NCBI GenBank assembly: GCA_027485995.1
Contig: JAIXPW010000150.1
Coordinates: 1-64,000, forward strand
Direction of reading: 5' to 3'
DNA: 64,000 nt
Origin: Verrucomicrobiaceae bacterium
Lineage (GTDB): Bacteria; Verrucomicrobiota; Verrucomicrobiia; Verrucomicrobiales; Akkermansiaceae
Translations under genes and position numbers: made by a program
Part shown: one piece after another, positions 1 to 64,000 of the stretch
Layout: each line of letters begins with the position of its first letter
Numbering within the stretch: the first letter of the stretch is position 1
The notes under the pieces: model-generated
Databases searched by the model: none
Told to the model about the DNA's origin: nothing
What the model saw: only the letters and a program-made list of their open reading frames with translations

Positions 1-299
1 CGAACGGGCAAGCCACGCTTGTGACGGATGCCGCGGTAGCAGTTGATGGAGGTGAGACGCTTGAGCTGCGATTGCTTTTCACGGCGAAGGTCACCCTCGA
101 TGAGGACGCCCTCGGCCTGGATCACCTGGGCGATCTTGACGAGCTGCTCTTCGGTCAGCTGACCGGTGCGGATGTTGGGGTCGATGCCTGCGTGGTCGAG
201 GACCTTCGCTGCAGTCGACCTGCCGATACCAAACATGTAGGGAAGCGACGCTTCGATGCGCTTCTCGTTTGGAATTTCGATGCCTAGGATGCGTGCCAT
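1..299 (-). CDS. rpsM: 30S ribosomal protein S13, 5' part only
   Basis: S13 sits in the head of the small ribosomal subunit and contacts 16S rRNA and the P-site tRNA. The reading frame starts with the ATG at 299 and runs off the left edge after about 99 codons, so only the basic C-terminal tail is missing. The N-terminus MARILGIEIPNEKR, the segment GIGRSTAAK and the late stretch CYRGIRHKRGLPV are diagnostic. In most bacteria rpsK, rpsD and rpoA follow; here they would lie outside the window. It diverges from the moxR operon. Confidence 0.97.
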   Translation of the reverse strand, partial: MARILGIEIPNEKRIEASLPYMFGIGRSTAAKVLDHAGIDPNIRTGQLTEEQLVKIAQVIQAEGVLIEGDLRREKQSQLKRLTSINCYRGIRHKRGLPV

Positions 300-569
300 G
301 GGTGCGGTATTTTTCGCGTGTACCCGCTAGTCCGGAATTGTCCGAATTCGCCGCGGGGCGCGTGGTTTAGCAGACCGCATCTTACTGGCAAGAGGGAAAT
401 CGCAAATTATCACCACATTCATGGGACCCTGATCAAACCCTTTCGTGCGAAGATCCCATTTCGACCCAAGGAGGCACGTGGGTCGGCAATGTTTGAAGAA
501 TCTGCGCCGATCACGACTCGACAAAACGGGTCGGGCACCTAGCGTCGCTTTGGTTTTGCAATTGTACCC
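300..569. other. divergent intergenic region rpsM / moxR
   Basis: This 270-base spacer separates two divergently transcribed units, so it must hold both promoters. No coding frame with family resemblance is visible. On the minus strand TTTGCG followed 16 bases later by TAAGAT (about 370-400) is a possible sigma-70-type promoter for rpsM, but the match is weak. No strong hairpin was seen. Confidence 0.4.
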
Positions 570-1592
570 ATGGAATCTCCGATCGACCCCGCCTATCAGC
601 TGCCGCCCGACGATGTTGCCGCCATCGACGAACTTGGAAAAACCTACAAGGCATTCCGCGAGGAGCTTGGCAAAGTGATCGTGGGCCAGGAGCAGGTCAT
701 CGAGTTGCTCGCCATTTCGCTCTTCGCCAAGGGACATGCGCTCCTGATGGGCGTTCCCGGACTCGCCAAGACCCTCTTGGTTTCCTCCGTGGCCCGGACC
801 TTCGACCTTTCCTTCAACCGCATCCAATTCACTCCCGACTTGATGCCAGCCGACATCACCGGCACCGACATCATCCAGGAAAGTGGCGTCGGCGGAAAGC
901 GCGAGTTCGAGTTCATCAAGGGTCCGGTGTTCGCCAACATCGTCCTCGCCGACGAAATCAACCGCGCCCCGGCCAAGACCCAGTCCGCCATGCTTGAGGC
1001 GATGCAGGAAAACAAAGTGACTGTCCTCGGCCAGACCTACACCCTCCAGCCTCCATTCTTCGTCCTGGCGACCCAGAACCCGATCGAACAGGAAGGCACC
1101 TATCCCCTCCCCGAGGCCCAGCTTGACCGCTTCATGTTCCTCATCGAGGTCGGCTATCCCACCGCCGAGGAGGAAAAGCGCATCGCCCGGGAAACCACCG
1201 GCAACAAGAAGGCCGACCTTTCCAAGCTACTCAACGGCGAGACGGTCCTCGCCTTCCAGCAGCTCGTCCGCCGAGTGCCGGTCCCCGAGCACCTCTATGA
1301 CTACGCGGTGAAAATCGTCCGCAAGACCCGCCCGGATCAGCCCGAGTCCCCGCAGTGGGTCAAGGACTGCGTCGGCTGGGGGGCCGGACCGCGCGCCGTG
1401 CAGTATCTCATCCTCGGGGCCAAGTCCCGCGCCGCCCTGCGCGGTGCCTACATGGCCTCGCTCGAAGACATCGAAGCCATCGCCTCCTCCGTTCTCGGTC
1501 ATCGCGTGATCACCAACTTCGCCGCCGAATCCCAGGGCATGACCTCGAAAAAGATCGTCGAACGCCTGCTCAAGGAAATGCGCGAAGAATGA
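570..1592 (+). CDS. MoxR-family AAA+ ATPase
   Basis: MoxR AAA+ ATPases act as chaperones, often for partners carrying VWA domains, and are encoded next to them. The 340-residue protein has Walker A GVPGLAKT (about 61-68), Walker B VLADEINRAP with the DE pair at 128-129, sensor-1 ATQNP (about 167-171) and the arginine-finger segment EAQLDRF. Length is normal for the family. The ATG at 570 places the AAA core correctly after a short acidic leader. The stop overlaps the start of the next gene (ATGA), so the two are translationally coupled. Confidence 0.95.
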   Translation: MESPIDPAYQLPPDDVAAIDELGKTYKAFREELGKVIVGQEQVIELLAISLFAKGHALLMGVPGLAKTLLVSSVARTFDLSFNRIQFTPDLMPADITGTDIIQESGVGGKREFEFIKGPVFANIVLADEINRAPAKTQSAMLEAMQENKVTVLGQTYTLQPPFFVLATQNPIEQEGTYPLPEAQLDRFMFLIEVGYPTAEEEKRIARETTGNKKADLSKLLNGETVLAFQQLVRRVPVPEHLYDYAVKIVRKTRPDQPESPQWVKDCVGWGAGPRAVQYLILGAKSRAALRGAYMASLEDIEAIASSVLGHRVITNFAAESQGMTSKKIVERLLKEMREE

Positions 1593-2482
1593 AATACGAC
1601 TTCCTCGACAGCGCCCTGCTTTCCAAACTCGGTTCCCTGCCCGTCGAGTCGCGCACGCCGATGATCGGAAACGTTGCGGGCAAGCACAAGTCGCCCCACC
1701 GCGGCTCGTCGGTGGAGTTTGCCGAGTATCGGAAATACGTCGCCGGTGACGACACCCGTCGGCTCGACTGGAAGGCCTACGCCCGTTCCGACCGCTATTA
1801 CATCAAGGAATTCGAGGCCGACACCAACCTCCGCGCTTATTTCGTGGTCGATACCTCCGGCTCGATGGCCTTCAGCGGCAAGGCCGAGCCCAAGATCCAA
1901 TACGCCCGCAGAATCGCGGCCTCGCTTTCGTATCTGCTCGTCAATCAGGGCGACGCCGCCGGCCTCTCGGTCTGCACCGATAAGCTCCACCTCGAGGTCC
2001 CGCCAAGCCGCCGCCCCGCCCACCTCGACCGGCTTTTCACCACCCTCGGCTCGCTCGATCCATCGGGCGAAACCGGCCTGGTCCCCGCCCTCCACACCAT
2101 CGCGGAAAAAATCGGCCAGCGCGCCCTCATCGTCATCCTTTCCGACCTCTTCACCGATCCCGACCAACTGGCCGACGCCCTCCAGCACCTTCGCTATCGC
2201 AAGCACGACGTCTGCGTCTTCCACCTCCTCGACCCGCAGGAGATCGGCTTCGAGTTTGATCGCCCGCACCGCTTCGTCGATCTCGAGGATGGCACCGTCC
2301 TGGTCGCCGAGCCAAACCTCATCGCCGAGGAATACCACACCGCCCTGCGCGAGTTCCTCACCAAGGTCCGCGACGTCTGCCACGACGCCAACGCCGGCTA
2401 CCAGCTGGTCACCACGGACACGCCGATGGAGGAGCTGCTGCGTGGTTTTTTAATGGGCCGATTGTCGAAGAGAAAACACTGA
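1589..2482 (+). CDS. DUF58 protein with VWA-like fold
   Basis: This 297-residue DUF58 protein is the usual partner of MoxR. The hallmark segment RRLDWKAYARSDRYYIKEFE is at about 58-76 and a metal-site-like DTSGSM is at 88-93, as in VWA domains. The start overlapping the moxR stop was chosen over longer upstream frames because it begins with the conserved leader of the family. It has no transmembrane helix and is probably cytoplasmic. Its stop codon lies one base before the left inverted repeat of the 2484-2912 element, which separates it from the next operon gene. Confidence 0.93.
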   Translation: MKYDFLDSALLSKLGSLPVESRTPMIGNVAGKHKSPHRGSSVEFAEYRKYVAGDDTRRLDWKAYARSDRYYIKEFEADTNLRAYFVVDTSGSMAFSGKAEPKIQYARRIAASLSYLLVNQGDAAGLSVCTDKLHLEVPPSRRPAHLDRLFTTLGSLDPSGETGLVPALHTIAEKIGQRALIVILSDLFTDPDQLADALQHLRYRKHDVCVFHLLDPQEIGFEFDRPHRFVDLEDGTVLVAEPNLIAEEYHTALREFLTKVRDVCHDANAGYQLVTTDTPMEELLRGFLMGRLSKRKH

Positions 2483-2483
2483 T

Positions 2484-2516
2484 GGGAATGACTAATGACT
2501 AAATCCTAATGACTAA
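2484..2516 (+). repeat. left 33-bp terminal inverted repeat (heptad array)
   Basis: GGG followed by four 7-bp units (AATGACT, AATGACT, AAATCCT, AATGACT) and AA. It matches the reverse complement of 2880-2912 without a mismatch. Its last base is the A of the ATG that opens the enclosed gene. Confidence 0.9.
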
Positions 2517-2872
2517 TGGAAGAGGCCAGATTTGATCTTGAGGAACGCACATTTCAGTTTGCGCTCGCGGTCAGGCATTGTGTTGCCGGACACCGCTGGA
2601 GCCGCGCTCAGTGGCGTGACATCGATCAGATCCTCCGTTCTTCCGGCTCGGTCGCGGCAAACTACGTCGAAGCCGACAATGCCGTCTCAAAGCCAGACTT
2701 CATCTACCGCATTGGCGTTTCCAAAAAGGAATGCGTCGAAACCCGCCTCTGGCTCCGTCTCCTCGGAGCAACCACTTCAGAAGAATCCGTCAAAGAATCC
2801 CTGCGCCAACTCTACAAAGAAGCCGACGAACTCATCCGAATTTTCGCCGCCATTCTCCGCAAGTCCCAGTGA
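2516..2872 (+). CDS. four-helix-bundle protein (23S rRNA intervening-sequence / S23 family)
   Basis: The 118-residue protein belongs to the four-helix-bundle family first known from intervening sequences in 23S rRNA genes and related to Avd of diversity-generating retroelements. Diagnostic segments are FDLEERTFQFALAV near the N-terminus, ILRSSGSVAANYVEADNA in the middle, and KKECVETRLWLRLL. The molecular role of free-standing members is unknown. The ATG at 2516 overlaps the left inverted repeat, so translation must start within or right after it; no Shine-Dalgarno outside the repeat is possible. It interrupts an otherwise tight MoxR-BatA operon and shares no obvious function with it. Confidence 0.88.
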   Translation: MEEARFDLEERTFQFALAVRHCVAGHRWSRAQWRDIDQILRSSGSVAANYVEADNAVSKPDFIYRIGVSKKECVETRLWLRLLGATTSEESVKESLRQLYKEADELIRIFAAILRKSQ

Positions 2873-2879
2873 CCTCTTT

Positions 2880-2912
2880 TTAGTCATTAGGATTTAGTCA
2901 TTAGTCATTCCC
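2880..2912 (-). repeat. right 33-bp terminal inverted repeat (heptad array)
   Basis: Perfect reverse complement of 2484-2516, with the plus-strand unit AGTCATT. It ends five bases before the GTG start of the BatA-like gene and so occupies that gene's ribosome-binding region. Confidence 0.9.
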
Positions 2913-2917
2913 TTCCG

Positions 2918-4906
2918 GTGTCCTTCCTCCAACCATTCCTCCTCTGGGGACTGCTCGCTGCGAGCATCCCCATCATCATCCACCTGCTGAACAAGCGTCG
3001 TCACAAGACGATCAAGTGGGCGGCGATGCAGTTCCTGCTGAAGGCCACCCGTGAGTCGCGCGGCAAGAAGAAGCTGCGGCACATCCTGATCCTCACCTGC
3101 CGTGCCCTCGGCATCGCGGCCCTCGCCACCGCTGCCGCAAGGCCGATTGTCTCCGGACTTCTGGGTTGGGGAAATGGTCGGGTCGATGTCGTCGTGCTGC
3201 TTCTCGACCGCTCCACCAGCATGGAGCTGAAGCCGGGCGATGGCTACGATTCCCGACGCAAAGTCGTGGTGGAAAAGGTGCGCGACACCCTCAAGGACCT
3301 CGGTGGAGCCCGGCTCGTGCTGATCGACAGCGCCAGCGGCCAGGCCCAGGACGTGCCATCGCCCGAGGCTCTCACAGACCTTTCCTCGACCGCCGCGACC
3401 GACACCGCCACCGACCTTCCAGCGCTGGCCACCAAGGCAGCCGAGTTCCTGGCGGAAACGCCCGGCCGCGCCGAAGTCTGGATCGCCACCGACCTCCAGG
3501 CCTCGAATTGGAAGGCCGATGACGAGCGCTGGGCCTCCGCCCGGGCCGCTCTAACAGCGCTGCCGCAGAAGCCTTCCATCCGCGTGCTTGGACTCACCGG
3601 CCCCACCGCCTCGAATACCTCGCTGCGCCTCGTTTCCTCGCGCCGCAGCGCCGACCAGCTCGTCCTCGACATGGAAATCTCCCGCGCCGAGAACGCCCGC
3701 GGCACGGTGAACCTACCCCTCACCGTCAACCTGAACGGCTCCCGCTCGACCGAAAGCCTCACGATCAATGGCCAGTCGCTGCGCTTTCAAAAACGCATCA
3801 CTCTGCCCACCGGCAGCGACACCGGCCACGGCTGGCTCTCGATCCCCGCCGACGGCAACGAACGCGACAACGCCGCCTTCTTCGCCTACGGCCCCAACCG
3901 CCCGATCAAGAGCATCGTCGTCGCCCCCAGCGGAGAGTCCGCCGGCTACCTGCAACTTTCCGCCGCTCCTCCCGGCTTCGGAAACCAGTCGGTCACCAAG
4001 CTCGATCCCGCCAAGGCCGCCACACTCGCGACCAGCGACACCGCGCTCGTGATCTGGGCCGCCCCGCTGCCCAGCGGCCCCACCGCCGATGTGCTCCAGA
4101 GCTTCCTCTCCGCCGGAGGCCAGATCCTGTTCCTCCCACCCGGCCAAGGCTCCGACACGACCTTCCTCGGAATGAAATGGTCCCAGCCCTCCGAGGCCCC
4201 ACTTGGAAAATTCTTCATCCTCAAGGACTGGAGCCGCGACGACGGTCCGCTGCGCGACGGCATCGATGGCACCCAGCTCCCGGCCGACCGACTCCGCGCG
4301 ATCAAGCGCCAGATCCCGATCGGCAACGCCACCCCGCTCGCCCGCTGGGATGATACCGAACCCTTCCTCGTCCGCATCGTCGAACGCGGCACCGCCTGGT
4401 TCGCAGGATCGATTCCCGACTACACCTGGTCGAACCTCGGCGACGCCGATGTGCTGCTGCCTCTGGTCCAGCGTCTGGTCGCCCTTGGAGCCGAGCGTTT
4501 CGACGCTTCCTACCTGACCACTGTCGGCAGCGAGGCTTCGAAACTCCTTCCCGGAGAAACCCGGACCCGCCTCGACGACTACGGCACGCCCGACCCCGCG
4601 AACGCCGCCTACGAAGCGGGTGTCTTCAAGCTCGGCGACCGACTTCTCGCCTTCAACCGGCCCGCCGCCGAAGACGGCCCGGAAGTTGCCAGCAAGGAAG
4701 CCCTCGACACCAGCCTCAGCGGCACCGGCTACACCCTCTTCGAGCAGGCAGGAAAGCCCGGCGACGGAGCCGTGTCCAAGGACGTCTGGCGCGCCTTCCT
4801 CATCGCCATGCTCTTCTTCCTGATCTCCGAGGCCATCCTCTGCCTCCCGAAAAAAACGGTCGAGTCCTCCCTCCCCACCCGCCCCGGAGCCAAAGCCACC
4901 GCCTGA
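2918..4906 (+). CDS. BatA-like membrane protein with VWA domain
   Basis: This 662-residue protein starts with the BatA N-terminal domain: FLQPFLLWGLLAASIPIIIH is a first membrane helix, then a basic KRRHKTIKW loop and a second helix around 54-78. A VWA-type metal site DRSTS is at 97-101. The long middle part is probably periplasmic, and a last helix (AFLIAMLFFLISEAIL) precedes the basic C-terminus. Such proteins act with MoxR and DUF58 partners, in some bacteria in aerotolerance or envelope stress. The start is GTG at 2918 with no visible Shine-Dalgarno because a heptad repeat lies directly upstream. A CTAACAG heptamer at 3551-3557 is read through rare codons CTA-ACA. Confidence 0.88.
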   Translation: MSFLQPFLLWGLLAASIPIIIHLLNKRRHKTIKWAAMQFLLKATRESRGKKKLRHILILTCRALGIAALATAAARPIVSGLLGWGNGRVDVVVLLLDRSTSMELKPGDGYDSRRKVVVEKVRDTLKDLGGARLVLIDSASGQAQDVPSPEALTDLSSTAATDTATDLPALATKAAEFLAETPGRAEVWIATDLQASNWKADDERWASARAALTALPQKPSIRVLGLTGPTASNTSLRLVSSRRSADQLVLDMEISRAENARGTVNLPLTVNLNGSRSTESLTINGQSLRFQKRITLPTGSDTGHGWLSIPADGNERDNAAFFAYGPNRPIKSIVVAPSGESAGYLQLSAAPPGFGNQSVTKLDPAKAATLATSDTALVIWAAPLPSGPTADVLQSFLSAGGQILFLPPGQGSDTTFLGMKWSQPSEAPLGKFFILKDWSRDDGPLRDGIDGTQLPADRLRAIKRQIPIGNATPLARWDDTEPFLVRIVERGTAWFAGSIPDYTWSNLGDADVLLPLVQRLVALGAERFDASYLTTVGSEASKLLPGETRTRLDDYGTPDPANAAYEAGVFKLGDRLLAFNRPAAEDGPEVASKEALDTSLSGTGYTLFEQAGKPGDGAVSKDVWRAFLIAMLFFLISEAILCLPKKTVESSLPTRPGAKATA

Positions 4907-4914
4907 GCCTCTTC

Positions 4915-4950
4915 CATTCGTCATTAGGAAATTAGTCATTAGTCATTTCT
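4915..4950. repeat. solo heptad array between the BatA-like and VWA genes
   Basis: Five units of about seven bases (CATTCGT, CATTAGG, AAATTAGT with one extra base, CATTAGT, CATTTCT). It shares a 16-base stretch with the right arm of the 2484-2912 element but carries no gene. It fills the spacer between the BatA-like stop (4906) and the TTG start at 4956. Confidence 0.8.
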
Positions 4951-4955
4951 ACATC

Positions 4956-7181
4956 TTGTCCTTCTCCATCTCCAACCTCCACTTCTCGCCCACCCCGCTG
5001 ACCCTGACCATCGGGTTGCTGGCGCTGGCGGTCATTCTGGTGCTCTCCGTGCTGTCGTGGAAACGCAGCCCGCACCGGCGTCGCACCGCCATCCTCGAAA
5101 CGCTGCGAGTCGTTTCCACCCTCCTCGTCGTCCTGCTGCTTTGGAAGCCGGAGTGGCTGACGATCACCCACCCGCAGACCAAGCCGCGCATCGCGATTCT
5201 TTGGGACGACTCGAAGTCGATGAGCACCGTCGATGCCGCCCTGCCGCCATCACTTTCCGACAAGGCCACGATCGTTTCCCGCGCCGATTGGGTGAAGAAA
5301 GCCCTCGGCAGCGATCTTTGGAAGCCACTTGAGGCGAACGGCGCCAACGAGGTGCTGACCCAGCCCTTTTCCACCGCACCGGCCGAGGACCCCAGCGGCA
5401 CCGCCGGCACCGACATGACCTCGCCCATCGAAGGTCTGCTCGAACAGGAGGACAACCTTCGCGCCGTCGTGATGATCGGCGACGGCGATTTCAACCTCGG
5501 CCAGCCTCCGGTCTCCGCCGCGCAAAGGATGAAACTGCGTGGCATCCCGCTCTTCACCATCCCGGTCGGCAGCTCCGTGCGGCTTCCCGACCTTGATCTC
5601 CTGAACGTCACCGCGCCCACCTACGGCATCGTAGGGGAAAACGTGCAGATCCCCTTCACCATTCGTTCCTCCCTCGACCGCGAGGTCCGCACCGTGGTCC
5701 GTCTTCGTGATGAGCAGGGTCGCGAGCGCACCAAGGACATCACCCTCGCCCCCGGTGTGGAGACCTACGACTCCATCCTCTGGAAACTCGAAAAGGAAGG
5801 CAGCGCCACGCTCGAACTCTCGATCCCCGTCGCCAACGGTGAACGCGTGGAGTCCAACAACTCGCGAAAGTTCAACATCTCCGGTCGCCCGGAAAAGATC
5901 CGCGTGCTCGTCGTGGAATCCAATCCCCGCTGGGAATACCGCTACCTCCGCAACGCCCTCTCGCGCGATCCCGGCGTCGAGCTTTCCTGCCTGCTCTTCA
6001 CGCCGCAGCTCGGACTCGGTGAAGGCCACGACTACATCAGCGAGTTTCCTTCGAAACTCCAGGATCTCGCAAAATATGACGTCATCTTCCTCGGCGACGT
6101 CGGCGCGGTGCCTGGCCAGCTCACCAAGGAGCAATGCGAACTCATCCGTGGTCTCGTCGAGAACCAGGCCTCCGGTGTGGTCTTCATGCCCGGTCCACAG
6201 GGCAACCAATTTTCATTCCTCGACACCGCCCTCTCCGACCTGATGCCGGTGGTGCTCGATGAAACCCAGAAGACCGGATTTTCCGAGGGCATCCCCTCCC
6301 CGCTCAACCTTACCTCCGAGGGCCGTGGCTCGCTGCTGACCATGCTGGGCGACACCGAGGATGAGAACCCGCAGATCTGGCGTCGCCTCCCCGGCTTCTA
6401 CTGGCATGCCCCCGTCGTGAAGGCGAAAGGCGGCACCGAGGTTCTTGCCGTCCATGGCAACCGCCGTGGCAAGTTTGGTCCCGTGCCGCTGCTCGTCACC
6501 AAGGCCGCCCGCAATGGCAAGGTCCTCTTCATGGGCATCGACTCCGCCTGGCGTTGGCGCAAGGGCGTGGAAGACCTTTATCACTACCGCTTCTGGGGCC
6601 AGGTCGCCCGCTGGATGTCCTATCAACGGAACATGGCCTCCGGCCAGCGTGTCCGACTCTATTTCACACCCGAGCGCCCCACTCCAGGCGATGCCGTCAC
6701 CCTCAACGCCAACGCCTTTGATCCCAATGGAGCCCCGCTTCAGAACGGCACCGTCGCGGTCGATGTCACCGCTCCCGATGGCAAGACCCAGCGCGTCGAA
6801 CTCCAGGCCAACAACGCCGCTTGGGGAGCCTTCACAGGTCGCTTCAAGATCGAGGGGCCCGGTGCCTGGAAACTCCGCGCCACTGCCGGAGGAGCCGAGG
6901 ACAAGCCGGTCGAAACCACCATCCTCGCCCAAGGCATCCAGATCGAAAAAACCGGCCAGCCCGCCCGTCCGGAAGTCTTCGCGGAAATGGCGAAGGTCGC
7001 CCACGGTCGCTCGATCCAGCCCGATCAGCTCGGCGATCTGGTGAAGGAAATCCGCGCCCTGCCCGAACCCCGCCCGCTTGAGAACCGCATCCAGCTCTGG
7101 TCCCACTGGGCCGCGGTCGCCGCTGTGGTGCTGCTGTTGGGCATCTTCTGGACTGGCCGGAAATTCAACGGGGCGTTCTGA
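4956..7181 (+). CDS. membrane protein with VWA-like and glutamine-amidotransferase-like domains
   Basis: The 741-residue protein has two N-terminal membrane helices (about 15-35 and 50-64), a VWA-like metal site in WDDSKS (84-88), and a large middle part with RPEKIRVLVVESNPRWEYRYL. The middle resembles the class I glutamine-amidotransferase-like fold seen in such proteins, but no catalytic Cys-His-Glu triad is evident. A final helix WAAVAAVVLLLGIFW precedes the short cytoplasmic tail. It is the last gene of the MoxR operon. The start is TTG at 4956, just after a heptad array, without a Shine-Dalgarno. The exact role is unknown; a multi-component envelope VWA complex with the BatA-like protein is inferred. 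Confidence 0.8.
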   Translation: MSFSISNLHFSPTPLTLTIGLLALAVILVLSVLSWKRSPHRRRTAILETLRVVSTLLVVLLLWKPEWLTITHPQTKPRIAILWDDSKSMSTVDAALPPSLSDKATIVSRADWVKKALGSDLWKPLEANGANEVLTQPFSTAPAEDPSGTAGTDMTSPIEGLLEQEDNLRAVVMIGDGDFNLGQPPVSAAQRMKLRGIPLFTIPVGSSVRLPDLDLLNVTAPTYGIVGENVQIPFTIRSSLDREVRTVVRLRDEQGRERTKDITLAPGVETYDSILWKLEKEGSATLELSIPVANGERVESNNSRKFNISGRPEKIRVLVVESNPRWEYRYLRNALSRDPGVELSCLLFTPQLGLGEGHDYISEFPSKLQDLAKYDVIFLGDVGAVPGQLTKEQCELIRGLVENQASGVVFMPGPQGNQFSFLDTALSDLMPVVLDETQKTGFSEGIPSPLNLTSEGRGSLLTMLGDTEDENPQIWRRLPGFYWHAPVVKAKGGTEVLAVHGNRRGKFGPVPLLVTKAARNGKVLFMGIDSAWRWRKGVEDLYHYRFWGQVARWMSYQRNMASGQRVRLYFTPERPTPGDAVTLNANAFDPNGAPLQNGTVAVDVTAPDGKTQRVELQANNAAWGAFTGRFKIEGPGAWKLRATAGGAEDKPVETTILAQGIQIEKTGQPARPEVFAEMAKVAHGRSIQPDQLGDLVKEIRALPEPRPLENRIQLWSHWAAVAAVVLLLGIFWTGRKFNGAF

Positions 7182-7210
7182 GAAACTGCTCAAGGCCTCG
7201 TGCTCCCCGT

Positions 7211-7310
7211 TTCTTCCGCAGAGACGCGGAGGGAATAGGAGGTCACTGAGCCCGATTCATTGGGCCTTCTCAATCCACTCGGCGCTTCCTCTGCGCCTCT
7301 GCGGAGAGAA
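7211..7310. repeat. imperfect 25-bp inverted repeat between convergent genes
   Basis: The arms at 7211-7235 and 7286-7310 pair with few mismatches. The cores are CCGCAGAGACGCGGAG on the left and CTCTGCGCCTCTGCGG on the right, with a 50-base loop. It lies between the convergent VWA and uvrD genes, so it could act as a bidirectional terminator. The CTCTGCGS units have a period near eight and differ from the heptad arrays. Confidence 0.6.
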
Positions 7311-7352
7311 AAGCAGGCCAGGCTCTACGGCTTCGATTTTCAGCCTTGCTGG

Positions 7353-9353
7353 TCAATCGCCTAACAGGCCCTTCAATCCACCGAAGAAGTTCCCGAGTTC
7401 CTCCTGCGAGGCCTCGGCTCCGAGGATGTCGTCGTAGGTGGTGTGGATGAGGTGCTCGTCGCTGAGCTCGGTGATGAAACTGCTGGACTGGCAATGCGTG
7501 CGCTCGCCCCATTTTGTACGATAAGCGCAGTAGGTCATCGTGAGTTGCTCGCGGGCGCGGGTGATGCCGACGTAGAGAAGCCGCCGCTCCTCATCGCGCG
7601 TGCCTTCGAGGATGCTGCGCTTGTGCGGCAGGATGCCCTCCTCCAGCCCGACGAGATAGACGATGGGAAATTCGAGGCCCTTCGACGCATGGAGCGTGAT
7701 CAGGGTCGCACCCTGCTTTTTCTCGATGTCGTCATCATCGCGATCCGATGCCAGCGCGCTGTTGTCGAGGAAGGCCTGGAGACTCTTGCCCTTCTCGGCG
7801 TATTTCCGGAGCTGGTCGATGACCTCGGCAATGCCTTCACCGCGCTGCTGGCGTTCCTGGTCGGTCTTGCAGCCGCGCTCCATCCAAGGGATGTAGTCCA
7901 TGCCATCGAGCATCGACTTCACGACGTCGCCGGGGTTCTCACGGGCAATGTCGATGCGGGCCTTGGCGCTGCCGATCTTTGCAACGAAGTCCTCGATGGC
8001 CGCGCGGGCTTTCGGGCCCATGCCATCGGTGAAGGCCGGATCACACAGTGCTTCCCAGACGCTTTGATTGTTGTAACGGCTCCAGTCGGTGGCGAGGACG
8101 GCCGTGGTCTGGCCGATCCCGCGATTGGGCGTGTTGAGGATGCGCAGCAGGGAAACGTCCTGCTCGGGCGCGGCGAGAACCTGGCAGTAGGCCAGCACAT
8201 CGCGGACCTCCTTGCGGTCGTAGAAACTCTGCGCGCCGACCATGCGATACGGGATCTTCCGCTCACGCAGGGCCTCCTCCAGCTTCCGGCTCTGGCCGTT
8301 GGTGCGGAACAGGATGGCGAAGTTTTCCCACTCGCACTTGGTGGTGCCCTTCTCGGCGAGCATTTCCTCGGCGATGAACTCAGCCTCCTCCTCGTCGCCC
8401 GGCATCGCCACGATGCGGACTGGCTGGCCGCCGTGCTTGGTGGCGCGGAGCACCTTGTCGCGACGACCGTGGTTGTGGCGGATCAGGCTGTTCGCGGTGT
8501 GGATGACCGCGAGGGTGGAGCGGTAGTTTTCCTCCAGCCGGATGATGCGAGGATTCGGGAAAAAGCGCTCGAACTGGAGAATGTTCGCCACCTCCGCGCC
8601 GCGCCAGCCATAGATCGACTGGTCGTCATCGCCGACGACGCAGACGTGATACGGCGCGCCGACGAGCTGCTGGAGCAACTGCATCTGAAGCGAGTTGGTG
8701 TCCTGGAATTCGTCCACCGTGACGCGCTTGAACTGCTGCCGGAACATCTCGCGGATGTCGGTGTGCTCGCGCAGCAACCGTTCCGCGAGCACGAGCAGGT
8801 CGTCGAAATCCACCACGTTCTGGGCCCGCAGCTCGTTCTGATAGGCGCGACCGAGCGAGGCGAAAAACTCGTTTTCCACCTCACCGGGGTCGATCCCCTG
8901 GTTCTTAGCCTTGGAAATTTCCGCGAGCACGGCCTCGGGCTTGATCTTCTCGTCCGCTCCGCCCTGGCGGATGATGAGCTGCTTCATCAGGCCGGTCTGG
9001 TCGCTGCCGGAGAAGATCGCGAAGTTCTTCTTGTAGCCAAGCTTGTCGATCCCGCCGCGCAGGATCCTGACGCAGAGCGAGTGGAAGGTGCAGACGGTCA
9101 TTTCCTCGGCGGCCTTCTTTGAGACCATGCCGGAGATGCGTTCGCGCATTTCGGCGGCGCCCTTGTTGGTGAAGGTGACCGCGAGGATGTTCTTCGCCGG
9201 GATGCCCTTTTCCAGCATGTGGGCGATGCGACAGGTGACCGTGCGCGTTTTCCCGGTGCCTGCTCCGGCGAGGATCAGCACCGGACCATCGAGCGCGCCG
9301 ACGGCTTCGCGCTGGGCGTGGTTCAGGGAGTCGAAGGAAAAGGCGTGGGCCAT
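7353..9353 (-). CDS. UvrD/PcrA-type superfamily 1 DNA helicase
   Basis: A 3'-5' DNA helicase/translocase used in repair and in clearing replication obstacles. The 666-residue protein has motif I AGAGTGKT (29-36), VTFTNKGAAEMRER, motif II VDEFQDTN, motif III DDQSIYGWRGA, and the C-terminal motifs TLHASKGLEFPIVYL and RRLLYVGITRAR. Length fits Rep/UvrD/PcrA proteins. It starts at the ATG read from 9353. The CTAACAG heptamer at 7361-7367 falls in the third- and fourth-last sense codons (CTG-TTA). It is transcribed convergently with the MoxR operon. Confidence 0.93.
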   Translation of the reverse strand: MAHAFSFDSLNHAQREAVGALDGPVLILAGAGTGKTRTVTCRIAHMLEKGIPAKNILAVTFTNKGAAEMRERISGMVSKKAAEEMTVCTFHSLCVRILRGGIDKLGYKKNFAIFSGSDQTGLMKQLIIRQGGADEKIKPEAVLAEISKAKNQGIDPGEVENEFFASLGRAYQNELRAQNVVDFDDLLVLAERLLREHTDIREMFRQQFKRVTVDEFQDTNSLQMQLLQQLVGAPYHVCVVGDDDQSIYGWRGAEVANILQFERFFPNPRIIRLEENYRSTLAVIHTANSLIRHNHGRRDKVLRATKHGGQPVRIVAMPGDEEEAEFIAEEMLAEKGTTKCEWENFAILFRTNGQSRKLEEALRERKIPYRMVGAQSFYDRKEVRDVLAYCQVLAAPEQDVSLLRILNTPNRGIGQTTAVLATDWSRYNNQSVWEALCDPAFTDGMGPKARAAIEDFVAKIGSAKARIDIARENPGDVVKSMLDGMDYIPWMERGCKTDQERQQRGEGIAEVIDQLRKYAEKGKSLQAFLDNSALASDRDDDDIEKKQGATLITLHASKGLEFPIVYLVGLEEGILPHKRSILEGTRDEERRLLYVGITRAREQLTMTYCAYRTKWGERTHCQSSSFITELSDEHLIHTTYDDILGAEASQEELGNFFGGLKGLLGD

Positions 9354-9433
9354 CGGTGGATCAGAGAAAACGCGAGGCCGGACTCGGGATCAAGTCCGGC
9401 CTCTCAAATGAAGGCAGCTGCTGGAAATGCGGC

Positions 9434-10177
9434 TCACTCGCGACGATTGCCGCTGACCAGCGAAATGTAGTAGAGAAGCATCGCCAGCGAACCGAGGGCG
9501 GCCACCACGTAGGTCATCGCAGCCCAGAACAGGGCGTTTTTGGCCTTTTCATGCTCCAACCGGGCACCGAGGCCGCTGCGATCGATCCAGGCCAGTGCCC
9601 GACGGCTGGCATCGAACTCCACCGGCAAGGTCACGAATGCGAAGAGCGTGGTCACGGCGAAGAGGGCGATCGCGATCTTCAGGACAAACAGATTCTGGCC
9701 GCCGCTATAGAACATGAGCCCCAACCCAACCGACATCAGGATCGACATCAGGCTGCTGGAAATCTGGACGGCGGGCACCAGTTTCGAACGCAGCCCGAGC
9801 CAAAGGTAAGCCTGCTGGTGCTGGACCGCATGGCCGCATTCATGAGCGGCGACCGCGATGGCGGCGACGGTGGCCGCGTGATAGACCGGCTCGCTCAGGT
9901 TCACGGTTTTCGAAGTCGGGTCGTAGTGGTCGGTCAACTGCCCGGGAACGCTCACCACCCTCACGTCGGTGATCCCATTCTGGCGCAGCATCAACTCGGC
10001 GGCGGCAGCCCCGGTGATCGGCATGGGGATTCCGGAATACTCGTCGAAGCGACGCTTGAGCATGCCGCTCACGCCGAAGCTGACGAGCATCGAGACCCCG
10101 ATGATGATCCAGTAGCTGATCGAGATGCCCATCGGCCCGGTGGAATGCGGAATGTAGGAGAGGAAATCCATGATCAT
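9434..10177 (-). CDS. YugP-like zinc-dependent membrane metallopeptidase
   Basis: This 247-residue membrane protein matches the neutral zinc metallopeptidase family typified by YugP. Its zinc motif AHECGH is at about 111-116 and is flanked by the family context NLSEPVYHAATVAAIAVAAHE. Membrane helices lie near 20-40, 130-150 and 160-185 and at the C-terminus. The start MIMDFLSY at 10177 was preferred to a longer frame whose leader has no family resemblance. Substrates are unknown. It lies 80 bases downstream of the uvrD start on the same strand side and diverges from the exonuclease-ligase gene. Confidence 0.85.
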   Translation of the reverse strand: MIMDFLSYIPHSTGPMGISISYWIIIGVSMLVSFGVSGMLKRRFDEYSGIPMPITGAAAAELMLRQNGITDVRVVSVPGQLTDHYDPTSKTVNLSEPVYHAATVAAIAVAAHECGHAVQHQQAYLWLGLRSKLVPAVQISSSLMSILMSVGLGLMFYSGGQNLFVLKIAIALFAVTTLFAFVTLPVEFDASRRALAWIDRSGLGARLEHEKAKNALFWAAMTYVVAALGSLAMLLYYISLVSGNRRE

Positions 10178-10311
10178 GCCCCGATCATAAGGGGAAAGCC
10201 CTCCACTGCAACCGGCCAGCGGGTTGAAAAGCGTGTATATTTTCCACCCCCGCCTCTTTTTCGCGCAAACCATTGTCCCTTGCCGCGGCATCCATGTAAT
10301 CTGCCGCAGCT

Positions 10312-13008
10312 TTGATCGAAGTTCGCTTCAACCGCGGCCTGTATTTGCCGGAAGCCGACCTGTGGCTCGACCCATGGGACGCGAAGCCGTCTGCCTTCGT
10401 CTCACACGCCCATGCCGACCACTTCGCGCGGCATGAAATGGCGATCTGCAGTGAGACCACAGCCATTCTGGTCAGGAAACGTTTCCACCTGGCAGAGGGG
10501 CGGATCGAGCCGGTGGCCTTCCACGTGCCTCTTGTTCGGAATGGCTTCCGATTGAAAATGCTGCCGGCCGGTCACATCACCGGATCCGCGATGCTGCATG
10601 TGACCCGGATCCGCGACGGGGCCAGCCTGCTCTACACCGGTGATTTCAAGACCCGCCGAGGGCGGACGATGGAGCCGGTCAGCTTCGTCACCGCAGATAC
10701 CCTGATCCTGGAAACCACCTTCGGCCTGCCTCAGCTCGTGTTTCCGCCCCAGATGGAGATCGAGTCGGCGGTGCTCGGCTTCGTGCATGGAGCTTTGGCC
10801 GATGGCGAGACGCCGGTGCTGTTCGGCTATTCTTTGGGAAAGGCCCAGGAGGCCCTCGCCCTGCTGCACGAGCACGGCATCCCCGTCCTGCTCCATCCCA
10901 ACGTCGCCGACATGACCGAGGCCTGCCGCGCGGCAGGGGCGGACCTTCCCGAGCCGAAGCGCTTCGAGGGCTTCGCCGTCGAGGGCCACGCCATCATCGC
11001 CCCTCCGAATGCCATCCGTTCGAAGGCCCTGCGCGGATTGAAAAGCAAGCGCACGGCCATGCTCACCGGTTGGGCGCTCCAGCCGGGGGCGAAGTATCGC
11101 TATCGGGTCGATGAGGTTTTCCCGATGTCCGATCATGCCGATCACAGCGGCCTGATGGAATGCCTCCAACGCGTCCGTCCGAAGCGGGTGCTGACCGTGC
11201 ATGGCTACGCCCAGGAGTTCGCCGCCGAATTGAGGACCCGTCGCATCGACGCCTGGTGCGCCATGGGCGGCGACCAATTGGAACTTCCAATCGCCGGAGC
11301 GCCCCAACGTGCAGCGGTGACCACCTCCTCGCACGCACGCCAGATCCGACCGATCTGTGCCTTCGCCGACTTCAGCGATCTCTGCCGCCTCGTCGGTGAA
11401 ACGACCAGCCGTCTCGCCAAGATCGAGTTCATCGCCAACTACCTCAGGGGCCTGGAAAGCGACATCGAGCTGCGGATTGCCACCGGATGGCTGACGGGAG
11501 AAGCCCTGCCGAAAACCGCCGGACGACGTTCGCTTCAGGTCGGTTCCGCCGCCCTGCGCCGGGCCCTGCTTTCCCTGCCCGGGGCCCGTGAGGAGCGCTA
11601 TCGGGAAATCTCCCTCTCCCAGAACGATGCCGCCCGCACGGCCAGACTGGTGCTTCAGGAACTGACGATCCGGCCGGAGCCCATCGATCTCGCCGCACTC
11701 GATTCATTTTTCCGGGAGCTGGCCGCGAGCCGCGGATCGCTCGAACGGATCGAACGCCTCGCGGCCAGACTGCGGTCGCTGCACCCCACCGAATCCGAGA
11801 CCCTGGTGAAACTTCTCACAGGAGATCTGCGGATCGGCCTCAAGGAAGGCCTGGTCGAGGACGCCGTCACCGCCGCCTTCAAGGCCGACCCGGCTGCCGT
11901 GCGTCATGCCCACATGCTCACCGGCGACATCGGAGAAACCGCCGTCTTCGCCCGCTACAAGACGCTCGACGAGGCCGAACTCCGCCCCTTCGTTCCGATC
12001 AAGTGCATGCTCGCCTCGCCCACCGCCGCCTCCAGCGAGATCTGGGACTGGCACAGCGACAGCGGACTGCCCCACTTGTGGGTCGAGCCGAAATACGACG
12101 GCATCCGCCTCCAGTTGCACAAGCTCGACGACCGCGTCGCCGTGTTCTCGCGCGACCTCCAGCCGCTCGACGACGCCTTTCCTGACCTGCTGGAGGCCGC
12201 CGCCAGGATTCAGCACGACTGTGTCCTCGATGGCGAACTCATCGCCTACGCGAGTGACCGCATTCTTGGCTTCAACCAGCTCCAGCAACGTCTCGGGCGA
12301 AAGCTCGCGCAGACCGACCTCTTTCTCAAGGACGGAACCCAGCCCCTCTCGGTGCCGCTGCGCTTCGTCGCCTTCGACCTGCTCTGGCACCAGGGTCAGT
12401 GCCTGCTGGAGCTTTCCCTGGAAGAGCGACGCGCCAGACTGGACTCCATCGCCCTGGAAGGGGCCTTCGAGGCCATCGCCGTGCAGCGTGTCGGCTCGAA
12501 CGAGGAGCTCGATCAGGCTTTCAAGCAGGCCCTCAACGACGGTCACGAAGGACTCATCGCCAAGGACTCCGCCAGCGCCTATCATCCCGGCCGCCGTGGC
12601 CGGTCCTGGCTGAAGTTGAAGGGCGTCATGCCGACTCTGGACTGCGTCGTGGTCGCCGCCGAGCAGGGCCATGGACGTCGCTCCGATGTGCTGAGCGACT
12701 ACACCTTCGCTGTTCGCGACGAGACCAGTGGCGACCTCCGCATCATCGGAAAAGCCTACAGCGGACTGACCGACGAGGAGATCGAGGACCTCACCGAGCA
12801 CTTCCGGAAAACCACGATCTCCAAAACCAAGCGCAAGCATCTCGTCGAGCCCGACATCATCCTCGAAATCGCCTTCGACGCCATCCGCGCCTCCGACCGC
12901 CACGACTCCGGACTCGCCATGCGTTTCCCCCGCATCAAGGCCATCCGCCGGGACAAGTCGATCGGTGAAATCGACACCCTGCAATACGCGAAGAGCCTGG
13001 TGAAGTAG
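10312..13008 (+). CDS. fusion of MBL-fold DNA exonuclease and ATP-dependent DNA ligase
   Basis: The first ~335 residues are a metallo-beta-lactamase/beta-CASP nuclease of the type linked to LigB-like ligases: metal motif SHAHADH (31-37), then TGDFKTRRGR and MSDHADHSG. The remaining ~560 residues are an ATP-dependent DNA ligase: an N-terminal domain (TTSRLAKIEFIANYLRGL), the adenylation motif KYDGIR with catalytic Lys594, DGELIAY, and the C-terminal OB part with GRSWLKLKG. In many bacteria these are separate neighbouring genes, with an Lhr-type helicase and a phosphoesterase; here they are one 898-residue chain. The start is TTG at 10312 (MIEVRFNRGLYL). It probably processes and seals DNA ends in repair. 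Confidence 0.92.
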   Translation: MIEVRFNRGLYLPEADLWLDPWDAKPSAFVSHAHADHFARHEMAICSETTAILVRKRFHLAEGRIEPVAFHVPLVRNGFRLKMLPAGHITGSAMLHVTRIRDGASLLYTGDFKTRRGRTMEPVSFVTADTLILETTFGLPQLVFPPQMEIESAVLGFVHGALADGETPVLFGYSLGKAQEALALLHEHGIPVLLHPNVADMTEACRAAGADLPEPKRFEGFAVEGHAIIAPPNAIRSKALRGLKSKRTAMLTGWALQPGAKYRYRVDEVFPMSDHADHSGLMECLQRVRPKRVLTVHGYAQEFAAELRTRRIDAWCAMGGDQLELPIAGAPQRAAVTTSSHARQIRPICAFADFSDLCRLVGETTSRLAKIEFIANYLRGLESDIELRIATGWLTGEALPKTAGRRSLQVGSAALRRALLSLPGAREERYREISLSQNDAARTARLVLQELTIRPEPIDLAALDSFFRELAASRGSLERIERLAARLRSLHPTESETLVKLLTGDLRIGLKEGLVEDAVTAAFKADPAAVRHAHMLTGDIGETAVFARYKTLDEAELRPFVPIKCMLASPTAASSEIWDWHSDSGLPHLWVEPKYDGIRLQLHKLDDRVAVFSRDLQPLDDAFPDLLEAAARIQHDCVLDGELIAYASDRILGFNQLQQRLGRKLAQTDLFLKDGTQPLSVPLRFVAFDLLWHQGQCLLELSLEERRARLDSIALEGAFEAIAVQRVGSNEELDQAFKQALNDGHEGLIAKDSASAYHPGRRGRSWLKLKGVMPTLDCVVVAAEQGHGRRSDVLSDYTFAVRDETSGDLRIIGKAYSGLTDEEIEDLTEHFRKTTISKTKRKHLVEPDIILEIAFDAIRASDRHDSGLAMRFPRIKAIRRDKSIGEIDTLQYAKSLVK

Positions 13009-13034
13009 CGAACGCCCGCCTTCCTGGTGGTGTC

Positions 13035-13448
13035 TTAAGGAGCCAGCGGAAACCTCTTCAAAAACTGCTCGGGAGTCAGAGCGGGAACCGGGGAGTTCTT
13101 AAAGTCCTTCACATTCCTCGTGATGATGAAGTCCGCCCGGTCACTTTCCGCCGCAGCGGCCTGCATGGCGTCCTCATAGTCCGACATCGTCAGCTTCAAG
13201 GCGCGTGCCACTTCGGTCCCTCCTACGCTTGCGATCTCGAGCCAATCGAGCAGGCGTTGCAGACAGAAGCGGGCGATCCCATCGCCCTTTTCACGACTGA
13301 GCAGGTTATAAAGGGTCGCAATCGTATGCGAAGCCGCAGCGCCTTGGTGCAAACCGCCACAAACGGACATAACCGCCTCGGAAGCCTTGGCTCCGGGGCG
13401 CGATAGCAGCGAATCGAGCAGGATGTTGGTATCGAGCAAAAGCCTCAT
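13035..13448 (-). CDS. PIN-domain toxin, VapC-like
   Basis: A 137-residue PIN-domain ribonuclease. The metal-binding acidic residues are visible in LLLDTNILLDSL (Asp6), in MSDYEDAMQAA, and in DFIITRNVKDF. VapC toxins usually cleave tRNA or rRNA and are held inactive by the antitoxin encoded upstream. It begins 7 bases after the antitoxin stop and is surely co-transcribed with it. It ends close to the convergent exonuclease-ligase gene. Confidence 0.88.
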   Translation of the reverse strand: MRLLLDTNILLDSLLSRPGAKASEAVMSVCGGLHQGAAASHTIATLYNLLSREKGDGIARFCLQRLLDWLEIASVGGTEVARALKLTMSDYEDAMQAAAAESDRADFIITRNVKDFKNSPVPALTPEQFLKRFPLAP

Positions 13449-13455
13449 GAGTCGG

Positions 13456-13701
13456 TCACTTCACGTGCTTGCGGTAGAGATGCTGAAGACGCTCATCCTC
13501 AGGATCCGGAGCCACCTCCTTCAAGCTTCCTCTCCATTCCGCCAGCCACTGTGAGGCAGCGGCCTGTTTCCGGCTGGCGTTGAGAAAGGCCATCTCGATC
13601 GCCTCCCTTACCAGCGCGGACTTGGAAATCCCGCGTCGGGAGCTTTCGTGGTCGAGGGTCTCGTTCACGTCGTCCGGGAGCTTCAGGGTGATCGTCGCCA
13701 T
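13456..13701 (-). CDS. ribbon-helix-helix antitoxin, VapB-like
   Basis: An 81-residue protein whose N-terminus ATITLKLPDDVNETLDHES is a ribbon-helix-helix strand and first helix, followed by SKSALVREAIEMAFL. The C-terminal half would wrap the toxin. It is the first gene of the two-gene operon, as is usual for type II systems, and probably represses its own promoter; a 6-bp inverted repeat lies just upstream (13710-13740). Confidence 0.85.
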   Translation of the reverse strand: MATITLKLPDDVNETLDHESSRRGISKSALVREAIEMAFLNASRKQAAASQWLAEWRGSLKEVAPDPEDERLQHLYRKHVK

Positions 13702-13709
13702 GCCAGACT

Positions 13710-13740
13710 GGTATTACGAAATCCACGAAAAAGCAATACC
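13710..13740. promoter_or_regulatory. candidate autoregulatory operator of the vapBC-like operon
   Basis: GGTATT at 13710-13715 and AATACC at 13735-13740 form an inverted repeat 8 bases upstream of the antitoxin start. Position and symmetry fit an operator for a dimeric ribbon-helix-helix repressor. Short arms make chance possible. Confidence 0.4.
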
Positions 13741-14058
13741 TCAATCCCGAACGGGAAGCGCCCTGACCCGAAGGGCGCTTCAGCACCCGGAGCGGTGCCC
13801 CTTTCGTGACTGGAATTCTTCAAGTTCCAAAAAATCAGCGAGTCCAAAGCGCCTAGATCCAATCGTCACAGCTAGACAAGCCATCAGGAAAATCGAATCA
13901 ATTTCCGAGGCCCGAAAGACCTGGAGCTTCCACAAGCGCCGCATTGACAACCAAGCATTTCCAGAGATCATATCCCCATCGTGAAGCCCACCAAAAAGCC
14001 GTTAGATATCCAGCTCCGAGTGGGAGAATAAACACTGTTCGCCCAACTGCAAAGTGCC
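13741..14058. other. non-coding stretch with possible cassette boundary
   Basis: No gene with recognisable features. A small hairpin GCACC-loop-GGTGC lies near 13784-13799. At 14001-14007 GTTAGAT fits the integron core-site consensus GTTRRRY and lies 52 bases before the next small gene, but no complementary RYYYAAC partner was found upstream, so it is at best a half-site. Confidence 0.3.
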
Positions 14059-14490
14059 ATGCCCGAAGAAGCGAGAACCAAATGCAAAAGTTGCGCAGCC
14101 TCTATTTTGCCTGCGACATCAGAGCGTTTTGATGGGTATTGCGCACCGTGCTACAAGGAGCTTAACGCGATCCCATACATTCCACCGCCGCAGCCACCCC
14201 AGAGCTTCCTGAGCAAGCTTATGGGCTACTTGGTTCCCGTCTTTTTCATTGGATTGGTTTTCGTGGGGTTCCCGCTTGGATATAAGCTCATTCTCGGGGG
14301 GGCCAGATCCACCGTTACTTCTGGCGTCATCAGGTCGATCTACCTCACGCATCCCATCAGTGACCCGAAGTTGGAGGGGCGGCAGGCACGTATCGTTGCT
14401 GATTACTTGATCGTGGAGATGGAGGGTGGACGCAAGCTTTGGATTTCTGAGGAGAACCTTGTTGGAGTCGAATTCGAATCGGAAGACTGA
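14059..14490 (+). CDS. small membrane protein with N-terminal Cys-rich zinc-ribbon-like segment
   Basis: A 143-residue protein of unknown function. It opens with two Cys pairs (CKSCAASILPATSERFDGYC followed by APCYKE), resembling a small zinc ribbon. Next come a proline-rich linker PYIPPPQPPQ and one strong membrane helix (YLVPVFFIGLVFVGFPLGYKL), then a soluble C-terminal part of about 55 residues. GC content is lower than in neighbouring housekeeping genes. It sits between a possible core half-site and a palindromic repeat, which fits an acquired orphan gene. No SD-like sequence is evident. Confidence 0.65.
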   Translation: MPEEARTKCKSCAASILPATSERFDGYCAPCYKELNAIPYIPPPQPPQSFLSKLMGYLVPVFFIGLVFVGFPLGYKLILGGARSTVTSGVIRSIYLTHPISDPKLEGRQARIVADYLIVEMEGGRKLWISEENLVGVEFESED

Positions 14491-14669
14491 TCACGCAGGT
14501 ATGAAAGCGACCACGACAAAACCGAGGGCGAACAAGGCGCGGCTGGACAACGGCTGGGGCTGCTCTGTCGGCAATGTTTCACGTAACTTTAATTCGCTAT
14601 CCCGTTTCGACGCTCACTCCCGCCCCAGCGGTGCCAGCGCTTGAACGCTCGGCTGCCGAAAATCCCCGC

Positions 14670-14870
14670 TCACCCCACTGGCCTGGTCACGGTCACTGCG
14701 TTGCTGCCGCGCTCGTTGCCTTGTTCGGTCTGTGCGTAGAGCTTGAAGGTGGCGGAGGAGCCGGGGGCGGTGAGGCCCCAGGTTCCGGTCCAGGTGGCGG
14801 GGGCATTGGCGGGCAGGGTGGCGATCACGCTTTCATCGTCCGGGCCGGTGGTGATGGGCCAAATGGCTAG
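14670..14870 (-). pseudogene. C-terminal fragment of a truncated gene
   Basis: An open minus-strand frame encodes about 66 residues containing WTGTWGLTAPGSSATFKLYA and ending NAVTVTRPVG followed by a stop. It has no start of its own: upstream it runs directly into the palindromic repeat copy at 14874-14996. This looks like the tail of a beta-rich (perhaps Ig-like) protein whose 5' part was lost, possibly when the repeat arrived. The family is not recognisable. Confidence 0.4.
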
Positions 14871-14873
14871 CTC

Positions 14874-14996
14874 CCCTGGACTGCGGTGACTCGTCACCGC
14901 TTTTGGTTCAGGAGGCTTGCCGACAGGGGAGGAGCTGGTTTTCCCGCCACAAGTGGCAACGGCCGGAAAGCGGTGACAAGTCTCCGCAGTCCAGGG
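14874..14996 (+). repeat. palindromic interspersed repeat, copy A (123 bp)
   Basis: Begins CCCTGGACTGCGGTGACT and ends AGTCTCCGCAGTCCAGGG, so its ends are inverted repeats of about 28 bp with two mismatches. The interior holds a further palindrome, GCCACAAGTGGC. It differs from copy B at only five positions. It carries no coding capacity. Confidence 0.85.
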
Positions 14997-15336
14997 CCAC
15001 GATGCCCGCTTGGATTAGCGGGTGGGAACAATGGCGGCCGTAGCGGAGTCAGAGCGGCGATCGTCACTTGCCAGCGAAGTTGGAAGGTCGTTTGACCCTC
15101 CCCGCCCCCGAACCTTTCCTCCCGCCCGATCCCCAAAAGCAAATTCTACCCAAAAGCTTGGCATCCCAGCCCGCCGGATCTAAAAGCCCACCATGAACGA
15201 GGCTGCCAAACTCCAATCCTCCGAGTCGGGTCGCCTTTGTCCCCTGCTCACCGAGCGGTCGGTGATCACCCCCCAAACCCGACCGGTCGGTCGATAACGC
15301 AGTTAGGCAAGAAACTAAAAGATACGTTATCACCTT
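14997..15336. other. non-coding stretch with cassette core half-site
   Basis: No gene seen. The perfect palindrome CCGACCGGTCGG lies near 15279-15290. GTTAGGC at 15302-15308 fits the integron core consensus and sits 28 bases before the ATG of the next gene, the usual spacing in gene cassettes. No matching left half of an attC was found, so the upstream boundary may be degraded. Confidence 0.35.
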
Positions 15337-15837
15337 ATGAAGCCACTCCTTCCCCAACTGTTCGTGGCAACTTTGGCATTTTGCTGGGTGCCTCTGCACG
15401 CTCAAGATGGAAAAGTCGCATCCGACATCACAAGCGAAGCCAAACCGTTTCCTCAAGATTTGGAGGAGGGCGCACGTGCTGTATTTGCCCGGCTTAAAGG
15501 CGTGAGCGTTCCTGATTCACCGAGGGAGTTTATTCCCTTCGCGATTGTACGAAAGCTTCAACCGGAGCAACAAGCTGGCAAGTGGGGCGAGTATGCTGTG
15601 AAAATGCCGGGGACAAAGGTCGAGCCGGATCTTCACGAGCGCGTGTTGAGGGACTTCCGGCATCAACTGCCGAGGCAACTCGCGGCAGAAATGATCAATG
15701 CCTGGCTGATTCTATATGAGGAGAGTGGTACGGTTTATCTAATCGTGCAAGACAGTGTCGGCCCAGAAGCCCGGTTCCGAGCGGTGCGCCCGAAGAATCT
15801 CCATGAACTCAAGCTCGGAGATTTCAAGCCCGAATGA
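15337..15837 (+). CDS. secreted orphan protein in an integron-cassette-like setting
   Basis: A 166-residue protein of no family I recognise. Residues 1-23 (PQLFVATLAFCWVPLHAQ) are a clear signal peptide, so it is probably periplasmic or outer-membrane associated. The C-terminal half is mixed alpha/beta with MINAWLILYEESGTVYLIVQ. Seven bases after its stop begins an attC-like site (15845-15941), and GTTAGGC lies 28 bases upstream of its ATG. A gene of this size packed between core sites with no promoter of its own is the hallmark of an integron cassette. Direct copies of the 123-bp palindromic repeat flank the unit. Confidence 0.72.
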   Translation: MKPLLPQLFVATLAFCWVPLHAQDGKVASDITSEAKPFPQDLEEGARAVFARLKGVSVPDSPREFIPFAIVRKLQPEQQAGKWGEYAVKMPGTKVEPDLHERVLRDFRHQLPRQLAAEMINAWLILYEESGTVYLIVQDSVGPEARFRAVRPKNLHELKLGDFKPE

Positions 15838-15844
15838 ACCCGTT

Positions 15845-15941
15845 GCCTAACGAATCGTGGTGCGCCAACCGGCCGTAAGCTTTTCAATTTCATTCCATTT
15901 TCCTTTCAATCGCGCCGGTGGGCGCACATCAAACGTTAGGT
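15845..15941 (+). other. attC-like integron recombination site
   Basis: The left end GCCTAAC (15845-15851) matches RYYYAAC and the right end GTTAGGT (15935-15941) matches GTTRRRY. The inner arms TGCGCCAACCGGC and GCCGGTGGGCGCA pair as an imperfect palindrome, and the left arm has one extra G relative to the right, like the extrahelical bases that orient real attC sites. A 97-bp length and a position 7 bases after a gene stop also fit. No integron integrase is present in the window. Confidence 0.72.
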
Positions 15942-15953
15942 GGGGCAAAGCTC

Positions 15954-16076
15954 CCCTGGACTGCGGTGACTTGTCACCGCTTTTGGTTGAGGAGGCTTGC
16001 CGACGGGGGAGGAGCTGATTTCCCCGCCACAAGTGGCAACGGCCGGAAAGCGGTGACAAGTCTCCGCAGTCCAGGG
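15954..16076 (+). repeat. palindromic interspersed repeat, copy B (123 bp)
   Basis: Same orientation as copy A, with five differences over 123 bp. It begins 13 bases after the attC-like site, so copies A and B bracket the cassette-like gene as direct repeats. The inner dyad GGTGACTTGTCACC is perfect here. Confidence 0.87.
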
Positions 16077-16257
16077 CCTTACCGGCTTAGCGAGGGGTAG
16101 TCCCGGTAATCCAGAGTCTTTGCTCAGGGTCTTGCCTTCAGAGTTGGAACGCTCTGGATAAGGGGGGTATGGAGAGAGAGGAAGACTTGGAGCTGGAAGC
16201 TCCAGAGACGGACTGGAGCAGGATGCTCCAGCCACGGGTGGAGCTAGGAGGGTTGGG

Positions 16258-19077
16258 TCAGTGCGCGGCGAGCCAGTTGGGGCCGGTGCCGTGCTCGACC
16301 AGGATGGGGACGCCGTTCGGCAGAGGCAGGGCGGTCTGCATGAGGTCGAGGAGTTTTGGGACGAGGCTTTCCTTTTCCTCAAGGGCGAGGTCGAAGACGA
16401 GTTCGTCGTGGACCTGGAGGAGCATCCTGGTTTTCGCGGAGGATTCACGAAGCAGGGCGTCGATGCGGATCATGGCGAGCTTGATCATGTCGGCGGCGCT
16501 GCCCTGGATAGGGGTGTTGATGGCGGCGCGCTCGGCATTTCCCCGGATGCTCTGGTTTCCGGAAGTGAGGTCCGGGAAGTAGCGGCGGCGGCCTGTTAGA
16601 GTCTCCACGTAGCCGCATTCGCGGGCTTCGAGGATGGTGCGGTCCATGAACTCCTTGATCGCCGGATACTGTCGGAAATAGCTCTCGATGATCTCGGCGG
16701 CCTCGGTGCGCGGAATGGCGAGCCGCTGGCTGAGTCCGAAGGCGGAGATGCCGTAGATGATGCCGAAGTTCACCATCTTCGCTCCGCTGCGCTGCTCGCG
16801 CGTGACCTCATCCTCGGCCACGCCCCAGACCTTCGCGGCGGTGGCGGTGTGGATGTCGCGGTTTTCACGGAAGGCCTCGATCATCGAGGCATCGTTCGCC
16901 AGCGCGGCCATGATGCGGAGCTCGATCTGGGAGTAGTCGCAACTGAGGAGGAGATAGGAGATCGGAGATTGGGGATGGGGGATGGAAGAGTCCGAGCGAG
17001 GGACGAAGGCTTTGCGGATCTGCCGGCCCAGGGTGGAGCGGACGGGGATGTTCTGGAGGTTGGGATCGGTGGAGGCGAGGCGACCGGTGGCGGCGACGAG
17101 CTGGTGGAACTGGGTGTGGATGCGACCGGTTTCCTGGACGATGTGGCCGGGCAGGGCGTCGAGGTAGGTGCCTTTCAGTTTCGTGGCCTCGCGGTATTCG
17201 AGGATCTCGTCGATGATCGGGTGCTTGCCGGCGAAGGTGGCGAGGGTCTGCTCGTCGGTCTTGAACTGGCCGGTCTTCGTTTTCTTCGCCTTGTCGGCCA
17301 GGCCGAGTTCGTTGAAGAGGATTTCGCCGAGCTGCTTGGGTGAGTTGAGGTTGAAGGGACGACCTGCGTGGACGGCGATCGACTTCGTGAGTTCATCGAT
17401 GCGGAGCTGGAGCTGACCGCCGATCTCGACGAGCGCGGCGGGATCGATGGCGATGCCTTCCATTTCCATGCGGACAAGAACCGGCAGCAAGGGGCACTCG
17501 ATGTCGTGGAGCACCTTTTCCTGACCGGCGAGCATCGGCCGGAGCGTTTCCGAAAGCTGCCAGGTGACGTCGGCATCTTCGGCGGCGTACTCGCCTAGGA
17601 CGGCGACTGGAATGGCGGCGACGTCGAGTTCCTTGCTGGCCTTCTTGGTTTCCGCGAAGGCGAAGAGGTCGTCGGATTGCGGATGGTGGATTGCGGATGG
17701 CGGATTGGCGATTTCGACGAGCTTGATCGGCTTGTAGCCGAGCAGGGTTTCGCTGAGGTAGTCCATGGTGTGGCGCTGCTCGGGGAAGACAAGCGCGTGG
17801 GCGAGCATGGTGTCGTAGAAGGGCCCGGCGACCTCGATGCCGAGGTGCTGGAGGACGGAGAGATCGTATTTCAGGTTGTGGCCGATCTTTTCCGCAGGGC
17901 TGGAGAGCGCGGTGCGGAGAGCGTGGATCTGGGATGGGAGATCGTGGATGGGAAGATACCAGCCTTCGTGGGCTTTCCAGGAGAAGGCGACGCCTAACAG
18001 CTTCGCCTCGAAGCGGTCGAGGGAGGTGGTCTCGATGTCGAAGCAGAACTTGGCTTGTGCGGCGAGTTTGCCAAAGAGCTCGGCTTGTTTCTCCGGGGTG
18101 TCGGCGAGATGATAAGTGTGCGGGACGTCGGTGATGGTCTTGAAGGTATCGAAGAGCGTGGGGGCCGCATCACCGGCAGGCTGGCTGTCATCGGCGGAAA
18201 CGACGGCGCTTTCACCAAAGAGCCGCTTGGTCAGCGTGCGGAACTCGAACTCGGTGAACAAGGCCTTCACCGCCTCGTCGTCGCGCTGGGAAATCAAGAG
18301 TTCCTCCCAGCTCACGTCGAACGGCACCTGGCGGTCGATCGTGGCGAGATCCTTGGAAAGCAGGGCCTGCTCGGCGAAGGTCTCCAGGTTTTCCTTCTGC
18401 TTGCCCTTCAGCTCGGAGGTTCTTGTCAGCAGGGTCTCGATCGAACCGAAGTCCGCGATCAGCTTCTGGGCGGTCTTCGGGCCGATGCCTGGAACGCCGG
18501 GGATGTTGTCCACCGTGTCACCCATCAACCCGAGCAGGTCGATGATTTGATGCGGGTCCTGCACGCCCCAGATTTCCGGAAGCTGGGGCAGGCCGATGAT
18601 TTCATGATCGGAGCCTTTCTTTCCCGGTTTCCACATGAAGGTGGTGGGACTGAGGAGCTGGGCGAAATCCTTGTCCGGGGTCACCATGAAGGTCTCGAAT
18701 CCGGCGGCATCCGCGCGGAGAGACAGCGTGCCGATGAGGTCGTCGGCTTCGTAGCCGTCGAGCTCGATGACGGGAATGTGGAAGGCGGTGCAGAGTCGCT
18801 TCACCTCCGGAATCGCGGCCGCCAGTTCCTCCGGCATTTCATCGCGCTGGGCCTTGTAGGCCGGGTATTTCACGTGCCGGGCGGTCGGCGCGGAGGTATC
18901 GAAGGCCACGCCGAGATGGGTCGGCTTTTCCTTTTCCAGAATGGTCAGCAGGGTGTTGATGAACCCGTAGAGCGCGGAGGTGTTGACGCCCTTTGAGTTT
19001 CGGATCGGGTTCTGGATGAAGGCGAAATGGGCCCGATAGACGAGCGCCATGCCATCGAGCAGGAAGAGGCGGGGCAT
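16258..19077 (-). CDS. polA: DNA polymerase I
   Basis: Replicative repair polymerase with 5' nuclease, 3'-5' exonuclease and polymerase domains; 939 residues. The 5' nuclease starts MPRLFLLDGMALVYRAHFAF. The proofreading domain keeps DIETTS, GHNLKYD and YAAEDAD, so exonuclease activity is expected. The polymerase domain has motif A DYSQIELRI (714-), motif B RSGAKMVNFGIIYG and motif C VHDELVFDL. The ATG at 19077 was chosen because it opens the conserved nuclease; upstream sequence is a heptad repeat. Two extra segments, about residues 457-469 (SAIHHPQSD) and 698-709 (SSIPHPQSPISY), coincide exactly with 35-bp heptad arrays and are absent from E. coli Pol I. Confidence 0.96.
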   Translation of the reverse strand: MPRLFLLDGMALVYRAHFAFIQNPIRNSKGVNTSALYGFINTLLTILEKEKPTHLGVAFDTSAPTARHVKYPAYKAQRDEMPEELAAAIPEVKRLCTAFHIPVIELDGYEADDLIGTLSLRADAAGFETFMVTPDKDFAQLLSPTTFMWKPGKKGSDHEIIGLPQLPEIWGVQDPHQIIDLLGLMGDTVDNIPGVPGIGPKTAQKLIADFGSIETLLTRTSELKGKQKENLETFAEQALLSKDLATIDRQVPFDVSWEELLISQRDDEAVKALFTEFEFRTLTKRLFGESAVVSADDSQPAGDAAPTLFDTFKTITDVPHTYHLADTPEKQAELFGKLAAQAKFCFDIETTSLDRFEAKLLGVAFSWKAHEGWYLPIHDLPSQIHALRTALSSPAEKIGHNLKYDLSVLQHLGIEVAGPFYDTMLAHALVFPEQRHTMDYLSETLLGYKPIKLVEIANPPSAIHHPQSDDLFAFAETKKASKELDVAAIPVAVLGEYAAEDADVTWQLSETLRPMLAGQEKVLHDIECPLLPVLVRMEMEGIAIDPAALVEIGGQLQLRIDELTKSIAVHAGRPFNLNSPKQLGEILFNELGLADKAKKTKTGQFKTDEQTLATFAGKHPIIDEILEYREATKLKGTYLDALPGHIVQETGRIHTQFHQLVAATGRLASTDPNLQNIPVRSTLGRQIRKAFVPRSDSSIPHPQSPISYLLLSCDYSQIELRIMAALANDASMIEAFRENRDIHTATAAKVWGVAEDEVTREQRSGAKMVNFGIIYGISAFGLSQRLAIPRTEAAEIIESYFRQYPAIKEFMDRTILEARECGYVETLTGRRRYFPDLTSGNQSIRGNAERAAINTPIQGSAADMIKLAMIRIDALLRESSAKTRMLLQVHDELVFDLALEEKESLVPKLLDLMQTALPLPNGVPILVEHGTGPNWLAAH
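16951..16985 (-). repeat. heptad array inserted in frame in polA, next to motif A
   Basis: Five 7-bp units on the plus strand: GAGATAG, GAGATCG, GAGATTG, GGGATGG, GGGATGG. On the coding strand they are read as the segment ending PHPQSPISY, about five residues before the catalytic DYSQIE motif. The open frame is kept. Confidence 0.85.
17673..17707 (-). repeat. heptad array inserted in frame in polA, before exonuclease motif III
   Basis: Five 7-bp units on the plus strand: CGGATTG, CGGATGG, TGGATTG, CGGATGG, CGGATTG. It is translated as part of ANPPSAIHHPQSD and lies between the Exo II and Exo III motifs. Same unit count and length as the other polA array, with a different consensus. Confidence 0.85.
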
Positions 19078-19090
19078 GCGGGAAAGAGAA

Positions 19091-19118
19091 AGTGCCAAGG
19101 GCCAAGTTCCAAGTGCCA
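19091..19118. repeat. heptad array immediately upstream of polA
   Basis: Four units AGTGCCA, AGGGCCA, AGTTCCA, AGTGCCA, ending 13 bases from the polA start codon. It occupies the ribosome-binding region and part of the divergent spacer to the gene at 19209. Confidence 0.8.
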
Positions 19119-19208
19119 AAGGGGGAGAACGCACGAAAAGCGGCCCCGGGTCTCCTCGCGAAAATTCTTCCCAAGATCGGGGGGGAGCCGCTACGTATCC
19201 CTTCAACA

Positions 19209-20036
19209 ATGAACTGGTTTCCCATGCTTCTCGGAATCGGCGCGGCCGGTGTTGCTGGCTATGTCCTCGAGCCCTCACTCCGTGAAGGCCTGACCGGAGA
19301 GGCCCCGAAGGCGAAGGTCGTCGTGGTGACGGAGCCGGTGGTCGAGGAGGAGGTCGTTTCCCCCGTCGATCTGAGCGGCCTGCAGCCGGAGCAGCTTCCC
19401 GAGCAGATCCTGCTCAAGGTCGCGGCCGAAGTGGGTGACCCGACCAACGTGGCCGCCCCCAAAATGCAGATCCCTGCCGGCGCCAAGGTCAAGGGTCTGC
19501 GGATCGAGGGACAGAATCTGGTCATCAGCCCCGGAGCCGGCCCCTACGAAGGGAAAGTGGCGATTCGCGGCACTGATCTCGTCCAGCAGCTTGCCGCCAA
19601 TCCGCCGAAGCCGGTGGTGGCGAAGCAGCCCGAGCCACCTCCAGTGGTCCCCACTCCCCCACCCGTCACGGAACCGACGCCCACTCCGACGCCCGAGCCC
19701 GAAGTGGCGACCAGTGGGGAATCCAAGCCTGAGCCGGTGATGCCAGAGCCCACTCCTACCCCGGCGACACCTGCCGTCCTCGGAGAGTCCGACATCGTCA
19801 AGATCATGCAGGACAGCTACAAGAGCGGGCTCATCAAGGAATTCGTGGCCGACAAGGCGACCTCCTGGAAAGCCACCGGCGAAGAGAAGATCGATGGGGA
19901 AACCTATCAAACCGGCCTGGTGGACTACAGCGCGGAGACCATTTTCGGAGTCAAGAACGTCCAGGCCAAGGCCTTGATCAAGGGCGGCAAGGTGCTCAAG
20001 TGGATCTCGCCCAAGAGCGGCATGGAAATCAAGTGA
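19209..20036 (+). CDS. secreted or membrane-anchored protein with Pro/Thr-rich linker, function unknown
   Basis: A 275-residue protein. An N-terminal hydrophobic segment (NWFPMLLGIGAAGVAGYVL) may anchor it or act as a signal. A first domain of about 90 residues is followed by a proline-, threonine- and glutamate-rich linker (about 130-195, with PTPTPTPEPE). The C-terminal domain of ~75 residues (SDIVKIMQDSYKSGLIKEFV then TYQTGLVDYSAETIFGVKNV) resembles small beta-rich cargo domains but fits no family I can name. The ATG at 19209 was chosen because it starts the hydrophobic segment. It diverges from polA. Confidence 0.75.
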   Translation: MNWFPMLLGIGAAGVAGYVLEPSLREGLTGEAPKAKVVVVTEPVVEEEVVSPVDLSGLQPEQLPEQILLKVAAEVGDPTNVAAPKMQIPAGAKVKGLRIEGQNLVISPGAGPYEGKVAIRGTDLVQQLAANPPKPVVAKQPEPPPVVPTPPPVTEPTPTPTPEPEVATSGESKPEPVMPEPTPTPATPAVLGESDIVKIMQDSYKSGLIKEFVADKATSWKATGEEKIDGETYQTGLVDYSAETIFGVKNVQAKALIKGGKVLKWISPKSGMEIK

Positions 20037-20055
20037 GCTGCCCGGCGAACGGGGA

Positions 20056-20547
20056 TCACCACTTGATGAGGATCGCCCGCACGCTGTCGAACTTGCCGAC
20101 GCCCTTGCATTCCGGGCACTCCAGCTTGCCGTCCTTTGAACGGTAGGACGACCCCTTGTCCGGGATTTTTCCGAAGCCGTTGCAGCCTTTGCAAACGGCA
20201 GGTTTGTCGGGTCGTTCGAGCCGGAAGGTTTCTCCAGCCAAAAGACGGGAGTAGAGTGAATCGAGAGTCAGACCCGGATTCAACGAGGCCAGTTCCTTGT
20301 GGAGGGCCACGAAGCGCGGGTCCGTTTTGCCGATGTTCCGGACCGGATACTCGGTCTGCGGTGACACGACCTTTCCCTGCTCCTTTTTTGCCTTGCCCGG
20401 ACTTTCTGGTTCCTGCTGCTTCGCGGGCAACGGCGGCTTGGCAGGTTCCTCCTGCTTCTCGGGCTCCTTGACCTCCTTGAAATCGCTTTCCTGGGCCGCA
20501 GCAGTGGCGACCAGCAGGACCAGGGCCTGAAACGCTTTCGTCATCAT
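20056..20547 (-). CDS. secreted protein with two DnaJ-type zinc-finger repeats
   Basis: A 163-residue protein that begins MMTKAFQALVLLVATAAAQES, a signal peptide. A charged Pro/Lys/Glu-rich linker follows, then a small domain with two CxxCxGxG-type repeats, CKGCNGFG and CPECKGVG, as in the DnaJ cysteine-rich zinc finger. An exported protein with this finger might bind unfolded protein or metal; function is not established. The start at 20547 was chosen for the signal peptide. It is convergent with the gene at 19209 and divergent from the ABC ATPase. Confidence 0.75.
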   Translation of the reverse strand: MMTKAFQALVLLVATAAAQESDFKEVKEPEKQEEPAKPPLPAKQQEPESPGKAKKEQGKVVSPQTEYPVRNIGKTDPRFVALHKELASLNPGLTLDSLYSRLLAGETFRLERPDKPAVCKGCNGFGKIPDKGSSYRSKDGKLECPECKGVGKFDSVRAILIKW

Positions 20548-20689
20548 GTCCTTCAAGGTTGGCCCATCTTCTCCTGATCCGCCCGAAGAATACCAGCCAA
20601 ACCTCGCGGGGTCTTCCGGCTGGCCTCCCTGTCCACCAGCCATTCCGCAGATTTCCAACTTTTTCCGTGTCAGAAGTCCCGCTCCATGC

Positions 20690-21508
20690 ATGGATTTCAG
20701 CGTGGCCTATCTGGAAATCCGGGATCTCTGCAAGCACTTCACCAAGCGCTCCGGCGGCTTGTTCTCCTCCGGCACGGAAACGATCCGCGCGGTGGACGGA
20801 GTCAGCTTGACCATCGAAAAGGGCGAAATCCTCGGGCTGGTCGGCGAATCCGGTTGTGGCAAGTCCACCCTTTCCCGGACCCTGATGCAGCTCATCCCGC
20901 CGACCTCCGGCACCTTCATTCTCGATGGCGAGGATCTCTCCCGGCTTTCCCCGCGCGAAATCCGCAAGCGTCGGCTCGATTTCCAGATGGTCTTCCAGGA
21001 TCCCTACGCCTCCCTCAATCCGAGGATGACCGTGTTCTCGACCCTTTCAGAAGCCATCCGTCAACGCCATCCCGGTGCGAGAGGAAAAGCCCTCACCGAT
21101 CGCGTCGAGACCCTCATGGCCACTGTCGGGCTCGATGCCCAGATGATGAAAAAATATCCGCATGAGTTCTCCGGCGGACAACGCCAACGCATCGCGATCG
21201 CCCGCGCTCTCGCCCCGGAACCCAAGCTGATCATTGCTGACGAACCGGTGTCCGCCCTCGATGTCTCGATCCAGTCGCAGATCCTCAATCTTCTCAAACA
21301 ACTCCAGAAGGATCTCGGCCTGACCCTGGTCTTCATTTCCCATGACCTCGGCGTGGTCCACTATCTGGCCGACCGCATCGCGGTGATGTACAAGGGAAAA
21401 ATCGTCGAATCCGGCACCGCCGACGAGGTCTTCCATCACCCGCAGAACGACTACACCAAGCGCCTGCTGGCCGCCATTCCGCGCCTCGCGGGAGAATCCG
21501 CCGCCTGA
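20690..21508 (+). CDS. ABC transporter ATP-binding protein, Opp/Dpp (F subunit) type
   Basis: A 272-residue ATPase of the oligopeptide/dipeptide importer class. Walker A GESGCGKST is at 52-60, the Q-loop is in FQDPYASLNP, the signature is FSGGQRQR, Walker B is LIIADEP, and the switch His lies in FISHDLGVV. The end HHPQNDYTKRLLAAIP is the oligopeptide-type C-terminal extension. The ATG at 20690 starts the domain correctly. No permease, D-subunit ATPase or binding protein is adjacent, so it is separated from its likely partners. Confidence 0.9.
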   Translation: MDFSVAYLEIRDLCKHFTKRSGGLFSSGTETIRAVDGVSLTIEKGEILGLVGESGCGKSTLSRTLMQLIPPTSGTFILDGEDLSRLSPREIRKRRLDFQMVFQDPYASLNPRMTVFSTLSEAIRQRHPGARGKALTDRVETLMATVGLDAQMMKKYPHEFSGGQRQRIAIARALAPEPKLIIADEPVSALDVSIQSQILNLLKQLQKDLGLTLVFISHDLGVVHYLADRIAVMYKGKIVESGTADEVFHHPQNDYTKRLLAAIPRLAGESAA

Positions 21509-21549
21509 GTGGAATTTTCCACCGGGTTGCGCGTCTGAAGGATACACGT

Positions 21550-22101
21550 ATGATTCCCACCATGATCCCACCCCGCTGGCTCGCCGCACTCGTGCTTCCG
21601 CTGATGCTGGGGGCCTGCAACGCTGAAAAACCAATGGAAATCTCCGAGAAAGCCCCCGCCCAACCTGAAGGCAAGGTCGAGAAGACCGATGAGGAGTGGA
21701 AAAAGATCCTCTCGCCCGAGCAGTACAACACCCTTCGCAAGGCCGGCACCGAGCGGCCCTTTGGCAAGATTTACGAGGAGTTCAAGGCCCAGGGCGCAGG
21801 CACCTACTACTGCGCCGGATGCGGAGCGGAGCTTTTCACCTCCAAGGAGAAGTTCGATTCCCACTGCGGCTGGCCGAGCTTTTACGATCCTTCCAAGGCA
21901 AAAAACGTCATCACCAAGGACGACATTTCCGGCGGGATGGTCCGCACCGAAGTGCTCTGCGCCAAGTGCAACGGTCACCTCGGCCACGTCTTCAAGGGCG
22001 AGGGCTTTGCCACCCCGACCGACCAGCGCTACTGCATCAACGGCGTCGCCTTGAAGTTCGTGCCGCTTGGTGAGAAAGCGCCAGAGCCGAAGAAAGATTG
22101 A
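21550..22101 (+). CDS. msrB: lipoprotein methionine-R-sulfoxide reductase
   Basis: Reduces the R-sulfoxide of methionine in oxidised proteins. Residues 1-23 end in the lipobox LMLGAC, so the 183-residue protein should be a lipoprotein facing the periplasm. The MsrB domain has two zinc Cys pairs (CAGC and CAKC), the conserved DSHCGWPSF, HLGHVF, and the catalytic Cys in RYCINGVAL. A GAAGGA Shine-Dalgarno precedes the ATG at 21550. The reductant for a periplasmic MsrB is not encoded nearby. Confidence 0.95.
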   Translation: MIPTMIPPRWLAALVLPLMLGACNAEKPMEISEKAPAQPEGKVEKTDEEWKKILSPEQYNTLRKAGTERPFGKIYEEFKAQGAGTYYCAGCGAELFTSKEKFDSHCGWPSFYDPSKAKNVITKDDISGGMVRTEVLCAKCNGHLGHVFKGEGFATPTDQRYCINGVALKFVPLGEKAPEPKKD

Positions 22102-22110
22102 ACCTCGGCG

Positions 22111-22566
22111 TCAAAGCGGAGTCTTCAGCCCCACCGACTTCGCCAGCTTCTTTTGACGCGAGTCGAAGGTCAGGAAATTCTTCGCCCCCAGATGCACGGC
22201 GGTGGCCACATGCAGGACATCGAGTGTCCGATGGCCTCCACTGGCGGTGTGTCGGAGTGAGAGGCTCTTCGCGAATTGGTGGACGGCTTCGGTGTCGCAG
22301 GCCAGAAACTTGATCTTCCCGGCCGAGATGTCGGACTCCCAATCCAGAAGCATTTTGTCGGCCTCCTTTTGCGGATAGCCTTTCTTCCGATCCGCTGCAA
22401 AAAGCCAAACCTGGAGCCGCGTGGATTGGAGAAATTCAAATTCAAGAAGGGACGTCACTTGAAGTGGCAACCCCATGGTTTGTCGGTAGGCGACGGCTCT
22501 GTCGGTGTTTTCCTGATTGCGATACAGCGCACAGAGAAAGCTGGTGTCGGCGAAATCGGTGATCAT
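22111..22566 (-). CDS. PIN-domain toxin, VapC-like (second system)
   Basis: A 151-residue PIN-domain ribonuclease. Acidic residues are seen in ITDFADTSFLCALYR, in a middle LEFEFLQS, in the TLDVLHVATAVHLG helix, and in FLTFDSRQ. Family toxins cleave RNA and are neutralised by the co-encoded antitoxin. Its start overlaps the antitoxin stop by four bases (ATGA), so the pair is translationally coupled. The order antitoxin-toxin is typical. Confidence 0.88.
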   Translation of the reverse strand: MITDFADTSFLCALYRNQENTDRAVAYRQTMGLPLQVTSLLEFEFLQSTRLQVWLFAADRKKGYPQKEADKMLLDWESDISAGKIKFLACDTEAVHQFAKSLSLRHTASGGHRTLDVLHVATAVHLGAKNFLTFDSRQKKLAKSVGLKTPL

Positions 22567-22823
22567 GGCTCTCCGGTTTCAAAAGCCCGCATTTCCTCCA
22601 CCTCCGCCATGGAGAACACACGATCGCCCCAGGTTTCCTTGAGTCTGGCCATGTGCTCCACCGCATCGAACTTCGCCGCCTTCGGCTTCTTCGCAGGCTT
22701 CGGCGGACCGAGATGCGCGATGGGCTTCGAGTGCTTCGTGATCTCGATCTCCTCGCCCGCGCGAAGCCAGGCCTCGATCTTCGGGAAATCGTAACGGAGG
22801 TCGCGAATGGTGGCGGTTTTCAT
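22563..22823 (-). CDS. Phd/YefM-like antitoxin
   Basis: An 86-residue antitoxin. The N-terminus KTATIRDLRYDFPKIEAWL, the following GEEIEITKHSKPIAHLGPP and the flexible Lys/Pro-rich tail are typical of Phd/YefM-fold DNA-binding antitoxins. It is paired with the PIN toxin downstream. A 19-bp inverted repeat just upstream (22826-22844) is a likely self-operator. The pair lies between msrB and guaA with no functional link to either. Confidence 0.85.
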   Translation of the reverse strand: MKTATIRDLRYDFPKIEAWLRAGEEIEITKHSKPIAHLGPPKPAKKPKAAKFDAVEHMARLKETWGDRVFSMAEVEEMRAFETGEP

Positions 22824-22825
22824 GG

Positions 22826-22844
22826 GAAAGTATCACAAACTTTC
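22826..22844. promoter_or_regulatory. candidate operator of the Phd/PIN toxin-antitoxin operon
   Basis: GAAAGT and ACTTTC form a perfect 6-bp dyad around ATCACAA, three bases upstream of the antitoxin start. Two direct TTGTGAT copies on the minus strand overlap it. Position and symmetry suit an autorepression site. Confidence 0.45.
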
Positions 22845-22871
22845 ATCACAATCGCAGCCTGTCAAGGAGCC

Positions 22872-24395
22872 TCACTCCCACTCGATGCTCGCCGGTGGCT
22901 TGGTCGAGATGTCGTAAAGGACGCGATTGATGCCCTTGACCTCGTTGAGAATGCGGTGGCTGGTCTCGCGGAGGATGATCGGCGGCAGCTCCACCCAGTC
23001 GGCGGTCATGGCGTCCTCGGAAACCACGGCACGGAGAGTGATGGCCCACTCGTAGGAACGCTCGTCGCCCTTCACACCAACCGTTTTCACCGGCACCAGA
23101 CCGGCATAGGCCTGCCAGACCTTGTCATACCAGCCGTGATCCTTGAGTCGGGAAATGAAGATGGCATCGCACTCGCGGATGATGTGAAGCCGCTCTTCGG
23201 TGATCACTCCCGGGCAGCGCACGGCCAGTCCCGGACCCGGAAACGGGTGACGCCAGAGGATGTCGTGGGGAATCCCGAGCGAGGCTCCGAGTTCGCGGAC
23301 CTCGTCCTTGAACAGCTCCGCCAGCGGTTCGAGCACCTTGCCTTCGGCCTGGAGCTCAAGGATGCGATCGACCCGGTTGTGGTGGGTCTTGATCTTCGAG
23401 GCCTTCGATTTCGCGTTCGACGCACTCTCGATGACGTCTGGATACAACGTGCCTTGAGCCAGCATCTCGGCGTTGCCCACGGCATTCCAGAAGACGTCGA
23501 TGAAGTGCTCACCGATGATCTTCCGCTTCGCTTCCGGATCGTCCACGCCCTCAAGCGCTCCGAGGAACAGCTCTGAGGCATCGACCGTTTCGATCGGCAC
23601 CCCCATGCGGTGGAAATTGGCCCGAACCTCCTCGCCCTCGTTTTTCCGCATCAACCCGTGATCCACGAAGATCGCGCGGACATTCACGCCCGCCTCGCGG
23701 AGAAGCACGGCGAGCACCGTACTGTCCACCCCGCCGGACACGCCGCAGACCACCTGCTTGTCGCCAACGGTGTTGCGGATGCCCTCGATCATCTCGCGCT
23801 TGAAGTCCTCGATCCGGAACGGTTCGAGTTCACCACAGGAAAGCAGGAAGTTGTGGAGGATCCGCAGGCCCTCGTGGCTGTGGGTCACTTCCGGATGGAA
23901 CTGGATGCCGTAAAAGCGCTCGCCCCACTGGAGGGAAACCGGGGTGCCATGCTGGTTCCGGGCGATCACCTTGCCGCAGTCCGGAATGATCTTCACCGTA
24001 TCCGAGTGGCTCATCCAGACCTGGGAGTCGCTGGAGATGCCTTCGTAAAGCCCCTCGCATTCAGTCGGATAAAGTGCGGCTGGTCCATACTCGCGACGAT
24101 CACTGGCCTCCACCGTGCCGCCGAACTTGATGTTCAGGAGCTGCATGCCGTAGCACACGCCGAGCACCGGCACGCCAAAGGCATCCAGCGCGGCGAAGTC
24201 GAGATCCGGCGCATCCGGCTCGCTCGTGCTGCGCGGTCCACCCGACAGGATGATGGCTCCGGGTTTCCCGATGTCCGGAAAGTCCTCGATCGCGTAAAGC
24301 TTGGCAAAGTAGCCGAGTTCACGCACCCGCCGGACGATGAGCTGGGTGTACTGCGAGCCGAAGTCGAGAACGGCGACGTGTTGGGTGTCGTGCAT
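22872..24395 (-). CDS. guaA: GMP synthase (glutamine-hydrolysing)
   Basis: Converts XMP, ATP and glutamine to GMP, the last step of guanine nucleotide synthesis. The 507-residue protein has an N-terminal class I amidotransferase with nucleophile Cys81 in GVCYGMQ and the His-Glu pair in FHPEV. The ATP-pyrophosphatase domain has GVSGGVDSTV, and the C-terminal dimerisation part ends ISTKPPASIEWE. The start MHDTQHVAVLDFGSQYTQ is typical. It lies 123 bases downstream of guaB on the same strand; that spacer contains two opposing heptad arrays. Confidence 0.97.
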   Translation of the reverse strand: MHDTQHVAVLDFGSQYTQLIVRRVRELGYFAKLYAIEDFPDIGKPGAIILSGGPRSTSEPDAPDLDFAALDAFGVPVLGVCYGMQLLNIKFGGTVEASDRREYGPAALYPTECEGLYEGISSDSQVWMSHSDTVKIIPDCGKVIARNQHGTPVSLQWGERFYGIQFHPEVTHSHEGLRILHNFLLSCGELEPFRIEDFKREMIEGIRNTVGDKQVVCGVSGGVDSTVLAVLLREAGVNVRAIFVDHGLMRKNEGEEVRANFHRMGVPIETVDASELFLGALEGVDDPEAKRKIIGEHFIDVFWNAVGNAEMLAQGTLYPDVIESASNAKSKASKIKTHHNRVDRILELQAEGKVLEPLAELFKDEVRELGASLGIPHDILWRHPFPGPGLAVRCPGVITEERLHIIRECDAIFISRLKDHGWYDKVWQAYAGLVPVKTVGVKGDERSYEWAITLRAVVSEDAMTADWVELPPIILRETSHRILNEVKGINRVLYDISTKPPASIEWE

Positions 24396-24405
24396 GAGAG
24401 GGAGA

Positions 24406-24433
24406 AAATCCTAAATTCTAAATCCTAAATTCG
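24406..24433. repeat. heptad array in the guaB-guaA spacer (left)
   Basis: Four units AAATCCT, AAATTCT, AAATCCT, AAATTCG. The AAATCCT unit also occurs in the arms of the 2484-2912 element. It sits just upstream of the guaA start and runs opposite to the array at 24488. Confidence 0.8.
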
Positions 24434-24487
24434 AAACGAAGGTGAGAAGAGCGAGTTGGATCCGGAGCCTTCTAAATTCTTTTTCTT

Positions 24488-24515
24488 CATTTAGAATTTA
24501 GTGCTTCGGATTTCG
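24488..24515. repeat. heptad array in the guaB-guaA spacer (right, inverted)
   Basis: Four 7-bp units on the plus strand, CATTTAG, AATTTAG, TGCTTCG, GATTTCG, roughly the inverse of the left array, 54 bases away. Together they could fold into a long stem. No gene lies between them, so this may be an empty or decayed relative of the 2484-2912 element. Confidence 0.75.
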
Positions 24516-24518
24516 TGC

Positions 24519-25973
24519 CTACCCCAACGGCTGATAGTTCGTCGGCTCTTCGGTCATGACGATGTCATGGACATGGCTTTCGCGGAGTCCGCCGCTGGTG
24601 ATCTGGACGAACTGGGCGCGTTCGCGAAGCTCTTCCAAGGAGGTCGCCCCGAGGTAGCCCATGCCCGAACGGACGCCGCCCATGAGCTGGAAGATCACGT
24701 CGCTGAGCGGACCCTTGTAAGGCACCCGGCCTTCGACGCCTTCCGCAACGAGTTTGCCGGAACTGTTCTGCGCATAACGGTCGCCCGCGCCCTTTTTCAT
24801 CGCGCCGAGCGAGCCCATGCCGCGGTAGGTTTTGAAACGGCGGCCCTGGTAGTAAACGCTCTGACCAGGGCTTTCGCGCGTGCCGGCGAGGATCGATCCG
24901 AGCATGACCAGATCGGCCCCAGCGGCGAGGGCTTTCACCACATCGCCGGAATAGCGGATACCACCGTCGGCGATGACCTTCACGCCGTGCTCGCGGCAAT
25001 AGTCGGCCACGTTGCGGATGGCGGTGAACTGTGGCATGCCCACGCCAGCAATGACGCGGGTGGTGCAGATCGAACCTGGTCCAACCCCGACCTTGATGGC
25101 ACTGGCACCTGCGGCGACCAGATCCTTCGCGCCTTGAAGAGTCACGACGTTTCCAGCCACGACCGGACGATCGGAAAGTGAGCGCAATTGCCCAATGACA
25201 TCCATCACCCGCGAAGTGTGGCCGGTGGCGGCATCGATGAACAGGGCGTCGGCTCCGGCCTCGATCAAGGCCTGTCCACGATCATGGCAATCCGGTCCAA
25301 CCCCGACGGCCGCGCCGCAGCGAAGACGTCCGCTCGGGTCCTTGGCGGCGTTGGTGAAAGTGATCCGCTTCTCGATGTCGGATCCGGTGATGAGTCCAGC
25401 GAGCGTGCCGTTCTCGTCCACCAGCGGGAGTTTCTCAATCCGGTTCTGATAGAGAATCCGTCGGGCCTCCTCCAGGCTCGTGGTCGGCGGCGCGGTCACC
25501 AGCTTTTCGCGCGGCGTCATCACATCGGAGACCCTGGCATCGGCGCGGTCCAGATAGCGGATATCGCGCCCCGTCACCATGCCTTCGAGCTTTCCATCGC
25601 CATCGACGACCGGAAATCCGGAGAAACCGTTTTCCGCCATGATTGCGCGGACCTCATCGACCGACTGCTCCTTGCGGACCGTGTGCGGCTTCAGAATCAC
25701 CGCGTTTTCGGAACGCTTCACCCGGGAAACCATGACCGCCTGCTCTTCGATCGGGCAGGCCCGGTGGATCACGCCGATGCCTCCTTCGCGGGCCAGGGCG
25801 ATCGCAAGCTCTGACTCGGAAACGGTATCCATCGCGGCGGAAACCACCGGAATGTGCAGCGGAATCCCCGCCGTCACCTGGGTGGAAAGGTCCGCCTCAC
25901 CGGGCAGCACGGTGCTCAGGCAAGGCACCAGAAGCACGTCATCAAATGAAAGTCCGAGGGAAATCTCCGCCAT
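24519..25973 (-). CDS. guaB: inosine-5'-monophosphate dehydrogenase
   Basis: NAD-dependent oxidation of IMP to XMP, the committed step to guanine nucleotides. The 484-residue TIM-barrel protein keeps the loop GPGSICTTR with the catalytic Cys, the NAD/IMP segments VVSAAMDTV and [12 protein letters not shown], and the flap motif [10 protein letters not shown]. Two CBS domains are inserted at about 95-205. The C-terminus [17 protein letters not shown] is standard. guaB precedes guaA in transcription order, as in many bacteria. Confidence 0.97.
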
Positions 25974-26038
25974 GGGGGAGGCAATAGAGACGTCCCCACG
26001 GAATCAAGCGCGATCTCCGCGAACCGCAGAAAATTTCC

Positions 26039-26659
26039 TCAGCGATTCGCGAAATCAAGGGGCGAGGGAACCGCCACCACGGCCATCCCAGCCGTTTGAG
26101 CTGCAATGATTCCCGCAGGTGCATCTTCCAGAGCGAGGCACTTTTCAGGAGCCACGCCGAGGAGCTTCGCGGCGCGGAGGAAAATGTCAGGAGCTGGTTT
26201 CCCAACGACCACATCGTCGGCCGTGACCACCTCATCGAACCAGTCGGAAACCCCGACGGCCTGAAGGGTCTTCTCGATCACGTGGCGGCTGCCACCCGTG
26301 GCGATCGCCATCGGAATCCGGCGGGCCAGCAAGCTGCGGGCGAAATCCGCGACCTCCTCGATCAGCGTGAGGCCCTTGACCTTTTTCAGGAAGGCCTCGC
26401 GCTTGGCGAGGGCGACCGACTCCGGGTTGAGCTTCAAGCCATACTCATCATTCAGCTCGACCACGATGTCCTTGGTCGGACGACCACCCATCGCGTAGAA
26501 GATGTCCTCCTTGAACACTCCAGCCGCGCCATGGAGCGTCAGCGCCTCGCACCACGCCTCAAAGTGCGCCGGCATCGAGTCGACGAGGGTGCCATCACAG
26601 TCAAAAATCACGGCATCATAGCCGCTTTCCGGGAGTTGAAGAGGTCCGACTTGCGCCAT
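26039..26659 (-). CDS. HAD-family phosphatase, beta-phosphoglucomutase-like
   Basis: A 206-residue HAD-superfamily hydrolase with the catalytic loop FDCDGTLVDS (nucleophile Asp20, acid/base Asp22), motif II in AIATGGSRH, the Lys in VVVGKPAPDIFL, and the acidic motif LALEDAPAGI. A cap with LHGAAGVFKEDIFYAMGGRP places it near the beta-phosphoglucomutase/sugar-phosphate phosphatase group. The start MAQVGPLQLPESGYDAV at 26659 was chosen over a longer Cys-rich leader. Being next to UDP-glucose pyrophosphorylase fits a role in sugar phosphates; the exact substrate cannot be told. Confidence 0.85.
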   Translation of the reverse strand: MAQVGPLQLPESGYDAVIFDCDGTLVDSMPAHFEAWCEALTLHGAAGVFKEDIFYAMGGRPTKDIVVELNDEYGLKLNPESVALAKREAFLKKVKGLTLIEEVADFARSLLARRIPMAIATGGSRHVIEKTLQAVGVSDWFDEVVTADDVVVGKPAPDIFLRAAKLLGVAPEKCLALEDAPAGIIAAQTAGMAVVAVPSPLDFANR

Positions 26660-26730
26660 CGCGCGGAGGGAGTAGCAAGCGAACCAGGAAAGACAAGGGC
26701 ACAAACGGAAATTTTCCGCCGCATCCGGAT

Positions 26731-28122
26731 TTAGAGCGTCAGGGTGGTGTCGCGATACTCCCCAGTCACCACCGGCTTCGAGGCCACTGGCGTGCTGATG
26801 ATTTTCACATCACCCGCGATCACTACTCCCGGAGCAAAGCTGACACGCCCCTCAAGGGTCAACGAGTTGCACTGCACCAGACTTGGCACTCCGAGCTCGT
26901 CGAGCTGGTCGACCAGCTTGTAGGAATCCCCCAAGGCCACCACCGGCGGCACCCCATTCCGGTCGGCTGCCAGTCGGACCTGACCGTCGGGAAGAACCTC
27001 GTAGGCGTCTGAACGCAGGGAGAACAGGTCGCCCGTCGTCTTGACCGGAGCAAAGCGGCTGCGCGGCACCTCAATGGCGATCGACCCATCGAAGCATTCG
27101 ATCGCCGCGCCCATCGCGACTTCAAGCTGCACCACGTTCGGCGAATTCTTGTCGCGCGGATCCACGGTTTTCTTGTTCCGGATCATCGGCAGCGGCAGCA
27201 CGCCGTCGTCCGCCGCGAGCTGTTCCTTGAGCAGATCGAGACGCAGCCAGAGGCTGTTGGTGTTGAAATAAAGATGGCGGTCGATGTCCTGGAAGGCCTC
27301 GAGATCGCTGTCAGGGCACTGGGCGACTTCGCGCAGCAGAAGCCTGCCATCGGAAGTGCGACGCGCGAGGTGCCCGCCCTTGCGATCGGCCGCCGTGCGC
27401 CGGGTGACCTCCATCATGAAAGGAGCGCCGCTTTCCGCGAAATACTGAAGCAGCGAGGGGTCGAGCACCGCGCCGAGGTTGTCGGAGTTCGAAACGAAGG
27501 CATACTTCACCCCTTCCGCCAGCAGGCGATCCAGCCAGCCACTGCCGACCAGGGCCGGGAAAAGGTCGCCATGTCCCGGAGGGCACCATTCGAGGTCCGG
27601 ATGCGCCGACCACTCGACCGGCTGAAGCGTCGCGGCGTCGATCTTCGGGATCTGGTTCTGCATCAGCTCGACCTCGGAAGCCTCCGCGAATCCATCCGCG
27701 CGGTAGCGTTCGAGGTGCTCGAGCGTGCCACCGCTGGTGTTGAAGGAATTCATCAGCAGCAAGCGGACCGGCGCACCGGTGGTCTCCCGCAACGACTGAA
27801 CCTGGCGCACCATCAGATCGAGGAAAGTCACACCCTCGCGAACCGGCAGCAGGCTCTTCGGCCCTTGCAGCCCCATACTGGTGCCGAGTCCGCCGTTCAA
27901 CTTGATCACCACCGCCTGGGCCAACAGCCCGGCTTGGACCTCATCTCCGGATGCCACATCCTCCAACTTGGGGATGCCATCCGCCGGAGCGATCTCCCCT
28001 TCTGGAATCATCCCGGTTTCATTCCGGCAAAGCGCGTCGTAGTTGCGGCGGAAGGCACGGATCGCGGCATCGCCCATGCCGGCGGCGCGCATCTTGAGGT
28101 CAAAGGCGTCGAAGTTTCCCAT
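26731..28122 (-). CDS. UTP--glucose-1-phosphate uridylyltransferase (eukaryote-like type)
   Basis: Makes UDP-glucose from UTP and glucose-1-phosphate. The 463-residue protein is of the long UGP1-like family rather than the short bacterial GalU. The nucleotide-binding motif LNGGLGTSMG is at about 75-84, followed by GPKSLLPV, then LLLMNSFNTS, FVSNSDNLGA, and a C-terminal left-handed beta-helix part (VSFAPGVVIAGDVKI). The start MGNFDAFDLKMRAAGMG at 28122 was chosen because the longer frame upstream overlaps the esterase gene antisense. UDP-glucose feeds envelope and storage polysaccharides. Confidence 0.9.
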   Translation of the reverse strand: MGNFDAFDLKMRAAGMGDAAIRAFRRNYDALCRNETGMIPEGEIAPADGIPKLEDVASGDEVQAGLLAQAVVIKLNGGLGTSMGLQGPKSLLPVREGVTFLDLMVRQVQSLRETTGAPVRLLLMNSFNTSGGTLEHLERYRADGFAEASEVELMQNQIPKIDAATLQPVEWSAHPDLEWCPPGHGDLFPALVGSGWLDRLLAEGVKYAFVSNSDNLGAVLDPSLLQYFAESGAPFMMEVTRRTAADRKGGHLARRTSDGRLLLREVAQCPDSDLEAFQDIDRHLYFNTNSLWLRLDLLKEQLAADDGVLPLPMIRNKKTVDPRDKNSPNVVQLEVAMGAAIECFDGSIAIEVPRSRFAPVKTTGDLFSLRSDAYEVLPDGQVRLAADRNGVPPVVALGDSYKLVDQLDELGVPSLVQCNSLTLEGRVSFAPGVVIAGDVKIISTPVASKPVVTGEYRDTTLTL

Positions 28123-28193
28123 GAGTGGTCGGAGGTGTGGACCAACCTTGAACGGTTCCCCCGTCACGGTCACGCCCGAATTCCCTATTCCGC

Positions 28194-29480
28194 TCAAGGT
28201 TTCCGCTTCAACCAGACATCGGCGTAGTCCAGCCAGGCCAGCCAGTCGGTCTCGTTCATCGAGTGCCCGCCCGGACGAATGAAATACCCGAGCCGCGAGG
28301 GCATGAGCCGACCCACTTCCGGCATTTGCTGGGCCGCCACCCCTTCCCCGCCCACCAGGCGATAGACCGGATCCGCCCCCAACAGCATGGCGAACTGCCC
28401 CGAGGGATTCGACCACGTGTCCGACACCGCACATGAAAACAACACCGGCCGCGGCGCACAAAGCGCCACCAGTTCGTGTTGGTCGAAGGTCAGTTTCGAC
28501 ACATCCTCGCCCACCGCATTGAACTTGCCGCAGAACCAGTGGGGAAACTTGGTCGTGATGATCGCCACGGTCTCATGGGGTGGTCGGCCGTTCTTGGGAT
28601 CGGGCACCTGAACCGGCAGTCGGCTCGGAGCCGTCCCACCGCAGCCAGCCTGGGTCGGGATCGCCAGCGCGATCCGTTCATCCATCGCCGCCGCGAACAG
28701 ACAGGCTTTTCCGTTCCGGGAATGCCCCACCACCGCAATCCTCTTGGCATCGATCTCCGTTTGTTTCTCCAACACATCCACCATCCGCGAAAATCCCCAC
28801 GCCCAGCAGGCCAGTGTGCCCGGAGCGGACTCGGATGCCGTGCCCTCCGGAGCTGAAAATTCCTTCACCCGCTGAGTCGCGATCGTCGGATCATCCCGAA
28901 CGAAATCGCCGCTGAAGAAGCAGGCAAAGGCATAGCCGCGCGAGACGATTTCCGCGATCGGCCAACTCTTGGCGTCGGTCCCCCGCTCCGCTTCCTTGCC
29001 CGTCATCCACTCCGGCACCGCGATCCGCTCGTCCCCGACCAAGGCGTGGTTGCCTTTGAAATTCATTCCCAGAAACGCTGGATAAGGCCCACCTTCTCCG
29101 TTCGGGATCACCACCAACAGCCGCGCCTTCAGGACCGGTGACTCCGCCGAAACCTCGATCTCCCTCAGCGTCGCCTTGCCTCCCAACGCCCCCTTGTCCT
29201 CGAACAAAACCTTCGTTGAGATTCCTTTCGGCGGCAGCGGCAGCACGCCGAACATCTCCTTCTGGAACTTCGTCCTCAGCTCCGGAGCCCGAACGTCCCG
29301 CCACTCCTGCGCAGTCGCCACCGTCTTTCCATCCCCCAAGCTCAAAGGATCCGGCTGCCCCGCCAAGACCTCCTGACGCGCTGGAAAAATCCCGGAAACC
29401 ACCGCTTCCGCCGCCAAGCTGACAGACCCGAAACTCCACGCGAGCAAACCACCAAGGACGAGGAATCGACTGATTTTCAC
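28194..29480 (-). CDS. secreted CE15-like carbohydrate esterase (glucuronoyl-esterase type)
   Basis: Alpha/beta-hydrolase of about 428 residues. The nucleophile elbow GHSRNGKA carries Ser254, matching the G-x-S-R-x-G-K signature of glucuronoyl esterases; the fungal archetype has Cys before Ser, here His. Other family segments are CGGTAPSRLP, CAPRPVLF, and a late catalytic-type His in GGHSMNETDW. The start chosen (GTG at 29480, reading MKISRFLVLGGLLAWSFGSV) gives a clean signal peptide ending SLAAEA; a GTG eleven codons earlier is also open. It would act on lignin-carbohydrate or related uronate esters outside the cytoplasm. Confidence 0.8.
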   Translation of the reverse strand: MKISRFLVLGGLLAWSFGSVSLAAEAVVSGIFPARQEVLAGQPDPLSLGDGKTVATAQEWRDVRAPELRTKFQKEMFGVLPLPPKGISTKVLFEDKGALGGKATLREIEVSAESPVLKARLLVVIPNGEGGPYPAFLGMNFKGNHALVGDERIAVPEWMTGKEAERGTDAKSWPIAEIVSRGYAFACFFSGDFVRDDPTIATQRVKEFSAPEGTASESAPGTLACWAWGFSRMVDVLEKQTEIDAKRIAVVGHSRNGKACLFAAAMDERIALAIPTQAGCGGTAPSRLPVQVPDPKNGRPPHETVAIITTKFPHWFCGKFNAVGEDVSKLTFDQHELVALCAPRPVLFSCAVSDTWSNPSGQFAMLLGADPVYRLVGGEGVAAQQMPEVGRLMPSRLGYFIRPGGHSMNETDWLAWLDYADVWLKRKP

Positions 29481-29666
29481 AAAAAGGACTGGGATGGAGT
29501 TGAAATTACGCACACCGGCTGGGAGGCTGATACCTCGATGAAGCTGAAGGCCTTACCGGAAATTCAGAATCGAGGAAAACACGGGGAATTACGTGCATGG
29601 CACGAAATTTGCTGCATTTCTTTCTAACTGACGCTTCAATGCGCCCAGCGGCACGCGCCGCTGATC

Positions 29667-31067
29667 ATGGCCGAAGCTTCACTCCATCAATCGCTGTCGC
29701 AACAGCAAACTCTCGCGCCCCAGATGCGCAAGAGTCTGGAGATTCTTCAAGCCTCCACGCTGGAACTTTCCCAACTGGTCCGCGTCGCCCTCGAGACCAA
29801 TCCCGTTCTCGAGGACATCACTGAAAGCACCTCGCTCGACGAACTCGGCCCGGATCCCGAAGAGGCGGACTCGCTCGAATACCTGAACGAGACCGATGAC
29901 GACTGGCGCGACCGTTCGATCCTCGAAGGCCGTAGTTCCCCCTGGACCTCCGAGGACGAGGAGCGCCGCCAGCGGCTCTACGATTCAATCGTCGCTCCGG
30001 AAACCCTCCAGCAGCACCTCTCCTACCAGCTCGACCTTTCCATGGTCGAACCCGGCGTCCGTGAAGCAGGCAAGGCCATCATCGCCAACCTCGACGAACG
30101 CGGTTTCCTCGACCTCCCCGCCAAGGAGCTCGGCGTGCGGATGAGCCTGAAGCCCGCCGACCTCAAGGCCGCGCTCACCCTCATCCAGTCCTTCGATCCC
30201 CCGGGCGTCGGAGCGGAAAACATCCCGCAGTCGCTCCTCATCCAGCTCGAACGCGCCGGCGAGGAGAACACCATCGAATACAAGATCGTCCGCGACCACC
30301 TCGAGGACCTGGCCAGAAAGCGCTACCCGCAGGTCGCCCGCGCCCTCGGCACCACGGTCGAGCGCATCACCGAGGCCGCCTCCCGCATCGGCCGCCTCAC
30401 CCCGAATCCCGGCGGTGATTTCGATCCCACCGGAAATCCCTACATCCTGCCCGACGTCGTGATCGAGCGCAGCGAGGACGGCGAGTGGATGGCCAGCCTC
30501 ACCAACGAGCACCTGCCCAATCTGCGCATCAACGATTTCTACAAGGACATGATCGGTCGCAGCAAGACCGACACCAAGACCCGCCAGTTCCTGCGTGATC
30601 AGATCCGCGACGGTCGCAGCCTGATCCGCTCGATTTCCCTTCGTCAGGAAACGATCCTCGCCATCTCCTACAAGCTCATCGAGCACCAGGGTGCCTTCCT
30701 TTCAAAGGGCGTCCGCCATCTGCGTCCGCTGACGATGAACGACATCGCCGACCAGCTCAATCTCCATGCCACCACCGTCTCCCGCGCCGTGGCTGGAAAG
30801 TATATCTTCACCCCGCACGGTCTCATGGAAATGCGGGCCTTCTTCGCCACCGGCTACCAGACCGCAGACGGAGCCGAGGTTTCCAACGCCGGAGTCCGCC
30901 AGGCGATCCAGCAGATCATCTCCCAGGAAAACCCGGCCAAGCCCCTGTCCGACGACGCCCTGGCGAAACAACTCATGGCCCAAGGCATCGAAGTCGCCCG
31001 CCGCACCGTGGCGAAGTACCGCGAGCAGCTCAACATCCTGCCGTCGCATCTCAGGAAGTCGTTCTAA
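29667..31067 (+). CDS. rpoN: RNA polymerase sigma-54 factor
   Basis: Directs RNA polymerase to -24/-12 promoters, which need AAA+ enhancer-binding activators. The 466-residue protein has the Gln/Leu-rich region I (SLHQSLSQQQTLAPQMRKSL), an acidic region II, the core-binding part with ESFDPPGVGAENIPQSLL-type motifs, a helix-turn-helix, and the RpoN box ARRTVAKYR at 444-452. Length is normal. The stop codon TAA lies inside a CTAACAG heptamer (31064-31070). No activator gene is nearby. Confidence 0.97.
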   Translation: MAEASLHQSLSQQQTLAPQMRKSLEILQASTLELSQLVRVALETNPVLEDITESTSLDELGPDPEEADSLEYLNETDDDWRDRSILEGRSSPWTSEDEERRQRLYDSIVAPETLQQHLSYQLDLSMVEPGVREAGKAIIANLDERGFLDLPAKELGVRMSLKPADLKAALTLIQSFDPPGVGAENIPQSLLIQLERAGEENTIEYKIVRDHLEDLARKRYPQVARALGTTVERITEAASRIGRLTPNPGGDFDPTGNPYILPDVVIERSEDGEWMASLTNEHLPNLRINDFYKDMIGRSKTDTKTRQFLRDQIRDGRSLIRSISLRQETILAISYKLIEHQGAFLSKGVRHLRPLTMNDIADQLNLHATTVSRAVAGKYIFTPHGLMEMRAFFATGYQTADGAEVSNAGVRQAIQQIISQENPAKPLSDDALAKQLMAQGIEVARRTVAKYREQLNILPSHLRKSF

Positions 31068-31114
31068 CAGTCCGTTGATCGGATGAATCGACCTGCGCCC
31101 CAAATGAGCGCTCA

Positions 31115-31395
31115 CCCTGGACTGCCGAGACTCGTCTCCGCTTTCAAGCCCTGGCCACTTGTGGCGGGTAACCGGGCTACTTCCCCGTCAGCGAGCCTCC
31201 TCTCTCCGTGATTGGCCTTGAAGCCATAAAACGGCATGAGCTATCAATTCTCCAATCATCAGAACGCATGTCTCCCCACGCCTTTGCCCGTCATCCAGCA
31301 TTCCCAGCATGCTTCCCGGCTCGCATCCATTCACAGAGACTGGCCTTCGGAAGAAACCTTGCAGAGCGGGACAATGTGAAGGCTCAGGTGCTGGC
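31115..31395 (+). repeat. palindromic repeat copy C with a longer shared 3' tail
   Basis: The left half matches the repeat family (CCTGGACTGC, CTGGCCACTTGTGGCGGG) in the orientation opposite to copies A and B. The right terminal arm is missing. Instead, similarity to copy D continues, patchily, with TGATTGGCCTTGAAGCCAT and a late CCTTG-AGAG-GGGA block. It lies just downstream of rpoN. Confidence 0.65.
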
Positions 31396-31457
31396 AACGT
31401 TCACTTTCATTGCAATTCTCACTTTTGACGGAGCTCATTGAACTTCATATTTCTAAC

Positions 31458-31934
31458 ATGATGAAAAAGACAATTAGGCTCACGCTAACTCTAGTCGGGA
31501 TCACTCTTGTCCCATTGGTGATTTACATCAAGAAACCAAAGAGTATTGAATCACCAATTTCCCCCATCTCAATCCTTCCTTATCAGAAAGATCGCGAGCA
31601 TATAGAAATGAAATACAACTTGATAAAAGATCATGAGCAGGCATTTGATCTTCTGTCAGGAGACTGGCATTCAAAAAACAAAGAAGATCATTTTGAATGC
31701 ATAATTGACTATAGAGAGATCAAATTCCGAACAAATGGCAAGTGGAAGGAATTGGATGGAGTTACTGTTCTTATGGGTAGGCCTCAAGCAGATTTTTATC
31801 ATTCCGGCAATTCATACAAGCTCGCATTTTCGGTTGATGATAATATAAAATCCATTACCTCTTTAATGATGATAAGAGAATCTCCTTTAAGGTCCGACGT
31901 ATTGGAAGACATGTTGCTGGAGAAGTCTGAATGA
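31458..31934 (+). CDS. AT-rich orphan protein with N-terminal membrane anchor
   Basis: A 158-residue protein of unknown family. It begins MMKKTIRLTLTLVGITLVPL, a basic start followed by a membrane helix. The rest is soluble, charged and rich in Lys, Ile, Asp and Ser (REHIEMKYNLIKDHEQAFDL). Base composition is far more AT-rich than the surrounding genes and uses codons such as ATA and AAA, which suggests horizontal transfer. It lies between direct repeat copies C and D. Two adjacent ATGs (31458, 31461) are possible starts. Confidence 0.65.
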   Translation: MMKKTIRLTLTLVGITLVPLVIYIKKPKSIESPISPISILPYQKDREHIEMKYNLIKDHEQAFDLLSGDWHSKNKEDHFECIIDYREIKFRTNGKWKELDGVTVLMGRPQADFYHSGNSYKLAFSVDDNIKSITSLMMIRESPLRSDVLEDMLLEKSE

Positions 31935-31995
31935 AGGGGGCGGGTTCGCGGCGGGTAGAGGGACAACGATGAGCAGATCCAGCCTGAGCGCTAAA

Positions 31996-32240
31996 CTTGG
32001 ACTGCTGTGACCCATCACCGCTTTCCAGCCCTGGCCACTTGTGGCGGGGAACCGGGCTACTTACCCGTCAGCGAGCCTCCTCTCTCCGTGATTGGCCTTG
32101 AAGCCATCAAGCGCTTTGGGATATCAGTTGTCGTTTCATCATCGCTCATCCTTCTCTACGCCTTTGCCTGGAGTTCACCCTTTCCAGTTTGCATCCCGAA
32201 ACCACCTTGAAGAGGGGGATTATGTTGAGGGACTATGACC
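31996..32240 (+). repeat. palindromic repeat copy D with a longer shared 3' tail
   Basis: Same orientation as copy C and clearly similar for the first ~110 bases, then in blocks, ending near CCTTGAAGAGGGGGATTATG. The open frame starting with the GTG at about 32088 (IGLEAIKRFGISVVVSSSLI) has a membrane-helix-like stretch but no other support as a gene. Copies C and D bracket the AT-rich gene. Confidence 0.65.
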
Positions 32241-32380
32241 CCGGCCAGAGCCCCGGGCCATGTCCAGGGAAGGGCGAGGGAAAGGGAAAGCCCCCCTTTC
32301 CACTCGCTGAATTTCATGCCGCTCCTTTTGCCCAAACGTCGTCTGGTTCAGTGCCATTCAGAGCAGGCCCCAAACAATGA

Positions 32381-33184
32381 TCATGCAGCAACCTTCCGAT
32401 TGCGCCGCAGCAGTGCTAGCAGACCAAGCCCTCCCAGCAAGGCACTGTTTGGTTCTGGAACGGTCTGAACCAATAGATTGTCAACGAGACCACGACCGCC
32501 CGTTACATTCTGATTCATTCCAAACGTGATATAGGTATCTGTGGATAGTCCACCATTGAGCGTGTAGGTGCCAATGGTGTTGCTGCCGTTCTGAATCGTC
32601 ACACTGGCATCTCCACCGAAAGGTGATCCCGTCTGCGTGGCTGCGTCACTGAAGGTAAACTTGAAATTTGAGCCCCCAGTGGTGCTTGCCGGATTGAGTA
32701 GTAGGTTTCCATTGTCGAAGGCTTGCACTCCCGTGGATGAGAACAGAAGGAAAGCAAAACTGAGTGTCGAGGCATCAGGCTGCGAGGTGCCGACCCCTCC
32801 AGAAAGACCGCCTAATGTGAAAGCCGTGAAACCGTATCCGCCAGGCGCTGCAGCAATGTCAAAACTGATTTCAAGCTTTTCGTTGCTGCTCACAAAGCTG
32901 GACAAGTTCATCGAACTAAGCGTCGCCCGACCGTTTGTATCCGCCACCATTAGATAGTTTCCATCTCCACCGAATACGCCATTGTTGCCCACCTGAGCAT
33001 TACCGGACGTTGTCCATGTCTGAACTGCCTGAGAGCCCGTTTGACGACCGACATTATAGTTAACATCGTAATAGTTGGTGAAACCTGTGACCGTAAAGTT
33101 ATCAGCCAGCAGGACCGCCGCACCCGCAGGAGCTGCGAACAAGAACGCAAGGCCGGCAGCGGATAAAGATGAAGTGATTTTCAT
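32381..33184 (-). CDS. PEP-CTERM sorting-domain protein
   Basis: A 267-residue exported protein. The N-terminus MKITSSLSAAGLAFLFAAPA is a signal peptide. The C-terminus VPEPNSALLGGLGLLALLRR plus a basic tail is a PEP-CTERM signal, removed by an exosortase after which the protein is attached at the surface or in exopolysaccharide. The body (beta-rich, Gly/Ser/Thr/Asn-rich) resembles lectin-like domains of such proteins. The exosortase is not in the window. An AT-rich stretch upstream (33185-33320) should contain its promoter. Confidence 0.88.
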   Translation of the reverse strand: MKITSSLSAAGLAFLFAAPAGAAVLLADNFTVTGFTNYYDVNYNVGRQTGSQAVQTWTTSGNAQVGNNGVFGGDGNYLMVADTNGRATLSSMNLSSFVSSNEKLEISFDIAAAPGGYGFTAFTLGGLSGGVGTSQPDASTLSFAFLLFSSTGVQAFDNGNLLLNPASTTGGSNFKFTFSDAATQTGSPFGGDASVTIQNGSNTIGTYTLNGGLSTDTYITFGMNQNVTGGRGLVDNLLVQTVPEPNSALLGGLGLLALLRRNRKVAA

Positions 33185-33674
33185 GTATACTTTTATTATT
33201 CTTTAATTTTTTGATGTTTTAGAAACACCTTTGAGATGAATTATTTTAACCACGCATCCTTCAGGCCTAATCAAATCTAACAGACTATTTATAAATTACA
33301 ATATTTTTGTATTTTTATTTGGTCGCCTCCTACTTGCAAGAGAACTTCAGCAACCAGAATGCGGACGTCGATCCATTCGATTCCTTTTGCTTGTCATGCT
33401 TTGCCGAGGTGGGAGCCGTCATTCACGAGGTCCTAGCTGCGTGATATCAATCCTGGCATTCTGGCACACAAGAGCACTTCCAAAACTCTGGTTCTAGAAG
33501 CATGGCATTGGCGTGGCATTTGATTGCAGCTCTGAAACGGATGGCGTTGGGACTTGGAGTATCGGCTTAAGATCGAAGTCCTCGCGAATTCACATTCAAC
33601 AGCACGGGGGCATGTCTCGCATTTCAAAACGCCCTCCACCTTTCCCCTCGTTCAACCGTCAAGCCAGTCAGCCT
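33185..33674. other. AT-rich promoter region and non-coding spacer
   Basis: From 33185 to about 33320 the sequence is unusually AT-rich and lies directly upstream of the PEP-CTERM gene, with several TATTAT-like blocks that could be -10 elements. A CTAACAG heptamer is at 33277-33283. The remainder to 33674 has no supported gene. Confidence 0.4.
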
Positions 33675-33805
33675 CTCGGACTGTTGTGACTCGTCCTCAC
33701 CACCACCGCTTTCCGGCCGTGGCCACTTGTGGCGGAGAATCGGGCTGCTCCCCCGTCGGCAAGCCTCCTCTGCCCAAAGCGGTGACAAGTCTCCGCACTC
33801 CAGGG
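33675..33805 (-). repeat. palindromic interspersed repeat, copy E
   Basis: Complete but diverged copy in the orientation opposite to A and B. The central CCGGCCGTGGCCACTTGTGG and the right arm AAAGCGGTGACAAGTCTCCG are clear. It abuts the 3' end of the porin gene. Confidence 0.8.
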
Positions 33806-33806
33806 A

Positions 33807-35213
33807 TCAGAAGAAGGAGTAGTTGAACTCGAGATAGGCGAAGTCCGTATCATCTGGACGCACAACCCGGCTGATGAAGCCACCGGGAGTGAAATGAGCA
33901 TAGCCGAGAGTCGCCTCCAGTTTCTTGTTGACCTGCCAGCGGGCGCGGATGTCGAACTCCTGGCCGATGTAGCTGCCGCTCAAACCCGTCACGTCCCGGG
34001 CACTGTTTGCGCTGAAGAAGCGATCCGTGGCACTGGCAAGCTGATACCAACTGTAACCGAAATCAACCCGCAGGGATCCGGCAGGAGTCAGCTCAACACG
34101 CAGCTTGGGCGCGCGGATGTTCTCGAAGACGACGTAGTCATTGGCAGACCACGGGCGTCCGAAACCATAGAACTTCTCAAACCGATCGTCATTCCCATCA
34201 TTCGGATCCTTGTCGCCACTGGCATAGCCATAGAAGGCACTCAAGCGCGGTTTCCAAGGGAGATCGAAGCGGTATCCGATCTCGGCAGTCCCCCCCCACG
34301 CATTGACCTCGCGGGGACCATTATCGCCAAACTGGTTGATCACGGAGAGATCGAAATCAAATCCTGTCTTGCCCACGCTGCCGTAGGCCCGGAGTCCGGG
34401 AGAATGGACGATCCGCTCCGCCACACCCGTTCCCTGATCCTGGCTGAGGGCGAGATAGAACGGCTCCAGGGTCACGAAGTCAGACCATCCACGCCAATGT
34501 CCGATCAGTCCGTAAACCCAGCGACCGTCGATGGGCTCATCCCATTGATACTTCTGCCGGTCCAACGGCTGCACGGCGAGGAGATCGAGGCTCCAGTCAT
34601 TCGCCTCCTGACCAATGGCCCCTCGGAAGCCGAGAAAGGTGTTGGCCGTGTTGCGCCACTGGTTGTTTCCCAATAACCGCCGATCGAGAAACTCGAAGTT
34701 CTGGATGCCGTAGCGCAGGCTCACCGGGCGGTCGTTTCCACGAGGATCCACGGGCAGAAGGTCATCGAAGAAGAGCTCAGCCTGCAGCCGGATCAGCTCG
34801 AACTCGTTCCAATCCCGGTTGTCCCGCTCATACCGGCTGTTCAAACTGCGGGAATCCTGCAGTTCGATCGCGAAGCGGAAGGGATCAAAGCGGTCGTGGA
34901 CCCCAAGAAATGCTCGGGTGCGAAGGAGAAATGGCTCATCATCCCCTGAGGTGGCGCGGCGGATGTCATCGTCCCGGTACTCCGAGCGGAACCGGAAATC
35001 GACGCCGAGATCGAGCCAATCGAGATCCTTGAATGCCTCGATTCCGATCCCGTCGGCGCGGTGGGCATACCTGGGCAGATCCGGGTCGCGGATCATGCCG
35101 TAGCCCAGCGGCGGAGAGAAATAGGAGGTCCCAGCCTTCGCGGGCTCCGACCTGGCGGTCAGGGCTGTTAGAAAAGCGAGCGCAAGGATGAGTGGGAGAT
35201 GAGGCAACTTCAT
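33807..35213 (-). CDS. outer-membrane beta-barrel porin, alginate-export family
   Basis: A 468-residue outer-membrane protein. After the signal peptide (MKLPHLPLILALAFLTALTA) come repeated amphipathic strands such as VDFRFRSEYRDDD, FRFAIELQDSR and LDLLAVQPLDRQKYQW. The C-terminus is FAYLEFNYSFF, the terminal aromatic expected for BAM-dependent insertion. The overall pattern matches the alginate-export/AlgE-like barrel family; the transported substrate is unknown. The start at 35213 was chosen for the signal peptide. A CTAACAG heptamer inside the signal sequence is read through CTA-ACA codons. Confidence 0.82.
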   Translation of the reverse strand: MKLPHLPLILALAFLTALTARSEPAKAGTSYFSPPLGYGMIRDPDLPRYAHRADGIGIEAFKDLDWLDLGVDFRFRSEYRDDDIRRATSGDDEPFLLRTRAFLGVHDRFDPFRFAIELQDSRSLNSRYERDNRDWNEFELIRLQAELFFDDLLPVDPRGNDRPVSLRYGIQNFEFLDRRLLGNNQWRNTANTFLGFRGAIGQEANDWSLDLLAVQPLDRQKYQWDEPIDGRWVYGLIGHWRGWSDFVTLEPFYLALSQDQGTGVAERIVHSPGLRAYGSVGKTGFDFDLSVINQFGDNGPREVNAWGGTAEIGYRFDLPWKPRLSAFYGYASGDKDPNDGNDDRFEKFYGFGRPWSANDYVVFENIRAPKLRVELTPAGSLRVDFGYSWYQLASATDRFFSANSARDVTGLSGSYIGQEFDIRARWQVNKKLEATLGYAHFTPGGFISRVVRPDDTDFAYLEFNYSFF

Positions 35214-35501
35214 GACAGTCTTGGAGAGCCTTGTTTGCCGATGAGGCAATGATATCGACAAGATGAAGGTTGGAGGAGGATTCGATGGGTTGACCGCTGC
35301 GAAACCGACATTCAGTCATCCATGCGGAAGACTGGAGCGGGTCATTGGAGGACTGTCGATAGGAAGTTGGAAGCGACTTCCAAGGTTCGATAGAATGTCA
35401 GGCTTTTCCTCTTTGCCAAGATTTCTATCCACCGGGAACGAGGCCACGCCCCTTTGAGGGCTCGGAGAGACCGGACGAACCCACCCGCATTCAGACCCAC
35501 G

Positions 35502-35533
35502 AAAAAGGGCGGCTCGTTTCCAAGCCGCCCTTT
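35502..35533 (-). terminator. rho-independent terminator of katG
   Basis: AAAGGGCGGCT and AAGCCGCCCTTT pair around a short loop. Read on the minus strand the stem is followed by a run of T, about 30 bases after the katG stop. Confidence 0.8.
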
Positions 35534-35561
35534 GAAGGAAACTGCTGCAAAGACCTGCGGA

Positions 35562-38049
<2,488 letters not shown>

Positions 38050-38053
38050 AAGT

Positions 38054-38260
38054 TCAAATCGAAGAAGCGTCTCCTCCCCCACCATCACCGCCGCCATTGA
38101 GCCACCTGTCCGCTTCCCTCCACTTCTTCTCCATTTCCTCCAGCTTCCTCTCGCGCGGCGTGATCTGAAGCTCTTCGGGAAGATCGCGATAGCACCCGGG
38201 ACATTTCCCGAAACCCCGGGCAACGATCCGCTCTCCGCAGTGCTGGCAGTGGAGGTTCAT
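38054..38260 (-). CDS. small zinc-ribbon protein
   Basis: A 68-residue protein starting MNLHCQHCGERIVARGFGKC, with a CxxC pair and CPGC that form a zinc ribbon. A charged helix follows (RERKLEEMEKKWREADRWL), then a Gly/Asp-rich tail. The ATG follows directly on an attC-like core (GTTAAG), so it is the last cassette-like gene of the minus-strand string and has no promoter of its own in view. Function unknown. Confidence 0.6.
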   Translation of the reverse strand: MNLHCQHCGERIVARGFGKCPGCYRDLPEELQITPRERKLEEMEKKWREADRWLNGGGDGGGGDASSI

Positions 38261-38261
38261 C

Positions 38262-38350
38262 TTAACGCTCCGGCTCAGGCACACCGGGCCAATGATGTTC
38301 TATTGCCGATCTAGGCGCGATCCCGGCGTTGCCTGGAGCCGGTTTGTTAG
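38262..38350 (-). other. attC-like site between two small genes
   Basis: Read on the minus strand, AGCTAAC follows the stop of the upstream gene by a few bases, and GTTAAG directly precedes the ATG of the next gene. The inner arms CCGGCTCCAGGCA and TGCCTGAGCCGG pair with one extra C on one side, like the extrahelical base of an attC. The core boxes deviate slightly from consensus (AGCTAAC and GTTAAGA), so a plain hairpin is not excluded. Confidence 0.5.
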
Positions 38351-38355
38351 CTGCT

Positions 38356-38793
38356 CTATTGGTCATCGCCATTGAGAATACCCACGACCCGATTCACGTA
38401 TCCAGTCTGCTCCTGATACTCCGAAATGATCTGGGGGCAAGTCGGAACGACGATCCCCATCTCCGCGAGTGCTTCTAGAATGGGAGACACTCGATCGACT
38501 GCTTCGGAATGGGGTAGTCCTGGGGATGATGGGAGTTCGACGTGAACTCCAGAATTCCAGATGGTAATCATCGCGCCGAGATATTGGCGCGTCGGATCGT
38601 CCACCTCAAACTCGCACATATGGTTCAGCACCTGATCCCGAGGCACGCCAATATCCTCGGCCACGGCATTCAGGTCGAGTGGTATCTCAACTAGATCGGG
38701 AAAAGTTCCGAGAAGATGATCCCTGACCCGGGCGTTTCGCCCGTGAATAGGTGCCGCGTCTGCCGGCCAATGGCAGGTAATATCAAAGCTCAT
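38356..38793 (-). CDS. small orphan cytoplasmic protein
   Basis: A 145-residue acidic protein (MSFDITCHWPADAAPIHGRN at the start) of no family I recognise. It has no signal peptide or membrane helix. The pattern of alternating strands and helices (YLGAMITIWNSGVHVELPSS) suggests a small alpha/beta domain. It lies directly upstream of an attC-like site and downstream of another imperfect inverted repeat, and has no functional neighbours, as expected of a cassette gene. Confidence 0.6.
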   Translation of the reverse strand: MSFDITCHWPADAAPIHGRNARVRDHLLGTFPDLVEIPLDLNAVAEDIGVPRDQVLNHMCEFEVDDPTRQYLGAMITIWNSGVHVELPSSPGLPHSEAVDRVSPILEALAEMGIVVPTCPQIISEYQEQTGYVNRVVGILNGDDQ

Positions 38794-38816
38794 ACAGGTA
38801 ACGATGAGCGCTTGCC

Positions 38817-38899
38817 CCTCTACCAGCGAGGGCGCGCGTCGATTACGGGGTTCGGGTTGTGGTCCGGGAAGATCATCGAAACAGGGCGGCTGGTAGAGG
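38817..38899. repeat. 11-bp inverted repeat between two small genes
   Basis: CCTCTACCAGC (38817-38827) and GCTGGTAGAGG (38889-38899) are perfect complements 61 bases apart, within the spacer between the lipoyl-like gene and the orphan gene. It might be a degraded attC, but the outer core boxes do not match, so only the dyad is claimed. Confidence 0.4.
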
Positions 38900-38938
38900 T
38901 TGTCATGAAGCGGCTTGTTGTGCTTCTTGATCTTTGCG

Positions 38939-39322
38939 TCAGTGGCTCAAGCGTGCGAGGAATTCACGGATACAGTTGAGCGCAAACACGTCCCTCTTAA
39001 TCGTTCCGCGATGCGAATCGATCAAGCTAAGATCGGTATTGGACAACTCAAGCATCTGGATGGTCGCACCATCCTTTCGAATCAAGCCATCATGATTGAT
39101 GTAACCAATGGAATCTCCAAAAACCACGGGCATACCTTCATGCTTGGAATGGTGTAAATACCCATCAGTTTCGGCTTCGATGTCTAAAGTAGCCTTCTTG
39201 GTCTCCAGCGTCGCAATCAATTCACCTCGGGCTACAAGGCACGCATCAGCCTTGTGCCATCGGGAAAGCACACAGGACTTGGTGCTGTCACCAAGTGATG
39301 GAGCGATAATCTGGGACTTCAT
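38939..39322 (-). CDS. lipoyl/biotinyl-like domain protein
   Basis: A 127-residue protein whose middle resembles a lipoyl/biotinyl carrier hairpin: GELIATLETKKATLDIEAET then DGYLHHSKHEGMPVVFGDSI, with the modifiable Lys position in TKKA. Unlike pyruvate dehydrogenase carriers it stands alone and is followed by about 50 residues of unknown role. Its ATG overlaps the stop of a short upstream frame (39319-39440), indicating former coupling to another gene. No dehydrogenase, carboxylase or ligase is near. It could act in a small acyl-transfer or sugar-modification pathway, but that is only inference. Confidence 0.6.
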   Translation of the reverse strand: MKSQIIAPSLGDSTKSCVLSRWHKADACLVARGELIATLETKKATLDIEAETDGYLHHSKHEGMPVVFGDSIGYINHDGLIRKDGATIQMLELSNTDLSLIDSHRGTIKRDVFALNCIREFLARLSH

Positions 39323-39440
39323 TTCTGCACATCAGTCTCTATTCGTAGGATCTGACCGCACGATATCGGCTGAATCCCACTTGGGTCCAAGATGTCTAAG
39401 ATCCTTGATTTAACAACGATTTTCTTGGGGCAAGGTGGAG
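39319..39440 (-). pseudogene. 3' remnant of a gene formerly coupled to the lipoyl-like gene
   Basis: An open frame of about 40 codons (ILDILDPSGIQPISCGQILR near its middle) ends in a TGA that overlaps the ATG of the lipoyl-like gene. It has no usable start codon and is closed upstream by a stop at 39441-39443. It seems to be the tail of a lost operon partner. Confidence 0.3.
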
Positions 39441-39501
39441 CTATCGGGTCATCCGGTGTTCGGCCTTCAAGCGGAACCTGCCGGGACTGATATCAGGCAA
39501 G

Positions 39502-39600
39502 ATTTTCGAATTTCGAATTTCGAATTTCGAATTTCGAATTTCGTCATTCGTCATTCGTCATTCGTCATTCGTCATTCGTCATTCGTCATTCGTCATTCGT
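39502..39600. repeat. long homogeneous heptad array (14 units)
   Basis: About six AATTTCG-type units followed in phase by eight identical TCATTCG units, 98 bases with a strict 7-base period. It ends 8 bases before the lpxI stop codon. This is the longest and most uniform array in the window, so it probably expanded recently. Confidence 0.92.
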
Positions 39601-39607
39601 CCTCCCC

Positions 39608-40426
39608 TCACTCCAGCGCGTGAACACTCACGCCGTGTTCGCGGCAGAGCCGTTCGACTTCCGGTTTATCGAGCAGTAGAGTGCGGTGCGCTTCGATGGC
39701 GATGGCCCTGACTCCGGCGGCGGCGCAGGTCTCGATGGTGAGGGGGCCGACGACCGGGACATCGAAGCGGAAGTCCTGGTTCGGCTTGGAAACCTTGGCG
39801 AGCAGGATGTCCTTTCCGCGACCGAGTTCGCCACCACGCTTGATGCAGGCGTTGGTGCCCTCGAAAGCTTCGACGGCGAGCACGGTGCCGTGGCGAACGA
39901 CGACACTCTGGCCGATGTCAAGCCGGCTGCTTTCCTTGGCGATGCGGAACCCAAAGGCGGCGTCGTCCAACTGGCGCTTCTTCATTTCAGGCCCACAGAC
40001 GTGGCCAGGTCCGGGCAGGAGATCCTCAAGGAAAGTGGTGGCGGGCAGCAGGGTGATGCCGTCCTTGGCGAGCTCATCGCCGATGGCACCAAACAGCGTC
40101 TCGGCATTCCGCTCCTTCACTCGGGCGAGGAGCATCAGGGTGCGGAGGTCGGGGCGGAGGTCGAAGAGGTTCTTCGGCGCGATCTGGCCGACCATGACCG
40201 ATTCGGTGGCACCCTGGCTTTTGAAAAACTTGATCAGCTTGCCGAGCTGGCCGACCCGCATCCATTCCCAGCCATCGACGGATTCCTTGAGATCGGGATT
40301 CGTTTCATTCTCGAACGCCGCTACCACGAGCTTCACACCCGGAGATTTCCGGCGGGCGGCCTCGACGAAGGTGCGGGGATACACGCCGTTTCCTGCGATG
40401 ATTCCGATGGTGCGTGGGGACGTCAT
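39608..40426 (-). CDS. lpxI: UDP-2,3-diacylglucosamine pyrophosphatase LpxI
   Basis: Hydrolyses UDP-2,3-diacylglucosamine to lipid X in lipid A synthesis, in organisms that lack LpxH. The 272-residue protein has the LpxI features GIIAGNGVYPRTF at the N-terminus, GQLGKLIKFFKSQGATESVM, GPEMKKRQLDDAAFGF, and the C-terminal VVGPLTIETCAAAGVRAIAI. It implies a lipopolysaccharide outer membrane. Other lpx genes are not in the window. The gene and the adjacent tRNA-Leu are bracketed by inverted CATTCGT/GAATGAC heptad arrays. Confidence 0.92.
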   Translation of the reverse strand: MTSPRTIGIIAGNGVYPRTFVEAARRKSPGVKLVVAAFENETNPDLKESVDGWEWMRVGQLGKLIKFFKSQGATESVMVGQIAPKNLFDLRPDLRTLMLLARVKERNAETLFGAIGDELAKDGITLLPATTFLEDLLPGPGHVCGPEMKKRQLDDAAFGFRIAKESSRLDIGQSVVVRHGTVLAVEAFEGTNACIKRGGELGRGKDILLAKVSKPNQDFRFDVPVVGPLTIETCAAAGVRAIAIEAHRTLLLDKPEVERLCREHGVSVHALE

Positions 40427-40490
40427 GCTTCAGGGGAACGGACCGGATGCCGATCGTGCGGGCCTGTTAGGGCCACAAAATTCGCAAAAG

Positions 40491-40570
40491 TAGCGGCTGT
40501 GGGACTCGAACCCACACTCGTTAGAACTCGATTTTGAGTCGAGCGCGTCTACCAATTCCGCCAAGCCGCC
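40491..40570 (-). tRNA. tRNA-Leu (anticodon CAA)
   Basis: On the minus strand GGCGGCT starts the acceptor stem and AGCCGCT closes it (one G-T pair). The D-arm contains AATTGGTAGACGC, the anticodon loop CTCAAAA gives anticodon CAA, the variable arm is short (11 bases), and the T-arm is GTGGG-TTCGAGT-CCCAC. CCA is not encoded. It decodes TTG leucine codons. It lies 64 bases upstream of lpxI. Confidence 0.93.
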
Positions 40571-40626
40571 GTTGCGGGGCGCATGTTGGGAAGCTGCGGC
40601 GCGGAGGGCAAGCGGAAGATTTAGTT

Positions 40627-40654
40627 GAATGACGAATGGGGAATGACGAATGAC
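40627..40654. repeat. heptad array upstream of tRNA-Leu
   Basis: Four units GAATGAC, GAATGGG, GAATGAC, GAATGAC. It is the inverse of the CATTCGT units at 39544-39599. It lies just beyond the stop of the haem-binding protein gene. Confidence 0.8.
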
Positions 40655-40687
40655 GATGCAGAGCGGGTTTGTTGAGCGTCAGCGTCT

Positions 40688-43600
40688 TCACTTCTTCAAC
40701 GTCCCGGGATCCAGCACGGGCGGATCGGCGGCGGGTTTCGTGGCCGGGGCCTTTCTGTCGAGGGTGGACAGCCAGGCGACGAGATCACGGAGTTCGCCGG
40801 GTTTCAGCAGCGCGTGCATCGGTGGCATGGCGGAAACGGCGGGGGTCAGTGAGGCGATGTCCTTGCGCTTCACCCGCCAGGCTTTCCCTTCGGACTCGAG
40901 ATCGATGTGGGCGGGCTTTTCGGCCAGAAGCCGACCGGAGAGGCTCGCGCCGTTGGAGAAGGAGACGCTGACGATGCCATATCCTGGCACGACCTTGGCG
41001 GAAGGAAGAACGAGGGATTCCAGCAGGTAGCGGCGATCGCCCCGGGTGGCCACGCCGTAGAGGTTCGGGCCGGCCTCACTGCCGGAATCGCCGGTGATCT
41101 CCGCCCGATGGCAACGCATGCACTGGGCCGCAGGATGGGATTCGAAAAGGGCTGCCCCCCGATCCGCATCGCCGCCTTCGAGGGAGGAAAGATGGGGAGC
41201 GAGGGGGTCGGTCGAGCCCTTCACGGAAGCTTCGAAAGCCGCGAGCGCCTGCTTGACCTCAGGCTCGGTGCCCGTGCGGGCCGTGGAAAGGAGTTCGAGG
41301 GCGGAGGGCGAGATGCCCTGGGATTTCTTCAGGTCTGCGAGAGCGGCCACGATCCCTTTCACGACCCTTGGATCCTCGATCCCAGCCAGGCGGGTCCAGG
41401 CCTCCTGGGCACGGGAGGCCTTTCCGGAGCGGCTGGTCGTCAGGAGGGGATCGATGGCCTGCTGCGGGAAGAGATCGGCCAGGAGGCGCAGGGATTGGAG
41501 TGCGAGCGAGTCATCAGGCTGCGAGGAAAGTTTCACCAGCAGCGGCCCAAGATCCGCAGGCTTGAGGGCGGCGTAGAGCGCAAGGGCCTTCGCGCGGGCA
41601 GCACCGGGCAGCGATTCCTTTTCCAACAGGGAACGGATCGAGGCGTTATCGAGTCCATCGACCGAGAGTTCGAAGCGGGAAACCAGATCGAGCACGGCAG
41701 CGAGTGTATCGTCCCGCTTCAGCAACTCGGGAATGGCCTCGACCAGCGAGGCGCGGATCAGGGAAAGGTCGCGCTTTGGCAAGGGCGAGAAGCGTCCGGT
41801 GGACTGGTCAACCGGCGGCGGCTCCTGCCAGATCGAGAGTAGCCGGATCACTTCGGCCCGGGTCTCCAGCGGAAAGTCCGGAGTGGCCGCCACTTTCAGG
41901 AGGCGGGCCACGTTTTCCTGATCTCCGAGGCGGAAGGCGCTGTGAATGAAGCGCCGCTGCATGAACGGCGACTGCTTGGCGGCATTCGGTTCGTCGAGCT
42001 GCGCGGCCACGACCGACCGGACCTCCTCGATGCCCTCATCATGGATGGCCCGCAGCGCCTCATTGGAAACCCGTGGGTCCGCATCGCCGACGAATCGCGC
42101 CAACTCCGGGCTCTTCATCCGACGCAGGGCCACCACCGCCGCGAGCCGGACGTGTGGACTCTGATGGGTGGAAAGCGCGGAGACCTGTCGGGGATCGCGG
42201 GCCAGAAGTTCGAGGGCATAGGCCCCGGCATGACGGAGATAGGGATCCTTGTCGGCATTCGCCTCGATCATGTCCCAGATCTGCGGCACCAGCCCGTAGG
42301 CCTTCAGCTTGCCGATGGTGATCGCCGCAAACATCCGCACCCGTGGCGAGGGATCGATCAGCAACTCCCCGAGATTCAAGGTGTCCCCGTTCGCCCGCGA
42401 CTCCCCCAGGACCTTCACCGCCTGGGCCCGCACTTCCGGGTCCTGGTGCTTCAGCAGTGCGATGAGTTGTTTGGTCGCCTCAGCGGACTTCTTTTGATCG
42501 GGCAGCTCGACAAACTCATCCCGCTTGGTCGGGAGAATGGCGGAGCCGCGTCGCGAAAGGATGCCCAGCCCCCAGACTCCATGCAGCCGCTCAATCGGAC
42601 CGGCCGAGGCCACGGCCTTTTTGAAAAACTCCAAACTCGCCGGCTTGCGGGTGAGGGCCAGTTGCGCGCGCAAACGCACCCGTTGATCGGCGTGGCCAAG
42701 CAGTTTCGCCAGCTCCTCCGGCGTGCGCTGCTCGAAGCCTTCCTTGATCAGTGACGCCGCATCAGAACCTTTCGCGGAGACTTTTGAAGGGGAAATCTTC
42801 AACACCCTTCCCCCCTCGTGCGAGGTCCATCCGCCGAGGAAATCCGTCACGTAAAGATCGCCATTCCAGGCATACTCGACATCGGTCGCCGCGATCCCCC
42901 ACAGCGCCTGACGCGCATCGGCCAGCTTCATCCCGGCTCCGGAAGGCTCCACCTTGAACGACCAGATCCCCGAGGCGGCGGCGGAGCCCTTGTAGTCGCA
43001 GATCAGGAACCGTCCGGCCTCGCGATCGAGAAATCCCGTGCCCGGATGATAAGTCAGGCCGGAAGGGCCGGAGGTCAGGTTCGCCAACGGCGGCAAGATA
43101 TAGGAAGGCTGGGAATCGTTCTCTGGCTCCCACATCTTCTCCGCCATCCAGCGGTTCGGCGGATGCTCCTCCAGCCCGATCTCGCGATGGAACGAATGCA
43201 GCGCCTGATGGCCCATTTCCCATCCGGAATCGCCGCCCTCGACGACATAGACCACACGGGCCTTGTCGCCCTGGTCGGAGTTGTTATCAACGGTGAAGGC
43301 ATTGCCGCGATCATCGAAGGCGATCTCCTTCGGATTGCGCAGGCCGCTGTGGACGACCTCGAAATTTGTTCCATCCGGCTCGAAGCGGAACACCGCGCCG
43401 CGATCCGGCGACACGAACTTTCGTCCCTCACGCGTGGTCACATTGAAGCCGCGGTCGCCGATCGTCCCATAGATCCGGCCGTCGGGCCCGAGCGCGAAGC
43501 CGTTCATGTCGTGCCCGGAAAACGAAACCCGCACGCCAAAGCCATCCTGGATCACGCCGCGTTCGTCCGCTTTGCCATCGCTGTCGTTGTCGCGCAGTGC

Positions 43601-44128
43601 CCAGAGCTTCGGGATGCTGGCGAGAAACACCGTGCCGTTCATCGCGAAAACGCCCGCCGCCGTGCCATCGAGCACGTCATTGAAACCCTCGGCATAGACT
43701 CCCGATTTCGTGAAGACCCCCTTGTCGTCCGGCTCGCTCAATTTCCTCACGAGTTCGGATTTCGCAGTCAGTGACTCGACCGGGACCTTCGCCTTCCATT
43801 TTTCATGCAGCGCCCGGCGGTCGGCCGTGGTCTGCGAGGCCAGGTCATCAAGAAGCCAGTAAAGGTGGTCGCGATTGTCCTCAATCCCGAAGCGGAAGCG
43901 ATGGGTCTCGGCGAGGTAAAGCGCACCCGTTTCATCGAAGGTCAGTGCCGTCGGCGAATAGACCGACTGCCCCTTGTCATCGGCCACCACCTGCACCGAC
44001 ACGCCCTCGGGCACGGTCAGCGAAGGTTCGCCCGGCACCGCCACAAGGCCGGAATCATCCGCTGCGGAAACAAGGCAAGGCAGGCTCAAAGCCAGCAAGG
44101 TTGATCGGGTTTTCAAGAAGGAAGCCAT
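40688..44128 (-). CDS. PVC-type haem-binding CxxCH protein with HEAT repeats
   Basis: An exported 1146-residue protein of the large family found in Planctomycetes and Verrucomicrobia. The signal peptide is MASFLKTRSTLLALSLPCLV. The first ~430 residues form a beta-propeller (membrane-bound dehydrogenase-like; LTFDETGALYLAETHRFRFG, GDRGFNVTTREG). The middle holds HEAT-like repeats (DPEVRAQAVKVLGESR, SPHVRLAAVVALRRM). The C-terminal cytochrome c-like domain has CMRCHRAE and a distal Met. It is probably a periplasmic oxidoreductase for sugars or alcohols, with substrate unknown. The start at 44128 was chosen for the signal peptide. Confidence 0.9.
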   Translation of the reverse strand: MASFLKTRSTLLALSLPCLVSAADDSGLVAVPGEPSLTVPEGVSVQVVADDKGQSVYSPTALTFDETGALYLAETHRFRFGIEDNRDHLYWLLDDLASQTTADRRALHEKWKAKVPVESLTAKSELVRKLSEPDDKGVFTKSGVYAEGFNDVLDGTAAGVFAMNGTVFLASIPKLWALRDNDSDGKADERGVIQDGFGVRVSFSGHDMNGFALGPDGRIYGTIGDRGFNVTTREGRKFVSPDRGAVFRFEPDGTNFEVVHSGLRNPKEIAFDDRGNAFTVDNNSDQGDKARVVYVVEGGDSGWEMGHQALHSFHREIGLEEHPPNRWMAEKMWEPENDSQPSYILPPLANLTSGPSGLTYHPGTGFLDREAGRFLICDYKGSAAASGIWSFKVEPSGAGMKLADARQALWGIAATDVEYAWNGDLYVTDFLGGWTSHEGGRVLKISPSKVSAKGSDAASLIKEGFEQRTPEELAKLLGHADQRVRLRAQLALTRKPASLEFFKKAVASAGPIERLHGVWGLGILSRRGSAILPTKRDEFVELPDQKKSAEATKQLIALLKHQDPEVRAQAVKVLGESRANGDTLNLGELLIDPSPRVRMFAAITIGKLKAYGLVPQIWDMIEANADKDPYLRHAGAYALELLARDPRQVSALSTHQSPHVRLAAVVALRRMKSPELARFVGDADPRVSNEALRAIHDEGIEEVRSVVAAQLDEPNAAKQSPFMQRRFIHSAFRLGDQENVARLLKVAATPDFPLETRAEVIRLLSIWQEPPPVDQSTGRFSPLPKRDLSLIRASLVEAIPELLKRDDTLAAVLDLVSRFELSVDGLDNASIRSLLEKESLPGAARAKALALYAALKPADLGPLLVKLSSQPDDSLALQSLRLLADLFPQQAIDPLLTTSRSGKASRAQEAWTRLAGIEDPRVVKGIVAALADLKKSQGISPSALELLSTARTGTEPEVKQALAAFEASVKGSTDPLAPHLSSLEGGDADRGAALFESHPAAQCMRCHRAEITGDSGSEAGPNLYGVATRGDRRYLLESLVLPSAKVVPGYGIVSVSFSNGASLSGRLLAEKPAHIDLESEGKAWRVKRKDIASLTPAVSAMPPMHALLKPGELRDLVAWLSTLDRKAPATKPAADPPVLDPGTLKK

Positions 44129-44330
44129 GTCTGGAATGGAGAAGATCAGCCCTTGAACAGAGCCTGCCGAAAGGCTAAGCGCGACATCCGGAACCCGCCA
44201 ATCCGAATCCGGGGCAGCCAGGAAAAACGCGGAGGCGACCACTGATTCGCCATTCGGCTCTCCCCCCTTCCTTTTGGGTTGCCGACCTCCGGTTCTCTGT
44301 TAGCTTCCGGGCGATTGTTGGGAAAGGAGT

Positions 44331-44942
44331 ATGGATAACGTCCTCGATCAACCTGTTCTCGTCCTCAACCGCTATTGGCAGCCGGTTCAAACGTGCAGCG
44401 TCAGGCGGGCCCTGCATCTGCTCTGTGTCGGCCACGCCCGGGTGGTGCAGACCGATGGTGAGAACAAGTTCCAGACCCATGACTTCGGATCATGGATGGA
44501 CTACTCCAAGGCCTCGGACGAGGGCGAGTTCATCCACACCGTCCGCCTGGCAGTGCGCGTGCCGAACATCCTGGTGCTCGGGCTTTACGACAAGATTCCG
44601 CGTCTGGAGGTGAAGTTCACCCGCCGTAATGTGTTCCTGCGCGACCAGTTCACCTGCCAGTACTGCGCGAAGTCACTACCGGAGCCGCAGCTCAATCTCG
44701 ACCACGTCATCCCCCGCCAGAAAGGCGGCCGCACCACCTGGGAGAACATCGTCACCTCCTGCGTCCGCTGCAACACCCGCAAGGCCAACAAGCTGCCCCA
44801 GGAGGCCGACATGCATCCGCTGCACAAGCCGGTGGCCCCACGTTGGAAGCCGCTCTTCGGCATTCGTGAAAACGGCCTGCCTGCCGCAAGCTGGGCACGC
44901 TTCATCGATCCGGACTCCGGTGCGATCCGGCTTTCCGCCTGA
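44331..44942 (+). CDS. HNH endonuclease family protein
   Basis: A 203-residue HNH protein common in many bacterial phyla. A ~95-residue N-terminal region (LVLNRYWQPVQTCSVRRALH) precedes the nuclease fold: CQYC and CVRC zinc Cys pairs around LDHVIPRQKGG and the WENIVTSC helix. Such chromosomal HNH proteins have no well-established role; they are thought to act in DNA repair or defence. A good Shine-Dalgarno AAAGGAG precedes the ATG at 44331. It is transcribed alone, divergently from the haem-binding protein. Confidence 0.9.
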   Translation: MDNVLDQPVLVLNRYWQPVQTCSVRRALHLLCVGHARVVQTDGENKFQTHDFGSWMDYSKASDEGEFIHTVRLAVRVPNILVLGLYDKIPRLEVKFTRRNVFLRDQFTCQYCAKSLPEPQLNLDHVIPRQKGGRTTWENIVTSCVRCNTRKANKLPQEADMHPLHKPVAPRWKPLFGIRENGLPAASWARFIDPDSGAIRLSA

Positions 44943-45638
44943 TCAGCTCTCTGCTCCGGGTGGCTTGTTCTTCCTCGCCGGGTCGTGTCGGATGTCCCTC
45001 GCCACGTCGAGAAACACGGCGTTCTCTCCGATATTGCTGGCCATGTCCCCCACCCGCTCCAGCGAGCGGACGATGAGGATCAGATGGAGATACTCCTCGC
45101 TGCGGCCGGATTCCTCGATGCGGGAACCAAAGGTCGCCGTGGCATCGCGATGCAGGCGATCGAGCTCCTTGTCGCGGGCATGCAGGGACTCGCCGAGCAC
45201 GGCGTTGCGATCACTGAAGGCGGAAATGGCATCGCGCAGCAGGTGATCGGCCAGCGTGTAGAGCGGCTCCAGCAGGTTCACGTCCGGCAGCACCGGCGAG
45301 GCGCAGAGTTTCCGGGCACGCTTGGAAATGTTCACCGCGTGATCAGAAATGCGCTCGAGGTTCATCGAGATCTTCATCGCCGTCACCACCAGCCGCAGGT
45401 CGCTGGCCACCGGATGGAAACGGACCAGCACGTCCATGCCGAGTTGATCGACCCGGCGCTCCAATTCATCGACCTCGTTGTCATCGGCGATCACCGCGTT
45501 GGCGAGTTCGAGATTCCGATCAAAGAGAGCCTGCATGGCGCGCTCGAGATTGACACGGGCGAGGCCGGCCATGGTGAGCACCTCTCCACGGAGGGTGTTC
45601 ATCGCCTGATCAAAGTCCTTGAGAATGTGATGCTGCAT
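44943..45638 (-). CDS. phoU: phosphate-transport regulator PhoU
   Basis: PhoU links the PstSCAB importer to the PhoR/PhoB sensor system and curbs phosphate uptake when phosphate is plentiful. The 231-residue protein shows both PhoU three-helix repeats, with acidic metal-binding signatures in MKISMNLERISDHAVNISKR and the second copy LILIVRSLERVGDMASNIGE. The start MQHHILKDFDQAMNTL is typical. It follows pstB by 11 bases and is co-transcribed with it. The genes for PstS, PstC, PstA, PhoR and PhoB are not in the window. Confidence 0.95.
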   Translation of the reverse strand: MQHHILKDFDQAMNTLRGEVLTMAGLARVNLERAMQALFDRNLELANAVIADDNEVDELERRVDQLGMDVLVRFHPVASDLRLVVTAMKISMNLERISDHAVNISKRARKLCASPVLPDVNLLEPLYTLADHLLRDAISAFSDRNAVLGESLHARDKELDRLHRDATATFGSRIEESGRSEEYLHLILIVRSLERVGDMASNIGENAVFLDVARDIRHDPARKNKPPGAES

Positions 45639-45649
45639 GGGAGGAGATT

Positions 45650-46462
45650 TCAGCCGAACCGGCCGGTGAGGTAGTCTTCGGTGCGCTTGTTGGCGGGGTT
45701 TTCGAACATTTCCCGGGTTCCGGAATACTCCACAAGTTCGCCGAGATAAAAGAAGGCCGTGCGATCGGAAACGCGGGTGGCCTGCTGCATGTTGTGGGTG
45801 ACGATGACGATGGTGTAGTGCTCCTTGAGTTCGAGGATCAGGTCCTCGACGTAGGCCGAGGCGATGGGATCGAGTGCGGAGCAGGGCTCATCCATCAGGA
45901 TGATTTGCGGGTCCACCGCCATGGTCCGCGCAATGCACAGCCGCTGCTGCTGTCCTCCGGAAAGCCCGGTGGCCATTTCGTGGAGGCGATCCTTCACTTC
46001 GTCCCAAAGGGCGGCACGGCGCAGTGAGCGCTCGACCACCTCGTCGAGCACCGACGCCCGCTTTTCTCCGAGAGTGCGGGGGCCGTAGGCCACATTTTCA
46101 TAAATGCTGCGCGGAAAGGGATTGGACTTCTGGAACACCATGCCGACGTGGCGACGGAGCTGAACAGGGTCGATCGAGCGGTCGGCGATGTTCACGCCAT
46201 CGATGATGATCTCGCCCTTGGTCACACGGGCGTCCGGCACCAGGTCGCACATGCGGTTGAAACAGCGCAGCAGGGTCGTTTTGCCACAACCGGAGGGCCC
46301 GATGAATGCCACGACCTTATTGCTCGGCACATCCAGAGTGATGTCCTTGAGCACCTTGCTGCTTCCGTAGCAGAAATCCAAACTGCGGACCTGGATCGCG
46401 GGCAAACCGGAAACGGTCGGAACGTTGGAAACTGGAGAGGAATCAAGACTGGCGGATGTCAT
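45650..46462 (-). CDS. pstB: phosphate ABC transporter ATP-binding protein PstB
   Basis: ATPase of the high-affinity phosphate importer, about 270 residues. Walker [10 protein letters not shown] is at 55-63, the Q-loop is in [20 protein letters not shown], the signature is LSGGQQQR, Walker B is IILMDEP, and the H-loop is in VTHNMQQA. The end [12 protein letters not shown] is characteristic of PstB. The start at 46462 (MTSASLDSS) is preferred; one ten codons earlier is possible. The permease genes normally upstream are absent: the gene is divergent from a giant phytase-like protein instead. Confidence 0.95.
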
Positions 46463-46781
46463 TGGAAATCGGGCTGGCGAACAGAGTTTCAACCGCCGGG
46501 TGGGATTGTATTGAGCAAATCGAGAATGTAAACACCACGCCCGGTCGGGATTCGATCAACCATACAAGAACTGCTGACCTCGCCGCCGCTCGCCGCATGT
46601 GACGGTTTCTTCACAGTGCGCTTCACAATCCAGGCAGTCGGAGTCCATTGCCTTCGGGAGCTGGATCCAGCGTCCGAGTCTCAAGGGCGGGAAGTGTCCA
46701 AGCTGTCACATAGTCGGAGTTGGTGATCCGTTTCTCCCACATCAATACCTCAAGGTGTTCAGCGAGCGAAATTGCAACATC
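46463..46781. other. divergent regulatory region pstB / giant phytase-like gene
   Basis: A 319-base spacer shared by two divergent genes linked to phosphate. A GTG-started in-frame extension of the giant gene (from 46599) would cover half of it but lacks a signal peptide. The region holds the candidate tandem repeat at 46610-46628. Confidence 0.5.
46610..46628. promoter_or_regulatory. weak candidate Pho-box-like direct repeat
   Basis: TTCACAG (46610-46616) and TTCACAA (46622-46628) are direct repeats with a 12-base period, close to the ~11-base period of PhoB/PhoP boxes. An overlapping TGTGA...TCACA dyad makes a CRP-like reading equally possible. Placement between two phosphate-linked genes is the main support. 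Confidence 0.25.
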
Positions 46782-49700
46782 ATGAAGCCCCCCTTTCTCG
46801 ATCAAACCCTGACGGAACCAAGAAACCAGATTCGTTCCCGGTCCCGCCTCGCTCGATTTCAACACCACGCCGAAAAGGCGTTTGTGGCGGTCACGGCTTC
46901 CCTTCTCGGATTGATCCCCGTCATGCAGGCCGCTCCTGTACCGTTCTCAGGATCCAGCTACACCCAGGATTTCCAAAGCCTCACTGCCACCAGTCTGGCA
47001 GTCACCACAATCGCAGGCACTACCATGAACGAGGTCTCTGCCCAGAGCGGCGGTGGCTCGGTGAGTGGCTGGTATCTCTATTTCCAAGGCGGCACCGGAA
47101 CTCCTCGATGGGCGCGGGATGCAGGTGGCAGCTCGACCGGTGCGTTCTATGCGATGTTCGATGGACAATCGACGCCAAATCGCGCGCTGGGTGCCCAAGG
47201 GTCAAACGCCGCCGTCTGGTATTTCGGCACCGTTTTGAAGAACACCAGCGGAGCCACGATCAATTCACTTACATTCTCGTATGATCCGGTGATCAGCCGG
47301 AATCCTGCCACGACCGTCAATCCCTGTCCGTTGTCATATCGCGTCGGTGCGGCGAATGTGGCTTCGGGCTCCTCAACCTCGAACGGCACCTTCCATGATT
47401 CGGCTGGCACCTGGATCAGTGGCACGGGCTTCAGCACCCCTTCCACTGGAACCGGCGCACCGAATGCGACGCAGGCCGCGATTTCCCCGATGTTCAGAAT
47501 CGGCGGTGCATCGATCACCCAGACCCTGACTGGCTTGAACTGGGGAAACAATGAGTATCTCTACATCCGCTTCAAGGAAACCGATGACTCTGGTGCGGAT
47601 GCGATGACTGGTGTGGACAACTTCACCGTCTCCGCCACCAGCACCCCAACCATCACCGGTGCAGCAACAGCGAGCGCCTTCACCACGACCTACGGCACAG
47701 CCTCCAGCGCCCAGACTTTTTCAGTCTCCGGCAGCAGCCTGACCGCCAACTTGGTGGCCACCGCTCCCGCAGGATTCGAGGTTTCAAGCGACGGCACCAC
47801 CTTCGGCTCGACGGCCTCCTTCGCCCAGAGCGGCGGCAGTGCGAGCGGCACGCTGTCCATCCGGCTTTCCGGTTCAGCGCCAGTCACTGGCACCTACAAC
47901 TCCCAGAACATCACCCTCACCAGCACCGGAGCGACCACCGTCAACATCGCCACGGCAGCCAGCGGGAACTCGGTCAGCGCCAAGGCCCTCACCGTCACCG
48001 CCAACAACGCCACCAAGCTGTTCGGCGCGACCTTGACCGGCGGCGCAGGTTCGACCGCCTTCGGCAGCTCAGGCCTTGTCGGGTCCGAAACCATTGGTTC
48101 GGTCACCATTTCCTACGGAGCAGGAGCCTCGTCAGGCGACGCAGCCGGAACCTACGTCGGCGCGGTCATCCCCTCGGCGGCAGTTGGAGGATCCTTCACC
48201 TCGTCGAACTACTCGATCACCTATGTGGCTGGTGACCTCACCGTCAGCGCCGCACCGACGATCAGCACGTCAGGAACCCTCTCCGCCGTGAGCACCACCT
48301 ACGGCACGGCCAGTACTTCCCCCACGAGCTTCTTGGTTTCCGGCGGAAATCTCACGGGCGATCTTTCCGTGACGCCTCCAGCAGGGTTCGAGGTTTCCAC
48401 ATCTTCCGGTTCCGGCTACTCAGGCAGCTTGAATCTCACCGCGACTGGCGGCACGGTTTCCTCCACCACGATTTACGTCCGCCTGTCGGCCATCGCTGCG
48501 GCCGCCAGCTACTCCGGAGACATCACCATCTCAGGTGGAGGTGCCACGACCCAAACGGTCGCGACCGCGTCGAGCACGGTCTCCCCGAAGAATCTGACCA
48601 TCACCGGCCTTGCCGGGGTCAATCGCGAGTATGACGCCTCCCTGAATGCAACACTGAGCGGTACTGCGGTTTACGCAGGTCTTGAGAACTCGGAGTCATT
48701 CAGTGTCGCAGGCACTCCAGTCGCCAGCTTCGCCACGAAAACCGTCGGCGCGGCGAAATCCATCACCGTCGTCGGTTATGAGGCACCTTCCGCGAACTAC
48801 ACCGTCACCCAACCGACCGGCCTGACCGCGGATATCACCGCCAAGGCACTCACCGTCACAAGCCCTTCGGTCACGAGCCGCCCCTACAATGGGACGTTGG
48901 CTGCGACCATCACTGGCACCCTCGACGGAGTGATCTCTCCGGACGAAGTCACCCTGGTCGGCACGGGAACGTATGCCGATGCCAATGTGGCCAACGCCAT
49001 CGCCGTCACGTCCACCTCCACCCTCACCGGCGCGGACAGTGCCAACTATTCGCTGAGCCAGCCGACAGGCTTGACCGGAGACATCACCCAGGCCGCGCAG
49101 ACCATCACCTTTGCCGCCCTTCCCGGCAAATCCATCGGTGATGCTCCATTCGCCCTGACCGCCACCGCCAGTTCGGGACTTGCCGTCAGCTACTCGAGCT
49201 CGAACCCATCGGTGGCCACCATCGCGGGAAGCACAGTGACCATCACCGGGGTCGGCACGACCACGATCTCCGCGACTCAAGCGGGCGACACGAACTACAG
49301 CGCCGCCACCCAGGTTGATCGAGTCCTGACGGTCAGTGCCGGACCGACGGTGCTGGCGGTGGGCGATCTTGCGATCATCGGGGTCAACTCCGCGAATCCC
49401 GACAAGTTCGCCGTGGTGCTGCTGAAGGACATCACCGCCAGCACGGTCATCAACTTCACCGACAACGGCTTCGACGGCGCGACCACCGGAAGAACCGGTG
49501 AAGGATTCCTGACCTTCACCGCACCAACCGCCCTGTCCGCTGGAACCGTGCTTTCCTGGAACAATGGCATGACCATCACGGGCACCGGCTGGAGCAGCGG
49601 TGCCCCGACGAATTTCTCGTTCAATTCCTCAGGAGACCAGCTCTTTGCATTCCAAGGGAACACAGCCAACTGGGTATCGCAAACTGGCGTCACCGTCCTC

Positions 49701-52700
49701 TGCGGCATCAACTATGGCGTGGCCCTGACCACGGGCACAGCGGCAGCCGCCACAACCTACCAGCCCAGCGTTTCCATCCTGCCATCAAGCGCGTTCCTGA
49801 ACCTGCCCTCGACCTCCGCCACCAACAACTACTTCGCAAACGGTTCGACGGCGACTAGCTCCGTGACGCTCGCAGACAGCAAGTCGGCCCTGTTCGCGCT
49901 GTTTGAAACCAGCTCGAAATGGTTCACCTCCAACAGCGCGGTGACCTTCCCGACCTACAGCATCAGCTTCAAGACCCCGCAGACGATTTCCTTCGGAACA
50001 CTCGCCGGCAAAACCTTCGGGGATGCGGACTTCGCCCTGGGCGCAACCGCCACCTCCGGTCTGAGCGTTTCCTACGCCAGCTCGAACCCCTCGGTTGCAA
50101 CCATTTCCGGCAACACGGTGCAGATCGTGGGTGCCGGCACGACCACAATCACCGCCTCACAATCGGGCGACGCGACTTATGCCGCCGCCGTTGAGGTCCC
50201 GCAGACGCTCACGGTCGGCAAGGCCAACCAAACCATCACAGGTCTGGCCGCATCGGACAGCAAGACCTATGGCGACAGCACCTACAGCCCAAGTGCATCG
50301 TCCACTTCCGGTCTCTCCGTCACTTATGCCAGTTCCAACACCAGCGTTGCGACCGTTTCAGGAAACATCATCTCGATCGTTGGTGCCGGAACCACCACGA
50401 TCACCGCGTCGCAGGCCGGTGACAGCAATTACAATCCAGCCACCTCGGTCGATCAAAGCCTGACGGTGGTTCCGAAGGCGCTCACCATCACGGCAAGCGA
50501 CGCAATCAAGCCCTTCGGCACGACCTTGACCGGCGGGTCCGGCTCCACCGCCTTCACCAGCTCGGGCCTGGTCGGAGTGGAGACGATTGGTTCGGTCACG
50601 ATCAGCTACGGATCGGGTGCGGCAGCGGGAGACACCCCCGCAACCTACGCCGACACGATCACGGTCTCAGACGCGGTCGGGGGAACATTCACCGCCTCGA
50701 ACTACTCGATCACTTATGAGACGGGAGACATCATCGTCAGCGCCGCTCCCACGATCACTGCGGTGGGCGCCCTTTCAGCCGTCAACACGATCTACGGCAC
50801 CGCCAGTAGTTCCCCGACCAGCTTCTCGGTTTCCGGTGCAAACCTGACGGGGAACCTTTCCGTGGCAGCTCCGACAGGCTTCGAGGTCTCCACCTCCATT
50901 GGCTCCGGCTACTCGACCAGCCTCGCCCTCACGGCGACCAGCGGCACGGTCTCAAGCACCCCGATCTACGTCCGCCTCTCCGCCACGTCGGCGGCGGCCA
51001 CCTACTCTGGAAATGTCACCATTTCCGGCGGAGGTGCCACGTCCCAAACGGTCGCGACCGCGTCGAGCACGGTAGCGCCGAAGGACCTCACCATCACAGG
51101 AGTTTCCGGAGTCAGCCGAGTCTATGATGGGTCCCTTGCAGTCACGCTCACCGGGACCGCATCTTATGTGGGTCTTGAAAACTCCGAGTCATTCAGCGTG
51201 GCAGGCACCCCGGTGGCCAGCTTCGTCACCAAAACGGTTGGAACGGCGAAGGCCTTGACCGTCTCCGGCTACGCGGCCCCTTCAGCCAACTACACGGTCA
51301 CCCAGCCGACAGGCCTCACGGCCGATATCACGGAGAAAGCCCTCACTCTCACCAGTGCCGCCGTCACCAGCCGTCCCTACAATGCCACGTTGAACGCGAC
51401 CGTGACCGGCACCTTGGACGGCATCGTCTCCCCGGATGTGGTCACTTTGGTTGGCACCGGCACGTTCGCCGACGCGAATGTAGGCACCGGCATCGCCGTG
51501 ACTTCCACCTCCACCCTCTCTGGTGCGGACAGTGCCAACTACACGCTGACCCAGCCCACCGGGTTGACTGGAGACATCACGCAAGCCTCGCAGACCATCA
51601 CCTTCGCGGCCCTGCCCACCAAGTCGGTGAATGACTCGCCATTCTCCCTCACCGCCACCGCGAGCTCGGGGCTTGCGGTCAGCTACTCGAGTTCCAACAA
51701 CGCCGTGGCCACCGTCTCCGGAGGTACCGTCAGCATCACGGGTGTCGGCACCACGACAATCACTGCCTCTCAGACGGGCAACTCAAACTACAGCGCTGCC
51801 ACCCCGGTGGATCAGATCCTCACCGTCACGCCCGCTGCGACGACACTCGCCGCCGGCGACATCGCGGTGATTGGTTACAACACCTCCGGAACTCCTGACA
51901 ACTTCGCGATCCTCGTCCTCAAGGACCTGACTGCCGGAACCGTTTTCTATGTGAACGACAACGAAATTGCCGCTGCAGGAGGAACGACCTTCACCGATCT
52001 CGGCGAGGGCGAGGCCTCCTTCACGGTGAAAAGCGGTCAGACCATCCCCAAGGGCACGGTCATCATCCTTCCCTGGGGGGCTGCCGCCGTCTCGACCTCC
52101 ACTTATGACTGGAGCACCACAACCGGATTCGGCCTCGGCAACAACAACGAGGAGATCCAGATCTACACCGCCAGCGCGATCACTTCCACGACGCCCACCG
52201 CCTTCATCTACAGCGCGAAGATCGGCACCAGCTCCAGCGCCCGCCCTTCCGGACTCACCGCTGGAACGACCTTCATCAGCCCCACCGGTTCAGCCTCACG
52301 CTACAAGACCAGCGGCGCGACTTACACCGGAACCGAATCGCAACTGCTGACCGCCATCGGCAACACTGCGACCAACTGGGAAGCTGTCGCTCCCGGAGCC
52401 GCAGGAGACTGGACCTTCAGCATTGGCGGATCCGCCCCTGTCACGATTGTCATCAACGACGTCTCCGTCACTGAAGGAAACAGCGGCACCACCACCCTGA
52501 ACTTCACCGTCACCCGCAGTGACAACACCACCGGCTTCACGGTGGACTATGCCACAGCGGACGGAACCGCCACCCAGCCCGGCGACTACACCGCGGCTTC
52601 CGGAACGCTGACCTTCACCGCCGGTGGAGCCCTCACCCAACCGGTCTCCGTCACCGTGCTGGGCGACACCACCTTCGAGTCGGATGAAACCGTCCTCATC

Positions 52701-54767
52701 AACCTCTCGAACGTCGTCAATAGCGTCGGCACAACCACGATTTCCGACACTCAAGGCATCGGCACCATCCTCAATGACGAGCCCGTGGTGACCACGCCCC
52801 TCGCCTCTGGAAACCGCGACGTCCTTGTTCCAAACACCGACACCTGGCCCGCATCCGGCATCACGGTAAATGGCACGCAGTTCGTGAATCTCGGACTTCA
52901 GGGGGTCGGACGCATCCCTGCCAATGCCATCGATCCCGCCACCGGAGAATCCCTCGGCTCGATCTCCGACCTCCAGGTCAGCGGCTTCACCAAGAACCTC
53001 GACGGCACCTACAGCGGCACCTTCAACATGTTGCCCGACCGCGGCTACAACAGCGGCGCGATCTACTCGAACTACGCGGCCCGCATCAATGCGTTCAGCT
53101 TCACCTTCACGCCCTACACCTCCGCCACTCCAACGACCGAGCAGAACCAGGTGGCCATGACCTTCACCGGTTCCACCCGCTTCACCTATGATCACGATGG
53201 CAACTCCGGCACCGCGCCGGTCTTCACCACCGGGCTTCTGGCCGACGGCAGCACCTCGCTCTTCGGCACATCCGTTCCGATCGCCTCCGGAAACAGCACC
53301 CAGAGCGACGGCACGGTGAGCAACCGACTCACCCTCGATTCAGAAGGCCTCGCCCTGGACAACCGCAGCGGCAAGACCGGCAGTGGCTGGATCGGCGATG
53401 AATACGGTGGCTACATCTACCACTTCAACGCCACCAAGCAGATCGACGCCCAGCTTCAGATCCCCGCCGCCCTCGTGCCCCACTCGCCCACCGGCACGAT
53501 CAACTTCCAGGCCGATCCGCCGACGAACGGCCGCCGCATCAATCAGGGCATGGAAGGCCTCGCCCAGAGCCCTGACGGCACCAAGCTCTTCGGACTGCTT
53601 CAGAGCGCCACCCTCCAGGACTCCGGTTCAGGAAACCAGGGCCGGTCGAACACCCGACTGCTCGTCTATGATGTCAGCTCGAATGACGCTCCCAGCGATC
53701 CAGTCGCCCAGTATCTGATCCAGCTCCCACGGGTCGATGACACCGGCTCCACCACCAATGGCAGCACTGTCAACCGCAACGCCGCCCAGAGCGCGATCCT
53801 GGCCTTGAACGATCATCAGCTCCTCATCCTCTCCCGCGATGGCAATGGCCGTGGCGCGGCCGGTGCTCCGGTCTTCAAGTCGATCCTTCTGGCGGACCTC
53901 TCCAACGCCACCAACATCGATGGTCTCTATGATGCCGAAGGAAACGCCGTCGCGCCGGGTGGAGTGCTGTCCCCGTCCGTCACCCCGATTTCCTGGACCG
54001 AGGCCCTTAACCTCCTTGGAAAGCTCGACCTCAACATCGCGGAAGTCGCCAAGTTCGGCCTCAACCTCAACACCGCACCGGGAGACATCAACACAATCTG
54101 CGAAAAGTGGGAGGCTCTCAGCCTGGTGTCCTGTGGCGACGCTGCCAATCCGAACGATTACTTCCTCTTCGTCGGGAATGACAACGACTTCCTGAGCGCC
54201 ACCGGCAAATACATGGACGCCTCGGGCACCATTCAAAGCTACAATGCCGGTCTTGAAAATGACACCATGGTGCTCGCCTATCGCGTCCGCATCGTGCAGC
54301 CCCAGACACCGGTGAACACCTGGCGCCTCGCCGAGTTCGGCACCACCAGCACCGCTGGAAATCTTGCGGACAATGCGGACTATGACAACGACGGCGTCCA
54401 GAACCTCGTCGAGTATGCCCTCGGAACCGACCCGACCGTCGGCACCGCAGCCAACGGACCGTCGGCCGCTCCCTCCGCGCTCATTGGCGATGCAGACTCC
54501 CTCCTGACTGACCGGCTTGCCCTGAGCTTCAGCCTTCAGAATCCGAATCCAACCGACATCACCTACACCGTTCAGGCCACCGATGACCTCGGCAACTGGA
54601 CATCAGTCGCCTCGAAAACCGGATCGGGAGCATGGACCTGGCTCGGTGGTGGCACCAGCCGCATCGTCACCAGCGGCATCGGCCCGGTCAGCGTGAAGAT
54701 CGGCGACGTGGTTCCCACCAGCGGCAATCCCAAGCGCATGATGCGCCTGAAGGTCGCCAATCCCTGA
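46782..54767 (+). CDS. giant secreted multidomain protein with Calx-beta and phytase-like domains
   Basis: About 2661 residues. The start MKPPFLDQTLTEPRNQIRSR gives a long basic leader and a hydrophobic core (VAVTASLLGLIPVMQA), a plausible signal peptide. Then come: an N-terminal beta-sandwich (to ~47640); MBG/YDG, Ig-like and Big2 modules (47650-49345); a lamin-tail-like module; more Big2 modules; a second full set (50478-52440); a Calx-beta domain (VTEGNSGTTTLNFTVTR); an esterase-like phytase domain (52800-54290; NMLPDRGYNSGAIYSNYAAR, GWIGDEYGGYIYHFN, GMEGLAQSPDGTKLFGLLQS); and a DYDNDGVQNLVEYALGTDP stretch with a beta-rich end. It probably acts at the surface on organic phosphate. pstB-phoU lie divergently upstream. 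Confidence 0.85.
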   Translation: MKPPFLDQTLTEPRNQIRSRSRLARFQHHAEKAFVAVTASLLGLIPVMQAAPVPFSGSSYTQDFQSLTATSLAVTTIAGTTMNEVSAQSGGGSVSGWYLYFQGGTGTPRWARDAGGSSTGAFYAMFDGQSTPNRALGAQGSNAAVWYFGTVLKNTSGATINSLTFSYDPVISRNPATTVNPCPLSYRVGAANVASGSSTSNGTFHDSAGTWISGTGFSTPSTGTGAPNATQAAISPMFRIGGASITQTLTGLNWGNNEYLYIRFKETDDSGADAMTGVDNFTVSATSTPTITGAATASAFTTTYGTASSAQTFSVSGSSLTANLVATAPAGFEVSSDGTTFGSTASFAQSGGSASGTLSIRLSGSAPVTGTYNSQNITLTSTGATTVNIATAASGNSVSAKALTVTANNATKLFGATLTGGAGSTAFGSSGLVGSETIGSVTISYGAGASSGDAAGTYVGAVIPSAAVGGSFTSSNYSITYVAGDLTVSAAPTISTSGTLSAVSTTYGTASTSPTSFLVSGGNLTGDLSVTPPAGFEVSTSSGSGYSGSLNLTATGGTVSSTTIYVRLSAIAAAASYSGDITISGGGATTQTVATASSTVSPKNLTITGLAGVNREYDASLNATLSGTAVYAGLENSESFSVAGTPVASFATKTVGAAKSITVVGYEAPSANYTVTQPTGLTADITAKALTVTSPSVTSRPYNGTLAATITGTLDGVISPDEVTLVGTGTYADANVANAIAVTSTSTLTGADSANYSLSQPTGLTGDITQAAQTITFAALPGKSIGDAPFALTATASSGLAVSYSSSNPSVATIAGSTVTITGVGTTTISATQAGDTNYSAATQVDRVLTVSAGPTVLAVGDLAIIGVNSANPDKFAVVLLKDITASTVINFTDNGFDGATTGRTGEGFLTFTAPTALSAGTVLSWNNGMTITGTGWSSGAPTNFSFNSSGDQLFAFQGNTANWVSQTGVTVLCGINYGVALTTGTAAAATTYQPSVSILPSSAFLNLPSTSATNNYFANGSTATSSVTLADSKSALFALFETSSKWFTSNSAVTFPTYSISFKTPQTISFGTLAGKTFGDADFALGATATSGLSVSYASSNPSVATISGNTVQIVGAGTTTITASQSGDATYAAAVEVPQTLTVGKANQTITGLAASDSKTYGDSTYSPSASSTSGLSVTYASSNTSVATVSGNIISIVGAGTTTITASQAGDSNYNPATSVDQSLTVVPKALTITASDAIKPFGTTLTGGSGSTAFTSSGLVGVETIGSVTISYGSGAAAGDTPATYADTITVSDAVGGTFTASNYSITYETGDIIVSAAPTITAVGALSAVNTIYGTASSSPTSFSVSGANLTGNLSVAAPTGFEVSTSIGSGYSTSLALTATSGTVSSTPIYVRLSATSAAATYSGNVTISGGGATSQTVATASSTVAPKDLTITGVSGVSRVYDGSLAVTLTGTASYVGLENSESFSVAGTPVASFVTKTVGTAKALTVSGYAAPSANYTVTQPTGLTADITEKALTLTSAAVTSRPYNATLNATVTGTLDGIVSPDVVTLVGTGTFADANVGTGIAVTSTSTLSGADSANYTLTQPTGLTGDITQASQTITFAALPTKSVNDSPFSLTATASSGLAVSYSSSNNAVATVSGGTVSITGVGTTTITASQTGNSNYSAATPVDQILTVTPAATTLAAGDIAVIGYNTSGTPDNFAILVLKDLTAGTVFYVNDNEIAAAGGTTFTDLGEGEASFTVKSGQTIPKGTVIILPWGAAAVSTSTYDWSTTTGFGLGNNNEEIQIYTASAITSTTPTAFIYSAKIGTSSSARPSGLTAGTTFISPTGSASRYKTSGATYTGTESQLLTAIGNTATNWEAVAPGAAGDWTFSIGGSAPVTIVINDVSVTEGNSGTTTLNFTVTRSDNTTGFTVDYATADGTATQPGDYTAASGTLTFTAGGALTQPVSVTVLGDTTFESDETVLINLSNVVNSVGTTTISDTQGIGTILNDEPVVTTPLASGNRDVLVPNTDTWPASGITVNGTQFVNLGLQGVGRIPANAIDPATGESLGSISDLQVSGFTKNLDGTYSGTFNMLPDRGYNSGAIYSNYAARINAFSFTFTPYTSATPTTEQNQVAMTFTGSTRFTYDHDGNSGTAPVFTTGLLADGSTSLFGTSVPIASGNSTQSDGTVSNRLTLDSEGLALDNRSGKTGSGWIGDEYGGYIYHFNATKQIDAQLQIPAALVPHSPTGTINFQADPPTNGRRINQGMEGLAQSPDGTKLFGLLQSATLQDSGSGNQGRSNTRLLVYDVSSNDAPSDPVAQYLIQLPRVDDTGSTTNGSTVNRNAAQSAILALNDHQLLILSRDGNGRGAAGAPVFKSILLADLSNATNIDGLYDAEGNAVAPGGVLSPSVTPISWTEALNLLGKLDLNIAEVAKFGLNLNTAPGDINTICEKWEALSLVSCGDAANPNDYFLFVGNDNDFLSATGKYMDASGTIQSYNAGLENDTMVLAYRVRIVQPQTPVNTWRLAEFGTTSTAGNLADNADYDNDGVQNLVEYALGTDPTVGTAANGPSAAPSALIGDADSLLTDRLALSFSLQNPNPTDITYTVQATDDLGNWTSVASKTGSGAWTWLGGGTSRIVTSGIGPVSVKIGDVVPTSGNPKRMMRLKVANP

Positions 54768-54864
54768 GGTCCCTCCATCTGATACCCGCGGTCACCTCCG
54801 TCCGCGGGTATTCCGATGAAACCGATGGTTGTCCCCTTCTCGCACTCCAGCCAGCGGCGCTTGG

Positions 54865-55293
54865 TTACCCCTGTCTCTCCCAACGGAACTTCCGATCGGC
54901 CTCGGAAATCGGCACGTCGTTGATGCTGGCGTAGCGCTTCGCCATATAGCCGTTTTCGTCGAACTCCCAGTTCTCGTTGCCATGACTCCGCCACCACTGG
55001 CCTGAGGCGTCGTGCCATTCATATTCGAAGCGCACGGCAATGCGGTTTCCAGTGAACGCCCACAGGGTCTTCTTCAACCGGTAATCCTGTTCTTTCGCCC
55101 ACTTCGCGGTCAGGAAATCCACCACTGCCGCGCGCCCGTTGAGGAAGACATCCCGGTTGCGCCACTCGGTGTCGTCGGTGTAGGCCATCGACACGCGCTC
55201 GGGGTCCCGGCTGTTCCATGCGTCTTCAGCAGCCTGGACCTTTCTGATGGCGGTTTCCTCACTGAACGGCGGCAAGGGTGGGCGGGGATTCAT
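54865..55293 (-). CDS. DUF1348 / NTF2-like (SnoaL-fold) protein
   Basis: A 142-residue cone-shaped NTF2-like fold protein of the DUF1348 group: [69 protein letters not shown]. Function in this family is unknown, with a role as a small enzyme or ligand binder proposed. The start overlaps the stop of the flavin-binding gene by four bases, so they are translationally coupled, third in the operon read from the divergent LysR gene. Confidence 0.88.
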
Positions 55294-55889
55294 GAAGGTG
55301 AATCGAGTCGGGATTCGAGCTCGGCAATGCGGGCTTTGAGCGGAGCGATCATTTCGTTCACCTCGGCGGCGGTGAAGCGGGGGGTAATGTATTTCGGGCA
55401 GTTCCAGTCAAAGCCCACCACCTCGACGAGAAAGAGCCGCTCGATCTGCTTGCGGAGCTCTGGCACGGGCGAAAGTTGATCGGCCAATTCCGGGTGCTCA
55501 CGCGCATCAAGTAAGCTCACATGCCCGTTCAGCTTCAAGCGGGTGCGCATCGGGTAATCAATAAGGAACAGGCACGCACGGTCATTGCTGGCGACATTTC
55601 CAGTGCTGAGAAGCTGGCGGTTTCCCTTGAAATCGGCGAATCCGACCAGATTGGAATCGAGGATCTTCAGAAATCCCGGCGGCCCGCCGCGATGTTGCAT
55701 ATAGGGCCAGCCATCACTGTTGGCCGTCGCGAGATAGAAGCTGTCCCGTGCGGCAATGAAGGACGTTTCATTCAGACCGAGAAGATCGCGCCCGGGCTGC
55801 GGAGGGAGGCTTTGTCCACGGCCGTAGTAGTGGGATTGGGCTGCCAGCACCTCGGGCGTGAGATAGGTTTGGAGAAATCGACCGGCCAT
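55290..55889 (-). CDS. pyridoxamine-5'-phosphate-oxidase-like flavoprotein
   Basis: A 199-residue split-barrel FMN-binding protein: [20 protein letters not shown] then [14 protein letters not shown] and [20 protein letters not shown] are typical. Members reduce or bind FMN, F420 or haem with varied substrates; this one cannot be assigned. A C-terminal helix ([20 protein letters not shown]) may mediate dimerisation. It is the second gene of a DsrE / flavoprotein / DUF1348 operon. Confidence 0.85.
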
Positions 55890-55914
55890 GGGTGATCAGG
55901 TGAGGAATTCAAGG

Positions 55915-56289
55915 TCAGAAGATCAACGTGTGATAGCCCTCAGCAAGGAATTGTCGGACGCTGGCGAGTCCCGGCGTGGAAGGGACGGCGACGTCCTTGA
56001 GCTCGGGAATTCCGCAAGCCTTCACACTTTCGGTGGCACCGAATACGGCCGCACATCCACAAGAGGCACCCCGGATGACGTCGCGCACTTCGTTGTAGAG
56101 ACCGTGGAACGGATGGGTTGGCTTGCTCAAGGCTTGAGGCCAGCGGGTGCCAGCTCCGATGAAGACCACGGCAACCTCGTCTTCCTTTTGCTTGCTCTCG
56201 AGGGCAAGGGTGAGTGCGTTGAAGGCGCGACCATTGCTGTCGTCCGTGTTGGCGTTTGCGTCTGCGATGATGATGATGGCTGTTTTCAT
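55915..56289 (-). CDS. DsrE-family protein
   Basis: A 124-residue DsrE/TusD-like protein: AIIIIADANANTDDSNGRAF, NALTLALESKQKEDEVAVVF, and VIRGASCGCAAVFGATESVK with Cys residues, ending YHTLIF. Relatives bind or transfer sulfur or have redox roles. It is the first gene of the operon divergent from the LysR regulator, which likely controls it. A CPO-like oxidative or sulfur response is only a guess. Confidence 0.8.
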   Translation of the reverse strand: MKTAIIIIADANANTDDSNGRAFNALTLALESKQKEDEVAVVFIGAGTRWPQALSKPTHPFHGLYNEVRDVIRGASCGCAAVFGATESVKACGIPELKDVAVPSTPGLASVRQFLAEGYHTLIF

Positions 56290-56381
56290 GATTGACTATG
56301 GTTTTCGGGATCAGTCCCGGATTGCAGGTGCATGGTTCGCCATATTCCTCCACCTAGATAATGCCGGTTCGTTGTTGCCGT

Positions 56382-56398
56382 TATGCCGGATGGGCATA
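56382..56398. promoter_or_regulatory. candidate LysR-type operator between divergent genes
   Basis: TATGCC-GGATG-GGCATA is a perfect 17-bp dyad containing the T-N11-A core typical of LysR-type regulators. It lies between the regulator start (56410) and the divergent DsrE operon (56289). A related half-site ATAATGCCGG lies at 56357-56366. Confidence 0.6.
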
Positions 56399-56409
56399 GC
56401 CTAGTGGCC

Positions 56410-57303
56410 ATGATCGACCGCATCCGCGCCCTGCTCACCGTGATCGAGGAAGGCAGTGTGAACCGCGCCGCCGTCAGGTTGAGGATCACGCAGCCCGCAC
56501 TGAGCCGGCAGATGAAGCTGTTGGAGAGTGAGGTTGGGGGAAAACTATTGGAGCGTGAGACGAGCGGGGTTAAGCCGACCGGACTCGGCCACGTGCTGGT
56601 GAAATCGATGAGTCCGGTGATCGCCTCCTACGAAGCGGCGCTGGCAGACGCCCGGCGGCAGGCGCGTGGGATGGGAGGCGCATTGCGGATCGGATTCCTC
56701 ATCTCCGCAGCGCAATCCATTCTTTCCCCTGCCCTGGAGCGCCTGCGGAAGACAAATCCCGGGCTCAAGCTCAAGCTCCATGACATGTCGCCCAAGGAAC
56801 AGATCAACGCGCTGAGGGCCGGTGAAATCGACGTCGCGCTGATCGGGCAGGAAGGCGCGGTGGCGTCACGTGATTTCCACTGCACCAAGCTCTGCTCGTT
56901 CGGCGTGTGTGCCGCCATTTCCACCTCGGACCCGCTGGCTTCAAGAAAGCGAATCGCCATCAAGGATCTGGCCGGGCGTGATTTCATTGGGGTGGACGAG
57001 GATCAGGTACCGGGCAGAAACCGCTGGATTTCCGGCTTGTGCCGCACCGCCGGCTTCAGGACGCGCTTTCTCGAGATCATGGATGGCATCAGCCACGTGC
57101 TGTCGATGGTGGCCTCGGAGTCCGCCGTGACCTTGTTGCCGGACTACTTTCTCGCTGAAAAACATCCAGGGGTCGCCTTCGTGCCGGTGAGCGACCCGAA
57201 GGCGCGCTGGGATTTCATCGTCTTGTGGCAGCGCGGCAAGGTACCTGCCTCCACCCGCGCCCTGGTGGAGGTGCTGAGGGAAACCGCAGTTCAGAAGGCC
57301 TGA
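56410..57303 (+). CDS. LysR-family transcriptional regulator
   Basis: A 297-residue LysR-type regulator. The winged helix-turn-helix is at the N-terminus: ALLTVIEEGSVNRAAVRLRI followed by TQPALSRQMKLLESEVGGKL. The periplasmic-binding-like effector domain fills the rest (LRIGFLISAAQSILSPALER, VALIGQEG, SESAVTLLPDYF). The ATG at 56410 is the first that keeps the family N-terminus (MIDRIRALL). It probably controls the divergent DsrE / flavoprotein / DUF1348 operon; a symmetric 17-bp site lies between them. Confidence 0.93.
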   Translation: MIDRIRALLTVIEEGSVNRAAVRLRITQPALSRQMKLLESEVGGKLLERETSGVKPTGLGHVLVKSMSPVIASYEAALADARRQARGMGGALRIGFLISAAQSILSPALERLRKTNPGLKLKLHDMSPKEQINALRAGEIDVALIGQEGAVASRDFHCTKLCSFGVCAAISTSDPLASRKRIAIKDLAGRDFIGVDEDQVPGRNRWISGLCRTAGFRTRFLEIMDGISHVLSMVASESAVTLLPDYFLAEKHPGVAFVPVSDPKARWDFIVLWQRGKVPASTRALVEVLRETAVQKA

Positions 57304-57449
57304 ACTCGTCTCGATCGATTGAGGCAGGAGTCCTCCCCCGCACACCCATTTCGATTGCAGTCCATCAGCCCCGTCAGAACGACCCGTGGCGTGGCCCCGG
57401 GATCGCACGATGCGTCGACGCCGCCTGGGAACGTCGATCCACGCTCCAT

Positions 57450-58223
57450 TCACCTGCGGCGACGCAGCCCCAGCCATCCGATGCCAAGAATCGCCAGGAA
57501 TGCACCCGACGGTTCAGGAACAAACGCCACCGTGACGGGTCCATACGGACTGAGCTTCTCCATCAGGTCATTTCCATCGACCAACAGATTGCGACCGTTT
57601 GCAACCGGCGTTCCTGAGACGCCGACGGTGTAGTCGAAGTTGAGGCTGCTTGCGTTGCTGACCGTGTAGATCGCGGCAACATTCGCTTGTGCGAGGGACA
57701 AGGTGGTGATTCCTCCCTGCCCGGGAATCTCCGCCGAAGCGATTCCGCTGAAGGACACTCCGCTGCCGGTGCTGATGACAAGTGCCGTGGCGCTGGTGAC
57801 CGTGTAGGTGCCGGCGGTGTAAACCGTGACCACATCATAAGTGCCCGCACCTCCATCGATATCGAAGAACCCAAAGGCCCAACTGTAGCTGCCTCCAGGG
57901 CTGTATGGAGAGACATAGCCATTGCCGATCGAGGCATCCCAAAGGGCCACGGTGAGATTGACGCTCGTCGAATTCGCGGCATTCACCCGGATGTCACCGA
58001 GAACCGACCCATTGTTCGCCGGGTTGCCGGAAAGAAAGGGAGTGGCCGCCGTCATGGTGACATTGATCCCTGGCGCTGCGCTCGGATACTGCTGGGTGAG
58101 GTTTCCAGACGTGCCGAACAGCGAATTGGAGATCGCGCCAAAGTTCAATGTGATGCTGGCGTCTGCGGTCACCGCAGTGAGGATGGTGCAGGTGGCTGCA
58201 ATCCAGGACGTTCGGGTTTTCAT
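57450..58223 (-). CDS. PEP-CTERM sorting-domain protein
   Basis: A 257-residue exported protein. The signal peptide is MKTRTSWIAATCTILTAVTA. The body is beta-rich and Ser/Thr/Gly-rich (NSTSVNLTVALWDASIGNGY). The C-terminal VPEPSGAFLAILGIGWLGLRRRR is a PEP-CTERM signal with basic end. It would be processed by an exosortase and attached to the cell surface or exopolysaccharide. The start at 58223 was chosen for the signal peptide. It is the second such protein in the window. Confidence 0.88.
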   Translation of the reverse strand: MKTRTSWIAATCTILTAVTADASITLNFGAISNSLFGTSGNLTQQYPSAAPGINVTMTAATPFLSGNPANNGSVLGDIRVNAANSTSVNLTVALWDASIGNGYVSPYSPGGSYSWAFGFFDIDGGAGTYDVVTVYTAGTYTVTSATALVISTGSGVSFSGIASAEIPGQGGITTLSLAQANVAAIYTVSNASSLNFDYTVGVSGTPVANGRNLLVDGNDLMEKLSPYGPVTVAFVPEPSGAFLAILGIGWLGLRRRR

Positions 58224-58516
58224 GCGTTGATGGTTTTGATGAGCCGTGTTCCAGAATGCCCGACTCCGCTCGGAATTCCAAGCAAGTAGTCCTGGAAAGG
58301 CGCTGAACACCGTGTGGCTGTGGTCGATCGAACTGACTTTCATGACGAGGCTAACCCAGCATTTTGTGCCCCTTTGTTGAACCCTAACACCCTCCAAGCC
58401 TTTGAAGTCGCTCGAAAGCCTCCAGCCAAACGCCAAAGGCCGCCAATTGTCACAGAGATTCCCCCCCTGCGGCTTGCCACGCGTGATCGTTTCGCCAAAG
58501 TGGGGCCCCGCAACCC

Positions 58517-59143
58517 ATGATCTCGATCCAACGCCTGTTCGGAAAGGAAGACCGCTTCTTTGAATTGCTCACGGCCAGTGCCAAGGCCTCGCGCCAGAGC
58601 ATTGCCTCGCTGACCACCATCCTCCGCCATGAAAAGGCCCCCTCGATCGAGGAGTTCGCCGCCGTGCGCAAGGAGGACAAGGCGATCACACAGGAGATCA
58701 GCGACCTGCTGGTGAAGACCTTCGTCACCGCTCTTGAACGCGAGGACATCGAGGCCCTTTCCACCGCGCTCTACAAGATCCCGAAGACCGTCGAGAAATT
58801 CGTCGAGCGCTACCTGATTTCCGAGGACAAGATTTCCGGCATCGATTTCACCCAACACGCCAAGATGCTCGATGAGGCCACCGGGCTGGTGGTCGAGATG
58901 ATCGAGGCCATCCGCAAGGGCATGGACATCGTGAAGATGAAGGAAGCCAACGACCGGCTCCAGACGATCGAAGGCAATGCCGACAAGCTGATGCTGGAGT
59001 GCCTGCGCGATCTCTACAGCGGTCGCCATGACACCCTGCTGGTGGTGATCGTTTCCAACCTTTACGACCTGCTGGAAAAAATCTTCGATCGCTGCCGTGA
59101 CGTGGGGAACGTCGCCAAGCAGATCGCCTACAAGAACTCCTGA
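58517..59143 (+). CDS. DUF47 family protein (Pit accessory, PhoU-like)
   Basis: A 208-residue all-helical protein of the DUF47/Pit-accessory family, distantly related to PhoU. Long helices carry acidic metal-binding patterns, such as FVTALEREDIEALSTALYKI and LYDLLEKIFDRCRDVGNVAK. Such proteins regulate or assist the low-affinity Pit transporter encoded next. The start MISIQRLFGKEDRFFELLTA is typical. The gap to pit is 12 bases, so the two are one operon. Confidence 0.9.
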   Translation: MISIQRLFGKEDRFFELLTASAKASRQSIASLTTILRHEKAPSIEEFAAVRKEDKAITQEISDLLVKTFVTALEREDIEALSTALYKIPKTVEKFVERYLISEDKISGIDFTQHAKMLDEATGLVVEMIEAIRKGMDIVKMKEANDRLQTIEGNADKLMLECLRDLYSGRHDTLLVVIVSNLYDLLEKIFDRCRDVGNVAKQIAYKNS

Positions 59144-59155
59144 CGCGCCTTTTTC

Positions 59156-60610
59156 ATGACGCTGATCATTGTGGTCATTCTCGTGGCGCTGGCCTTCGAG
59201 TTCATCAACGGTTTCCACGACACCGCGAACTCCATCGCCACCGTCGTCTCGACCAAGGTGCTCACCCCGCGGCAGGCCATCGCCATGGCGGCGGTGACGA
59301 ATCTTTTCGGTGCGTTGATCGGTCACGCGGTTGCCAAAACCGTTTCCTCCGGACTGGTGGATGCGAAATTCGTGAGCACGCAGACCATCATTTGCGCGCT
59401 CATCGGTGGCATCACCTGGAACCTCCTAACCTGGTGGCTCGGCCTGCCTTCCAGTTCGACCCACGCCCTCGTCGGCGGACTTTGCGGAGCCACACTGGCC
59501 AATGCCCAAAACAACTGGGGAGCGATCCAGTGGTCGGTCTCTAAAATCAAGGACGGCAAGCCGGTCATGGAAGGCGTGCTGCACAAGGTCATCTGGCCGA
59601 TGATCACCTCGCCCATCATCGGGCTGGTGGCGGGCTTCCTGATCATGACCCTGCTTTACGCGCTGCTTAGAAACGCGCGACCGATGTGGGTGAACCGCTT
59701 CTTTGGTCGGGCGCAGATTTTCAGTGCGGGCTACATGGGCTTTGCCCACGGATTGGCGGACGCGCAGAAGACCATGGGCATCATCACGCTGGCCCTGGTC
59801 ACCGCCACCACCGCCGGTTCATTTCAAAACCTGCCGGGCTGGCTGCAGTTCATCCGGATGGACAAGACACCCGTCGCCGAGCAGCAGATCCAGGCGATCC
59901 TGAAGGGCTCTAAAGACCGCACTGCGCCGGAGCTCCTTTCGAAGGAGGCCGAGAAACTCGATACCGGAGAGTTCAAGGAAGCCTTCCACGCCCTGGCGGC
60001 CCTGGCCTTCGACGTCGATGGCGACAAGGCCTCTGCCGACCGCGAACGCGCCCTTTCCGTGAAGACCCATCAGCAGGCACTCGACCGCGAGGCCGCGCGC
60101 TTCATGCCGAAGATCCCGATTCTCGGGCCGATGGTGGCCTACAAGCCTTCCAACTGGTCCAAGACCCTGGAAGATGAACGCCAGAAGGCCCAGAAGGATG
60201 GCAAGGACCCTCTCACCGCAGCCGCCGCCAAAGTTCGCGACCTTTCGCCGGATGTCCCGCCCTGGATCAAGATCGTCTGCGCCATGATCATGGCGGCCGG
60301 CACCTCAGCCGGTGGCTGGCGCATCATCAAGACCATGGGCCATAAGATGGTGAAACTCCAGCCGGTCCACGGATTTGCCGCCGAAACCACCGCCGCAACC
60401 CTCCTGGCGGTCACCGGCAGCCTCGGAATGACGGTTTCCACCACCCACGCCATCACCACGGCGATCATGGGCGTGGGCTGCACCAAGCGCTTCAGCGCGC
60501 TCGATGGCACCGTCGTGAAACGCATCCTTGGAGCCTGGATCCTCACGCTGCCCGCAGCGGGTGGTGTGGCCTACCTCACGATGTGGCTGTGGCTGAAAAT
60601 CGCGGGGTGA
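59156..60610 (+). CDS. pit: inorganic phosphate transporter, PiT family
   Basis: A 484-residue low-affinity metal-phosphate:H+ or Na+ symporter of the inner membrane. The two repeat signatures are GFHDTANSIATVVSTKVLTP near the N-terminus and GLPSSSTHALVGGLCG. The C-terminal copy carries MTVSTTHAITTAIMGVG. A hydrophilic loop of about 130 residues (roughly 235-370, charged, with KEAEKLDTGEFKEAFHAL) separates the halves. It follows DUF47. Together with phoU-pstB and the phytase-like protein it marks this region as phosphate-related. Confidence 0.93.
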   Translation: MTLIIVVILVALAFEFINGFHDTANSIATVVSTKVLTPRQAIAMAAVTNLFGALIGHAVAKTVSSGLVDAKFVSTQTIICALIGGITWNLLTWWLGLPSSSTHALVGGLCGATLANAQNNWGAIQWSVSKIKDGKPVMEGVLHKVIWPMITSPIIGLVAGFLIMTLLYALLRNARPMWVNRFFGRAQIFSAGYMGFAHGLADAQKTMGIITLALVTATTAGSFQNLPGWLQFIRMDKTPVAEQQIQAILKGSKDRTAPELLSKEAEKLDTGEFKEAFHALAALAFDVDGDKASADRERALSVKTHQQALDREAARFMPKIPILGPMVAYKPSNWSKTLEDERQKAQKDGKDPLTAAAAKVRDLSPDVPPWIKIVCAMIMAAGTSAGGWRIIKTMGHKMVKLQPVHGFAAETTAATLLAVTGSLGMTVSTTHAITTAIMGVGCTKRFSALDGTVVKRILGAWILTLPAAGGVAYLTMWLWLKIAG

Positions 60611-60815
60611 ATCCCTACTGTTAGAGCGAGCGTCCCGGGGGGCCAGTCGCGTCTATCGGGTGGAGCGTAGGCCCGAACCCTGATCATCGTCGCCCCGCCT
60701 TCACGACCGTGGCCAGTTTCAACCTCGACCATCCAGATATGAAACCGTCCGCCGCGTCTTCAGCGAAGTTTTTCTAACAGGTGAGGGCCTGTCTTCCGAC
60801 TTCGTGATGTACTTG

Positions 60816-60843
60816 AGGCATCGGAGAGCATCCGATGCCTTTC
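60816..60843. terminator. hairpin between the convergent pit and PDZ genes
   Basis: AGGCATCGGA and TCCGATGCCT form a perfect 10-bp stem with a 5-base loop followed by TTT. It lies between two convergent genes and probably ends both transcripts. Confidence 0.7.
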
Positions 60844-60864
60844 AGAAGCCCAGGCAAACCACGC

Positions 60865-61752
60865 TCAATCCTCCTTCCGAGGCTGATTCGGCTCCTGGAT
60901 TTTCCTCAACTGATCGCGTGAGCGCCGGATCTGCTCCTTCATCGATTCCGGGACATTGGGGTCCTTGAGAAGCAGCTCGAAGGCATCATCGCCATTCGAT
61001 TCCACGATGTGGGTTTGTCCGTTCTCATCGATGACCACCGCCCGTTGTCCGGACGAGGCACCGCCCTGGTTCTCCTTCTCAAGTCTGGCCGCTTCCGTGT
61101 TGGCGGCCTTCCCCGGAGCGCCTGCCGCCGGCTTCTGGCCGAGGGTGGCGGAGACGGTTTCCTGCTGGCCCTTGCGCAGGCAGGTCAGGATCGCCTGAAG
61201 GCCGGGCTGGGCTTCACCGAGCTTCTTTCGAAACTCCTCCACACTGGAAATCGGTGTGCCATCGAGGGTGAGAAGGATGTCGTTCTCCTGAAGTCCGGCC
61301 TGGGCCGCAGGACCTCCGGGCGCTAGGAACTCGACCAGGATGCCCTGGTTCTCCGGCAGATCGAGCTGGGCTCGCAGGGCCTTTGGGATCGGGACCGTAT
61401 GGACCCCGAGCCAGCCGCCTTTGCCTTCGGCCGCGGGCTTCTCCTCGGGCTCCGGCTTGAGGGTTCCCCCGTCATCGATGCTGACCTCTCCCTTCGGCGA
61501 AATCGTGATGGTGCACTCCGCTTTCCGGCCATTCCGCTCGGTGGAGATGCGGGTGATGGTGGTGCCCGAGGAATCGGTGTGGCTGCTCTGCGAAACGCTG
61601 CTGCTGCCATTGCCCGGAGCATCCCCGGATTTCAGCGAGACCTTGCCATCGCGGATCTCCACGGCGGTACCGTTGCTGAGTTCGATGGTGCGGGGCTCCT
61701 CGGCGGAGGCGACCGCTGTGAACAGGGAAAACAGGAGGATCTTCGTTTTCAT
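60865..61752 (-). CDS. secreted PDZ-domain protein
   Basis: A 295-residue exported protein. The signal peptide is MKTKILLFSLFTAVASAEEP. A linker rich in Ser and charged residues precedes one PDZ domain (GGWLGVHTVPIPKALRAQLD, LVEFLAPGGPAAQAGLQEND, ILLTLDGTPI), without a serine-protease domain. A C-terminal helical, charged tail follows (MKEQIRRSRDQLRKIQE). Its start overlaps the preceding gene by four bases (ATGA). It is the last gene of the ECF sigma operon, so it may relay or sense envelope proteolysis. Confidence 0.85.
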   Translation of the reverse strand: MKTKILLFSLFTAVASAEEPRTIELSNGTAVEIRDGKVSLKSGDAPGNGSSSVSQSSHTDSSGTTITRISTERNGRKAECTITISPKGEVSIDDGGTLKPEPEEKPAAEGKGGWLGVHTVPIPKALRAQLDLPENQGILVEFLAPGGPAAQAGLQENDILLTLDGTPISSVEEFRKKLGEAQPGLQAILTCLRKGQQETVSATLGQKPAAGAPGKAANTEAARLEKENQGGASSGQRAVVIDENGQTHIVESNGDDAFELLLKDPNVPESMKEQIRRSRDQLRKIQEPNQPRKED

Positions 61753-62138
61753 TCGGTGGCTTTTCCAGGGTTGGCGGGAGCGGGCTTTTCTTCTTCCTTC
61801 TTCTCCTCGGGCTTGGGCTCTGGCTTCGCTTCCTTCTTCTTTCGCGGACCATACTTTTCCGCAAACTCCTCAGCCGTCATCTCGATGACCTTCGGCTTTC
61901 CGGAGCGGCTGAACGTGGTGACCGTGACATGCTCGACGCCATCCGGCCCGGTGTGGCGGGTGATCGTGACGGTCTTGCCGTCAATGGTCGTGGTGGAGGT
62001 CGAGCCGCTGCTCGAGCTGGAGGACTTCGAGACCTCGGTGCGGGACTCGTTGACTCTAACAGGTGCCTCAGGCTCGGCCTGGAGTTGGAGCGAGGAGGCG
62101 AGGACAAGGCTGAGGAATGCGGTTGTTTTCATCTTCAT
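61749..62138 (-). CDS. small secreted protein, Ser-rich and Lys/Glu-rich
   Basis: A 129-residue exported protein of unknown function with signal MKMKTTAFLSLVLASSLQLQ. A Ser-rich stretch (SKSSSSSSGSTSTTTIDGKT) precedes a short beta-rich segment (HVTVTTFSRSGKPKVIEMTA), and the last 35 residues are almost all Lys, Glu, Pro and Ala. It lies between the anti-sigma-like gene and the PDZ gene and overlaps the latter. A CTAACAG heptamer near its 5' end is read through GTT-AGA. Confidence 0.7.
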   Translation of the reverse strand: MKMKTTAFLSLVLASSLQLQAEPEAPVRVNESRTEVSKSSSSSSGSTSTTTIDGKTVTITRHTGPDGVEHVTVTTFSRSGKPKVIEMTAEEFAEKYGPRKKKEAKPEPKPEEKKEEEKPAPANPGKATE

Positions 62139-62156
62139 TGCGGGTTTGGGGTTGGG

Positions 62157-62576
62157 TCAGTCGAAATGGATCGCCACGGGAACCACCGCCCGACGGTGGT
62201 TCTGCAGTTGGACGGTGAGGGCTTGCGTGGTGGAAACAAGGGTCTGCTCCTCCACCCAGTTGACCTCGACGAGTTTCCAACGCTGGTTGGATTCATCGGT
62301 CACCACGGCCAGAGAGCGCAGGCCAGTGACACGCTGTTCGCGATCTGCGGCGAAGCTCGGAACCGGAGCGCCGGGAGGCAGGCTTGTGGAGGGCGGGGAG
62401 AATCTTGAAATGACGAAGGTCACACAAGCCGCCGCCGCCAAGCCGAACGCGATCCTCATGACCTTGCCGTTAGAGGCTGCGCGAGACAATGGCGCTCCAG
62501 ACAGTCGCTGCCGAAGCGACTCAGGCAGCTCGCCGGGTCTCATGGCGCGAAGCTTTTCCTCGAAGGGATCATTCAT
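62157..62576 (-). CDS. probable membrane anti-sigma factor
   Basis: A 139-residue single-pass membrane protein: a cytoplasmic N-terminus of about 40 residues (FEEKLRAMRPGELPESLRQR), a membrane helix (VMRIAFGLAAAACVTFVIS), and a periplasmic part of ~75 residues. It overlaps the ECF sigma gene by four bases. This arrangement is typical of anti-sigma factors, although no canonical zinc-binding HxxxCxxC motif is visible. It probably holds the sigma factor inactive until an envelope signal is received. Confidence 0.65.
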   Translation of the reverse strand: MNDPFEEKLRAMRPGELPESLRQRLSGAPLSRAASNGKVMRIAFGLAAAACVTFVISRFSPPSTSLPPGAPVPSFAADREQRVTGLRSLAVVTDESNQRWKLVEVNWVEEQTLVSTTQALTVQLQNHRRAVVPVAIHFD

Positions 62577-63070
62577 GAGAAAACGAGGCCGAGGGTTTCA
62601 CGAAGACGTTCGATGGCGAGACGGTAGCGCGAGGTGGCCGTGGCGACCGGGACGCGGGTGATCTCCGAAATTTCCGGAAAGCTGAGATCGCCCCACAGTC
62701 GGAGCGTGACGGTTTCCCGCAGAGGTTCGGGCAGTTTCCGCAGCGCCTCGGTGACGACGATGTGGGTGTCCGCTGCGGAGAAGTCAGGCTGGAACCAGAC
62801 CTCGATCTGACTGACATGACGGGTGTCACGCCGGATCCGGGAATCCATCGAGCGACCCTGATCGATCGCACGGCGGCGAATGGTCGCGAACACAAGGGCA
62901 GGATCCGGAATTTTCCCACCACAGCGGTGCCATGATTCGGTGAGGGCTTCCTGGACCACATCGCAGGCATCCTCTTCGCAGCGGGTGTGTTGTCGGGCAT
63001 AGAGCAGGAAGGATTGCCCGCGCTCCGTGATCCAGAGTTGCCAGGGGTCGGAGTTGGGGTGGGATGCCAC
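62573..63070 (-). CDS. ECF-subfamily RNA polymerase sigma factor
   Basis: A 165-residue alternative sigma factor. Region 2 includes EEDACDVVQEALTESWHRCG and ALVFATIRRRAIDQGR; region 4 includes LRKLPEPLRETVTLRLWGDL, FPEISEITRVPVATATSRYR and LAIERLRETL. Length is normal for ECF factors. Its operon runs on to an anti-sigma-like protein, a small secreted protein and a PDZ protein. It likely directs its own operon in response to cell-envelope conditions. The start at 63070 (MASHPNSDPWQLWI) overlaps the divergent gene's region only slightly. Confidence 0.9.
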   Translation of the reverse strand: MASHPNSDPWQLWITERGQSFLLYARQHTRCEEDACDVVQEALTESWHRCGGKIPDPALVFATIRRRAIDQGRSMDSRIRRDTRHVSQIEVWFQPDFSAADTHIVVTEALRKLPEPLRETVTLRLWGDLSFPEISEITRVPVATATSRYRLAIERLRETLGLVFS

Positions 63071-63216
63071 GGTTGGATCATCGTTACATGGAGGAAGCGA
63101 GACGGAGCGGTAGATCGATCACGGAAAAGTTGAAAATTTCACCGGTCGCATTTGTCACACGCTCTCCTGCCCATTTTGAGCCTCGACGCCGAGGAGGGGA
63201 ATCGGAGAAATGGGCC

Positions 63217-63927
63217 ATGATCTTCAAGCTGATCGCCACGACCATCGCCACCCTTGCCCTTGCTGGAGCAATATCCGCCAAGGAGAAGAAGGCGAACCTT
63301 GAGAAGACCTTCGAGTCGCTGCACAAGGACTTCGGCACGAAGAATCCGGACAAGGCCACCGTCATTTCCGGGCCGGTTGTGGTCAAGATGCTGCGCGGCG
63401 AATCTCCAGGGAAATGCTGGCAGGTGCAGCTCGGCGACGCGCGGTTGAAGGTGACGATCGAGGACAAGCTCGACCTCAAGATCCAGGACTGTTTGGCGCG
63501 ACTTGAGAAATTGCCGCCGTCTTATCGAAAGGCCTTCGTCATCGTCTCCGAGGCGAAGAAGGATGGCGTTGCGTTTTATGAGGATCTGGAAGGTGCCTCG
63601 GCCCACGGTTCCCAGGACTACCTCAACCTCGTCAAGGATGCCGACGCCCTGGTGATCGCCCACGAGTGCGGCCATGTGCTCGAGCAGCGGGTCACGTCCA
63701 AACAACCGAAGACCCTCGCGCAATGGAAGGCCGCCATCAAGGCGGACCGGATCTCGGTTTCCGATTACGGCGACGAGGTGGCCCACGAGGATTTGGCCGA
63801 GTTTTCCTATATCTATGCCTGCTGTCTCGATGGCCGGAAACTGGCTGAGCTGAAGGCGCTCTCGCCGCAGCGATTTTCCCAATGGGAGGCCATCCTCAAA
63901 GCAGCGGAGCCACTCAAGGCACCGTGA
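63217..63927 (+). CDS. secreted putative zinc metallopeptidase
   Basis: A 236-residue exported protein with signal MIFKLIATTIATLALAGAIS. The motif LVIAHECGHVLEQ is a classic HExxH zinc site, and further acidic residues in VAHEDLAEFSYIYACCLDGR could supply the third ligand. The rest has no family I can name, and similarity to known metallopeptidase families is limited to the motif. The Shine-Dalgarno GGAG 9 bases before the ATG at 63217 supports this start over a longer frame. It diverges from the ECF operon and may be its target or a neighbour. Confidence 0.7.
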   Translation: MIFKLIATTIATLALAGAISAKEKKANLEKTFESLHKDFGTKNPDKATVISGPVVVKMLRGESPGKCWQVQLGDARLKVTIEDKLDLKIQDCLARLEKLPPSYRKAFVIVSEAKKDGVAFYEDLEGASAHGSQDYLNLVKDADALVIAHECGHVLEQRVTSKQPKTLAQWKAAIKADRISVSDYGDEVAHEDLAEFSYIYACCLDGRKLAELKALSPQRFSQWEAILKAAEPLKAP

Positions 63928-64000
63928 CGAGAGACCGCGAAGGAGTCCAAGCTCGTCAAGGTCAACCGCACGAATCCGGCAGTCGCCGACAAATGATCGC
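63928..64000. other. right-edge non-coding stretch
   Basis: No gene, repeat or hairpin is supported in the last 73 bases. Confidence 0.3.

Follow-up and report, generated by a model that had tools for sequence, protein, structure and literature searches.

In the MoxR operon of a Verrucomicrobiaceae bacterium (its draft genome, 269 contigs totalling 5.7 Mb, is here called the home genome) a gene of the S23 family lies between two mirror-image arrays of 7-bp repeats, which raises the question whether gene and repeats are a resident part of the operon or together form an element of their own. The question reaches beyond this locus: S23 ('four helix bundle protein') is a gene without a known function that is nevertheless very common, being found in 221 of 289 sampled genomes of the phylum, and the 7-bp repeat is the commonest short tandem repeat of bacterial genomes and is unexplained. 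Below, the window means the whole stretch of DNA analysed, 64,000 nucleotides of one contig.

Anatomy of the unit and its protein

The unit (Table 1) is bounded by two arms, the left one reading GGGAATGACTAATGACTAAATCCTAATGACTAA, each of which is an array of 7-bp units and the exact reverse complement of the other, with complementarity reaching 36 nt at 97% (2481-2516/2880-2915). No longer perfect inverted repeat spans 700 bp or less anywhere in the window, and in 20 first-order shuffles the longest measured 12-16 nt. S23 is the sole gene inside, its ATG starting on the final base of the left arm, and the unit fills the entire gap between the DUF58 stop and the BatA start. In relatives without the unit the DUF58 and BatA genes lie 0-60 nt apart, several overlapping as TGATGA. 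The anatomy proposed from the sequence alone, i.e., perfect 33-bp inverted heptad arms around one S23-family gene that starts at the inner edge of the left arm, the whole placed between two normally adjacent genes, is therefore borne out.

Table 1. Positions in the window of the unit, its host operon and a related solo array
Feature	Position	Strand	Remarks
MoxR ATPase, first gene of host operon	570-1592	+	profile
DUF58, upstream host gene, MoxR operon	1589-2482	+	profile
Left arm, heptad array, ATGACTA type	2484-2516	+	33 nt, perfect complement of 2880-2912
S23 / 23S_rRNA_IVP four-helix-bundle gene	2516-2872	+	118 aa; profiles, AlphaFold2 model
Right arm, inverted heptad array	2880-2912	+	33 nt; its TTTAGTCATTAGGATTTAGTCATTAGTCATT core recurs across the home genome as a dispersed repeat
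BatA/vWA, downstream host gene	2918-4906	+	profile
Solo right-arm-type heptad array, same family	4915-4947	+	frames no gene; directly before next gene

Membership of the encoded protein in the S23 family follows from profile matches above the curated cut-offs (44.8 bits to PF05635, cut-off 33.8; 67.5 bits, E=1.1e-18, to TIGR02436, cut-off 24) and from its fold: the AlphaFold2 model has four helices (mean pLDDT 94.9) and is closest among solved structures to the four-helix bundles of the S23 entries 2rld (TM 0.79/0.86) and 2gsc. Both entries contain five chains, matching Avd of diversity-generating retroelements, which is a pentamer, and by homology the S23 protein is most likely ring-forming and pentameric. 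The resemblance to Avd itself (8ub7, 8ube) is one of fold at a distance (TM 0.72-0.76, E=0.18). Unlike Avd, the S23 protein is by inspection near neutral in charge, and no reverse transcriptase adjoins the unit, whose neighbours are MoxR, DUF58, BatA and the next gene of the operon.

Heptad arrays around S23 genes and elsewhere

A check suggested by the sequence-only reading, whether other genes of the family are flanked by inverted heptads, found them present as a rule. In Verrucomicrobiota the two flanks of 79 distinct S23 genes matched in inverted orientation with a median score of 14 (7 for swapped flanks), 48 of these genes exceeded the 99th percentile of the swaps, and self-match of the flanks was raised at lags 7 and 14. 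Across phyla (75 S23 genes from a genome collection covering Acidobacteria, Bacteroidota, Planctomycetota, Chloroflexota, Proteobacteria, CPR and others) 31 of the 75 had an arm-pair score >14, against 2 of 254 other genes at the same loci, and lag-7 self-match was 0.347/0.408 in S23 flanks and 0.266/0.278 in those of the other genes. In the home genome and its relatives matched arms were found on 25 of 30 S23 genes and on none of 24 ParE toxin genes, the flanks of which were without heptads; Y1_Tnp genes had inverted repeats in 15 of 22 cases with a flat lag-7 signal, so that only the S23 flanks were heptad-periodic among the three. Clear arms are nonetheless absent from a third to half of S23 genes, which counts against a mobile cassette, and there were no S23 units in 50,697 phage records. 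The heptads vary by locus around a loose common pattern, AG-K-K-N-Y-Y (on the S23 sense strand, rotated to AG). A role as stop codons in all three frames is not general; by inspection many heptads, AGAATCC and AGGGGTC among them, are stop-free on the sense strand. Separately, in G017 the right arm of one unit (locus L122, about 65-200 nt beyond the S23 stop codon, which lies at 3251 in the oriented locus) is expanded as a 14-nt repeat, CTCTTGATTCTTGC, each unit of which is two heptads.

The type of heptad follows the S23 lineage. Over 86 units at non-homologous sites, S23 protein identity correlated with left-arm similarity (Mantel r=0.33, equalled in 0 of 1000 permutations; -0.02 for an upstream control region), and the correlation held within the genus (r=0.36, 0 of 2000). 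A comparable tie is seen inside single genomes. The home genome has about 10 dispersed heptad arrays per 100 kb, and the 23 arrays outside the unit in the 239 kb examined matched the flanks of its own ten S23 genes with a mean score of 17.8, compared with 12.4 for ten random foreign S23 genes and 12.7 for ten from relatives, the observed mean being reached in 0 of 5000 random draws; a repeat in genome G179 gave 14.5 against 10.5 (1 of 5000). S23 presence failed as a simple predictor of array density, since the difference was weak (1.8 with S23, 0.8 without, per 100 kb) and arrays also occur in G145, where S23 was undetected. As arrays far outnumber S23 genes and are found in G145, the arms of S23 units might simply come from the heptad pool of the genome, a point against a mobile cassette; these tests are of association, and arrays and arms could share one pool. 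From the cognate statistics we infer that the S23 protein may bind its own heptads. One of the G145 arrays (L268, 10898-10986) is a GTAGCGA-type heptad hairpin, which may be a relic or else an argument against dependence on S23. Within the window, a long TTCGAAT/TTCGTCA heptad array, near-perfect over about 100 nt (39504-39601), has an inverted partner 1 kb off (40627-40656), and between the two lie what by inspection look like an LpxI-like gene of 272 aa and a tRNA-like stretch.

Such data could also be read as the behaviour of passive repeats, with heptads spreading and homogenising by slippage and by copying from the inverted copy (quasi-palindrome correction or gene conversion) and S23 as a passenger. 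Expansion by slippage is indeed seen (ten TTAGTCA units in contig 283 of G011; a long array in G017), and genes other than S23 are at times framed. Arms can moreover switch type and stay perfect: orthologous S23 genes carry unrelated perfect arms in G000 (ATGACTA type, 33 nt) and G008 (AAGCACT type, 47 nt), those of G008 extending into DUF58 and BatA codons. We still consider this account improbable, in that it leaves unexplained both the framing specific to S23 in many phyla, relative to ParE or to neighbouring genes, and the tracking of S23 lineage by heptad type. That arms are always replaced as a matched pair holds for G000 and G008 and was rejected as a rule; at the MoxR-DUF58 units no arm turnover was seen, and the arms there match through a shared motif.

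The DUF58-BatA junction and evidence on movement

BatA was detected in 58 of 59 genomes searched. The syntenic operons without the unit that the sequence-only reading had called for were found, 12 of 28 DUF58-BatA junctions in relatives being short; six hold S23 (G011, G023, G008, G031, G035 and G014) and ten hold other inserts, among them toxin-antitoxin-like modules and an ORF-less heptad hairpin. The same unit at the same place in all relatives, named beforehand as an outcome that would make mobility unlikely, is thus not what these relatives present. S23 genes from DUF58-BatA fall into a single clade, apart from those of the other junction (99/97), with L009, an unplaced paralogue of the home genome, grouping among them. 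A second clade (100/99) comprises the genes found at MoxR-DUF58 within the genus, the unit of G039 being apparently separate. A recent insertion at DUF58-BatA is ruled out by the single clade there, which was inherited with the operon; the unit is an old resident of this junction, often lost, and one clade per junction implies that movement is rare.

Such vertical inheritance might suggest that S23 is instead a settled component that serves the MoxR operon, its arms a regulatory or insulating hairpin. The protein of the window is identical across three genomes, and S23 is invariably in sense orientation in this operon, as would be expected of such a component. S23 is, however, missing from the junctions of most relatives, toxin-antitoxin-like modules take its place at the same junction elsewhere, and the family occurs in unrelated operons, e.g., one in which it separates cas10 from cmr3 and another in which it adjoins a VirB10-family gene, so we regard a settled function as very improbable. 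As an observation on the operon itself, small modules concentrate in a hot spot at its junctions in the genus, DUF58-BatA and neighbouring ones (L103, L105, L107, L108, L111); they are by inspection RelB/ParE- and VapBC-type toxin-antitoxin-like pairs and an HNH-like gene, with ParE matches at several of the sites.

Several signs point to movement. The unit differs from its counterparts in G011 and G023 at only 3 and 2 of 429 positions (0.5-0.7%), whereas divergence from these genomes is ~4% in MoxR, DUF58 and most of BatA, with the shift falling at the edges of the unit; the first 500 nt of BatA diverge by 1.6% from G011 but 4.6% from G023. This island of identity could reflect constraint or gene conversion. 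At another junction (L003, contig 13 of the home genome) the home genome and G011 carry two different S23 units in the same sense, with heptads of AGTTTCA and AGACACA type, between flanking genes that are 94-96% identical. At L004 (contig 79) the home genome has an intact unit where both relatives have a decayed S23 remnant, and at L002 (contig 151) the S23 genes of the relatives are diverged and without heptad arms.

Copies of the arms occur apart from S23 as well. The right arm recurs, exactly or nearly so, at ten further gene junctions of the home genome in addition to the solo array of Table 1, which has equivalents in G011 and G023, and ORF-less hairpins with both arms lie at three of the ten (contigs 86, 129 and 167), the one on contig 129 retaining a sequence like the start of S23. 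The occurrence of arms with no gene between them, or around a gene other than S23, speaks for the repeats being the ends of an element. Two observations touch on such other genes: in contig 49 of G011 (L449, ~1036-1497) the arms of the window unit, 30 nt identical, frame a 117-aa lipoprotein-like gene with no clear Pfam family and a weak EF-hand match, and in contig 21 of the home genome (L265, 6545-6956) inverted heptad arms frame a 114-aa gene whose product by inspection resembles a (2Fe-2S) ferredoxin-type protein, a second candidate passenger cassette. Against a mobile cassette, seven dispersed right arms are paired with unrelated left arms, and in a comparison of filled with short junctions no clean empty-to-filled pair was found and, the insertions being old, no target duplication could be called. 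The earlier proposal of a minimal mobile element ending in its repeats thus survives in part: gene-less hairpins and a passenger cassette share the arms of the unit, but its insertion was not recent and heptads extend beyond S23 units. Mobility of the unit is supported, with these limits.

Known elements and a proposed cassette

The closest anatomical counterpart is the 23S rRNA intervening sequence (IVS) of Coxiella, which is 428 nt long, contains an S23p ORF whose ATG is immediately preceded by tandem GACAGAT heptads, has a 28-bp terminal stem and is cleaved by RNase III at the first of the repeats (PMC4990558). Our unit is alike in length (about 430 nt), in its S23-family ORF, in its long terminal inverted repeats and in the tandem heptads directly before the start codon; it differs in lying in a protein-coding operon (DUF58-BatA) and not in a 23S rRNA helix, and in being one of a family spread over the genome, some copies of which have no gene or a passenger gene. 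Having terminal inverted repeats capable of forming a stem around an S23 ORF, the unit is, judged by anatomy, an IVS element outside rRNA.

Given this likeness, the unit might act at the level of RNA, its arms pairing in the polycistronic mRNA, RNase III freeing the S23 message and S23 binding the stem, with the repeats kept for pairing. The RNA of the unit folds with z=-8, although a stem is a trivial outcome for complementary DNA arms, and where the neighbouring genes are co-directional most S23 units read in sense (44 to 5, 13 to 4 and 16 to 2, one ratio for each of three sets), although most of the controls do so too (ParE 10 to 1, Y1_Tnp 11 to 4). Mismatches in the arms show no G.U bias in sense RNA (54 vs 73, p=0.11), so that wobble counts give no support to selection for RNA pairing, and gene-less hairpins and solo arms are abundant. 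An RNA-level element is therefore unlikely in our estimate, if the most serious of the competing accounts.

A second likeness is to RAYTs (Y1 transposases) with their REP/REPIN repeats, in which one gene is framed by inverted repeats and the genome that holds it also has dispersed cognate hairpins, many of them at gene junctions. Here too the gene is framed by inverted repeats and the home genome holds cognate, non-autonomous hairpins, i.e., those of contigs 86, 129 and 167, with arrays matching its own S23 arms. The two differ in that a RAYT is an HUH nuclease and the unit encodes a four-helix bundle, and in that the repeat consists of 7-bp units differing from unit to unit, the Y1_Tnp frames of the same genomes not being heptad-periodic. 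The unit contains neither a Y1/HUH tyrosine nuclease nor the transposase gene of a DNA transposon or insertion sequence, S23 being its only gene. Tandem heptamers are themselves familiar, e.g., the STRR of cyanobacteria are tandem heptamer repeats. In passages of three reports (a SPADE survey, PMC6344855; TAACTGA repeats, PMC4679880; Geobacter heptanucleotides, PMC2700814) prokaryotic heptamers likewise have a 7-bp period, are intergenic and dispersed and vary in sequence by family, and these passages yielded no gene, S23 or any other, framed as a partner, whereas the arrays described here go with S23 genes and follow their lineage. In the wider literature, mainly open-access papers and without bioRxiv preprints, we found no link of tandem heptamers to S23 outside the Coxiella IVS.

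The explanation we favour, to which we would give an even chance, is a small mobile cassette, IVS-like and RAYT/REPIN-like, with S23 as the partner of the heptads. The element would consist of the S23 gene between mirror-image arrays, the arms being its ends and moving with it; S23 would recognise its own heptad type and draw both ends together. Cutting and copying would be supplied by the host (replication or recombination) or by another element, as the cassette has no nuclease of its own. To our knowledge S23 has no known catalytic activity, which counts against such a cassette. Copies would rarely enter junctions of co-directional genes, alongside gene-less hairpins and occasional passenger cassettes sharing the arms, and a settled unit would be inherited over long periods before it decays or is replaced.

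Heptads and S23 are tied by position, by sequence type and inside single genomes, which makes S23 the first gene partner of this repeat and connects both with a long-standing question, the origin of rRNA intervening sequences. We tentatively suggest, as a possibility short of an expectation, that S23 proteins may be dedicated partners of bacterial tandem heptamers, each lineage with its own heptads, and may make up a nuclease-free mobile class (autonomous, passenger and gene-less), of which rRNA IVSs would be the best-known special case. Further arrangements were seen. In a plasmid of Picosynechococcus PCC 7003 (L413, 1438-1867) an S23 unit with GGAGATA heptad arms is inserted into a type III-B CRISPR operon, between its cas10 and cmr3 genes, and plasmid C of Trichormus variabilis ATCC 29413 (L412) also carries S23. 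The window also holds a REPIN-like hairpin family without heptad periodicity, CCCTGGACTGCGGTGAC..GTCACCGCTTT with a 63-nt loop (14874-14996, 15954-16076 and 37933-38049), two copies of which flank a 166-aa ORF of unknown family.

Follow-up and report, generated by a model that had tools for sequence, protein, structure and literature searches.

Short tandem arrays of 7-bp units (heptads) lie in frame inside the DNA polymerase I gene (polA) of the Verrucomicrobiaceae genome analysed here (G000). Arrays of this type are dense in the genome, occupy internal positions of further core genes, recur at the same protein loops in some relatives while the sites are empty in others, and are replaced by different arrays between sister genomes; one stretch of 30 bp is shared by polA and purL. 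What these arrays reveal seems to be a DNA-level copying process that reshapes proteins in this bacterial group.

Heptad arrays within polA

The window (the whole stretch of DNA analysed, 64,000 nucleotides) contains polA at 16258..19077 on the minus strand, identified with Pfam and NCBIfam profiles and with MPRLFLLDGM as the likely start; the mechanically called reading frame spans 16258-19278, and the likely start codon is at 19077, where the alignment of relatives begins. Site 1 (16949..16985, minus strand) is an in-frame heptad array in the loop before polymerase motif A; it encodes SIPHPQSPISYLL and leaves the polA frame open, the translation across the site being SSIPHPQSPISY. With its flanking codons, the novel segment (16954-16995, minus strand) encodes SDSSIPHPQSPISY, and it includes the 30 bp (16964..16993, minus strand) that are identical to part of purL of the same genome, non-heptad lead-in included. 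Directly downstream lies the coding region (16921..16941, minus strand) of the CDYSQIE segment, which we take to be polymerase motif A. Site 2 (17673..17708, minus strand) is an in-frame array in a linker of the 3'-5' exonuclease domain; it encodes NPPSAIHHPQSD and the frame, again open, reads SAIHHPQSD. Site 4 (17922..17949, minus strand), also in the exonuclease domain, is a decayed array of four ATC-phased heptads, and the linker that follows the 5'-3' exonuclease (site 3) apparently carries other repeats, not heptads. A GGCACTT-type heptad array (19090..19119, minus strand) is situated immediately upstream of the probable start codon of polA. Just downstream of the gene there is a tandem repeat of ~26 bp (TGGAGCAGGAAGCTCCAG-like, window 16188-16249), and the alignment with both sister genomes ends within this repeat region, at 16236.

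Tandem Repeats Finder reported two overlapping rows at 16949-16985 and one at 17673-17710. The lag-7 self-match scores are 18 for site 1 and 11 for site 2; at the other lags from 4 to 13 no score in polA exceeds 8, and none of 1000 codon shuffles of the gene reached 11 (maximum 10). The two arrays and the open frame described in the earlier note are therefore real, and the in-gene array at 17922-17949 is a third one, which it had missed. The predicted model of residues 382-1006 (mean pLDDT 87, pTM 0.87) matches the Klenow fragment (1kfs; TM 0.86/0.89) and places the core of site 1 (pLDDT <50) in a loop immediately ahead of the strand running into motif A (DYSQ). Site 2 overlaps a low-confidence linker stretch (148-168) of the predicted PolA model, and site 4 has high model confidence and overlaps a helix. 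The modelled positions of sites 1 and 2 agree with the proposal of the earlier note that the arrays enter tolerated loops.

Among 80 named loci (the best 80 of 145 confirmed), the site 1 turn, measured from FVPR to CDYSQ, comprises 16-17 residues in 58 relatives and 19-42 residues in 22, the longer ones carrying mostly unrelated inserts; this genome exceeds the 16-17 residue turn by 11 residues. Conserved residues shared by the Pol I sequences of relatives, which would mark an ancestral loop, are thus not found at site 1. In a separate, overlapping set (the own genome and 29 relatives, 30 of 60 genomes searched) the turn has 16-18 residues in 25 of the 29 family relatives. Heptads, scored by eye on the DNA, are present at site 1 in 10/80 (L061, L062, L068, L075, L077, L080, L083, L101, L105 and L128). 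A mechanical test for periodicity, which calls any 3-mer occurring three times at lag 7, is positive in 12 of 81 rows, as opposed to 0, 2, 1 and 0 rows at lags 5, 6, 8 and 9; among the positives, L084 has a turn of empty length and L070 is doubtful, and one of the rows scored by eye (L077) fails the test. The four loci L063-L066 (79-82% identical), which apart from the two sisters are among the nearest relatives, have an empty site 1, and in L105 (82% identical) the site is filled. A polA tree of 53 rows, computed by a quick method with sites 1 and 2 removed and containing several weak forks, requires at least 15 changes between insert and empty and at least 9 between heptad and empty. The net gains at heptad-filled site 1 are 18, 21 or 33 bp, mostly not multiples of 7. 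Site 1 is thus a recurrent landing site for different heptad arrays as well as other dispersed repeats in scattered lineages. The other repeat-like inserts in this loop (L069, L073, L074) include a GAGTCT..GACTC-like and a ACAGGCGTCCCGCCTGT-like one.

At site 2 the linkers of relatives are of similar or greater length, so the array there fills a variable linker, and the "extra residues" of the earlier note hold for site 1 only. Here the mechanical test is positive in 10 of 81 rows at lag 7 versus 4, 9, 3 and 11 at lags 5, 6, 8 and 9, a periodicity count that by itself does not set lag 7 apart among the 81 rows. ATC occurs in phase in 9/81 rows, and in an unconditioned 3-mer count, which is descriptive only, it ranks first at both site 1 and site 2 (8 and 9 of 81 rows); a sequence logo with an ATC core was discarded as proof, because the first logo had been conditioned on ATC. 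The sister genome G061, with a polA 97% identical, has a completely different array at site 2, and L063 displays successive, different ATC-phased units, changing at almost every unit. At site 4, overt arrays in relatives (L063, L101, L105) replace a YSDSLLPALRSLL-like segment with a gain of only two residues, which indicates overwriting rather than adding. The term "inserted", used in the earlier note, is accordingly apt for the net gain at site 1 and has to be qualified elsewhere, with host residues partly overwritten and at most a slight net gain at site 2.

Arrays in other genes and in the genome

The expectation that further core genes would be affected was borne out for purL, mfd and priA. 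In purL (L056:4715-9226) four in-frame arrays were identified (sites A-D); the purL query matched 21 of 24 genomes, and among 17 relatives readable at site A, 9 carry heptads, 7 are short and 1 has another insert (by eye). The same gene encodes ~250 extra residues (residues ~620-870) that match the Pfam family Kinase-PolyVal (722-861) within FGAM synthase; this region is missing in most relatives, whose purL matches come in two parts on either side of it, and present in G061, G083, G072 and G066. Internal arrays are found also in mfd, priA and the genes of a U32 peptidase and a PfkB kinase. The mfd site is filled in G000 and in the sister G060 (99% identical) and empty in the sister G061 (96-97%), the net gain being 15 bp, not a multiple of 7; heptads were seen by eye at this site in 5/20 relatives, and in 5/19 readable relatives in priA, where the array sits just before the GVTGSGKT motif. 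The frame L375:1803-3242 combines a 23S rRNA intervening-sequence domain (a four-helix bundle) with the PfkB kinase, joined across a heptad array, which possibly made the fusion. Most filled cases come from metagenome-assembled genomes; the L065 genome, however, belongs to an isolate (Luteolibacter marinus NBU1238), and with heptads at purL site C and in priA it shows that metagenome bins are not the only place where the phenomenon occurs.

The 30 identical bases of polA site 1 and purL site D encode SSIPHPQSP in the same frame in both genes, and the first eight of them are non-heptad. With up to 3 mismatches allowed, the genome contains the first 23 bases of this stretch exactly twice. Within 713 kb of this genome, nothing else matches polA sites 2 and 4 or purL sites A and B over 18 bp or more; the polA/purL pair is the one cross-gene copy of these inserts found, and no donor event was caught.

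A 249-kb sample, made up of contigs selected by their number, contained 11 lag-7 arrays, versus 0, 0, 1, 1 and 1 in five replicates of a third-order Markov null, i.e. ~44 arrays per Mb versus ~2; an earlier 464-kb sample (37 arrays) was biased, as its contigs had been picked partly for BLAST hits, and the 249-kb sample was used for the density. In the G000 samples the prevailing lags are 7 and its multiples, and the whole genome contains 152 matches to a pattern of four ATCs spaced 7 bp apart, versus 17 to the reversed pattern. The units differ widely (GGCACTT, TGACGAA, GATCACC, CAATCCC and others), and the sampled arrays other than those of polA and purL are mostly located between genes or at gene ends. 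The complete relatives G036 and G019 have 1 array per 200 kb each (null 0-2 and 0-1), and these two heptad-poor genomes, near their null, have short site 1 turns of 16 and 18 residues. Genome load is higher where site 1 bears heptads (one-sided Mann-Whitney p = 0.036, 10 versus 27 genomes, with 12 genomes bearing other inserts excluded), a result that is supportive only, as the comparison ignores phylogeny and is sensitive to long arrays; in L063, whose load (95/Mb) ranks among the highest, site 1 is empty.

Between genes, an array can switch its unit in block at constant 7-bp phase (TCGGATT to GGGGATT). The longest array of the window (39504-39601), for which no bracketing was achieved in either sister genome, changes abruptly from TTTCGAA to TTCGTCA units in the same phase. 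Heptads of the TGACTAA/TGACGAA type, a unit that can supply overlapping stop and start codons, lie in or near short gaps between ORFs (window 2487-2518, 2880-2909, 4915-4947 and 40627-40656). Dispersed repeats other than heptads were also noted: repeats of ~100-200 bp at window ~37930-38056, 38793-38944 and 39321-39512, each sister genome holding many copies, and high-copy repeats of 170-230 bp in L051 (~6732-6905, 11794-12024 and 18900-19078), which have many partial copies in the sisters. The motif CTCTTCC precedes 5/46 G000 arrays (~0.1 expected) at the 5' edge of the C-rich strand and 0/46 at the other edge, and in other loci 11/85 with homologous copies included; as a universal boundary motif it was rejected, for most arrays lack it, and no constant array ends were seen among the G000 arrays. 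A hairpin or palindromic element (MITE or Rickettsia palindromic element, RPE) was likewise dropped as a candidate, as the seven array segments that were folded contain no significant hairpins (z-scores -0.76 to 1.71).

Turnover between sisters and the origin of the arrays

The sister genomes (~92-97% identity) supply before/after pairs. Bracketing in a sister genome succeeded for 14 of the 36 arrays whose flanks were usable, the low number being due mostly to the sisters having been fetched in part only; 8 of the 14 have kept their length in the sisters concerned, 4 have gained or lost bases (one of them exactly 7) and in 2 cases a different array has taken over. Among the 8 is purL site C, which was bracketed in one sister only and is replaced in the other. 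Arrays replaced between sisters comprise polA site 2 (in G061), purL site B (in G060) and purL site C (in G061), and at window 24410 G000 differs from both sisters by one 7-bp unit.

The account that in our opinion probably holds is that dispersed heptad arrays are copied into genes at the DNA level, overwriting host bases, and that the events which are in frame and located in loops survive. Short stretches of array would be copied to new places, most likely by repair or by replication template switching onto another array, and the copied stretch would overwrite or displace a few host bases instead of being simply added. An established array could then shrink or grow by 7-bp units, acquire point mutations or give way to a different array. 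Intergenic arrays would survive at any length and genic copies only if they keep the frame, contain no stop and occupy a loop or linker, a restriction that would make arrays collect at the same PolA, PurL, PriA and Mfd loops across species. The copying mechanism, its direction and the role of selection as a filter are inferred.

A different possibility is homologous recombination between lineages, in which old filled and empty alleles and different arrays would be passed on and turnover between sisters would reflect gene flow. The mfd locus agrees with it: the flanks of the empty site in G061 have 10/60 mismatches on the left and 5/60 and 10/60 on the right, compared with 2/60, 3/60 and 3/60 in the other sister, and from this divergence the empty allele is likely to be a short-tract import from another lineage. 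For polA site 2, however, the flanks of the replaced array show 3/60 and 3/60 mismatches versus 3/60 and 4/60 in the unswapped sister, so the swap is confined to the array, and at purL site B the values (1/60 and 3/60 versus 3/60 and 4/60 in the other sister, whose array is unchanged) likewise reveal no excess. Import also leaves the origin of the arrays and the many separate gains at one turn unexplained, and as the source of the pattern as a whole it is unlikely.

Local slippage, by which arrays would grow in place from chance seeds and similar units at different loci would be convergent, fits the single-unit difference at window 24410 and the host bases ATCGCC at site 2, which are in register with the array. 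It does not account for genic net gains that are mostly not multiples of 7, for the replacement of host residues at site 4, for whole arrays that differ between sisters or for the unrelated non-heptad repeats in the site 1 loop, and it is strained by the 30 bases shared by polA and purL, non-heptad lead-in included. Slippage alone is insufficient for the array swaps, the shared 30-mer and net gains of 15, 18 and 33 bp, and we regard it as a rather unlikely explanation. The strict 7-nt phase with abrupt change of unit, which plain slippage does not readily give, hints at templated writing, and one could imagine a dedicated or semi-dedicated process in Akkermansiaceae that writes heptad-register DNA over host sequence and thereby keeps supplying core enzymes with new loop sequences; we give this more ambitious proposal little credence.

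Selection at the protein level, with disordered Ser/Pro/Gln/Asn-rich loops being favoured and repeats serving as a convenient source, might be suspected from the resemblance of the encoded peptides (IPHPQSP, ISNLQSPIS, IHNPQSPI). Against it, similar arrays are common between genes, the peptides at one site vary by species and the site 1 insert is missing from most relatives, which renders this explanation very improbable. Finally, the null of the earlier note, ancestral variable loops with coincidental periodicity, finds some comfort in the naturally variable linker of site 2 and can practically be dismissed, given the codon shuffles, none of which reaches the score of either array, and the short, empty turn at site 1 in the majority (58/80) of the best 80 of 145 confirmed loci.

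Relation to known repeats

The arrays of the polA type are best regarded as members of the known heptanucleotide repeats that behave in a new way, similar to RPEs in action and not palindromic. They share with dispersed heptanucleotide tandem repeats the 7-bp unit, the many dispersed copies and the variation of copy number between relatives. Such repeats have so far been treated mainly as intergenic sequences of unknown function; the heptads described here reach enzymes of replication, repair and purine synthesis repeatedly, and lie within a few residues of PolA motif A and the GVTGSGKT motif of PriA. They offer a natural system for studying the spread of tandem heptads among bacteria and the extent to which essential proteins tolerate being rewritten by non-homologous DNA, and they call for caution, as an insertion seen in a loop when these enzymes are aligned is not necessarily a functional adaptation. 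The open-licence literature yielded no paper on heptad arrays in core genes of Verrucomicrobiota or Akkermansiaceae. Heptanucleotide repeats (STRR) of heterocystous cyanobacteria, reportedly described by Vioque in 1997, are said to occur also inside rnpB. They are likewise short tandem repeats in a conserved gene; rnpB encodes an RNA, whereas the arrays analysed here reside in protein-coding core genes.

RPEs insert in frame in core genes, including the gene for a DNA polymerase subunit, at solvent-exposed places, and their hotspots possibly hold different elements, according to the parts of the literature consulted (PMC3767692, PMC10969869). The comparison made in the earlier note is apt for this behaviour, the in-frame entry into core genes at tolerated places, and does not extend to membership: RPEs, as far as these sources describe them, form defined families of palindromic elements of 100-150 bp, whereas the arrays within genes here are ~30-80 bp long, built of many different units, unit-periodic and free of significant hairpins. 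The TAACTGA repeats of Beggiatoaceae are dispersed heptads, mostly intergenic with some in ORFs (PMC4679880, MacGregor 2015); they comprise one unit, whose copies within ORFs mostly affect hypothetical proteins or the ends of proteins, and the part of that account drawn on here describes no turnover at fixed internal loops, which is present in our case. The four-heptad elements of Geobacter metallireducens (PMC2700814) are a homogeneous family proposed to act as regulatory RNA, and in the corresponding part of that report there is no comparison of host-protein loops such as the one made here.

Close counterparts are the GGGNATC-type heptameric repeats of Xanthomonas and Nostoc, which are 7-bp, genome-wide and variable in copy number (PMC4692102, Rehm et al. 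2015). The arrays of this genome resemble them in the dispersed 7-bp units, the variable copy number and the sometimes opposite orientation of two arrays, and differ from what is described there in the many unrelated units, the in-frame arrays in core genes and the swaps between sisters. G-quadruplex formation has been described for the Xanthomonas/Nostoc subgroup; four stretches of at least three G are not present in the polA arrays. The GATTGGG-type units found here are close to the Nostoc unit GGGGA(C/T)T as given in that source (PMC4692102).
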